Notes under the pieces: model-generated
Databases searched by the model: none
Told to the model about the DNA's origin: nothing
What the model saw: the letters and a program-made list of their open reading frames with translations, nothing else
Made by a program: the position numbers and the translations under genes
In this document: in pieces, positions 1-40,114 of the stretch
Numbering within the stretch: the stretch's first letter is position 1
Layout: the number at the start of each line of letters is the position of its first letter
Assembly (NCBI GenBank): GCA_945607165.1
Contig: CALYYZ010000002.1
Coordinates: 1 to 40,114 of the forward strand
From: an uncultured Ruminococcus sp.
Lineage (GTDB): Bacteria > Bacillota > Clostridia > Oscillospirales > Acutalibacteraceae
Direction: 5' to 3'
DNA length: 40,114 nucleotides

Positions 1-388
1 CGGAGTGAGCCTGTGCAAGAGCAACACGGCGGTAAAGTGAGTCGACTCTGGCAAGCAGCTCGCTGGGTGAAAACGGCTTTGTAACATAGTCGTCGGCACC
101 GAGCATAAGTCCGGTTACCTTGTCCATCTCCTGTGTTTTTGCCGAAAGCATAATTATTCCGATTCCGCCGTTACGGTTTCTAAGCTCCTTGCACACTGTA
201 AAGCCGTCGATTCCCGGCATCATAACATCAAGAATTGCAACATCAAAGTCGCCGTCACTCTCGTCATATTTTTTAAGAGCAGTTTCGCCGCAGTCTGCCT
301 CAACAACCTCATAGCCTGCACGGGTGAGATTAATTACGACAAAGTCGCGAATTGCAGACTCATCTTCGCAAACAAGAATTTTTTTCAT
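1..388 (-). CDS. OmpR/PhoB-type response regulator, receiver domain (partial, C-terminus outside window)
   Basis: Reverse strand reads MKKILVCEDESAIRDFVVINLTRAGYEVVEADCGETALKKYDESDGDFDVAILDVMMPGIDGFTVCKEL...LGADDYVTKPFSPSELLARV; receiver Asp and Lys motifs are present; gene runs off the left edge. Confidence 0.93.
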   Translation of the reverse strand, partial: MKKILVCEDESAIRDFVVINLTRAGYEVVEADCGETALKKYDESDGDFDVAILDVMMPGIDGFTVCKELRNRNGGIGIIMLSAKTQEMDKVTGLMLGADDYVTKPFSPSELLARVDSLYRRVALAQAHS

Positions 389-410
389 ATTATTACCTCC
401 GTATAATTCT

Positions 411-1754
411 TTAGATAGTTGTATTATTCAGTGCAATAAATGCAGTTTTAATTTCATCATCGCTTAGGGAAAGTCGGTCGCCGTCACCGCTGTTGATGAA
501 GGTATAGGCGTATTTGCTGTCCTTGCTTATCAGCGTATAATCCTCGGCAGCTTTGCCGGCGTCCCAAACGGAAACCTCAAACATCTTTATTTCAAAGAGT
601 TTGCCGCCCTTTTTGCTGCCATTGAGCCTATAAAACGATGTTGTGTTGTCTGAAACACCGTATACTGCGGTGACTGTTTCGGCACTCCATTTGCTCGACA
701 TCTTAATTCCGTAGCTCAGGCTCAGGTCAACAACCATTGAGTTTTTTTCGGCGATTTTTTCGTCAGCAGGGGAGAGAACACAAAGAGACACCAAATCCGC
801 AACGGTTTCAGCGGAATCTTCGCCGGCTCGTTTTAGCTTTGACACAACGGGAATTTCAGCTGTGCGGTCATTGTCAAGATCTGCTGAAAGAATGAATCGA
901 TTTCGTTGAGTTTGGTTTGGCTTATTTTCTTTGTATAGTGGATTTCTCAAAAGAGAAAGCTCGGAATTGTAGTAAATCACCTGAGTATTAAGCTCGCCGT
1001 TTGCAAACTCACCATCAACAACAAGACCTGTTACACCCTCGCCCAGCTCAGACAAAATTACATTATCATATTTTATTACATTAGGATCCATAGCAGCAGC
1101 CGCCTTTGATACCAGCCTTTCGGATTTATCGTCATATTCAAGCATTGTTGCCGCCGAATCGTTTTCGGTGCCGAACAGAGAAAGCGTCATAACCTCGTTT
1201 TTTCCGTCTGAGTTAAAGTCGCCGCAGTAAAAAGACGAATACTGCTGACCGGAGGGAAGCTCAGTTGTCTTGCCGTTTGAGTATGAATAGCAGGAAAGCA
1301 GGTTTGAATTTTGAGTGTAGGTTGAATATCCCACCAAAATCTCCTTTGTGCCGCTTGCGGTTATATCGGAAAAGTCAACACAGTCAATGTCAGTGGTTTC
1401 AGTCACAAAGTCCTTTGAAAGCTTCCATTCGCCGCTTTTTTCATACATAACAAGCATATGAATTTTGGTGACATCCTCTCCAACGCTGTAGAAAGCAACT
1501 GCCTCGTCGGTGGAGTCTTTGTCAAGGTCATTCATAATGATGGCGCTGCGGTTGCTTCCGCTTTTGGGATACTTTAGCGTGTATTCACCCTTTGCGGCTG
1601 AGGCGATAAGCTGTTGGATTTCCGCCTCGTCTCCCATAGCCTTCGGAGGGCGTAAAAGACCGTTGGAGCCTACATCGGTAAGCGAACAGCCGCAAAGGCT
1701 TACGCTCAAAAAAACACTTAACATGGCAATCACCGAGAAACAGTGTTTTTTCAT
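411..1754 (-). CDS. Lipoprotein with FG-GAP/VCBS-like repeat segments
   Basis: Signal peptide and lipobox (SVSLCGC); repeated D-x-(D/N)-x-D-G/S-like stretches (NDLDKDSTDEAV, GDFNSDGKNEV, ADLDNDRTAEI). Confidence 0.7.
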   Translation of the reverse strand: MKKHCFSVIAMLSVFLSVSLCGCSLTDVGSNGLLRPPKAMGDEAEIQQLIASAAKGEYTLKYPKSGSNRSAIIMNDLDKDSTDEAVAFYSVGEDVTKIHMLVMYEKSGEWKLSKDFVTETTDIDCVDFSDITASGTKEILVGYSTYTQNSNLLSCYSYSNGKTTELPSGQQYSSFYCGDFNSDGKNEVMTLSLFGTENDSAATMLEYDDKSERLVSKAAAAMDPNVIKYDNVILSELGEGVTGLVVDGEFANGELNTQVIYYNSELSLLRNPLYKENKPNQTQRNRFILSADLDNDRTAEIPVVSKLKRAGEDSAETVADLVSLCVLSPADEKIAEKNSMVVDLSLSYGIKMSSKWSAETVTAVYGVSDNTTSFYRLNGSKKGGKLFEIKMFEVSVWDAGKAAEDYTLISKDSKYAYTFINSGDGDRLSLSDDEIKTAFIALNNTTI

Positions 1755-1777
1755 ACCGGCAGCCTCCTTTCGTCTGA

Positions 1778-2446
1778 TTAATCAACTTGCTTTGCAATGC
1801 AGTACTTTATTTTGATACCCTGCTGTGAAAACATTTTTTCGTGTTCTGTCTGAATGTTGTCATTTACACTGCTTGCGTGTAAATCTCTTGTGATAAAGGT
1901 TATTTCGTATCCGCTTTGCTCAAAGTACTCAAGACTTTCTTCAAAGAGGTTGTCATCGTCTGTCTTAAAGCGGATTTCAGCGTCTTTTTTCAGAAAGGTC
2001 TTGTACATTTCAAGCTTTTTGAAATAAGTCAGCCTGCGTTTTTTGTGCTTCGGTCTCGGCCAGGGATTACAGAAGTTTATGTAAAGCCTGTCAATTTCAT
2101 CACCCGAGGTAATGATTTTATCGAGCTGTTCAACATTGTAATTCACCAGCAAAAGATTATCAATATCCTGCTGAGTCTTTCCGCTTTCCTCAAACAGCTT
2201 AACAATGGTTCTCCTGCCGACTCCGAGCATATCAATTTTAATATCAACGGCTATGATGTTCCTGTCGGGATTTTCAAGCGCAAGCCTGCCCGCAAAGCCG
2301 CCCTTTCCGCAGCCGATTTCAAGGTAAAGGGGCTGCTCCTTTTTAAAGGCGGATTTCCATTTTCCGGCAAGCGTTTCAGGCTCCTTTACAAAGAAGTCGC
2401 AAACCGAAAGCTCAGGCTCCGCCCACTTTTTCTTCCTTATTCTCAT
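1778..2446 (-). CDS. trmB: tRNA (guanine-N7-)-methyltransferase
   Basis: LEIGCGKGGF SAM motif and FCNPWPRPKHKKRRLTY signature typical of TrmB; start set at MRIRKKKW. Confidence 0.95.
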   Translation of the reverse strand: MRIRKKKWAEPELSVCDFFVKEPETLAGKWKSAFKKEQPLYLEIGCGKGGFAGRLALENPDRNIIAVDIKIDMLGVGRRTIVKLFEESGKTQQDIDNLLLVNYNVEQLDKIITSGDEIDRLYINFCNPWPRPKHKKRRLTYFKKLEMYKTFLKKDAEIRFKTDDDNLFEESLEYFEQSGYEITFITRDLHASSVNDNIQTEHEKMFSQQGIKIKYCIAKQVD

Positions 2447-2584
2447 ACTTGTACTGTTCCTTAACTGCGGTGAAAAAAGGCATACCACCACATATAGTTA
2501 TTTACCGTATCATTATATCAAATTGTTACAAATTATGCAATGATTTTTTATAAAAATGTAATCTGACACAGTAAAATAACAAAA

Positions 2585-2610
2585 TGCCGGGGCGTTGTGT
2601 AACCCCGGCA
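2585..2610 (-). terminator. Rho-independent terminator candidate
   Basis: TGCCGGGG...ACCCCGGCA hairpin followed by a T-rich run on the minus strand, just downstream of the Nif3-family gene. Confidence 0.7.
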
Positions 2611-2627
2611 GAAAAATACTGTAAAAA

Positions 2628-3389
2628 CTACTGCAAATATTTAATTTTATCGGAATAAACCGCCGATTTTGTGAATTTTGTTTCGGGAAATTTCTCTGAC
2701 AGCACCTTTACAAGCTCTGCGGTCACAACATCCTCGGTCTTAAAGTGACCTGCGTCTACAACCGCCACGGAAAGCTCGTTTGCTGCGTTGATTTCATGGT
2801 GCTTTATTTCGCCGGTAACGAGAACATCGGCTCCCTCGGCGGCAGCGGCAAAAATTTCGCTTCCGCCTGCTCCCGAGCAAAGAGCTACCCTTTTGATTTC
2901 TCCTGAGAAGTCCGTATATCTTACTCCCTCGCAGTTAAGTGCCTGTTTTACAAATTTTGCAAAATCCCTAATATTCATTGTGGTATCAAGCTCGCCCGTA
3001 AAAAGGCATTCACCCTTGTCGGATTTTTTGACAGAATCCAGCTTCAGTGCCCTTGCAAGGCAGAGGTTTACACCGAAGCTCTCGCTCAAATCAAGATTTG
3101 TGTGCATACAAACGGCTGAGATTCCCCCTTGAGCTAAGAGATATACAACACTCTCACTGTCGAGCCTTTTAAGCGGATTGAAAATTACGGGGTGGTGGCT
3201 TATGATAAGCTCACAGCCGAGGTTTTGAGCCTCAAGCACAACCTCTTTTGTGATATCAAGAGTTACAAGCACACGACTTACGACGGCAGTCTTGCTGCCG
3301 ACCAGTATACCCACATTATCATATTCCATTGCACTGTCAAGCGGCGCAACGCTTTCAAACCAATTCAAAATATCATTTACAGCGGTCAT
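2628..3389 (-). CDS. Nif3-like dinuclear metal-center protein
   Basis: SHHPVIFNPLKRL, VCMHTNLD and DAGHFKTE motifs of the Nif3/DUF34 family. Confidence 0.93.
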   Translation of the reverse strand: MTAVNDILNWFESVAPLDSAMEYDNVGILVGSKTAVVSRVLVTLDITKEVVLEAQNLGCELIISHHPVIFNPLKRLDSESVVYLLAQGGISAVCMHTNLDLSESFGVNLCLARALKLDSVKKSDKGECLFTGELDTTMNIRDFAKFVKQALNCEGVRYTDFSGEIKRVALCSGAGGSEIFAAAAEGADVLVTGEIKHHEINAANELSVAVVDAGHFKTEDVVTAELVKVLSEKFPETKFTKSAVYSDKIKYLQ

Positions 3390-4050
3390 TCAGATTCTCC
3401 TCAAGCAGTTTTGCGGTTTCACTAAATTCTGAGCTTCCCCTTGCCTTGTTTTTCAAATCCTTTATTTTGCCTTCAGTAAAACGGCGGTGCAATGCCTTTT
3501 TCTCAGGCTCAAGCTTTCCGATATACGGAAAAAGCCTGTCCTGAACTCCGGCTTTTCCTGTATAGGAAGCAAGCAAAACGGTATAGCATTTTCCTGCGGC
3601 AACACAGCAGTCCTGTTTTAGAATTTCAAAGCCGTTGCCGTTAAGCCATTCAAGCAGTACCTCGCTTCTTGTCATCGGCTGCAAAATAAAGTGCTTTGTG
3701 CTGTCCTTTGAAAGCAGTGATTGAGATAGAATTTTCACAATCAGCTCTCCGCCCATTCCGGCAATTACTATATCGTCGGTTTCATCGGCTGAAATCTCGC
3801 TCAGTCCGTCGCTCAGCCGAGCAGTTATCCTATCGCATAGGCCTGAAGAGCTGATGGCTTCAAGCCCTCTTTTAAGCGGTTCGGGATTGATGTCGGAGGC
3901 TATTGCGCAAGGGCATTTTCCGGTTTTGCACAGCCAAATCGGCAAGAATGCGTGGTCTGTGCCTATGTCGGCGAGTCTTGCGCCTTCTCTTACAAAATCC
4001 GCACACAGACTCAGCCTGCTGTCAAGCCTTGAACTCGTGGAATGGCTCAT
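3373..4050 (-). CDS. trmK: tRNA (adenine22-N1)-methyltransferase family protein
   Basis: ADIGTDHAFLPIWL, GMGGELIVKIL and LQPMTRSEVLLEWL are TrmK motifs; overlaps the downstream nif3-like gene. Confidence 0.92.
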   Translation of the reverse strand: MSHSTSSRLDSRLSLCADFVREGARLADIGTDHAFLPIWLCKTGKCPCAIASDINPEPLKRGLEAISSSGLCDRITARLSDGLSEISADETDDIVIAGMGGELIVKILSQSLLSKDSTKHFILQPMTRSEVLLEWLNGNGFEILKQDCCVAAGKCYTVLLASYTGKAGVQDRLFPYIGKLEPEKKALHRRFTEGKIKDLKNKARGSSEFSETAKLLEENLNDRCK

Positions 4051-4244
4051 TGACCTATTGCTTTATTGAGGTCATCAAGAAGCGTGTCAACATTAGCTCC
4101 GTGCACCATACAAGCCTCGCCTATTGTCTCGCCCCTTGAGGCGGGACAGCCAAGGCAGTGCATACCTATGCTGAAAAACAGCTCGGCGGTTTCGGGATAT
4201 TTGTCGAGTACATCTCCGATGATTGAATCCTTTGTAATTTTCAT
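4047..4244 (-). CDS. DUF1858 domain protein
   Basis: MKITKDSIIGDVLDKYPETAELFFSIGMHCLGCPASRGETIGEACMVHGANVDTLLDDLN matches the DUF1858 pattern; start chosen after an RBS-like GGAGG. Confidence 0.88.
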   Translation of the reverse strand: MKITKDSIIGDVLDKYPETAELFFSIGMHCLGCPASRGETIGEACMVHGANVDTLLDDLNKAIGQ

Positions 4245-4336
4245 TTGTAATTCCTCCGTTAATTGATTTTTTATTTGTTTTGCGTATTTTTTATTTATTC
4301 TTTGCACTTATGCATTTTTATGCACCTGCATTAACG

Positions 4337-5881
4337 CTATTTTCCTCTTGACCAATATTTTCGGTCAAGGCTTCTGTATTGCACTGCCTCTAAAACATGC
4401 TCTGAGCGAATAACCTCGGACTGCTCCAAATCTGCAATGGTGCGAGCAACCTTGAGTACCCTGTCATAAGCTCTGGCTGTAAGTCCCAGACTGACAAAGG
4501 CATTTTTTAAGGTTTTCTCGGCGGCGCTGTCAATTATGCAGATTTCATCAAACTGAGCGGCATTGATTTTTGCATTGCATTTGACCTCGCTGCCTTTGAA
4601 TCTGTTTCGCTGAAGCTCTCTTGCAGCATTAACCCGCCGTTTTATTTCAGCTGAGGTCTCTGTGACCTCCGTGTTTCTCAGCTCCTCAAATTTCACCGGC
4701 GGCACCTCAATATGAATATCAAAGCGGTCAAGCAGTGGACCGGAGATTCTGTTTATGTATCTGTTGATTTTCATTTCTGAGCAGGTGCAGTGATGGCTTT
4801 CATCTCCGAAATAACCGCATGGACAGGGATTCATCGCTGCAACAACGGTAATCGAGCAAGGATAGGTGCAGTTTTGAGCAGAACGGGAGATTGTTATGCT
4901 GCCGTCCTCAATGGGCTGGCGCAGTACCTCAAGGGCATTGCGTGAAAATTCGGGCAGCTCGTCCAAAAACAAAACTCCGTTGTGAGCAAGCGAAACCTCA
5001 CCCGGACGGATAGCACCGGAGCCGCCTCCTCCCAAGCCTACGGGAGTAACGGTGTGGTGCGGAGCACGAAAGGGGCGAACCGTTACCAGACCATTTCCGT
5101 GAAGTGTACCGGCAATGGAGTGAATTTTGGTTGTTTCAATCATTTCCTCAAAGCTCATATCCGGCAGAATTGAAGGAAGTCGCTTTGCAAGCATACTTTT
5201 GCCCGAGCCGGGAGGACCGATAAGAAGAATATTATGACCTCCGGCAGCGGCAATCTCAAGCGCTCGCTTAGCCTCGTACTGACCCTTTACCTGAGAAAAA
5301 TCCGGCAAAAACTCGGTCTGCGCTTTATTTTCGCAGGGGCTTGCCTTTGCAGGCTTTGCATTAAGCTCACCGTTTAATAGCTGTTTTAGCTCGACTATGT
5401 CGCTGACAGGATACACCGAGATTCCCTTTACAACCGCCGCTTCGTTTACATTCTGCCTTGGAACATATATTTTTTCAATTCCGCATTGAGCCGCCTTAAT
5501 CACCATTGAAAGCACACCCTTAACGGGACGCACCTCTCCTCCGAGCGACAGCTCGCCGATAAACGCACAGCCGGACAGCTCTGTTCTGATTCTGTGGGTA
5601 AGCTTCAGCAGTGCAACCGCTATCGGCAGGTCATAGATAGGGCCTTCCTTTTTTATGTCGGCAGGGGCAAGGTTTAGGGTGATGTGGGCATTCGGAATTG
5701 TAAATCCGCAGTTTACCATTGCGCTTCTTACTCTGTCCCGGCTTTCCTTGACGGCTGTGTCGGGAAGTCCTACCATATCAAAGGCTGCAAGTCCCTGACG
5801 AAGGGTTGCCTCAATCTCTACCCTATAGCCGTCCATTCCGTTTATCCCAAAGCTGCTGCATCTTACAACCACTGCGTTCAC
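4337..5881 (-). CDS. comM: YifB/ComM family Mg-chelatase-like AAA ATPase
   Basis: N-terminal Lon-C-like domain, Walker [44 protein letters not shown]. Confidence 0.95.
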
Positions 5882-6037
5882 TCCCCTTTGACAAAATGTA
5901 ACACGATAAAATGATTATATCATTATAACGGTCACATTACAAGTGGTGCGGCTACAAAAAATCGACAAAAACTCGTATATTATGCACAAAAAATATTAAT
6001 GTATTATTGCAAATTTACAGAAAACACAGTTAAATGC

Positions 6038-6066
6038 TTGACAACTATCCTGATTTATTATATTAT
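6038..6066 (+). promoter_or_regulatory. Sigma-A-type promoter upstream of the sigma factor gene
   Basis: TTGACA (6038-6043), 17 nt spacer, TATTAT (6061-6066). Confidence 0.7.
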
Positions 6067-6100
6067 TTATAAAGGATTACTGTTGCGTCGGGGTGAGTGT

Positions 6101-6688
6101 GTGGATAAAAGGGAGATCTCTTATTCTTCACTTGACGACGATAAGCTTGCATTGCTTTCCTCGAATGGAGATGACAAGGCGTTCAACGAGCTTGTGGTGC
6201 GTTACCTTGGGCTTATAAACAATATTGCCTTTCGCTATTATGCCGAGGGCTATGAGCTGAAGGATTTTGTGCAGGAGGGCTTGCTGGGTATGCTTTATTC
6301 CTGTCGTACCTATGACAACGGCGGATTGTCAAGCTTTAAAAGCTATCTTTCGCTGATTGTGGAACGCAGGTTTATTTCCATTGTTCGCCGATTTAATTCT
6401 CAAAAGGCGGTGCCTCAGTCTGCTGTTGTGCATATTGACTCAGTCAGTGATGAGCTTGAGTCACAGCAGGGTAATCCTGAGGAGCTTTTACTGTGCAGGG
6501 AACAGCTTGAGGGTGCACTCAGAGAGCTTAGGAGCGTTCTTTCCCGCAGTGAGTACGAGGTGCTTATGCTCTTCTGTGCAGGGCTAAGCTACAGACAGAT
6601 TGCGAAAAAGCTGAATATTTCGGAAAAATCTGCTGACAACGCTCTGCAAAGAGCCCGCAAAAAAATCAGCAGTATGGATATGTCCTGA
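6101..6688 (+). CDS. Sigma-70 family RNA polymerase sigma factor (SigH-like)
   Basis: FNELVVRYLGLINNIAFRYYAEGYELKDFVQEGLLGMLYSCRTYD region 2 and LMLFCAGLSYRQIAKKLNISEKSADNALQRARKK region 4; probable GTG start. Confidence 0.88.
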   Translation: MDKREISYSSLDDDKLALLSSNGDDKAFNELVVRYLGLINNIAFRYYAEGYELKDFVQEGLLGMLYSCRTYDNGGLSSFKSYLSLIVERRFISIVRRFNSQKAVPQSAVVHIDSVSDELESQQGNPEELLLCREQLEGALRELRSVLSRSEYEVLMLFCAGLSYRQIAKKLNISEKSADNALQRARKKISSMDMS

Positions 6689-6754
6689 ATAGTATCGGCG
6701 GTGCAATTCCGCACGGGACAAATTTTTATTATGCCAAAAGAGAGGTAAAAACCA

Positions 6755-7036
6755 ATGTACGAAGACAAGACACTCGTTTGCAAAGAATGCGGAAACGAAT
6801 TCGTTTTCACTGCAGGAGAGCAGGAATTTTACGCTGAAAAGGGCTTTGTAAATGAGCCGCAGCGTTGTAAGGAGTGCAGACAGGCAAGAAAGAACGCTGC
6901 AAGAGCCGGTCGTGAATATCACGAGACCATCTGTGCTGAGTGCGGCGGACCTGCAAAAATTCCTTTCCAGCCTATGGAGGGCAAGAGCTATTATTGCAGC
7001 GATTGCTTTGCAAAGAGAAAAGCAGATGCTGAATAA
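6755..7036 (+). CDS. Zinc-ribbon domain protein (zf-trcl / CxxC family)
   Basis: Paired CxxC motifs: CKECGNEF...CKECRQARK...CAECGG...CSDCFAKRK. Confidence 0.88.
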   Translation: MYEDKTLVCKECGNEFVFTAGEQEFYAEKGFVNEPQRCKECRQARKNAARAGREYHETICAECGGPAKIPFQPMEGKSYYCSDCFAKRKADAE

Positions 7037-7071
7037 TATTTTGATATAAAAGATAATATTTTTGCACTGTA

Positions 7072-7102
7072 GCGGCAGGATTTTTCCTGCCGCATTTTTT
7101 CG
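7072..7102 (+). terminator. Rho-independent terminator
   Basis: GCGGCAGGA-TTTT-TCCTGCCGC perfect 9-bp stem followed by ATTTTTT. Confidence 0.9.
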
Positions 7103-7205
7103 TTTTTGAAAAATTTAGTGCAACGACACGCAATCCGTACCTGCAGGTATATAATGATATATCATCTTTGCCATTATGTTTCAAGCCTTTTTACATAAAT
7201 CAAAT

Positions 7206-7229
7206 CGGGACTGCCGTTTGACAGTCCCG
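7206..7229 (-). terminator. Hairpin, probable terminator of the G5/M23 gene
   Basis: CGGGACTG...CAGTCCCG inverted repeat immediately downstream of the minus-strand CDS; T-run is weak. Confidence 0.6.
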
Positions 7230-7235
7230 ATGAAA

Positions 7236-8771
7236 TTAAGAAACGAACTTAAGGGGATTGAGTTTTGTTGAGTTTTGCATAACCTCAAAGTGCAGGTGAG
7301 GACCTGTTGAGTTACCCGTAGAGCCTACATAACCGATTGTCTGACCCTTAGAAACTCTCTGACCTGCCGAAACAGCAAGCGAGCTGCAATGTCCGTAAAG
7401 TGTGGTGTAGCCGTTGCCGTGGTCAATAATTACACAGCTGCCGTAGCCGTCGCCATAATCGCCCGAGCGAGTAACTACACCGCCGTCGGAAGCTACGATT
7501 GCCTGTCCGTAAATGCCGCCTGCGGCAATGTCAATTCCATTGTGCATTCTGCCCCAGCGCCACTCAAAATAGCTTGAGATGCTGTGAGTGTAGGGAACGG
7601 GCCAAGTGAAGCTGCCCGATGAAGAGCCGCCTGACGAATAGCTTGCCGATGAGGACGAAGCAGCAGAATATGAGGATGTGCCTCTTGTCTTTTTACCCTT
7701 GATTACTACCTCGTCAACAGCCTCTTTTAGCACCTTGACATCGGTCTGCACAGCGTTTGTCTGAACACCGTCAACAAAGGTGGTTCTAACCGTTACTTCT
7801 GCTTCGCCGTTTTTACCCTCGGTCTTTACCTTTTTATAATCGGAATACTGAGATTCGTCATACTCTGTTATGGTTTCATAGGGAGTTTCCCTTGTGTAGA
7901 CGATATCGGTTGAAAGTGCAATAGAGAGTTTGTCCTTTGCAGCAGAGATAATATCGTCTGCATTCATAAGACTCTCGGCTGCAACATTGTTTCTGATTTC
8001 AACATCATTTGCAAATTCGGTTGTTGTTTCGTCATCATAGTCTGCACGAGCCTCAAAAAGAATCTGCTCAAGCTCGGTATAAAGCTTCTCACCTTCAACG
8101 GTTACTCCGATGAGCTTGCCGTCAACAAAAAGGGCAGTGGTTGTGCTCTGAATACCTACATTTGTTCTGCCGTCTGAAAAGCTCTCATAGCCGACAGCCT
8201 CATCGTATGAGGAGGGCATTGCAAAGCCGTAGTTTACGGGAACAGAAGTCGCTTGTGTTTCTGTTTCGGTATTTACCGAGTTTTTGCTGTCAGAGTCTTT
8301 TGAAAGCTCAACTGCTCCGGAAACAGTAACACAGGAAAGCATAATTGCAATCGAGCAGGCAATAACCGCAAGCATGGCTCTCTTTTTTGACGATCTGTGT
8401 GCCTTTGGTTCAAGATGTCCCTGTTTTTTAGCTGTATGACTGCTGAAGCTGATGATTGCTTCCTTAGCCGAAGAGCTGTACTCGCTTTTGTTTCCGTTTC
8501 TGCTGTCAATGTAGCGTTTGTCAATTACGGAAACGCTTTTTTTTGCAGGCTTGATTTTTGCAGTCTGCTTTGACGCTGCTCTTTTGATTTTAAGCTCGTC
8601 AACCTTTTTTGAGGTTGATTTTGCCGCCATTTTTGCCACTCTCTTAGCAAAGCGGGCTGTCTTGGCTGCGGTGCCGAGTTTTTTCTGATTTGATTTCTTA
8701 GAAATCGGATGTTTTGTTGAAAGACTTTCTATTTCATTGAAACCTTCCAAACCAATGAATTTTGTCTCCAA
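7236..8771 (-). CDS. Membrane-anchored M23 peptidase with G5 domain
   Basis: Basic N-terminal region, one TM segment, G5-like segment, Ser-rich linker, then HNGIDIAAG...GNGYTTLYGHCS...GPHLHFEV LytM/M23 active site. Confidence 0.93.
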   Translation of the reverse strand: METKFIGLEGFNEIESLSTKHPISKKSNQKKLGTAAKTARFAKRVAKMAAKSTSKKVDELKIKRAASKQTAKIKPAKKSVSVIDKRYIDSRNGNKSEYSSSAKEAIISFSSHTAKKQGHLEPKAHRSSKKRAMLAVIACSIAIMLSCVTVSGAVELSKDSDSKNSVNTETETQATSVPVNYGFAMPSSYDEAVGYESFSDGRTNVGIQSTTTALFVDGKLIGVTVEGEKLYTELEQILFEARADYDDETTTEFANDVEIRNNVAAESLMNADDIISAAKDKLSIALSTDIVYTRETPYETITEYDESQYSDYKKVKTEGKNGEAEVTVRTTFVDGVQTNAVQTDVKVLKEAVDEVVIKGKKTRGTSSYSAASSSSASYSSGGSSSGSFTWPVPYTHSISSYFEWRWGRMHNGIDIAAGGIYGQAIVASDGGVVTRSGDYGDGYGSCVIIDHGNGYTTLYGHCSSLAVSAGQRVSKGQTIGYVGSTGNSTGPHLHFEVMQNSTKLNPLKFVS

Positions 8772-8941
8772 ATTAATTTCTCCTATCTCATTAACTGTTA
8801 CATTTTTGTAACAATCGCATTGACTACATTATACCATTTTGTAACAAATTTGCAATAAGAGAATTAAAGATTGTAACAATTTACATTGGAGTTGAGCGAA
8901 ATAAAGAAAATACTGACAATATTACACAATAATTCTACAGA

Positions 8942-9397
8942 TTAATTATACTCTAAGTTATCAACTGAATAATTAATCAACAAATTGTAATATTTTTTTA
9001 AAGCCTTTTTTGCACCTTCTTTGTCGTGTTCCTTGTAATTTCCGCACTCTATTGCGGTTGTTCCGGGAATTTCTGCGGTATGCTCGGCACATTGCTTAAC
9101 GGTCTGCTTTATAAGCTTAAGAGCCTGTTCTCTGTCAAGGTCTCTGACCAAAAAATAAAATCCGGTTCTGCACCCCATGGGACCGAAGTAAATGACCTTG
9201 TCTGCATATTCGCTGTTGCGGGCATAGGTGGCAAAAAGGTGCTCTATAGTGTGCATAACGGGTGTGGGCAAAAACGGCTCTGTGTTTGGCTTAACAAACC
9301 TGAGGTCGTAGGTTGTGATGTCGCCGTCTATTCTCGAAATATATGCCCCCGGCATAAGCGTATTGTGATTAACGGTGAAGCTTGCAATCTTTTTCAT
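8942..9397 (-). CDS. luxS: S-ribosylhomocysteine lyase (AI-2 synthesis)
   Basis: MPGAYISRIDGDITTYDLRFVKPN, HTIEHLFATYAR and GPMGCRTGFY are characteristic LuxS motifs. Confidence 0.97.
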   Translation of the reverse strand: MKKIASFTVNHNTLMPGAYISRIDGDITTYDLRFVKPNTEPFLPTPVMHTIEHLFATYARNSEYADKVIYFGPMGCRTGFYFLVRDLDREQALKLIKQTVKQCAEHTAEIPGTTAIECGNYKEHDKEGAKKALKKYYNLLINYSVDNLEYN

Positions 9398-9422
9398 TAT
9401 ATAATTATCCTTTCATTTTTTA

Positions 9423-10358
9423 TTATTCTGAGGTGCTTATCTTGCTGTAGTCAGCAATGTCTGTGAAGCAGATATTAAGGTCAACATCGCCCTGTATTCC
9501 GTCAACCTTGCCCTCATTGGAGTACTGCCACATTGAAAATTCATAATAGAAGTTGGGAATCGGCTGATATTCGCTGTACCAAATATCCACTCCTACGAGC
9601 TGACTGAGATCATATTTATAGTAAAGGGCTTCACTTTCCGAGTATATCATTGGGATAAATCCGAGCTGTTTTGCTCTGTTACAGAAAGCCTTGGCGCACT
9701 CTGTTACTGCCTGAGGACTGAGTCCGTCGGTTCGTGCGTTGTCATCCTCTATGGTTTCCCAATCGTAGGCAAGCGGAAAGTCAAGAGACTGTCCGTTGAG
9801 TACGCTTGCGGCATAATCGGCTTCTTCAACAGCCTCCTGAGCCGTTACAGCCTGAGAAAAGAAGTACGCTCCCACCTTGACTCCTGCCTTTTTAGCTTCC
9901 CTAATATACTGCACCGCTTTTTCGTCGGTATAAAGCTCTCCGCTGTCGCCGTAGCCTCTGCCGCCGAGCCTTATCATTGCAAACTCAATACCGCTTGATT
10001 TAACCCTGTCCCAGTCAACCTCACCACTGAAGCTTGAGATGTCTATTCCGGCAATAGAAGCATTTTTGCCGCCGTTAATATATGACTTGTATTCACCGGA
10101 TTCTGTGAAATACTCATTATTAAGGGTATTCACCGGAACTCCTGCAAGAGTCTCAAGCGTGATTTCTCCCAGCTGTGAATCATTTATTGTAAAGCTTTTC
10201 GCAGCCGACTCAGCGTGTGTGGCTGCGGCTGTTGTGTTTTCAACAGACGGTTCTGTTTCGGAAGCCTCCGAAACATGCTGAGAAGCTTCGTTTGCAGAGC
10301 AGCCTGCTACTGATGCAATAAGAGTTAAGGTCAGCGCAAGTGAGAGTATTTTTTTCAT
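9423..10358 (-). CDS. GH25 family lysozyme, lipoprotein
   Basis: Lipobox (ASVAGC); GIDISSFSGEVDWDRVKSSGIEFAMIRLGGRGYG...GAYFFSQA...DFPLAYDWE...FSMWQYSNEGKVDGIQGDVDLN. Confidence 0.93.
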   Translation of the reverse strand: MKKILSLALTLTLIASVAGCSANEASQHVSEASETEPSVENTTAAATHAESAAKSFTINDSQLGEITLETLAGVPVNTLNNEYFTESGEYKSYINGGKNASIAGIDISSFSGEVDWDRVKSSGIEFAMIRLGGRGYGDSGELYTDEKAVQYIREAKKAGVKVGAYFFSQAVTAQEAVEEADYAASVLNGQSLDFPLAYDWETIEDDNARTDGLSPQAVTECAKAFCNRAKQLGFIPMIYSESEALYYKYDLSQLVGVDIWYSEYQPIPNFYYEFSMWQYSNEGKVDGIQGDVDLNICFTDIADYSKISTSE

Positions 10359-10580
10359 TAGTATCACTTCCGTTTTGGCTTTTTTCTTCAACAGGATAAC
10401 ATATAAATTAATTGATGTAAATAAATTTAGTCGAAATTTGCAAATAAATAAGTCGATTTTTGTATTGAAAATATTTACATTATTAAGTATAATATAAGCT
10501 AAATGATTTTTTAGTTGATTAAGCTTTGGTTGAATAAATTTTTCATAACGGAAATCTGTAACGAAAGGCGGTGTATCGGT

Positions 10581-10883
10581 GTGAAAAGCGTAGGTGTATG
10601 CGGTTACAAAAAAAAGAAAAAATCTCAGCTTTTAAAAGAGATTGACGGATGCAAGTCGCTCAGCCAGCTTTTTGCGTTGATACAGCACGAAAATATTGTT
10701 TTACAAATGCACACCCAGTCCGGTGCTTCAAACCTAAAGCCCCGCAATCTCTCACCGAATGAGATAATAAAGAAGGGCGACACTCCCTTTGACCGTCTTA
10801 GGGCAGAGGTAAGAAGGTCAGTGGAAAGTCGCTACGGCTCGGACGACGCTCCGAAAAAAAATGAATCCGAAAAAAATAAATAA
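10581..10883 (+). CDS. Small hypothetical protein
   Basis: GTG start after an AGGCGG-like RBS; basic/charged 100-aa product VKSVGVCGYKKKKKSQLLKEIDG...; no recognised family. Confidence 0.6.
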   Translation: MKSVGVCGYKKKKKSQLLKEIDGCKSLSQLFALIQHENIVLQMHTQSGASNLKPRNLSPNEIIKKGDTPFDRLRAEVRRSVESRYGSDDAPKKNESEKNK

Positions 10884-11097
10884 ATAATTACAAGTTTCGA
10901 TGGAATTATTACAGAAATGATACAATCGGGTTGTTTATGCCAAAAAATCTCTGAAAAATTGCATTATTATTTTCATGAAACACTTTATTTTTCAAATACA
11001 TTATAGTATAATTTACTATTATAAAAGGGTGAGCTGAAAAGGCTCATTTTTGCTTGAATTTTTGATAAAATTTAGGGTGTATTTGGGGGAGGATATT

Positions 11098-12570
11098 ATG
11101 AACAGAAAGATCAAGGGAATTTTTTCTATTTTACTTGTAGCCGTAATGATTGTTTCAGTATTTACGGTTATTAGTTCCGGAGCTTCTGCTGCGTCGTTAA
11201 GCGAGAACGAAGCTTTGCAGAGTACGGAAGAAACTCAGCCGTCGTCGGGTGCCGAAGAAACACAGCCGTCAGAGCCACAGCCGGCTCCTATTGAAACGGA
11301 GCCTACCCTGCCTAAGCCAACCTCACCGGCGCCGCCTCAGGTAGGAAAGGTAAAGAATATAGTTAAAACCAGCTTTGAAACCAACGAAATCAGACTTGAG
11401 TGGGATAAGGTAGACGGGGCAGACGGATATTTTGTATATTATTGCAATGCCGACAAGGATAAAACCTTCACAAAGATTGCCGATATCAAGTCAAATGCCT
11501 GCACAATTAAAAAGCTTTTGCACACTACTCAGTATCATTTCAAGGTTTCTGCCTATGTAATAAAGTATGACACAAAGTATGAGGGTCCTCAGACTCTTAA
11601 GAAAACCGCTACCCAGCCCGGCAAGGTGACGGGAGTCAGTATGAAGCGTTCTTCAAATGTTCTTGAGTTTACATGGAGCCGCAATTCAAAGGCTACAGGT
11701 TACAAGATTTATCGTGCAAGCGGAGCAACAAACGGTAAATATGTGCTCTATAAGACAATAAAGAGCAACTCAACAACTAAGTTTTCCGACACTAAAGTTC
11801 AGCTTGGAAAGGCTTATTACTATTGTGTAAAGGCTTATCGTGACCTTTACAACACCTCTTACAGCTCTCCGTCAAGCGACATCAAGTTCGTTGCGGGACT
11901 CGGTGCTCCGAATTTCTCAATGAAAACTCAGCTTTCAAGAGTAAGCCTTTCGTGGAACAGAAACAAATATGCCACAGGCTATGATATTTATTATTCAACC
12001 ACTAAAAACGGTTCATATAAAAAGCTTGGTTCTACAAAGAATACATATTATAACACAGTCAAGCTTTCTAACAACAAAACCTATTATTTCCGTGTTCGTC
12101 CCTATAAGCTCAACGGAGCAAGCAAGACCAAGGTTTCGGGCACAGCTACAACTAAGTCTATCAAGGTAACTAATAAGGCATACGGCAAGACCATAGGAAA
12201 TACCTATATTGAAATCAGCCTGAATCAGCAGCATATGTGGTATTACCGCAACGGCGAGCTGTATTGTCATACAGATGTTGTTACAGGCAACAAGGGAAGT
12301 CACGATACCCCCAAGGGCGTTTACAGCGTATTCCAGAGGTCATCACCGGCGACGCTTGTAGGCGCAGACTATGTTACCTCAGTAACCTATTGGCTCGGAT
12401 TTACCTCGTGGGGACACGGTATCCACGACTCGAGCTGGCGTTCAAACAGCGAGTACGGCGGAACTACCTATATGGGTAACGGATCACACGGCTGCGTGAA
12501 TACTCCCTACAGTGCGGTAAAGAAAATCTACTCCAAAGCAGGCTACGGCACAAAGGTTGTTATTTACTGA
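11098..12570 (+). CDS. Secreted L,D-transpeptidase (YkuD) with fibronectin type III-like repeats
   Basis: Signal peptide, P/E/T-rich linker, Fn3-like repeats, then HGIHDSSW...GNGSHGCVNTPYSAVKKIY catalytic motif. Confidence 0.92.
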   Translation: MNRKIKGIFSILLVAVMIVSVFTVISSGASAASLSENEALQSTEETQPSSGAEETQPSEPQPAPIETEPTLPKPTSPAPPQVGKVKNIVKTSFETNEIRLEWDKVDGADGYFVYYCNADKDKTFTKIADIKSNACTIKKLLHTTQYHFKVSAYVIKYDTKYEGPQTLKKTATQPGKVTGVSMKRSSNVLEFTWSRNSKATGYKIYRASGATNGKYVLYKTIKSNSTTKFSDTKVQLGKAYYYCVKAYRDLYNTSYSSPSSDIKFVAGLGAPNFSMKTQLSRVSLSWNRNKYATGYDIYYSTTKNGSYKKLGSTKNTYYNTVKLSNNKTYYFRVRPYKLNGASKTKVSGTATTKSIKVTNKAYGKTIGNTYIEISLNQQHMWYYRNGELYCHTDVVTGNKGSHDTPKGVYSVFQRSSPATLVGADYVTSVTYWLGFTSWGHGIHDSSWRSNSEYGGTTYMGNGSHGCVNTPYSAVKKIYSKAGYGTKVVIY

Positions 12571-12576
12571 TAAACC

Positions 12577-12754
12577 TAAGGAAACACTGAATAAATCACA
12601 TCATAAGATTGTTTGCACATCTTGCTTGCATATTTTCCGTCAGCCTGCCCAAAAAAGTCCTCGTAATGCGTCAGCATTACTGCGGTTTGTTTGTGCAACC
12701 TGAAAAAAATCTGACGGTACAATATGCACAAACTATTTAATCAGTTTTTCCTTA
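12577..12754 (+). repeat. MITE-like palindromic repeat, copy 1 (with ~50 bp internal extension)
   Basis: TAAGGAAACACTGAATAAATCACATCATAAGATTGTTTGCACATCTTGCTTGCATATTTTCCG... shared with 24532-24655; imperfect terminal inverted repeat TAAGGAAACACTGAATAAAT / ATTTAATCAGTTTTTCCTTA. Confidence 0.8.
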
Positions 12755-12766
12755 ATACAAAAGTCA

Positions 12767-12797
12767 ACGGGATTTGCAAAAGCAAATCCCGTTTTTT
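12767..12797 (+). terminator. Rho-independent terminator
   Basis: ACGGGATTTGC-AAAA-GCAAATCCCGT perfect 11-bp stem followed by TTTTT. Confidence 0.93.
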
Positions 12798-12831
12798 CTG
12801 TTAGTTTTAAACTGGCAAAAGGATATTTTGG

Positions 12832-12861
12832 TTATGATGTGATTTATTCAGTGGTTCCTTA
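12832..12861 (-). repeat. Isolated inverted end of the same MITE-like repeat
   Basis: TTATGATGTGATTTATTCAGTGGTTCCTTA is the reverse complement of 12577-12606 at 29/30 positions; it overlaps the stop codon of the HAD gene. Confidence 0.8.
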
Positions 12862-13581
12862 GTTTTTAGTATTTATACAGTCGATCAAAAAGTCATAAAA
12901 ATCTTTAAAGCTGCCGTTTTTATATACCGAAATATCTTTGCCGCTTCGGTTAATTAAGCAGTCGGTGATAAGATAGGTGTCAAAGCCAAGCTCTGCAGCA
13001 CACATATCCTCGTCAACATCATTTCCTACAATAAGGCTTTCCTCAGGCTTTATGCCTGTTTTTTCGCAGATTGTTTTATAATACAGCAGGTTCGGCTTGC
13101 AGCTTCCGCAGTTTTCATAGCTTGTGATAAGCTCAAAATCCTCCGGAGACACTCCTGCCCATCTGAGTCTGCGTTCGGTTGCAATCCGAGGGAAAATCGG
13201 GTTTGTTGCGGCAATAAGCCTGCCGCCGTTCTTCTTTATCAGCTCAACACTTTTTGCTGCGTATTCATTCAGGGAGGTTGCCTGCTTTGTGGTAAGAAAG
13301 TCATCCTCGTAATATCTGTCAAACTGACCTATATAGGGAGCAAGCTCCTTACCGCATACGGCGGAGGCGGCTTCCCAAAAAGCGTCCTTGTTTGAAACAG
13401 AATTGTCGTTTTTCACCATTGCCGAGGTTCCCTTCCACACTGCCTTTACAAGGGTGTCAGGCTCGACACTGATAATAGGGCAGCATTTATTACACAGCGA
13501 AGCAAAGTAAAATTCAGTAAATTTTTCCATATCCATAGGCAGCAAGGTACCGTCAAGGTCAAACAAAAAATTCTTATACAT
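12859..13581 (-). CDS. HAD-family hydrolase
   Basis: FLFDLDGTLLPMD, AATNPIFPRIA, SCKPNLLYY and LIVGNDVDEDM are HAD motifs I-IV. Confidence 0.9.
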   Translation of the reverse strand: MYKNFLFDLDGTLLPMDMEKFTEFYFASLCNKCCPIISVEPDTLVKAVWKGTSAMVKNDNSVSNKDAFWEAASAVCGKELAPYIGQFDRYYEDDFLTTKQATSLNEYAAKSVELIKKNGGRLIAATNPIFPRIATERRLRWAGVSPEDFELITSYENCGSCKPNLLYYKTICEKTGIKPEESLIVGNDVDEDMCAAELGFDTYLITDCLINRSGKDISVYKNGSFKDFYDFLIDCINTKN

Positions 13582-13725
13582 TTTGTTTCCTCCCATTCAA
13601 ATATACTTAATCATATAATGTATAATTATAAATTATCGAACAGACGATTGCAAGTTACAAATATTTACAGTATAATTATACCTATATTTGTAATAATCAG
13701 ATTGTAATTCTTCGGAGGAATGTAT

Positions 13726-14673
13726 ATGAAAATTGTGATTACCGACGCACAGACAGTGCTTGATGACCTTGTAAATGCCGATGAGCTTTATAAGCTCGGT
13801 GAGGTTGAGCAGTACGGACTGCTAAAATACGAGGATGCCGCCGAAAAAATAGCGGACGCCGATATTGTGGTGTGCAACAAAACCCTACTCGATTCTCACA
13901 GTCTGCGCCTTGCAAAGAATCTGAAATATATCGGACTTTTTGCTACAGGCTATAACAATGTTGATATTGATTATTGCAGAAAAAAGGGCATTACCGTATG
14001 CAATGCCGGCTCGTATTCCACAAATGCCGTTGCCCAGCATACCTTTGCCCTAATTTTGGAGCACTTTAACAATACCTCAAATTATGACAGCTTCGTTCAC
14101 GACGGACATTGGAAACGAAGCAAAACCTTTTCGCCCTTTGTATATCCGATGTATGAACTTGCAGGTAAGACTATGGGTATTGTCGGACTTGGAAGCATAG
14201 GTCAGGCGGTTTCAAAGATTGCTCTTGCATTTAATATGAGGGTTTTAGCCTTCAACCGTTCCGAAAGGAGAGTGGAAGGTGTTGAATGTGTTGAGCTTGA
14301 TGAGCTTCTTGCGGCAAGTGATATAGTAACCGTTCATTGCCCCCTTAACAGCGATTCTGAAAATATGTTTGATAAGACAGCCTTCGGCAAAATGAAGCAG
14401 GGGGCGTTGTTTGTAAACACCGCAAGGGGTGCGGTGATGAACGAGCAGGATCTTTATGAAGCTCTTCAAAGCGGATGGCTCGGAGGAGCCGCAATAGACA
14501 CTCTCAGGGTGGAGCCTATGGAGGAATCGTGCATACTCTCGGAAGCGAAAAATTGTATTATGACTCCCCATATTGCCTGGGCGCCCGTTGAAACAAGACG
14601 GCGGCTTATGAAAATTGTCACGGATAATATCCGTTGCTTTTTAAACGGCTCGCCGACAAACAGAATTGTATAG
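13726..14673 (+). CDS. D-2-hydroxyacid dehydrogenase (glycerate dehydrogenase-like)
   Basis: GIVGLGSIGQAVSKIA Rossmann motif; HCPLNSDSENMFD; FVNTARGAVMNEQDL; MTPHIAWAPVETRRR. Confidence 0.93.
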   Translation: MKIVITDAQTVLDDLVNADELYKLGEVEQYGLLKYEDAAEKIADADIVVCNKTLLDSHSLRLAKNLKYIGLFATGYNNVDIDYCRKKGITVCNAGSYSTNAVAQHTFALILEHFNNTSNYDSFVHDGHWKRSKTFSPFVYPMYELAGKTMGIVGLGSIGQAVSKIALAFNMRVLAFNRSERRVEGVECVELDELLAASDIVTVHCPLNSDSENMFDKTAFGKMKQGALFVNTARGAVMNEQDLYEALQSGWLGGAAIDTLRVEPMEESCILSEAKNCIMTPHIAWAPVETRRRLMKIVTDNIRCFLNGSPTNRIV

Positions 14674-14693
14674 TAGTCTGTATATAAAGCAGC

Positions 14694-14723
14694 AAAGCCG
14701 GCTCGTTTGTCTGAGTCGGCTTT
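14694..14723. terminator. Bidirectional terminator hairpin, copy 1
   Basis: AAAGCCGGCTCGTTTGTCTGAGTCGGCTTT (11-bp stem with one G-U), between convergent dehydrogenase and doc genes; identical to 15509-15538. Confidence 0.8.
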
Positions 14724-14769
14724 GCTTATAAATGATACTAAGGAAACAATCTTTGCGGTATACTTTCTA

Positions 14770-15150
14770 TCAGGAATTAGTATGACAAATAATCCAATTT
14801 GATAAATCTTCTATTCCTTTTTTTCCGCCTGCAATTTCTAAAATGATTCCATATAATTCTTCTTGAGTATACTCAAGTTCAATCCCGTTGAGTGAAAGAA
14901 ACACAAGCATAGAATGTGCACCGATACGCTTATTTCCGTCGATAAATGCGTGGTTTTTAATCAGACCATAGCCCAGACGAGCAGCTTTTTGATGTATTGA
15001 AGGAAATAAATCGTTGCCGTCAAATTTTTGAAAAGGTGCATTTACAGCGGAGTCAAGAAGCGTTTCATCACGAACTCCGTCAAGACCTCCGGTGCAGTCA
15101 AGTAATTGTTTATGCAGTAACAGTATCTGCTCCCGTGACAAAAGTATCAT
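14770..15150 (-). CDS. doc: Doc-type toxin (Fic/Doc family, death on curing)
   Basis: Motif HAFIDGNKRIGAHSMLVFL (Doc HxFxDGNKR) in a 126-aa protein directly following phd with a 4-nt overlap. Confidence 0.9.
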   Translation of the reverse strand: MILLSREQILLLHKQLLDCTGGLDGVRDETLLDSAVNAPFQKFDGNDLFPSIHQKAARLGYGLIKNHAFIDGNKRIGAHSMLVFLSLNGIELEYTQEELYGIILEIAGGKKGIEDLSNWIICHTNS

Positions 15151-15389
15151 TTTGCGAGCACCTCATATGCCGCTTTGTTTTTCTTAATAAGTCTTTTTGA
15201 GATATCAAGTACATCTTCATTGTCGGCTATCCGTTCCTCTTCCGCTTGGCTAAATTCCACAATAAGATAGCGGGGAACATTATTTTTTAAAATTACGGCA
15301 GAACCGTTTTCATCCACAAGTCTTGCCACTTTGGAAAAATTCTGATTTGCTTCGGTTATCGAAACAAGAGCATTAGTATTAATTTTCAT
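15147..15389 (-). CDS. phd: Phd-type antitoxin
   Basis: INTNALVSITEANQNFSKVARLVDENGSAVILKNNVPRYLIV is a Phd/YefM-type N-terminal domain; overlaps doc. Confidence 0.9.
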   Translation of the reverse strand: MKINTNALVSITEANQNFSKVARLVDENGSAVILKNNVPRYLIVEFSQAEEERIADNEDVLDISKRLIKKNKAAYEVLAK

Positions 15390-15414
15390 AAAACTCCTCC
15401 GAATTGTACACTGT

Positions 15415-15438
15415 ATATAGGATAAATTTATCCTATAT
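15415..15438. promoter_or_regulatory. Phd-Doc operator candidate (perfect 24-bp palindrome)
   Basis: ATATAGGATAAATTTATCCTATAT is self-complementary and lies just downstream of the -10 box on the minus strand. Confidence 0.8.
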
Positions 15439-15439
15439 T

Positions 15440-15468
15440 ATTATACTGAAATATTATACCTATGTCAA
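15440..15468 (-). promoter_or_regulatory. phd-doc promoter
   Basis: Minus strand TTGACA-17 nt-TATAAT (perfect consensus boxes). Confidence 0.85.
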
Positions 15469-15508
15469 TAAAATAATTTCAGAATTGTTTAAAAGGAAAC
15501 ATAGTAAG

Positions 15509-15538
15509 AAAGCCGGCTCGTTTGTCTGAGTCGGCTTT
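15509..15538. terminator. Terminator hairpin, copy 2
   Basis: AAAGCCGGCTCGTTTGTCTGAGTCGGCTTT, identical to 14694-14723; lies downstream of trkH on the minus strand. Confidence 0.8.
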
Positions 15539-15637
15539 AATATTATACTAAATTTATACTTAATTCTCATATAAGCAAAATCTATTGCTAAAGTTATTAT
15601 ACTCGTTGAGCTTTACAATAGGGGTTGCGTAATGCGT

Positions 15638-17086
15638 TTATGCTTTTTTCCAAGCGGAGGGGAAAAGCAGTAAAAGCATAGGGAAGAGCTCGAGTCTGCC
15701 TGCAAGCATATCAAAAATCAGAACGCATTTTGAGAAAATGTTGAAATCCGCATAGCTTCCGACAGGTCCTACTGCTCCAAGACCCGGTCCGGTGTTGTTG
15801 AGGTTTGCGGCTACAGCGGTAAAGCTCGTCAGGAAATCCTTGTTTTCAATCGAAATCAAAAGAAAGCTGAAAACAAAAATGCCGATATATGCAACCAAAA
15901 ACATACTTGTAGACCTGATTATGCTGTGGTCAACGGTCTTGCCGTCCATCTTGACCGACCTTACATTCCTGGGATGTATAAGCAGAGAAAACTCCTTTTT
16001 AAGCTCCTTGCAAAGAATAATCAGTCTTGACACCTTAAATCCGCCGCCGGTACTTCCCGCCATTGCGCCGATGAAGGTGATTATTATGATGATTGCCTTT
16101 GACAGCTCCGGCCAGTGGTTTACATCTCCTATGCCGAAGCCGGTGGTGGTGATGATAGAGCTGACATAAAAGAAGCTTTGGTGGAATGCGTCATAGGCGG
16201 TGGGGTAAAGCGAGCTTATGTTAATGGCAATAACAGTAACGCTCAGTGCCGTTATGCCCAAATACACCCAAAGCTCCTCAATTTTGAAAGCACTTTTGAA
16301 TTTTCGTGCCAACAGCAGAATGTAGAATGTAAAGTTTGTTCCGAAAAGCAGCATAAAGACTGCAATCACTGTTTGAAAATAATAGGTGTTATAGGCGGCA
16401 ATGTTTGTGTTTCTTACACCGAAGCCTCCTGTGCCTGCTGTTGCAAAGCTTGTGTTGAGTGCGTCAAAAAGTCCCATTCCTCCGCACAAAAGAAGGGTAA
16501 GCTCAATCAGTGTAAGACCAATGTAAATGCCGTAAAGCAATGCGGCATAACTTCTCATTCTGGGCACTGCCTTACCTATAATGGGACCGGGACTTTCAGC
16601 CTTCATAAGATAAATGTTCTGTTGCCCGCCGAGCTTTGGAATAATGGCAAGCAAAAAGACAATAACGCCCATTCCGCCCAGCCAATTCAAAAAGCTGCGC
16701 CATATCAACATTCCGTGGCTTAGCCCCTCAATATTTGTCAGAACGGTGGAGCCGGTTGTTGTAAAGCCTGAAACGGTTTCAAAAAAAGCGTCAATAAACG
16801 AGGGGATTTCTCCGCTTAGCCAAAACGGCAGACACCCGACAACGGACATAAGCACCCAGCTCAGCGCAGTAGAAGCGAAGCCTGCTTTCTGATAAAGCAC
16901 CATATTATTAGGCTTCTTGATTTTTATTGACAAGAAGCCAACAAGGGCGCTCACAGCCCCAATAATAAGGAAGTACAGTCCCTCGTGCTCTCCGAAAATA
17001 TACGAGGTGAGCGTTGCAATCTGCATTGCTGCGCCCTCAATAATCAGTACCCAGCCGAGAATATATACAATAATTCGTTTATTCAT
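15638..17086 (-). CDS. trkH: TrkH-family potassium uptake protein
   Basis: Polytopic membrane protein with FETVSGFTTTGSTVL, NTSFATAGTGGFG, SIITTTGFGIGD, GAMAGSTGGGFKVSR selectivity-loop motifs. Confidence 0.95.
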   Translation of the reverse strand: MNKRIIVYILGWVLIIEGAAMQIATLTSYIFGEHEGLYFLIIGAVSALVGFLSIKIKKPNNMVLYQKAGFASTALSWVLMSVVGCLPFWLSGEIPSFIDAFFETVSGFTTTGSTVLTNIEGLSHGMLIWRSFLNWLGGMGVIVFLLAIIPKLGGQQNIYLMKAESPGPIIGKAVPRMRSYAALLYGIYIGLTLIELTLLLCGGMGLFDALNTSFATAGTGGFGVRNTNIAAYNTYYFQTVIAVFMLLFGTNFTFYILLLARKFKSAFKIEELWVYLGITALSVTVIAINISSLYPTAYDAFHQSFFYVSSIITTTGFGIGDVNHWPELSKAIIIIITFIGAMAGSTGGGFKVSRLIILCKELKKEFSLLIHPRNVRSVKMDGKTVDHSIIRSTSMFLVAYIGIFVFSFLLISIENKDFLTSFTAVAANLNNTGPGLGAVGPVGSYADFNIFSKCVLIFDMLAGRLELFPMLLLLFPSAWKKA

Positions 17087-17101
17087 AAATTAATTTGTTC
17101 C

Positions 17102-18460
17102 TCAATGTCTTTCAAGAATATCATCAAGATCGCTGAGCCCCTTATGCTTTGTAATTACAACAACCGAATCGTCAGGCATAATAACATCACTGCCCTGGGG
17201 AAGAATGATTTTTCCACGGCGGTAAATGCTGATGATTTGAAGATTATTCTTTAGGTTTAAATGCTGAAGCTCAACGCCGATAATCCTTGAGCCTTCCTTA
17301 ACCCTGAATTCAAGCGCCTCAATCTTATCATCGTGCAAACGATAAAGGGTTTCAATATTGCTTCCAAGCGAGTTTTGCATTGCACGAATATACCTTGCAA
17401 TATATTCACCGGTGAGACGCTTGGGGTGAATAACGCAGTCAAAGCCGAGATTGTCAAGAATTGAGTCAAAGGAGCTGTTGCTGACTTTTGTGATAACCTT
17501 TGCGCCGGATACATTCTTTATAAAGAGTGAGATTAGTATGTTTTCCTCGTCATAATCCATAAGTGCCGCAACACCGTCTGCGTGTTCTATTCCCTCGCTG
17601 AGCAGCAGATGCTGATCCATACAGTCTCCGTGAATTATTACGGCTTCGGGCAGAGCGTCTGCCAGAAATTCACAGCGTTTTGAGTCCTTTTCAATGATTT
17701 TAACCTTGGCTCCGGATTTTATGAGCTTTTGTGCAAGATAAAAGGTTACCTTGCCCCCGCCCAAAAGAATAACATCCTTGCTTCTGCCGATTGCAACGCT
17801 GATTTTCTTGAAAAATTTTGCAGCGGTTTCGGGCTTTGCCGCAACTGAAATGCGGTCGCCTGACTTAATTATAAAGTCGCCGTTGGGAATATAGACCTCC
17901 CCGTCTCGCTCAACAGAGGCAATCCTTACCTTTCCCTTGAGCAGGTCAATCTGACTGACCTGTTTGTCGCTTATCAGTGACTTTTCGGGAACTACCACCT
18001 TTATCAGATCGACCAGACCCTTTGAAAAGGTGTCGATTTCGATTGCAGCGGAGAAGCGAAGCAGACGGCTGATTTCAAGCGCAGCGGTAAGCTCCGGATT
18101 GATGGACATTGAAAGTCCGAGCTGATCCTTGACTCTGAACAAATCATTTTTATATTCGGGATTTCGCACTCTGGCTATGGTGTGTTTTACCCCCGCCGCC
18201 TTTGCCATAAGGCAGGTGTAAAGGTTGACCTCATCTCTTGCGGTGGCAGCGATAACCAAATCTGCGTTTCCCGCACCTGCCTCCATCAGCACTTCATAGG
18301 TTGCGCCGTTTCCCTCAATTCCCAAAACATCTATGGATTCGGAAAGCTTTTGCACAGCCTCGCCTTTAATATCAATAACAACAATATTGTGACCTTCCGT
18401 GTTAAGCTCGTTGGCTATAGAGGTGCCGACCTTACCGCATCCGACAATTACAATATTCAT
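17102..18460 (-). CDS. trkA: Trk system potassium uptake protein TrkA
   Basis: Two RCK/TrkA-N domains (NIVIVGCGKVGTSIANEL; DVILLGGGKVTFYLAQKL) with TrkA-C segments; adjacent to trkH. Confidence 0.95.
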   Translation of the reverse strand: MNIVIVGCGKVGTSIANELNTEGHNIVVIDIKGEAVQKLSESIDVLGIEGNGATYEVLMEAGAGNADLVIAATARDEVNLYTCLMAKAAGVKHTIARVRNPEYKNDLFRVKDQLGLSMSINPELTAALEISRLLRFSAAIEIDTFSKGLVDLIKVVVPEKSLISDKQVSQIDLLKGKVRIASVERDGEVYIPNGDFIIKSGDRISVAAKPETAAKFFKKISVAIGRSKDVILLGGGKVTFYLAQKLIKSGAKVKIIEKDSKRCEFLADALPEAVIIHGDCMDQHLLLSEGIEHADGVAALMDYDEENILISLFIKNVSGAKVITKVSNSSFDSILDNLGFDCVIHPKRLTGEYIARYIRAMQNSLGSNIETLYRLHDDKIEALEFRVKEGSRIIGVELQHLNLKNNLQIISIYRRGKIILPQGSDVIMPDDSVVVITKHKGLSDLDDILERH

Positions 18461-18488
18461 GATTATCCTCTCATCTTGAAAAGAGATA

Positions 18489-18509
18489 CGGGGAATTGTT
18501 AATTCCCCG
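18489..18509 (-). other. Perfect hairpin in trkA 5' leader
   Basis: CGGGGAATT-GTT-AATTCCCCG (9-bp stem, 3-nt loop), about 30 nt upstream of the trkA ATG. Confidence 0.6.
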
Positions 18510-18624
18510 CAGTTTTGCATAAGGTCATAATACACCATATTTGTATAAAAATCAATATATCAAACGAATTTTAGGATTCAAAATCACACGAAGTTTTTGC
18601 TTTCAAAATTTTGCAGCTCATTGA

Positions 18625-19290
18625 TTATCTTTTGCTTTTGCGGTGTCTGTAGTCCTCGTCAAGGTTATTTTTCCAGCTATTGCTGATGTAGGGTGATGTT
18701 CTGCACTCAGTTACCGCCTGTGAGATGCTTTCGAACATTATCTCTGTTCCCTTACTGTCGGGATTGTAGTTTACCGCCCTGTTTTCGGAGATTCCGAAGC
18801 TGTGAGCAGTTTCTATTGCGTCAATGTTTGCGCCGATAAACAAAAACTCCCAGCCGTATTTTTTCTTTGCCTTTTCTATCATTTCCTTAACCTTTTGTCC
18901 GGAATAAAGGCGGCTTGCGTTTTCCATTCCGTCGGTGGTTATGACAAACATTGTATGCTCGGGTACATCCTCTTTTCTTGCGTATTTGTGAATATTTCGT
19001 ATATGCTTCACAGTCGAGCCAACGGCGTCAAGCAAGGCTGTGCAGCCCCTTACATAATAATCCTTGTCTGTCATTGGTTTGATTTGTTCAATAGGCACTC
19101 TGTCGTGAAGCACCTCTGTTTCATTATCAAACAGAATTGTTGTAATATAGGCGGTGCCGTTGTTCTTTTTCTGCTTTTCAATCATTGAATTGAAGCCGCC
19201 GATTGTATCAGTCTCAAGCCCTGACATTGAACCGCTTCTGTCAATGATGAATACAAGCTCGGTTATGTTGTTTTTTACTGTGTTTTTCAT
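18625..19290 (-). CDS. von Willebrand factor type A (vWA) domain protein
   Basis: ELVFIIDRSGSMSGLETDTIGGFN (MIDAS DxSxS), RGCTALLDAVG, FVITTDGMENAS. Confidence 0.93.
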   Translation of the reverse strand: MKNTVKNNITELVFIIDRSGSMSGLETDTIGGFNSMIEKQKKNNGTAYITTILFDNETEVLHDRVPIEQIKPMTDKDYYVRGCTALLDAVGSTVKHIRNIHKYARKEDVPEHTMFVITTDGMENASRLYSGQKVKEMIEKAKKKYGWEFLFIGANIDAIETAHSFGISENRAVNYNPDSKGTEIMFESISQAVTECRTSPYISNSWKNNLDEDYRHRKSKR

Positions 19291-19339
19291 AATAAGATCC
19301 TCTGTAATACTATTAACTGATAAAAATCAGTATAAAATA

Positions 19340-19373
19340 AAATGACTGTAGGCTTTGTTGTTACCTTACAGTC
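19340..19373 (-). terminator. Terminator candidate downstream of macro-domain gene
   Basis: Minus strand GACTGTAAGG...CCTACAGTC hairpin followed by ATTTTATTTT. Confidence 0.65.
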
Positions 19374-19424
19374 ATATTATAGAGGATTTTTAATTGCTAA
19401 TGGTCGCCTTGCAAGCGACAATTT

Positions 19425-20420
19425 TTATGCTCCGAGCAAATTCTGGTCAAAGGCGAACAGAGCCTCGTTTATCTCGAAAATGTCATAGCTCTTTTTTGAA
19501 ATAAAGTATTCGATAATGACATCGAATTTGTTGCTGTGAGACAGTGCATATCCGGCCTTCATCAGCATATCCGAGGTTTCCTCAAGGTCAAGCTCAAGTG
19601 CAATGGCAAAGGCTATCGCTGTGGACTTTGAGGGTTTGTATTCAGGGTTATTTCGGATTTTTGAAAAAAGCTTTCGGTCAATATTTGCCTTTTTGTAGCA
19701 CTCGGAGTCGGTGATGCCTTTTTCGTCAATTTTTCGCAGAAGCATTTGAGAAAAGCTCTCGTCAAGCGTTTTCAGTCTGTCTCCAAGGCTTAATTCGGGT
19801 GCAGGAGCAGAAGGTGCCGGAAAGCTATTCTTGTAAGAATCAAACACAGAGCCTTTGTTGTATTCTGCTCGCCTGCAACAGCAGTCGATTGCTAATACAT
19901 AGGTGTCGTCAATGTACTGCTGAATATCGGAAAACAGCCTTTGGCTGATGGCGAAGGCTTCTCTGTCGAACACAACAAGATACACAAGCATATCGTTTTC
20001 CGACAAAAAACCGCTGATACTTTTTGTTGCAATTCTCAGAGCCTTATCCTTTGGAAATCGGAAGGCTCCGCTTGAAATCAGCGGAAAGGCTACCGACTCG
20101 CATTTGTACTGCTTTGCAAGCATAAGAGAGTTTTTGTAGCAGAGCGAAAGAAGCTCTTCCTCGCCGTTTTGACCGCCGCCCCATATCGGACCAACGGTGT
20201 GAATAACATATTTGCAGGGAAGCTTATAGGCAGAGGTGATTTTAGCTTCGCCCGTGCTGCAGCCGCCCAGCCCTTTACACTCTTTTTTAAGTTTCGGGCC
20301 GGCTGCCTTATGGATTGCTCCGTCAACTCCGCCGCCCCCTAAAAGGCTGTGGTTTGCAGCATTTACTATTGCGTCACATTCAAGCTTTGTGATATCGTTG
20401 CGAATAATTTTGATTGGCAT
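19425..20420 (-). CDS. Macro-domain (ADP-ribose binding/hydrolase) protein with C-terminal HTH-like domain
   Basis: [64 protein letters not shown] macro motifs; C-terminal [44 protein letters not shown] resembles an XRE-type helical domain. Confidence 0.9.
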
Positions 20421-20522
20421 AGGCTTATCCCGGTTTCAATGATATTTTTATGTTTATTAGACATAAATTTTTGGTGTTTGTCTTTTTACAGCAGAATTTC
20501 ATATTCCCTTCAATTATCTCTC

Positions 20523-22265
20523 TTACTCTTTGTCAAAGCACACGCCGTAAAGCATTACAAGCTCGACAATGTTCACCAATGACAGCGACAGTATACAGGC
20601 AATCAGCATTACAACCCAAGCCTCTTTTGAGAAAACCTTTTGTGTGAAGATAATCTGAATAATGAAAACTACAATAACCTGAACAATAGTGAAAGGCATA
20701 AGTATGACTGCAATTATTATGTTGAAAAGCATACCTATCCAGCCGATTGACAGTGCGTCACGCACCCTAACTTTGCGCTTTTTTTCAAGCATTTGGTCAA
20801 TAATCCTGCCGCTCGCCTCTTCAGCCTTATCATCAACCTTCATTGTATATGGTATCGAATCAGTCGTTGAAGCTTTGCTTCTGTCTGCAATAACAGCTCC
20901 GCTGAAATTCCTTACATTTGCAGTATTGACCCCCTGAGTGGAGTTAAAATCGTGATTTTCCTGACTGTAATTATAAAATCCGCCTGATGCATTTGCAGAA
21001 ACGGTTTCATCTTCGTTTTCATGTGCATCGGAAATATCGGCTCTCTGAGTGTAATTAAAATCGTGCTTATTCTGATTGTCATTATATAAGCCGCCTGATG
21101 CGTTTGCGGATACGGTTTCATCTTCGTTTTCCTGCGCATCGGAAATATCGGCTCCCTGAGTGTAATTAAAATCGTGCTTATTCTGATTGTCATTATGTAA
21201 GCCGACTGATACATTTGCAGAGACGGTTTTACCCCTGTTTGTTTTGTCTATGTATACATATTTATCATTTTTAAAAGGAGTGTTTGCTCTGTCTGAGGGT
21301 AATTCGACCTTTATATTTTTTCTTGTCCCATTTGTGTAGTTTGGATTCGGTCTGTCATTATGATCAGTAAGGGAGAGTAATGCATTCTTTAATGCCTCGG
21401 CTGAACGGAATCTGTGTTCCGGCTTGAAGGAGCAGGCCTGAAGAATAATACCTCCGAGTCTCTGACCGGCATTGCATGGGGGATTAAGACGCTGACCCTG
21501 CATTCTTTTTATAATCGCCTCATTTTTGTCACCGTATTTTACGGGTGCAGGCGGCAGAGGAACAAACGGCTCACGGTTGAAGTTTAACAGTCTGTACATT
21601 ACCATACCGAGGGAATAGATGTCCACGCTTGAGCCGTAGGGCTCGCCCCGATACACCTCAGGAGCCATATAGGTGTAGGTGCCTTTTTTTGACATACCAC
21701 TCGAGGTTTTTTCAATAGTTCTTGCAACACCGAAGTCTCCTAACTTGTAAAATCCGTTTTTGGAAACGAAAATGTTGTCAAGCTTTATATCTCTGTGAAT
21801 AATATTGTTTTTGTGACAAACCGACAGAGCGTCGCACAGTTGGATTCCAAGCTCAATAACCTCCTGCTCGGTCAGAACATGGTTGCGCATAACCTGAGTA
21901 ATGGGGGTGAGCAGTTCCATTTTTATCAGAATATCCCAACCGATTTCGTTTTCGTGTTCTACAATGGAGTAATCCTCATATTCAACAATACCGGGATTTC
22001 CCCTTAGCTGAGACATAACGGCTATCTCGCCTATAAAATCGTTCACAAGGTCGAGGTAATAATCCGTTACGCTCTTATCGTCCATACCCTCGTTTTTGAA
22101 GCTTTGAATCTCAGCCTGTGAGGTGGGAATTTGAATGACCTTAAGTGCGCTGTGTTCTTCGATCCCGAAATTGTTTCTTACAATTTCATAAACCTTTCCG
22201 AAGCTGCCCTCTCCAATCAGACGGACAACCCTCCAATCGCTCCAAACCCTTCCGATGTCATACAT
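20523..22265 (-). CDS. Membrane Ser/Thr protein kinase (paralog 1) with tandem-repeat linker and C-terminal TM segments
   Basis: GEGSFGKVYE, HRDIKLDN, LGDFGVART, MAPEVYRGEPYGSSVDIYSLG kinase motifs; C-terminal hydrophobic helices. Confidence 0.93.
   Translation of the reverse strand: MYDIGRVWSDWRVVRLIGEGSFGKVYEIVRNNFGIEEHSALKVIQIPTSQAEIQSFKNEGMDDKSVTDYYLDLVNDFIGEIAVMSQLRGNPGIVEYEDYSIVEHENEIGWDILIKMELLTPITQVMRNHVLTEQEVIELGIQLCDALSVCHKNNIIHRDIKLDNIFVSKNGFYKLGDFGVARTIEKTSSGMSKKGTYTYMAPEVYRGEPYGSSVDIYSLGMVMYRLLNFNREPFVPLPPAPVKYGDKNEAIIKRMQGQRLNPPCNAGQRLGGIILQACSFKPEHRFRSAEALKNALLSLTDHNDRPNPNYTNGTRKNIKVELPSDRANTPFKNDKYVYIDKTNRGKTVSANVSVGLHNDNQNKHDFNYTQGADISDAQENEDETVSANASGGLYNDNQNKHDFNYTQRADISDAHENEDETVSANASGGFYNYSQENHDFNSTQGVNTANVRNFSGAVIADRSKASTTDSIPYTMKVDDKAEEASGRIIDQMLEKKRKVRVRDALSIGWIGMLFNIIIAVILMPFTIVQVIVVFIIQIIFTQKVFSKEAWVVMLIACILSLSLVNIVELVMLYGVCFDKE
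20910..21229 (-). repeat. Intragenic 111-bp tandem repeat (about 3 copies) in kinase linker
   Basis: 37-aa units KTVSANVSVGLHNDNQNKHDFNYTQGADISDAQENED / ETVSANASGGLYNDNQNKHDFNYTQRADISDAHENED / ETVSANASGGFYNYSQENHDFNSTQGVN...; units start at 21229, 21118 and 21007. Confidence 0.92.
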
Positions 22266-22297
22266 ATATATCTTCTCCCATAATAATCAGCGTTTTC

Positions 22298-22609
22298 TTA
22301 GCTGTCAGTCTTTTTTTTTAATGACGAAACAGTTAAAAACAATCCTGCCGCTACTAAGCCGACCGTCAGCAGCACCGTTACTGTGTTTGAAACAGTAAAA
22401 CCCTGATCAATCATTTTTTCTAAGCTTCCGTTTACTATGGAGCCTAAAAACGAAAGCAGACCGAGTATCATCATAATTATTCCGGCAATAAGTCGTCCGC
22501 CGGAAGCGTTTGCGTCTTTTTCCGTTTTATTGATTTCAAGCTTTGCCCCGCAGACTGAGCATTTCCTGCTGCCGGCAGGATTATGGCTGTTGCATTTTTT
22601 ACAATACAT
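22298..22609 (-). CDS. Small zinc-ribbon membrane protein
   Basis: MYCKKCNSHNPAGSRKCSVCGAKL zinc ribbon plus two hydrophobic segments. Confidence 0.85.
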   Translation of the reverse strand: MYCKKCNSHNPAGSRKCSVCGAKLEINKTEKDANASGGRLIAGIIMMILGLLSFLGSIVNGSLEKMIDQGFTVSNTVTVLLTVGLVAAGLFLTVSSLKKKTDS

Positions 22610-22691
22610 AATATTAACTCCCAAATATATGATTTTAAGTGTAATTTTTTCAGTGTTTACGAAAACAAAAGGATGAGAATTTAGTGAAAGG

Positions 22692-24500
22692 CTATCTTTT
22701 CACAAATCCTTCGTTAAGAAGAGAATCCTCTGTTTCCTTCATTGAAATATAGTCTATATTATTGCCGCTTACAATGCCTAAATTGATAATTTCGCTGATG
22801 TTGTCCGGATCATCCATATCTGTCATTTTTATGGTATACTTTAGATATGACGAAAACTCCTTGCTTTCCACTGTGCAGAAGTTAAGCCTTCTGTAGTTGT
22901 CGCAGGTTTCTTCCAACACGCCTTTCACCGCATCAATTTCCGAGTCTGTCATATCAGTTTTAACATAATAAATGGTGTCGGTCATCTCTTGTACAATGTC
23001 GTCTTTGTATCCAAATTCCAAAGATTCAATAAGCTCTGATTCCGAATCCTTTTTTACAAAGTGGGAATCATCAAGTGAAGCGAAATAATTGTTGTATAAA
23101 TAAATTCCGTTGTCGGAAAAAACCTTGTTATACTCATATTCTGAGCCATCGGCATAGCTTATTTCGGAGGAATAGTTGCGATTTGATGATGACGAGCTGA
23201 TTCTTGAGCTGTAGGAGCTTGAATTTCCTGAGTAGTAGGAGTTCGAGCTTATTGAGATGCCTGAATACTGACTTCTTGAATATGAGCTGCCTGAGTTATA
23301 GCTTGAATCATTCTGCTTTGAAAGCAGTATAATGCCGGTCACCGTACCGATTCCGATTACGGCAATAAGGCAAATCAGTGCGATAAGCGGAGCCTTGGAG
23401 CGTTTGGGCTTAGCAGGCTTTTGGTTGTTAGGATTGAAATTGGTAAAGCCGTCTCCGTATTTATTGGGAGGCTCGTTATGCAGGTTGTTTACTCCGCCCA
23501 CAGGTGGGATATTGTTGTTATATTGATTAACGCTGCGTGTACGGTCAAAATTATCATATTGTGCATTTTGTCCGTACACAGGCATATAGTGTGGATCGTT
23601 TTTCAGCTTTACAAGCTCCGACTTCATCTCATTGGCAGACAAAAATCTGTCGCCGGGCTTGAAGGCGCAAGCCTTCAGAATAATACGGCTCAGACTTTCG
23701 CTTGCGTTTGCGGGCTTCAAAAGAGGACTGCCGGTCATTCGCTTTATCAGCGCTTCCTCCTTGTCCTTATAAGTTATAGCTGTCGGGGGCAGCGGCGCAA
23801 ACGGCTCACGGTTGAAGTTGAGCAGTCTGTGCATTACCATTCCGAGAGAATAGATATCCACACTCGAGCCGTAGTTTTCACCTCGGTAGACCTCGGGAGC
23901 CATATATGAATAAGTGCCTTTCTTAGACATCTCGCTCGTTGTTTTTTCAACCGTTCTTGCAACTCCGAAATCTCCGAGCTTGTATTGCCCGTTTTTGGTA
24001 AGGAAGATGTTATCAGGCTTAATATCTCTGTGAATAATACTGTTTTTGTGGCAAACGGAAAGGGCGTCGCACAGGCTTATTCCAAGCTCGATTATCTCGC
24101 TTTGCGAAAAGCTGCGGCTGTTGATGGTGGGAGCCAACGGAATAAGAAGCTCCATTCTTATCAGTATATCCCATCCGATTTTACCCTGATGGTTTACAAC
24201 GGCAAAGTCCTCATAGGAAACTATTGAGCTTTGTCCCTTGAGCTGATGCATAAGCACAATTTCCTGTGTGAAATCGTCAATCAGTCCCCTGTAATACTCG
24301 GTGATTTCGTTGTCGTTCATTCCGCCGTTTCTAAGACTTTGAAGCTCGGAATCAGAGTTGGGAATAGAGATTACCTTAAGGGCGCTGTGCTCCTCTACTC
24401 CGTAATAATTTCGCACAATTTCATAAACCCTTCCGAAGCTTCCTTTGCCGATAAGGCGTACAACTCTCCAGTTAGGCCAGATATTCTCAATGGGATACAT
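22692..24500 (-). CDS. Membrane Ser/Thr protein kinase (paralog 2) with single TM and extracellular Ser/Tyr-rich C-terminal region
   Basis: GKGSFGRVYE, HRDIKPDN, LGDFGVART, MAPEVYRGENYGSSVDIYSLG; TM APLIALICLIAVIGIGTVTGIILL; closely similar to 20523-22265. Confidence 0.94.
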   Translation of the reverse strand: MYPIENIWPNWRVVRLIGKGSFGRVYEIVRNYYGVEEHSALKVISIPNSDSELQSLRNGGMNDNEITEYYRGLIDDFTQEIVLMHQLKGQSSIVSYEDFAVVNHQGKIGWDILIRMELLIPLAPTINSRSFSQSEIIELGISLCDALSVCHKNSIIHRDIKPDNIFLTKNGQYKLGDFGVARTVEKTTSEMSKKGTYSYMAPEVYRGENYGSSVDIYSLGMVMHRLLNFNREPFAPLPPTAITYKDKEEALIKRMTGSPLLKPANASESLSRIILKACAFKPGDRFLSANEMKSELVKLKNDPHYMPVYGQNAQYDNFDRTRSVNQYNNNIPPVGGVNNLHNEPPNKYGDGFTNFNPNNQKPAKPKRSKAPLIALICLIAVIGIGTVTGIILLSKQNDSSYNSGSSYSRSQYSGISISSNSYYSGNSSSYSSRISSSSSNRNYSSEISYADGSEYEYNKVFSDNGIYLYNNYFASLDDSHFVKKDSESELIESLEFGYKDDIVQEMTDTIYYVKTDMTDSEIDAVKGVLEETCDNYRRLNFCTVESKEFSSYLKYTIKMTDMDDPDNISEIINLGIVSGNNIDYISMKETEDSLLNEGFVKR

Positions 24501-24531
24501 ATACTCCTCCGATTCATAAATGCGTATTATT

Positions 24532-24655
24532 ATGGAAACACTGAATAAATCACATCATAAGATTGTTTGCACATCTTGCTTGCATATTTTCCGCCGGCTT
24601 GCTCAAAAAATCTGACGGCGCAATATGCACAAATGATTTTATCAGTGTTTCCTTA
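24532..24655 (+). repeat. MITE-like palindromic repeat, copy 2
   Basis: GGAAACACTGAATAAATCACATCATAAGATTGTTTGCACATCTTGCTTGCATATTTTCCGCCGGC...GACGGCGCAATATGCACAAATGATTTTATCAGTGTTTCCTTA; imperfect palindrome sharing its left part with 12577-12754. Confidence 0.85.
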
Positions 24656-24665
24656 GATTTTAGTA

Positions 24666-25832
24666 TTAATACAGACCGCCTGTCTCAGCCTCGGGAAAAT
24701 CGTCTCCGTCAGTGTCGTCTGAATTGCCGCCAAGCTCAAAAACTCCGAATACCTTTTGCTCCCGATCGTCATCGCTGTCGGTCGGCTCAGTCTCGTTGAA
24801 AATATTACCCGGCTCAGAATAAGGCTCGTCGTAGGTTGACTTGGACTCGGTTGGCTTTTCTGCGGGCTTGACCGTTGTATTAACGGAAGCAGGCTGAGTT
24901 GAGGACGGCTCTTTGTCCGTATTATCGCCAAGGGGATTAAACAGGAAAAAAGCACCGACTGCCGCCGCCAAAAGAACTGCCGCAATTCCTGCAATAATCA
25001 GTGCGAGCATACCCTTGCTTTGCCCTTTGGAGCCTGCGGCTTTGCTGACATATCCCTGTGCGTTGTTTACTACCTTGCCCAGAATAATCGTAATGTTGTC
25101 TCTTCCGCCGTTTGCAAGAGCCAGCGATAAAAGTGTTTCGCCTGCGTCCTCGACCGAATTTGATTTTGAAATAACGCTGAGTATCTCATCGGTTTCCACC
25201 ATATCGGTGAGGCCGTCGCTGCAAATCAAAAATACATCGCCCTCGTTTATTTCACCGTGAAGAAGATACGGAGACAGCTCCATTTCGTCGGGGAAAATAC
25301 CCAGATTCTGAGTCAGGCGAAATTTTTTCTTTTTGTCATAGTTCGTTCCGAAAACACGCTCGTAGTTGTGACGCTCGCTGTGCTCATACGAAATCTGCTC
25401 AATGCTGCCGTTTCTTATCAGAAAAATAGGGCTGTCACCGAGATTGCAAAGCTGAAATCTGTCGTTTTCAAACAGAAGCATTGAGGCGGTGGTGCCCATT
25501 CTGCCCTTAACGATTCTCTGCATTTCATCACAGATGATTTCATTTGACTTAAAGCATATATCCTGCACAAGTCGATCGGGCGCCCCGCCCCTGTATGCGG
25601 CAAACTCATACGAGGCTGTGTCTGCGGCAATTTCCGAGGCGCGCTCTCCGCAAAGATGTCCTCCCATTCCGTCAAACACTCCGAACAGAGACGGAGTATT
25701 TGTGCTGTAGGTTCCGCAGTGCTTCCAGCCCGATTCGCCTATGTCCACCTTTGTTTCGGCACAGATTAAGTTGTCTTGGTTTTTCGGTCTTACAATACCT
25801 CTGTCAGACAGGGCATAAACATTAATTTGCAT
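24666..25832 (-). CDS. PP2C-family Ser/Thr protein phosphatase with C-terminal TM segment and acidic tail
   Basis: VYALSDRGIVRPKNQDNL, LFGVFDGMGGHLCGERAS, GDVFLICSDGLTDMV, GGRDNITIILGKV PP2C motifs; TM LALIIAGIAAVLLAAAVGAFFLF. Confidence 0.95.
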   Translation of the reverse strand: MQINVYALSDRGIVRPKNQDNLICAETKVDIGESGWKHCGTYSTNTPSLFGVFDGMGGHLCGERASEIAADTASYEFAAYRGGAPDRLVQDICFKSNEIICDEMQRIVKGRMGTTASMLLFENDRFQLCNLGDSPIFLIRNGSIEQISYEHSERHNYERVFGTNYDKKKKFRLTQNLGIFPDEMELSPYLLHGEINEGDVFLICSDGLTDMVETDEILSVISKSNSVEDAGETLLSLALANGGRDNITIILGKVVNNAQGYVSKAAGSKGQSKGMLALIIAGIAAVLLAAAVGAFFLFNPLGDNTDKEPSSTQPASVNTTVKPAEKPTESKSTYDEPYSEPGNIFNETEPTDSDDDREQKVFGVFELGGNSDDTDGDDFPEAETGGLY

Positions 25833-25965
25833 ACAATCAAATCCTTATAGATTGATAAGCTATTGTGCTTTAGCAACCGCTGAATAAAATTCTAATTAAA
25901 GCTGCTTGCACAGCGTAATTGTTTTTTGATAATAATGCACATATTTAATATGAATAATCAGCTTC

Positions 25966-25994
25966 ATTATATATTCTTTACATACAAATGTCAA
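25966..25994 (-). promoter_or_regulatory. Promoter of the PP2C/kinase operon
   Basis: Minus strand TTGACA-17 nt-TATAAT, perfect consensus. Confidence 0.85.
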
Positions 25995-26087
25995 TGTTTA
26001 TTTGATGCTTTACATTAATATGCTCTGAATATGCTCTGAAAACCAACAATTCTATACAGGTTATTGTAAATTCCCATCAAACAAAAA

Positions 26088-26118
26088 GCTGCTTGCAGGG
26101 AAATTCCCGGCAAACAGC
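26088..26118 (-). terminator. Rho-independent terminator of the DUF2752 gene
   Basis: Minus strand GCTGTTTGCCGGG-AATTT-CCCTGCAAGCAGC followed by TTTTTGTTT. Confidence 0.85.
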
Positions 26119-26123
26119 CTTGT

Positions 26124-26507
26124 TCAAATAATATTTCTGAATATTCCAAAGAGCAGAAGCACTGCACAAGCCGAATAAACAAGTACAGAGTCAACCTTTG
26201 AAAGAGTCTTTTTGTTGCAGCGCACATAGCTTATGCCAAGCCTTACCGCTATGTACAGAAAGAAAGGCAGCAAAAGCAGCACTGCGGGGTTTGCTTTCCA
26301 TGCCGAAGCAAAATCAAGCTGCAAAAGACTTATGCACATTCGTGAAACTCCGCAGCCCGGACATTCCAATCCTGTAATACTTTTTATAGGGCATGGAATT
26401 CCTGCGCCTAAAGCTGTACACACAACGGAATACAGCAGTCCTGCTGAAATCAGAGCCGCAATAAGCATAAGCACTCTGAACAGCCGTTTTTTCTCAGTTT
26501 GCCGCAA
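26124..26507 (-). CDS. DUF2752 membrane protein
   Basis: CPIKSITGLECPGCGVSRMCISLLQLDFASAWKANPAVLLLLP is the DUF2752 signature. Confidence 0.92.
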   Translation of the reverse strand: MRQTEKKRLFRVLMLIAALISAGLLYSVVCTALGAGIPCPIKSITGLECPGCGVSRMCISLLQLDFASAWKANPAVLLLLPFFLYIAVRLGISYVRCNKKTLSKVDSVLVYSACAVLLLFGIFRNII

Positions 26508-27174
26508 CCTTATTCAGCTCGTTTTGAATTAATGCGTAGTTTACGATAACAAATCCAAACAACGCAATCACCAAATAGACAATCGAATTATCCGACGCTG
26601 TTCCGTTGTATTTCCTGGAAATATAGTCAACCTTTTTACCGGCATTATAGAACCAATAAATTCCGTAGATGCCGCAGGTGACAAGGCTGAGCAGAAATAC
26701 AATGCCGCCTGAGGTGTCTCCCGCAGAATCACTTGCTGTGTTGAGGTCGTTTACTAAATTAACAAACCAGTAGATTCCATAGATACCGCAGGTAACAAAA
26801 CTGAGTATAATTGCAATCGCAATGTCACGGCGGGCAATGGGAGCTTTGCCGTTATTTCCCTGATAAGGAGGCTGCTGGTAGTTCGGCTGACCCTGATACT
26901 GCTGATAGGGAGGCTGCTGGTAGTTCGGCTGACCCTGATACTGCTGATAGGGAGGCTGCTGGTAGTTCGGCTGACCCTGATACTGCTGATTGGGTGCCTG
27001 TTGGTAATTGGGCTGACCCTGATACTGCTGATTGGGTGCTTGCTTGTTGTTTCTATAGTTTACAGAACCACCGTTTACGGATACCGTAGCTTCATTGTTT
27101 GAAATCGCAGCTCCGCAGAACTGGCAAAAGTTGATTCCGTCAGGATTATTATTATTGCATTTCGGACAAATCAT
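26494..27174 (-). CDS. Zinc-ribbon, PQ/Y-rich, DUF4234-type membrane protein
   Basis: MICPKCNNNNPDGINFCQFCGA zinc ribbon; YQGQPNYQQPPYQ repeats; two copies of (F)V/LTCGIYGIYWF DUF4234-like motif. Confidence 0.9.
   Translation of the reverse strand: MICPKCNNNNPDGINFCQFCGAAISNNEATVSVNGGSVNYRNNKQAPNQQYQGQPNYQQAPNQQYQGQPNYQQPPYQQYQGQPNYQQPPYQQYQGQPNYQQPPYQGNNGKAPIARRDIAIAIILSFVTCGIYGIYWFVNLVNDLNTASDSAGDTSGGIVFLLSLVTCGIYGIYWFYNAGKKVDYISRKYNGTASDNSIVYLVIALFGFVIVNYALIQNELNKVAAN
26860..27027 (-). repeat. 42-bp intragenic tandem repeat (4 copies)
   Basis: CTGATAGGGAGGCTGCTGGTAGTTCGGCTGACCCTGATACTG repeated with few changes (14-aa unit QQYQGQPNYQQPPY). Confidence 0.92.
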
Positions 27175-27196
27175 TTTTTATCACTCACTTTTCTTT

Positions 27197-27260
27197 CAAT
27201 ATAATATCATATTTATATGATATGAAAAGTATACCAACTGTTTGTGGTGATGTCAATATG
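27197..27260 (-). promoter_or_regulatory. Promoter/operator copy 1 of the DUF4234 operon
   Basis: Minus strand TTGACA-17-TATACT followed by ATATCATATAAATATGATAT palindrome (27204-27223). Confidence 0.75.
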
Positions 27261-27319
27261 ATTTACAGTTTATTTTTGCAGTTACGACAAATTTTTTCTT
27301 TCAATCACTATTTTTATAG

Positions 27320-27379
27320 TAAATATCATATTTAATGTAAAAATATACCAACCGTTTGCCATGCTGTCAATGCAATATG
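27320..27379 (-). promoter_or_regulatory. Promoter/operator copy 2 (duplicate) of the DUF4234 operon
   Basis: Minus strand TTGACA-17-TATATT with the same spacer motif CAAACNGTTGG and the same ATATGATATT downstream. Confidence 0.72.
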
Positions 27380-27607
27380 CGCAATATTATATGCGAATAA
27401 AGCCAAAATACTATTTACATATTCTGTCATACTTTGTGAGCTTTTGAGGATATGCCTTGCTCAATATTTACCCGTACTGATAACAGGGTTTATTTTGCTT
27501 TTTATTGGCAATAATAGGTATGGCAAATTGTAAAATGCTCATTTTTGCCAAAGATAATGATTGAATTTGCTCGATTATAAATAAATTTTGAAAAAGTTTG
27601 AAGTATA

Positions 27608-27657
27608 TTGATTAAAAATGCTTGACTTTGGAAAAATATATGCTATAATCTAATCAA
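27608..27657 (+). promoter_or_regulatory. fru operon promoter with flanking inverted repeat (putative FruR operator)
   Basis: TTGACT (27622-27627), 16 nt, TATAAT (27644-27649), flanked by TTGATTA (27608-27614) and TAATCAA (27651-27657). Confidence 0.7.
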
Positions 27658-27670
27658 GAGGTGAACGAAA

Positions 27671-28420
27671 ATGCTCACGCAGGAAAGATATCAGACAATT
27701 TTACAAATACTGAACGCTAAGTCGGCGGTTACCGTTACTGAGCTTGCACAGCTTCTGAATACTTCGGAATCCACTGTAAGAAGAGATCTTAACAGCCTTG
27801 ATGAGATGGGAAAGCTCAAAAAGGTATTCGGCGGGGCAACCGCAGTTACAAGTCTTGAAGGCATAAGCGAGGACAGCTTCAGCCGCAGGGAAACCGTTAT
27901 GACTGCCGAAAAGGACGCAATCGCACGATACAGTGCAGGACTTATCAACGATTCCGATTTTGTTTATATTGACGCCGGCACAACTACCGCACGGCTGATT
28001 GAATACATAGAAAACACAAAGGCAACCTATGTAACAAACGGTATCGGCCATGCAAGGCGACTGATTCAGAAGGGAATGTCGGCATATGTTATCGGCGGAA
28101 AAATCAAACCGGTAACAGAGGCAGTGGTTGGCGCACAGGGAATGAAGAGCATATTAAGCTTTAATTTCACCAAAGCCTTTATGGGCGCAAACGGAATTGA
28201 TATCACAAGCGGATTTACAACCCCCGATATTGAGGAGTCGCTTATAAAGGAAAGGGCGATTGAGCAGAGCTATATGAGCTTCGTGCTTGCAGACCACACG
28301 AAATTTGAAAAGGTTTATCCGGTATCATTTTCAAAGCTTAAGGACTGCTGCATAATTACCGACGCCTTAAGCAACAGCGAGTTTTCAGAACATACCGTTA
28401 TCAAGGAGGTTTTGAAATGA
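27671..28420 (+). CDS. fruR: DeoR-family transcriptional regulator of the fructose operon
   Basis: MLTQERYQTILQILNAKSAVTVTELAQLLNTSESTVRRDLNSLDEMGKLKKVFGGA; first gene of fruR-fruK-fruA. Confidence 0.93.
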   Translation: MLTQERYQTILQILNAKSAVTVTELAQLLNTSESTVRRDLNSLDEMGKLKKVFGGATAVTSLEGISEDSFSRRETVMTAEKDAIARYSAGLINDSDFVYIDAGTTTARLIEYIENTKATYVTNGIGHARRLIQKGMSAYVIGGKIKPVTEAVVGAQGMKSILSFNFTKAFMGANGIDITSGFTTPDIEESLIKERAIEQSYMSFVLADHTKFEKVYPVSFSKLKDCCIITDALSNSEFSEHTVIKEVLK

Positions 28421-29319
28421 TTTATACAGTAACCCTAAATCCGTCAATCGACTATATTGTAAGGCTTGATTCCCTTAAAACGGGAATTACAAACCGCACA
28501 AACAGTGAGGAATACTACTTCGGCGGAAAGGGCATCAATGTTTCCTGTGTTCTGGCTGAGCTTGACCTTGAAAGTACGGCGTTTGGTTTTGTTGCCGGCT
28601 TTACCGGTGAAGCAATCGAAAACGGAATCCGCAACGACAAAATCATTACCGATTTTATCAGGCTTGAGAACGGAATCTCAAGAATCAATGTAAAAATCAA
28701 GGCAGAGGAGGAAACCGAAATAAACGGTCAGGGTCCTCATATCAGCGAGGATGAGCTTGAAAGACTTCTTGCAAAGCTTGACAGACTTATCGACGGAGAC
28801 ACGCTGGTGATTGCAGGTAATATTCCCGCCTCAATGCCCGATGATGTTTATGACAGAATACTCGATAGGGTAAGCGGCAGGGATATAAGAATAGTAGTTG
28901 ACGCAACCAAACAGCTGTTGCTCAATTCGCTCAGGCACAAGCCGTTTTTGATAAAGCCCAACCGCCAGGAAATCTCAGAAATGTTCGGCGTGGAAATCAA
29001 TACCGAAGAGGACATTGAGGTTTACGCCAACAAGCTCAGAGAGATGGGAGCGAAAAATGTTCTTGTTTCCTTGGGAAAAGACGGTGCAATGCTTATTGAC
29101 GAGTTCGGAATAAAGCACAAGGCAGGAGTACTTAAAGAAAAGGTGATAAACACCGTAGGCTCCGGCGACTCAATGGTGGCAGGCTTTATTGCCGGATACG
29201 AAAAGGAAAAGGATTATTCCTTTGCTTTGAGGCTTGGCAGTGTCTGCGGAAATGCTACGGCATTTTTAAGCGGACTTGCAACTAAAGCAAAAATAAATGA
29301 ATTACTAAATAAATTTTAA
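28417..29319 (+). CDS. fruK: 1-phosphofructokinase
   Basis: MIYTVTLNPSIDYIVRL, GGKGINVS, NTVGSGDSMVAGF PfkB motifs; overlaps fruR stop. Confidence 0.95.
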   Translation: MIYTVTLNPSIDYIVRLDSLKTGITNRTNSEEYYFGGKGINVSCVLAELDLESTAFGFVAGFTGEAIENGIRNDKIITDFIRLENGISRINVKIKAEEETEINGQGPHISEDELERLLAKLDRLIDGDTLVIAGNIPASMPDDVYDRILDRVSGRDIRIVVDATKQLLLNSLRHKPFLIKPNRQEISEMFGVEINTEEDIEVYANKLREMGAKNVLVSLGKDGAMLIDEFGIKHKAGVLKEKVINTVGSGDSMVAGFIAGYEKEKDYSFALRLGSVCGNATAFLSGLATKAKINELLNKF

Positions 29320-29334
29320 AGGAGAGAAAGGTTT

Positions 29335-31296
29335 ATGCGAATTACAGAATTAATCAAAAAAGACGCTGTCGCTCTCGGCGTCAAAGTGAACAGCAAGACT
29401 GAAGCGATTGATACCCTCGTATCGCTCCACAAAAGCTGCTCGAACCTGAGCAATCCCACCGCTTTCAAGGCAGAAATTTTAAAGCGTGAAGAGATGGGCA
29501 CAACAGCAGTAGGAATGGAGGTTGCCATTCCTCACGCAAAGAGTGCCTCTGTTAAGGCTCCCGCTCTTGCCGCAATCACGGTGCCGTCAGGCGTTGACTA
29601 CGGAGCAGCCGACGGACAGCCCTGCAAGCTGCTGTTTATGATTGCCGCAACAACAGACGGCGATGTGCACCTTGAGGTGCTTGCAAGACTTATGCAGCTT
29701 CTTATGGACGAGGAGTTCACCTCAAAGCTTAAGGCTGCAAAGAGTGTTGATGAGTTTTTATCGATCATTGATGCAAAGGAATCCGAAAAATTCCCCGAAG
29801 AAAGCAAGCCCGTTGCCGCAAACAAAAAAGCCGGCTACAGAGTTCTTGCAGTTACAGCCTGTCCCACCGGAATAGCTCACACATATATGGCTGCCGAAGC
29901 TTTGGTTAAGGCAGGCGAAAAGATGGGCATTACCGTAAAGGTTGAAACAAACGGCTCAGGCGGTGCAAAAAATGTACTTACCGCAAAGGAAATAGCAGAG
30001 TGTGACGGCATCATCATCGCCGCCGACAAAAGTGTTGAAACAGCTCGTTTTAACGGCAAGCCTGTTTACTCAACAAAGGTTTCCGACGGTATCAACAAGC
30101 CGGAGGAGCTTATTAACAAGATAATAAACGGCGAGGCTCCGGTTTTCCGCAGCAGCGGCAAGCAAAGCTCGACAGCTTCTCCCGAAAAGGGCGAGAGCAT
30201 TGGCAGACAGTTGTACAAGCACCTGATGAACGGTGTTTCACATATGCTTCCCTTCGTTGTTGCCGGCGGTATTTTCATAGCCATTGCGTTTTTGATTGAC
30301 GCCGCAAGCGGTGTTCAGGCTCAGGGCAACTCAGCCTTCGGTACAGTAACCCCCGTTGCAGCTTGGTTTAAAAATATCGGCGGATATGCATTTAGCTTTA
30401 TGCTTCCCATTTTGGCCGGTTTCATAGCAAGATCCATTGCAGACCGTCCCGGCTTGCTTGTCGGCTTTGTCGGCGGCTTCCTTGCTTCAAACGGCGCAAC
30501 CCTTGTAAATCCCGGCGCAACAGATGCAATCCCCTCCGGCTTCCTCGGCGCACTTCTTGCAGGCTTTGCAGCAGGCTATCTTATGCTTCTTGTTGAAAAA
30601 ATCTGCGACAGGCTCCCCGATGCTCTCGAAGGCATCAAGCCGGTGCTTATCTATCCGCTTGCAGGTTTGGGCATAGTAGGCGTTATGATGTGTGCGGTAA
30701 ACCCCTTTATGGGAATGATAAACACAGGACTTAACAACGGTCTTTCATGGCTTCACCAGAATAACCTCGGAATCCTGCTCGGCTGCATCCTCGGCGCAAT
30801 GATGTCCATTGATATGGGCGGTCCGTTCAATAAGGCGGCTTATGTGTTCGGTACGGGAATGCTCACCGCAGCTGCAGCTTCTCCTGACGCAGCATTCCAG
30901 ACAACTTGCTATCAGGTAATGGCTTCCGTAATGATCGGCGGTATGGTACCTCCTCTTGCAATAGCTCTTTCAACAACAATTTTCAGAAACAGATGGACAG
31001 CAGAAGAGAGAAAGAACGGTGTAGTAAACTACATTATGGGACTTTCCTTCATCACAGAGGGCGCAATTCCTTACGCCGCTTCCTCTCCCTTAAAGGTTAT
31101 TCCTTCCTGTGCAATCGGAGCAGCAGTAGCCGGCGGACTTTCATGGCTCTTCGGATGCACATTAATGGCTCCCCACGGCGGAGTATTCGTTGTTGCCACA
31201 ATCGGCAATCCGCTTATGTATCTGCTTGCACTTGTTATAGGCTCTTTAGTTGGAATGATCCTGCTTTCATTGCTCAAAAGACCAATCAGAAAGTAA
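29335..31296 (+). CDS. fruA: PTS fructose transporter subunit IIABC
   Basis: EIIA (AIPHAKSASVKAPALAAI), EIIB (AVTACPTGIAHTYMAAEAL), EIIC with GGPFNKAAYVFG. Confidence 0.96.
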   Translation: MRITELIKKDAVALGVKVNSKTEAIDTLVSLHKSCSNLSNPTAFKAEILKREEMGTTAVGMEVAIPHAKSASVKAPALAAITVPSGVDYGAADGQPCKLLFMIAATTDGDVHLEVLARLMQLLMDEEFTSKLKAAKSVDEFLSIIDAKESEKFPEESKPVAANKKAGYRVLAVTACPTGIAHTYMAAEALVKAGEKMGITVKVETNGSGGAKNVLTAKEIAECDGIIIAADKSVETARFNGKPVYSTKVSDGINKPEELINKIINGEAPVFRSSGKQSSTASPEKGESIGRQLYKHLMNGVSHMLPFVVAGGIFIAIAFLIDAASGVQAQGNSAFGTVTPVAAWFKNIGGYAFSFMLPILAGFIARSIADRPGLLVGFVGGFLASNGATLVNPGATDAIPSGFLGALLAGFAAGYLMLLVEKICDRLPDALEGIKPVLIYPLAGLGIVGVMMCAVNPFMGMINTGLNNGLSWLHQNNLGILLGCILGAMMSIDMGGPFNKAAYVFGTGMLTAAAASPDAAFQTTCYQVMASVMIGGMVPPLAIALSTTIFRNRWTAEERKNGVVNYIMGLSFITEGAIPYAASSPLKVIPSCAIGAAVAGGLSWLFGCTLMAPHGGVFVVATIGNPLMYLLALVIGSLVGMILLSLLKRPIRK

Positions 31297-31395
31297 TTGC
31301 AGGTAATTAACAAAAAAGATATAAAAAGATATAATAAACAATAGAATAAAAGATAAAACAATAAATAAAATTTAAAACAGTTAGGAGATATAATT

Positions 31396-31659
31396 ATGGT
31401 TTCACAACAGCTTACATTAACAAATCCTCAGGGCTTTCATATGCGTCCGGCATCGGTTTTCGCAAGTGCAATGGGCAAGTATAAAAGCAGCGTAACAATT
31501 AAATTCAACGGCTCGGATTATAATGCAAAAAGCCTGCTCAATATCATCGCCGCCTGCATAAAATGCGGAAGCGAAATTGAGGTTATTTGCTCGGGCGAGG
31601 ACGAAAATGAGGCTCTTGCAGAAGCAGTTGAGCTTATAGAAGGCGGACTCGGAGAATAA
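31396..31659 (+). CDS. ptsH: HPr phosphocarrier protein
   Basis: LTNPQGFHMRPASVFASAM (His site) and AKSLLNIIAACIKCGSEIEV (Ser46 region). Confidence 0.92.
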   Translation: MVSQQLTLTNPQGFHMRPASVFASAMGKYKSSVTIKFNGSDYNAKSLLNIIAACIKCGSEIEVICSGEDENEALAEAVELIEGGLGE

Positions 31660-31670
31660 GAAGGTTAAAA

Positions 31671-31700
31671 AGCCGTGCCCGGATTTCCGTCGGCACGGCT
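31671..31700 (+). other. Intercistronic hairpin between ptsH and ptsI
   Basis: AGCCGTGCC...GGCACGGCT perfect 9-bp stem, 12-nt loop, no U-tract. Confidence 0.7.
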
Positions 31701-31716
31701 TGTCAGAGGTATTATT

Positions 31717-33417
31717 ATGCTAAAAGGAACACCTGCATCTGACGGTATCGGTATCGGCAGAGTAATGATAATTGAAGAACATTCGCTTGAATACACACCT
31801 AAAACCGTTACAGACACTGACTCGGAGCTTGAAAGATTCAGAGCAGCTGTCAAAGAGTTTTGCGAAAACACCGGTGCACAGGTCGAGGCATTAAGACAGT
31901 CAACGGGCGACAAGGAAGCAGAGATTTTACAGGGACATATCCAGATGATAAGCGACCCCTATCTTTGCGGAGAAATAGAAAAGCTTATTTCCGACGGCCG
32001 GTGTGCCGAGTCTGCGCTTGAGCATATGTGCGACATGTTTATTGCGATGTTTTCTGCAACAGACGATGAGCTGACAAAACAGCGAGCCGCCGATGTAAGA
32101 GACATAAAATCCGGAGTGCTCAGAATTTTGCTTGGCGTAAAGGAAATAAAAATCAGCGACGCTCCTAAGGGTACTGTGCTTGTTGCCAAGGAGCTCACAC
32201 CGTCAATGACAGCCGGAATAAATAAGGACAACATAGTTGGAATTGTCACCGAGACCGGCGGCAGAACCTCACATTCGGCAATCCTTGCCAGAGCTCTTGA
32301 GATTCCTGCTGTTCTAAGCGTAGACGGCGCAGCGGCAAAGCTTTCGTCAGGAGAACAGGTGATTGTTGACGGAAATGAGGGAGAGGTAATCGTTTCTCCC
32401 GAAGAAGCTCAGCTTGCTCATTACAACGAGAAACGCAGTGAATTTTTACAGGAACGCCGCGAGCTTGAAAATTACAGAGGAAAAAAGACTGCTTCTGCAA
32501 GCGGAGAGGTTTATGAGCTTTTCTGCAATATCGGAAAACCGGACGACGCCGTAAAGGCGATCGAGTTCGACGGTGAGGGAGTGGGACTGTACAGAACTGA
32601 GTTTTTGTTTATGGACAGAACCTCGGCACCCGATGAGAACGAACAGTTTGAAGCCTATAAAAAGGCTGCGCTGATTTTAAAGGACAGACCTCTTATTATA
32701 AGAACGCTTGACATAGGCGGAGATAAGGCGATTGAGTATCTCGGACTTGAGAAGGAGGAAAATCCCTTTATGGGCTTTAGGGCTATTCGCTTCTGTCTTA
32801 AAAATCGTGAGCTGTTTAAAACACAAATCAGGGCAATTCTCAGGGCAAGTGCTTTCGGCGATATAAGAATAATGCTTCCTCTTGTTACAACCGTTGACGA
32901 GCTTCGAGAGGGAAAAAGACTGATTTCACAGACGGCAGAGGAATTAAAGTCCGAGGGAGTTGCTGTGAAAGAAAATATTAAGGTCGGTGTGATGATAGAA
33001 ACAGCTTCAGCAGCCGTAATGGCAGATGTGCTTGCAAAAGAGGCTGATTTCTTCAGTATAGGTACAAATGATTTGACCGGCTACACAATGGCCTGCGACC
33101 GAGGTAACAGCGATGTTTCCTATCTGTATTCCGCACTTCAGCCGAGCGTTTTAAGACTGATTAAGTATACGGTGGAGTGTGCCGTAAGGAACGGAATTGA
33201 TGTGGGAATGTGCGGTGAAGCTGCAGCGGACAGCCGAATGATTCCGCTTCTCATTTCATTCGGACTCACTGAGTTCAGCGTTTCGGCCCCGTCTGTACTT
33301 AAGGTCAGAAAAACAATTTCCAAATGGACAAAGGAAAAGGCTGACGAGGTTGCCGAGAAGGTTATGTCAATGGCTACCGAAAAGGAAATTGACGAGTATC
33401 TTAAAACCGTAATTTGA
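31717..33417 (+). CDS. ptsI: PTS enzyme I (phosphoenolpyruvate-protein phosphotransferase)
   Basis: GGRTSHSAILARALEIPAVL, GVGLYRTEFLFMDR, DIGGDKAIEYLGLEKEENPFMGFRAIRFCL. Confidence 0.96.
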   Translation: MLKGTPASDGIGIGRVMIIEEHSLEYTPKTVTDTDSELERFRAAVKEFCENTGAQVEALRQSTGDKEAEILQGHIQMISDPYLCGEIEKLISDGRCAESALEHMCDMFIAMFSATDDELTKQRAADVRDIKSGVLRILLGVKEIKISDAPKGTVLVAKELTPSMTAGINKDNIVGIVTETGGRTSHSAILARALEIPAVLSVDGAAAKLSSGEQVIVDGNEGEVIVSPEEAQLAHYNEKRSEFLQERRELENYRGKKTASASGEVYELFCNIGKPDDAVKAIEFDGEGVGLYRTEFLFMDRTSAPDENEQFEAYKKAALILKDRPLIIRTLDIGGDKAIEYLGLEKEENPFMGFRAIRFCLKNRELFKTQIRAILRASAFGDIRIMLPLVTTVDELREGKRLISQTAEELKSEGVAVKENIKVGVMIETASAAVMADVLAKEADFFSIGTNDLTGYTMACDRGNSDVSYLYSALQPSVLRLIKYTVECAVRNGIDVGMCGEAAADSRMIPLLISFGLTEFSVSAPSVLKVRKTISKWTKEKADEVAEKVMSMATEKEIDEYLKTVI

Positions 33418-33454
33418 TTTTAGACAATAATAAAGCAATAAAGCAAAACAAAGA

Positions 33455-33489
33455 GGGCTTCACCCGTTTTCGGAGTGAAGCCCTTTTTG
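33455..33489 (+). terminator. Rho-independent terminator of the fru-pts operon
   Basis: GGGCTTCAC...GTGAAGCCC followed by TTTTT. Confidence 0.92.
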
Positions 33490-33547
33490 GACTGTTTCTT
33501 GACGAATTATTTTTCTCTCTGAAACATATAGATTATCGGTGATGCTA

Positions 33548-34519
33548 ATGAAACGGATTATCTGCATAATAATGGGAGTTTTCGTAATTGCGTTTTGTGC
33601 CTTTTCTCAGTTTGGCGGCAAGGAAACAAAAAAAGATTCCTACATAAAATATGTTGAGTTCAATGTTACTCGCAGCGCACTTCAGGCAGCCGTAGATCTG
33701 GATATTGCAAACCGCTTTGAGGATTCGAGGGTTGATTTTGTCACTCTGCTTGCCTGTCTCGGGGCAAAATACGGAGGTGATTTCAGCAGATATAAATACT
33801 CCGATATGACCGAGCTTGCCGAACAGTTTAAAAGCGGCAGGTCAGAGCAGGAGATTACAAAAGATATGCAGTATTATCCATATTATAAACAGGCATATTC
33901 CGCAGTACTCGGATCTATGGTAGGAGCTTATCAGGAGGGAGGGGAAGGAGCTGATCCCGAAACAAAATACGGAGTCCGTTGGTTTTCTCCCATTGCAAAG
34001 GGATTTCCGTATTCTGCCTATGACGATTTCGGTGCAGTGCGTACCTACGGTTACACCCGACCCCATCTCGGTCACGATATGATGGCGGCAGTGGGAACAC
34101 CGGTTATCGCCGTTGAGTCAGGCATTGTCGAGTGCTTGGGATGGAATAAATACGGCGGATGGCGAGTAGGTATTCGTTCCCGTGACAAAAAACGCTATTG
34201 GTATTATGCCCATCTGCGTCAAAACCGACCTTTTGCGGAGGAACTGTCAGAGGGTGACGAGGTTACCGCCGGTGATGTGATAGGCTATGTCGGGCGAACG
34301 GGTTACAGTGATAACGAGAATGTAAACGGTATTACCGAGAGTCATCTGCACATAGGACTTGAGCTTGTGTTTGATGAAAGTCAAAAGGAGAGCGACAATG
34401 AAATCTGGGTGGATATAACCGCATTAACACAGGTGCTTGAGTCACATCAAAGCGAGGTGTGTCGAAATAATGAAACAAAGGAGTATTATAAAAAAGTCGA
34501 ATTTTGTGAAATTAATTAG
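33548..34519 (+). CDS. M23-family peptidase, membrane anchored
   Basis: N-terminal signal/TM; RPHLGHDMMAAVGTPVIAVESG and YYAHLRQN...ESHLHIGLEL. Confidence 0.88.
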   Translation: MKRIICIIMGVFVIAFCAFSQFGGKETKKDSYIKYVEFNVTRSALQAAVDLDIANRFEDSRVDFVTLLACLGAKYGGDFSRYKYSDMTELAEQFKSGRSEQEITKDMQYYPYYKQAYSAVLGSMVGAYQEGGEGADPETKYGVRWFSPIAKGFPYSAYDDFGAVRTYGYTRPHLGHDMMAAVGTPVIAVESGIVECLGWNKYGGWRVGIRSRDKKRYWYYAHLRQNRPFAEELSEGDEVTAGDVIGYVGRTGYSDNENVNGITESHLHIGLELVFDESQKESDNEIWVDITALTQVLESHQSEVCRNNETKEYYKKVEFCEIN

Positions 34520-34565
34520 CATTATGTACAAATCATCAAAAATATACAAAATTTAACAATAACTA

Positions 34566-34594
34566 TTGACTTATTCGGTTATATAGTGTATGAT
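34566..34594 (+). promoter_or_regulatory. Promoter upstream of lipoprotein gene
   Basis: TTGACT-17 nt-TATGAT. Confidence 0.65.
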
Positions 34595-34637
34595 TAATAC
34601 AGCAACCGAGAGGTACATAGATTTAGGAGGAATTTTT

Positions 34638-35039
34638 ATGAAAAAAGTTGCTATTTCAGTTGTTTCAATTCTTATGGTTCTGTCACTTGCAGTTGGTATG
34701 ACTGCTTGCTTCGGCGGCACTGATCCCAAGCTCCAGAGCTATTTGGATTCAGACAAATTCAAGGATGAACTCAAGGAAATGAACGACAGCTTATCCGGAT
34801 TGGGTAAGGTTGAGGTTACTGCTCAGGGCAAAACAATGATCATGACCATGACCGTTGACGACAGTATGAAAGAGTTAATGAAACAGGCTCTTGAAGCTAA
34901 TCCCGATTCAATGACCGGTGATTTCCAGGAAGCTGCTAATCAGATGGCTGAAGAAACAGGACTTTCAGATGCAAGCTTGCAGGTTATTGTTAAGTGTGGC
35001 GGAGAAACACTGTTTGACGAAACTCTTAAGGCTGAGTAA
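34638..35039 (+). CDS. Small secreted/lipoprotein, DUF4854-like (paralog 1)
   Basis: Signal peptide ending MTAC; SYLDSDKFKDELKEMNDSL...MTMTVDDSMKELMKQAL; similar in layout to 35322-35840. Confidence 0.75.
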   Translation: MKKVAISVVSILMVLSLAVGMTACFGGTDPKLQSYLDSDKFKDELKEMNDSLSGLGKVEVTAQGKTMIMTMTVDDSMKELMKQALEANPDSMTGDFQEAANQMAEETGLSDASLQVIVKCGGETLFDETLKAE

Positions 35040-35056
35040 TTATTTTCAACAAAATC

Positions 35057-35089
35057 AGAACTGTTGCTTCGGCAGCAGTTCTTTTTTTG
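35057..35089 (+). terminator. Rho-independent terminator
   Basis: AGAACTGTTGC..GCAGCAGTTCT followed by TTTTTT. Confidence 0.88.
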
Positions 35090-35241
35090 GCTCAAAAAAG
35101 CCGCCCGAATTACCCGTCGAGATACTCGGCTGAAAGACTTGATTGGTTTATGAAGTCAACGCTCGGGCAAAGAAGTCATATATATTATGAAGCTATCTTC
35201 ACGAATTACCCTTCGAGGTACTCGAAAAAAATCAAATTATG

Positions 35242-35270
35242 TTGACTGAAGTATATTGAAGTGATATAAT
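35242..35270 (+). promoter_or_regulatory. Promoter upstream of lipoprotein paralog 2
   Basis: TTGACT-17 nt-TATAAT. Confidence 0.75.
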
Positions 35271-35321
35271 CAAGGTGAACCTTTTTTTAAGGTGTTGATA
35301 AAATAATCAGGGGGATTTTTT

Positions 35322-35840
35322 ATGAAAAAAATAAGTATTTCCGTTTTGTCGGTGCTGCTGTCAATTCTTATGTTGTTTGGACTTACTGCCTGCGGAGATG
35401 ACAGTTCTTCAAACTCGGATTTAGGTTCTTCAAACTCGGATTTAGGTTCATCAAGCGTTGAAAGCAATACGCAAAAATCTAAGCTTTCCGAATTTTTAGA
35501 GTCTGATTTGATAGCAGATCAGCTTGATACGGTAAAAGAGCAGTTTGGATCGCTTATGGACATTGATGTATACGCAGCTGATGACGCTACTCTTGTATAC
35601 GGCTTCACCTATAAAGACGAAATACCTGAGTCTCAGTTCGATGTAATGAAGGAAACATTTGAACAAGCATTTACTTCAATGTCATCTACATACGAACAGA
35701 TAGCCGCAACTGTAGGAAAGGCTTTAGACATAGATAATATGTGCGTAAGAGTAGAGTTTTTCACAAATGACGGAACCATGCTTTTTTCAAAAGATTTCTA
35801 TGCCGGCGGAGGTTCCTCGGAAAGTGGCTTTTCACTCTAA
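35322..35840 (+). CDS. Small lipoprotein, DUF4854-like (paralog 2)
   Basis: Lipobox LFGLTACG; SSNSDLG repeat linker; EFLESDLIADQLDTVKEQF...LVYGFTYKDEI domain matching paralog 1. Confidence 0.78.
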   Translation: MKKISISVLSVLLSILMLFGLTACGDDSSSNSDLGSSNSDLGSSSVESNTQKSKLSEFLESDLIADQLDTVKEQFGSLMDIDVYAADDATLVYGFTYKDEIPESQFDVMKETFEQAFTSMSSTYEQIAATVGKALDIDNMCVRVEFFTNDGTMLFSKDFYAGGGSSESGFSL

Positions 35841-35871
35841 ACAAATATTCTAAGCAAATACAGAAAAATAT

Positions 35872-35910
35872 AAGGCTGCCGTAAATTCCTTTCGGACTTG
35901 TGGCAGCCTT
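35872..35910. terminator. Hairpin between convergent genes (probable bidirectional terminator)
   Basis: AAGGCTGCC...GGCAGCCTT perfect 9-bp stem between the convergent lipoprotein and murE genes. Confidence 0.75.
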
Positions 35911-35941
35911 ATTGATTTATGATATTATAGAGACTGAGCAA

Positions 35942-37411
35942 TTACTGTTTATTCTCGGCAAGTATCTCTGAGATAAGCTCTCGCTCGTCCATATGATACT
36001 TAACTCCCTTGATTTCCTGATAATCTTCGTGTCCCTTTCCGGCAAGAACAATAATATCTCCGCTTTGTGCATTGTTAATGCAATATCTGATTGCGTCCTT
36101 TCGGTTTGGCACAACAACATATTTTCCGTCTGTCTTGGCGATGCCTGTCTTAATATCCTCGATAATATCCATAACATCCTCAAAGCGTGAGTTGTCTTCG
36201 GTTATTACCGACAGGTCGCTCAGTCTGCCTGATACCTCTCCCATTTCGTAGCGGCGAACCTTCGGACGGTTGCCGCCGGCTCCGAACATAGTTATGAGCC
36301 TGTTCGGATTATATTGTCTGAGAGTAGAAAGCACATTTTCCATTGACAGTGCATTGTGAGCATAATCAATAAGCAGGGTGTAATCTCCGGGCACCTTAAC
36401 AGGCTCAACTCTGCCCTTTACACTTGCGTTTTTTAAGCCGCTTATGATTGCCTTGTCGTCTATTCCGAAGAAGGAAACGGCACAGATTGCGGCAAGCGCA
36501 TTGTATACATTAAATTTGCCGGGAATACCAACCTCTGCGCTCAGGCTTTTTATTCCCTCTGTTTCAAACTTAACACCTATAAATCCGCCGTCTGATATCA
36601 GGCGGTCATTTTTTGCTGTAAGGTCGGCTTTTTCGGAGAAGCCGTAGGTGAGTACCTTGCCGCAAAAGTCCTTGGTAACCTCGCTGTATTTTTCATCGTC
36701 AATATTAGCAGCGGCTTTTCTGCACTGACGGAATAAAAGACTCTTGCAGTAAAGATATTCGGCCAAATCCTTGTGTTCCACACCACCTATGTGGTCGTCC
36801 GAGAAGTTTGTGAAGATTCCTGCGTCAAAGGTAATTCCCTCAAGACGGTGATGCTTCAGACCGATTGACGAGGCTTCAATCACCATAGCTTTGCAGCCGG
36901 AATTTATCATATCTCGCATAGCTTTTTGAATCTCATAGGATTCCGGGGTGGTGTTGTTGGTTTTATATGTTTTGCCGCCGTAAACAATGCCAAGCGTTCC
37001 TATAGTGCCGGTCTTTATTCCAGACTGTTCAAATATTTCGGCAATCAGGGCGGTGGTTGTAGTCTTGCCCTTTGTGCCGGTAACTGCAACGGTTTTAAGC
37101 TCATCGGCGGGATGACCGAAAAACTCTACGCTCATAAGAGCAAGTGCAAGCCTTGTGTCGGCGGTTTTGATGATTGCGACATTATCGGGAAGTTCAGAGT
37201 AATCAAGCTCGTCACTAATGATGAGTGCCGAAGCACCTTTTTCAACAGCCGACTGTGCATAAAGATGACCGTCAGAGGTATAGCCCTTCAGACAAATAAA
37301 TACAGTATCTTTTGTGACCTTGCGTGAATCATAGACAAGGTCGCATATCTCAGGATTACCGTCCTTTATAACCGTATATTCTGTTGTACTCAAAATATCC
37401 TTTAACCTCAT
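35942..37411 (-). CDS. murE: UDP-N-acetylmuramyl-tripeptide synthetase (Mur ligase)
   Basis: AVTGTKGKTTTTALIAEIFEQSG, TNNTTPESYEIQ, MVIEASSIGLKHHRLEGI, FTNFSDDHIG, DYAHNALSMENVL. Confidence 0.93.
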   Translation of the reverse strand: MRLKDILSTTEYTVIKDGNPEICDLVYDSRKVTKDTVFICLKGYTSDGHLYAQSAVEKGASALIISDELDYSELPDNVAIIKTADTRLALALMSVEFFGHPADELKTVAVTGTKGKTTTTALIAEIFEQSGIKTGTIGTLGIVYGGKTYKTNNTTPESYEIQKAMRDMINSGCKAMVIEASSIGLKHHRLEGITFDAGIFTNFSDDHIGGVEHKDLAEYLYCKSLLFRQCRKAAANIDDEKYSEVTKDFCGKVLTYGFSEKADLTAKNDRLISDGGFIGVKFETEGIKSLSAEVGIPGKFNVYNALAAICAVSFFGIDDKAIISGLKNASVKGRVEPVKVPGDYTLLIDYAHNALSMENVLSTLRQYNPNRLITMFGAGGNRPKVRRYEMGEVSGRLSDLSVITEDNSRFEDVMDIIEDIKTGIAKTDGKYVVVPNRKDAIRYCINNAQSGDIIVLAGKGHEDYQEIKGVKYHMDERELISEILAENKQ

Positions 37412-37963
37412 AGCAGTGCTTCCTTTCATAATTTATGATGTATGGAACTGCTGACAATTCCAAATGTTTGTTCAGTAAGCGTTATACATCTTAATTATAC
37501 CAATGTTTGCCTGAATTTACAACTAAATTACAATAATCAAAGAAAATATTGTTTCAGAAATATCCGCAGGGAACCTTCATACAGGAGGTTTTATTGTCTG
37601 AGGTGTGATTTATTCGGCGCTTTATTAGGAAAAATCTGAATATATCTGTCATTAAGGGAACATTCCACATTCACCCGGTAATCACAGAATATATGAAAAT
37701 TGCTTAATTTGTTATTTTTTACCAAAAAAAATAAAAATAATACCGATACGGATAGATTTAAAAGTGTATGTGTTGAAGAATTCGGCAAATATTTTTGTCA
37801 AAAGCTAATCCGATTGTTAATAATTACCAATAACAGATTTGTGATTTTAAACAAAAATTGATACATACTTTTGTAAGTAAAATGAAAAAGTGGTTATATT
37901 CTTGTCATAATGTACAAAAAAATTAAAGAAAATTAACAATGTAGATAAAAAGTACAAAGGTAG

Positions 37964-37992
37964 TTGAAATTTCATTGTATTTTTGATATTAT
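37964..37992 (+). promoter_or_regulatory. Promoter upstream of ABC binding protein
   Basis: TTGAAA-17 nt-TATTAT. Confidence 0.55.
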
Positions 37993-38089
37993 TTATGTAG
38001 ATGAACTGAGGTGCATTTGTACATTTACACCAAAGTTCTTCGGTGTCCGAAAAGGAAAAAATATTTTTTTAGAAAGAGGGATTATTCCG

Positions 38090-39421
38090 ATGAAAAAAAT
38101 TATTGCCATTCTTTTGGCAGGAATGATGACTGCTACTGCTCTTGCAGGCTGCGGCGGCGGTGGCAGCGAGTCAGGTTCAGGCAAAGAGTCAAGTGGTGGC
38201 GGCGAATCTTCAGCTGCCGGTATTGAAGGCTCCAAGGTTGACCTTTCTTACTTTGGCGAAGAGGACAACATTAAGCTTAAGGTTTGGACTCCTGACGCTT
38301 CCGTAAATCTTATTAAAAAGCAGGTTGAAGAGTTTAAGAAGCTTTATTCCGATAAGAAGATTGATATTCAGGTTATTGCACAGGGCGAGAAAGATGCCGC
38401 TACTCAGGTTCTCAACGACGCTTCTGCTGCTGCCGATGTATTCAGCTTCCCCAGTGACCAGCTCAACGACCTTGTTGACGCAGGCGTACTTGCTCCCGTT
38501 GCTTTTGGAGATCAGGTTACTGCTAATAACGATCCTGCGACAATTAAGGCCGGCACAATGAAGGATAAGGACGGCAAAGACACACTCTACGCTTATCCTC
38601 AGACAAACGACAACGGCTACTATCTTGTATATGATAACACTGTTGTTACAGCTGACGACGCTAAGACTCTCGAGGGTACACTCGAGGCTTGTAAGAAGGC
38701 CGGCAAGAAGTTCATTATGAACGCAGGCGACGGCTTCTATGCTTGTACATTTGCTTTCACAGCAGGTGTGCAGGTTGACGGTCTTGAAGATGACGGTATT
38801 ACACAGAAGTTTAAGGATTATGACGAGGACGAAGCTATAGCTACACTTCAGGCTTTTGGTAAGCTCATCAAAAAGTACAAGGGTACATTTACTTCACTCG
38901 ATGTTGCTAACATTTCATCAGGCTTCAACACAGGCACATGCGGCGCAGGTATTGACGGTTCTTGGGACACAGCTTCTAATAAGAAGGCTCTCGGCGAGAA
39001 GTTCGGCGCAGCTAAGCTTCCCACAATCAATGTAAACGGCACAGACAAGCAGCTTATTTCAATATTCGGTTATAAGTATGTTGGTATCAACGCTTCTTCT
39101 AAGTTCCCCCGTTCAGCTCAGATCCTTGCTTTCTATCTCACAGGTGAGGAGTGCCAGCTCCAGAAGGCAGAGGAACTCGGTTGGGGTCCCTCAAATGTCA
39201 ATGTCCAGAAGAACAAGGTTGTAACAGAGAGTGCTGTTCTTACAGCTATCGCTGCTCAGGCTGAGAATGCTTGTGTTCAGGTTAACATCGCTAAAACATT
39301 CTGGAATCCTATGGCTAACCTCGGTAACACAATTATCAAGGACGACTGGAATCCCGATAATTTAGATAAGACCAAGGAGCTTCTCAACGATACTGTAAAG
39401 AATATCCGTGACGAAGGCTGA
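38090..39421 (+). CDS. Extracellular solute-binding lipoprotein (carbohydrate ABC transporter)
   Basis: MKKIIAILLAGMMTATALAGCGGGG lipobox; family-1 SBP layout (LKVWTPDASVNLIKKQVEEFKKLY, FSFPSDQLNDLVDAGVLAPV). Confidence 0.93.
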   Translation: MKKIIAILLAGMMTATALAGCGGGGSESGSGKESSGGGESSAAGIEGSKVDLSYFGEEDNIKLKVWTPDASVNLIKKQVEEFKKLYSDKKIDIQVIAQGEKDAATQVLNDASAAADVFSFPSDQLNDLVDAGVLAPVAFGDQVTANNDPATIKAGTMKDKDGKDTLYAYPQTNDNGYYLVYDNTVVTADDAKTLEGTLEACKKAGKKFIMNAGDGFYACTFAFTAGVQVDGLEDDGITQKFKDYDEDEAIATLQAFGKLIKKYKGTFTSLDVANISSGFNTGTCGAGIDGSWDTASNKKALGEKFGAAKLPTINVNGTDKQLISIFGYKYVGINASSKFPRSAQILAFYLTGEECQLQKAEELGWGPSNVNVQKNKVVTESAVLTAIAAQAENACVQVNIAKTFWNPMANLGNTIIKDDWNPDNLDKTKELLNDTVKNIRDEG

Positions 39422-39458
39422 TTGGCTTAAAACTGATTTAAAAAATTAACGGCTTGAT

Positions 39459-39487
39459 CGGGGTGCCTTGCCGAGCAGGGTACCCCG
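39459..39487 (+). other. Intercistronic hairpin 3' of the binding protein gene
   Basis: CGGGGTGCC...GGTACCCCG, 9-bp stem with one G-U; followed by A-rich sequence, not a U-tract. Confidence 0.75.
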
Positions 39488-39497
39488 AAAAAACGAA

Positions 39498-39593
39498 TTT
39501 GTATTTTCCAAGATGTATCCCAATGGGATGCGGTACACCAAACGAATAATGTTCTTCTGGAAAATACAAAAGGGTATTATTAGTTTGGTGTAT
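39498..39593 (+). other. Interleaved inverted repeats A-B-A'-B' (structured intercistronic RNA candidate)
   Basis: A TTTGTATTTTCCA (39498-39510) / A' TGGAAAATACAAA (39558-39570); B TACACCAAACGAATAAT (39534-39550) / B' ATTATTAGTTTGGTGTA (39576-39592). Confidence 0.85.
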
Positions 39594-39625
39594 GAGAATT
39601 TCGCAGACTTATAAGGAGAGCTATT

Positions 39626-40114
39626 ATGACATATGTTGAATACAAACAGCTCAATCCGTTTCAAAGGTTTGCTCACAACTTCAAAAAATTTATCTTAAAT
39701 GTTCCTAAGGCTGTTGCTCATTTCTTTGTTGCATTAGGCAAAGGTATAGTTGGATTTTTTGTTGGTATAGGCAAGGGCTTTGCTAATTACTTTACAACCT
39801 TCGTAAAAGGTGACTGGGCTACCAAACTTTCCTATTTGATTTTCGGTATTGGTGATATTCACAAGGGCAAGTACTACAAGGGTATTTTGTATTTCCTCTC
39901 TGAGGTGCTGTACGCTTGCTATATGGTATTCTTCGGTTGGGGATTTTTGTCAAAGTTTACCACCCTGGGTGTTGTTGCGAAAAAGACAGTTCCCGATGGT
40001 ATTTTCACCAAAACCGTATTTGTAGATAACTCGATGCAGATATTGCTTTATTCGGTAGTATCAATAGTTATCACAATAGTTGTATTCGCAGTTTATATTT
40101 CAAACATAAAAGAC
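39626..40114 (+). CDS. ABC transporter permease (MalF-like), partial
   Basis: Open from ATG after GGAGAG to the window end: MTYVEYKQLNPFQRFAHNFKKF...KLSYLIFGIGDIHKGKYYKGILYFLSEVLYACYMVFFGWGFLSKF; follows the SBP gene. Confidence 0.82.
   Translation, partial: MTYVEYKQLNPFQRFAHNFKKFILNVPKAVAHFFVALGKGIVGFFVGIGKGFANYFTTFVKGDWATKLSYLIFGIGDIHKGKYYKGILYFLSEVLYACYMVFFGWGFLSKFTTLGVVAKKTVPDGIFTKTVFVDNSMQILLYSVVSIVITIVVFAVYISNIKD

Follow-up and report, generated by a model that had tools for sequence, protein, structure and literature searches.

What do two long inverted repeats that interlock as A-B-A'-B' do between the genes for a sugar-binding protein (SBP) and its permease? Binding-protein excess in ABC importers is a standing question, to which static intergenic hairpins are the known answer; in Escherichia coli, intercistronic REP hairpins, which are repeated mobile hairpins, lie between malE and malF. 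The structure studied here is likewise intercistronic and at the same gene pair, but it is unique in its genome and interleaved. The window, i.e. the whole 40,114-nt stretch of DNA analysed, holds an ORF for a malE-like sugar-binding lipoprotein (38090..39421, on the + strand like all the operon and spacer features below; SBP_bac_8, Pfam PF13416, E 1.1e-27), followed by the N-terminal part of a malF-like permease (39626..40114) that continues beyond the window end and was assigned by alignment to full-length homologous ORFs matching BPD_transp_1. Full-length malF relatives are followed by a second permease and then a GH13 alpha-amylase lipoprotein; judged by this gene content, the operon is of the maltodextrin type, malE-malF-malG-alpha-amylase. 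The named relatives are Ruminococcus bromii YE282, 5AMG and ATCC 27255 and Ruminococcus sp. FMBCY1, and the window's genome therefore belongs to the R. bromii genus, where the permease is present in 152 of 161 searched genomes. In the gut, R. bromii has a keystone role in the degradation of resistant starch, and the malEFG and alpha-amylase importer is likely central to its uptake of starch products.

Both repeats were recovered where the earlier note had read them, in exactly the interleaved order at 39498-39593. Helix A, found by inverted-repeat search and traced by covariation, joins A (39498..39510) to A' (39558..39570) through 13 nt that are, as claimed, 100% complementary; A' lies within the loop of hairpin B. 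The second pair is equally real: B (39534..39559, conserved core CACCAAACGAATAATG at 39536-39551) and B' (39567..39592, core TATTATTAGTTTGGTG at 39575-39590), identified by inverted-repeat search and conservation, have arms of 26 nt that are 81% complementary, with 7 nt between them. At its two flanks A' runs into the extended arms, sharing 2 nt with the 3' end of B and 4 nt with the 5' end of B'. Folding places a small 7-bp hairpin (39515..39531) in the A-B linker of the window species; it is not conserved in the rumen clade, where this linker is 0-5 nt. The element region has a fold z of -5.6, with none of 200 shuffles equally stable, and two crossing helices as strong as these were reached by 0/100 dinucleotide shuffles of the spacer (z = -5.0). 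Because the element ranks second in crossing-pair strength among 1340 sliding 120-nt sub-windows of the 40-kb window, this sequence taken by itself is suggestive at most.

Comparison with relatives settles that the element is real and not a product of chance. We extracted and compared 130 homologous malE-malF spacers. Type I, the window's form, is found in 54 species as CACCAAACGAATAATG ... CATTATTAGTTTGGTG with crossing A/A', and about 25 more spacers carry diverged forms (20 type II and five type III'), so that the conservation in homologous loci by which the earlier note proposed to judge the element is there; we assigned the types by pattern and visual inspection, and the clade tree gives only a poor placement to spacers that come with little of the binding-protein coding sequence. 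Types II and III' appear homologous to type I, since CGTTATC/GATAACG persists in A and AATAATG/ATTATT in B. In a pattern scan the B core occurs at one place per genome, always the malE-malF junction, and a repeat or regulon element was rejected for this reason; stray matches with two mismatches elsewhere lack a paired second arm. The element has been lost in several close relatives (L021, L031, L032) and is thus not essential. Nothing in the window matched Rfam 15 at gathering score (the best weak match, psbA 3'UTR, scored 21.6 bits vs 48.4), and a covariance model of B, run with strict filters on 394 genomes across the order, few of them from this genus, matched the window's own genome alone. 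Around related permeases from the family's other genera, inspection by eye revealed a GC-rich stem and no interleaved element. This is a new conserved RNA element lacking an Rfam family, at a junction known for static hairpins.

Pairing was then judged from the changes among spacers. Whole-spacer MAFFT alignment misplaced helix A, and blocks were therefore aligned by structure. In that alignment 94% of helix A cells are paired and 10 of its 11 pairs show compensatory changes, counts that are inflated by selection of the A blocks for good pairing; none of 500 shuffles equalled any measure, and sliding the partner brought pairing to 33-60%. Because of that selection we ran an alignment-free swap test, in which the best duplex of a spacer's own upstream and inner segments is compared with that of segments exchanged between species. 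When each distinct A strand was represented once, helix A scored -15.2 kcal/mol for cognate vs -11.3 for permuted segments (p<=0.0002), phylogeny being only partly accounted for in this as in all our covariation and swap tests. On a coding-sequence tree, pairs A5_4 and A5_5 changed on both sides on the same three branches (p 0.001 each), and the window species has three adjacent double changes in A, GTA/TAC where most have ACG/CGT. Helix B is 97.7% paired, a stem of 22-27 bp that is near-invariant in type I and in which G-U pairs are common; in the sister group with type II its arms differ widely yet match (cognate -20.4 vs -16.0 kcal/mol, p<=0.0004). The covariation for which the earlier note had proposed to look is thus strong in helix A, and in helix B it appears in the sister group, with conservation in the window's own. 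The interleaved A-B-A'-B' order of an H-type pseudoknot is backed by covariation.

The rumen clade adds a third helix. There, the segment directly after B (e.g. TTTATTATA) pairs with the segment directly after B' (TATAATAAA), giving the topology A-B-C-A'-B'-C', in which C crosses both A and B and uses part of A'. Helix C also passed the swap test (cognate -12.9 vs -9.6, p<=0.0002) and, by eye, recurs whole on the far side of insertions that follow B' in L058 and L061; the window's species lacks it. Neither helix C in relatives nor the depth of conservation figured in the earlier note. In type II the choice between structures is easier to see: beside an invariant AGGGGAACAG, an alternative hairpin, P2, lies within A and takes as its 3' strand what is also the 5' strand of B (P2 was read by eye from the alignment). 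Type III, in a separate sister clade, is a compact A-B-A'-B' of different sequence, TACTGTATC...GCGTCTGTG-GATACAGTA...CACAGACGC, with compensations in L122 and L138 and a B swap test at p<=0.007.

Can A and B exist at once? In most rumen species the A-to-B linker (L1) is 0-5 nt and the A'-to-B' linker (L3) 3-5 nt; helix A measures 11-16 bp and helix B 22-27 bp. With linkers this short beside helices this long, full coexistence is unlikely, and a classical H-type pseudoknot of such helices would not be sterically reasonable; side-by-side packing of the two is possible. Energy models of 50 species show the helices in competition. Without B', the modelled nascent RNA forms A at next to no penalty (median 0.2 kcal/mol, reaching 9.6 in single species); in the full RNA with B', the balance tips to B, the median advantage being 10.3 kcal/mol (range 2.5-22; 4.8 in the window). 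Ordered folding, A then B, is therefore predicted. The earlier note had preferred mutually exclusive conformations over a pseudoknot, and covariation together with the 0-5-nt linkers gives that preference structural support; the exclusivity itself we infer. As B is so much more stable in the model, A may be a brief intermediate with no function of its own.

The output of such a switch was sought in the sequences around it. Folding and a stem scan revealed a GC-rich stem-loop after malE (14 bp, 3-nt loop) at 39458..39488; the earlier note had rightly placed a hairpin just upstream of the element, and its limits of 39459-39487 are one base short at each end. Such a stem follows soon after the malE stop in almost all spacers inspected by eye, and it is the strongest hairpin in 95 of 129 spacers by automatic scan, hairpin B being stronger in most others. 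Comparable GC stems recur in further spacers of the genus and, beyond it, in additional genera of the family. Examined as an internal intrinsic terminator of an SBP operon, the window's stem has the GC-rich helix directly after the SBP gene and runs into an A-rich tail with no U-rich tract; among the 129 spacers, at least five T in the next eight positions follow the stem in seven. No intrinsic terminator was found on the + strand in 37400-40114, and the Shine-Dalgarno is predicted to be equally exposed in either state (0.12 vs 0.11), so Shine-Dalgarno sequestration was set aside. Of the visible expression platforms sought, i.e. a terminator or Shine-Dalgarno sequestration, neither was found, and there is accordingly no support for transcription attenuation by an intrinsic terminator or for direct blocking of ribosomes. 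The remaining output is likely RNA processing or decay, in line with what has been described for Clostridia SBP-permease spacers (PMC9045158; PMC4423207). RNase III and RNase J are both encoded in the window's genome. Two further candidates were dropped: an upstream ORF in the spacer, whose frames by eye are not conserved, and a CsrA target, CsrA being absent from 25 genomes of the genus. The main text of R. bromii transcriptome papers offered no usable malE/malF levels.

The element is probably genuine, an RNA switch not described before by which the amount of permease relative to binding protein is set; its structure is well supported and its function is what we infer. We would assign a probability of about one half to the following reading, a cis-acting two-state RNA in the malE-malF mRNA. 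In the nascent RNA, A would pair with A' first; once B' emerges, the longer hairpin B (22-27 bp) would be able to displace A, the full helices being taken as mutually exclusive. The upstream GC hairpin would shield the 3' end of the malE message, and the persistence of A or B would decide processing or decay of the malF part of the transcript. Hairpin B, at about two turns of double helix, might be cut by an RNase III-type enzyme or might hold up exonucleases. The malE:malF ratio would thereby be set, or perhaps adjusted to a signal. More tentatively, and at odds clearly below even, the element may represent a new class of intercistronic switch, in which two to three crossing hairpins (A-B-A'-B', or A-B-C-A'-B'-C' in rumen species) hand over co-transcriptionally and set the binding protein:permease ratio of the maltodextrin importer of the R. 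bromii group, perhaps in response to a metabolite.

Other readings of the same helices were weighed. One, rather unlikely, is a true pseudoknot in which A and B coexist and C is a third crossing helix, a compact knot that would block exonucleases or ribosomes between the cistrons. The crossing pairs do all covary, the 9-10-bp stems and short loops of the type III clade (L115, L123, L131 and others) make a compact H-type geometry, and the long L2 of type I might permit side-by-side helices; however, L1 is 0 nt in many species with L3 at 3-5 nt, it would be topologically hard for a long nascent RNA to thread a closed loop for more than one turn, and the use of part of A' by helix C in the rumen clade also speaks against the knot. 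An arrangement in which hairpin B alone matters, as a long, static hairpin that serves RNA processing or protects a 5' end, with A incidental, would explain why B dominates the predicted fold and is the most conserved sequence, but it seems quite improbable given that A is compensated on both sides in nearly every pair, including the GTA/TAC for ACG/CGT of the window species.

It is unlikely, too, that the element senses a ligand or protein as a riboswitch would, with A closing an aptamer and B serving as the expression platform. Type II lends itself most to this idea: its A, GTTATC/GATAACG, adjoins the invariant purine-rich AGGGGAACAG with the P2 hairpin inside, the 3' strand of P2 is the 5' strand of B, and type III' carries a similar AGGGGAGCA. 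The purine-rich strand is absent from the window's type I, however, where the conserved letters lie in helix B; the element occupies one locus per genome in one genus, and CsrA, whose target the AACAGGAUAAC stretch resembles, is missing from the genomes noted above. The invariant purine strand of type II may nonetheless be the best lead for a ligand or protein signal. Most improbable of all is an element acting as DNA, whether an operator palindrome, a small mobile repeat or an invertible segment. B on its own is a conserved inverted repeat with near-invariant letters, but it sits always at the same single junction, the distance between its arms varies from 23 to 56 nt with no helical phasing, its G-U pairs are common, and A covaries as RNA pairs do.

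The two-state reading has partial precedents. In cellulolytic Clostridia, stem-loops that follow SBP genes serve as internal terminators (Wu et al. 2022, PMC9045158), and SBP-permease stem-loops set stoichiometry in related Clostridia (PMC9045158). Ours share with these the SBP-to-permease junction, the long GC-rich stem after the SBP gene and the likely purpose of SBP > permease; they differ in the A-rich rather than U-rich sequence that follows the stem and in the second, interleaved two-state element, and that paper mentions no pseudoknot or antitermination. In the cip-cel operon, where selective RNA processing and stabilization operates, intergenic stem-loops determine how abundant the transcripts are relative to one another (Xu et al. 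2015, PMC4423207). Intergenic stem-loops within an operon are common to both cases, with processing in the malE-malF spacer presumed by us; those of cip-cel are described as static, whereas conserved crossing helices here imply alternative structures. An intercistronic structure tuning the binding protein:permease ratio would fit this Clostridia SBP-operon literature (PMC9045158, PMC4423207). With riboswitches and attenuators the element shares two conserved, probably incompatible helices with sequence in common and, in type II, an aptamer-like invariant purine strand; it differs in lying inside an operon, at a single locus, with no terminator or Shine-Dalgarno sequestration seen. A conserved two-state RNA at the malE-malF junction, if true, would add a switchable layer to the static hairpins, and makes a testable prediction in the sequenced strains ATCC 27255, YE282, 5AMG and FMBCY1. 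The covariation set of about 80 species is a ready model for a new RNA family.

We note some further forms and sites. In the type II spacers L070-L085, L088, L093, L094 and L134-L142, an invariant AGGGGAACAGGATAACG lies opposite GTTATC, giving an aptamer-like internal loop adjoining P2. The type III spacers L115, L117, L119, L120, L122, L123, L126, L128, L131, L132 and L138 carry an interleaved element that comes near the textbook H-type pseudoknot. In type IV spacers (L106, L112, L101), ATGCAAGTA and TACTTGCAT form a hairpin with the loop TTGCTTCC, a complement of the malF Shine-Dalgarno GGAAG; sequestration of the ribosome site by this loop is possible. The occurrence of types I-IV at one junction therefore indicates an interleaved RNA of several forms, or one element drifted beyond recognition.

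In the window species, the hairpin B loop segment TTCTTCT (39552-39558) is complementary, allowing G-U, to the malF Shine-Dalgarno AGGAGAG (39614-39620); this is the best partner found for that loop, as a candidate, unproven pairing. Near the malF start, GAGCT (39618-39622) pairs with AGCTC (39648-39652), and on average in type I the malF Shine-Dalgarno is predicted to be mostly paired. Other strong crossing pairs in the window, at about 26281-26400 and 10191-10310, are CTGCGGGGTTT/AAACTCCGCAG with TTCCATGCC/GGCATGGAA and TCGCAGCCG/TGGCTGCGG with CTCAGCGTGT/ACATGCTGAG; these may be chance. Direct repeats GCTGCTGGTAGT..TCGGCTGA at 26821-27031 pair with one another, and upstream of malE two tandem lipoprotein-like genes belong to the unknown family DUF4854 (34590-35036 and 35322-35837).
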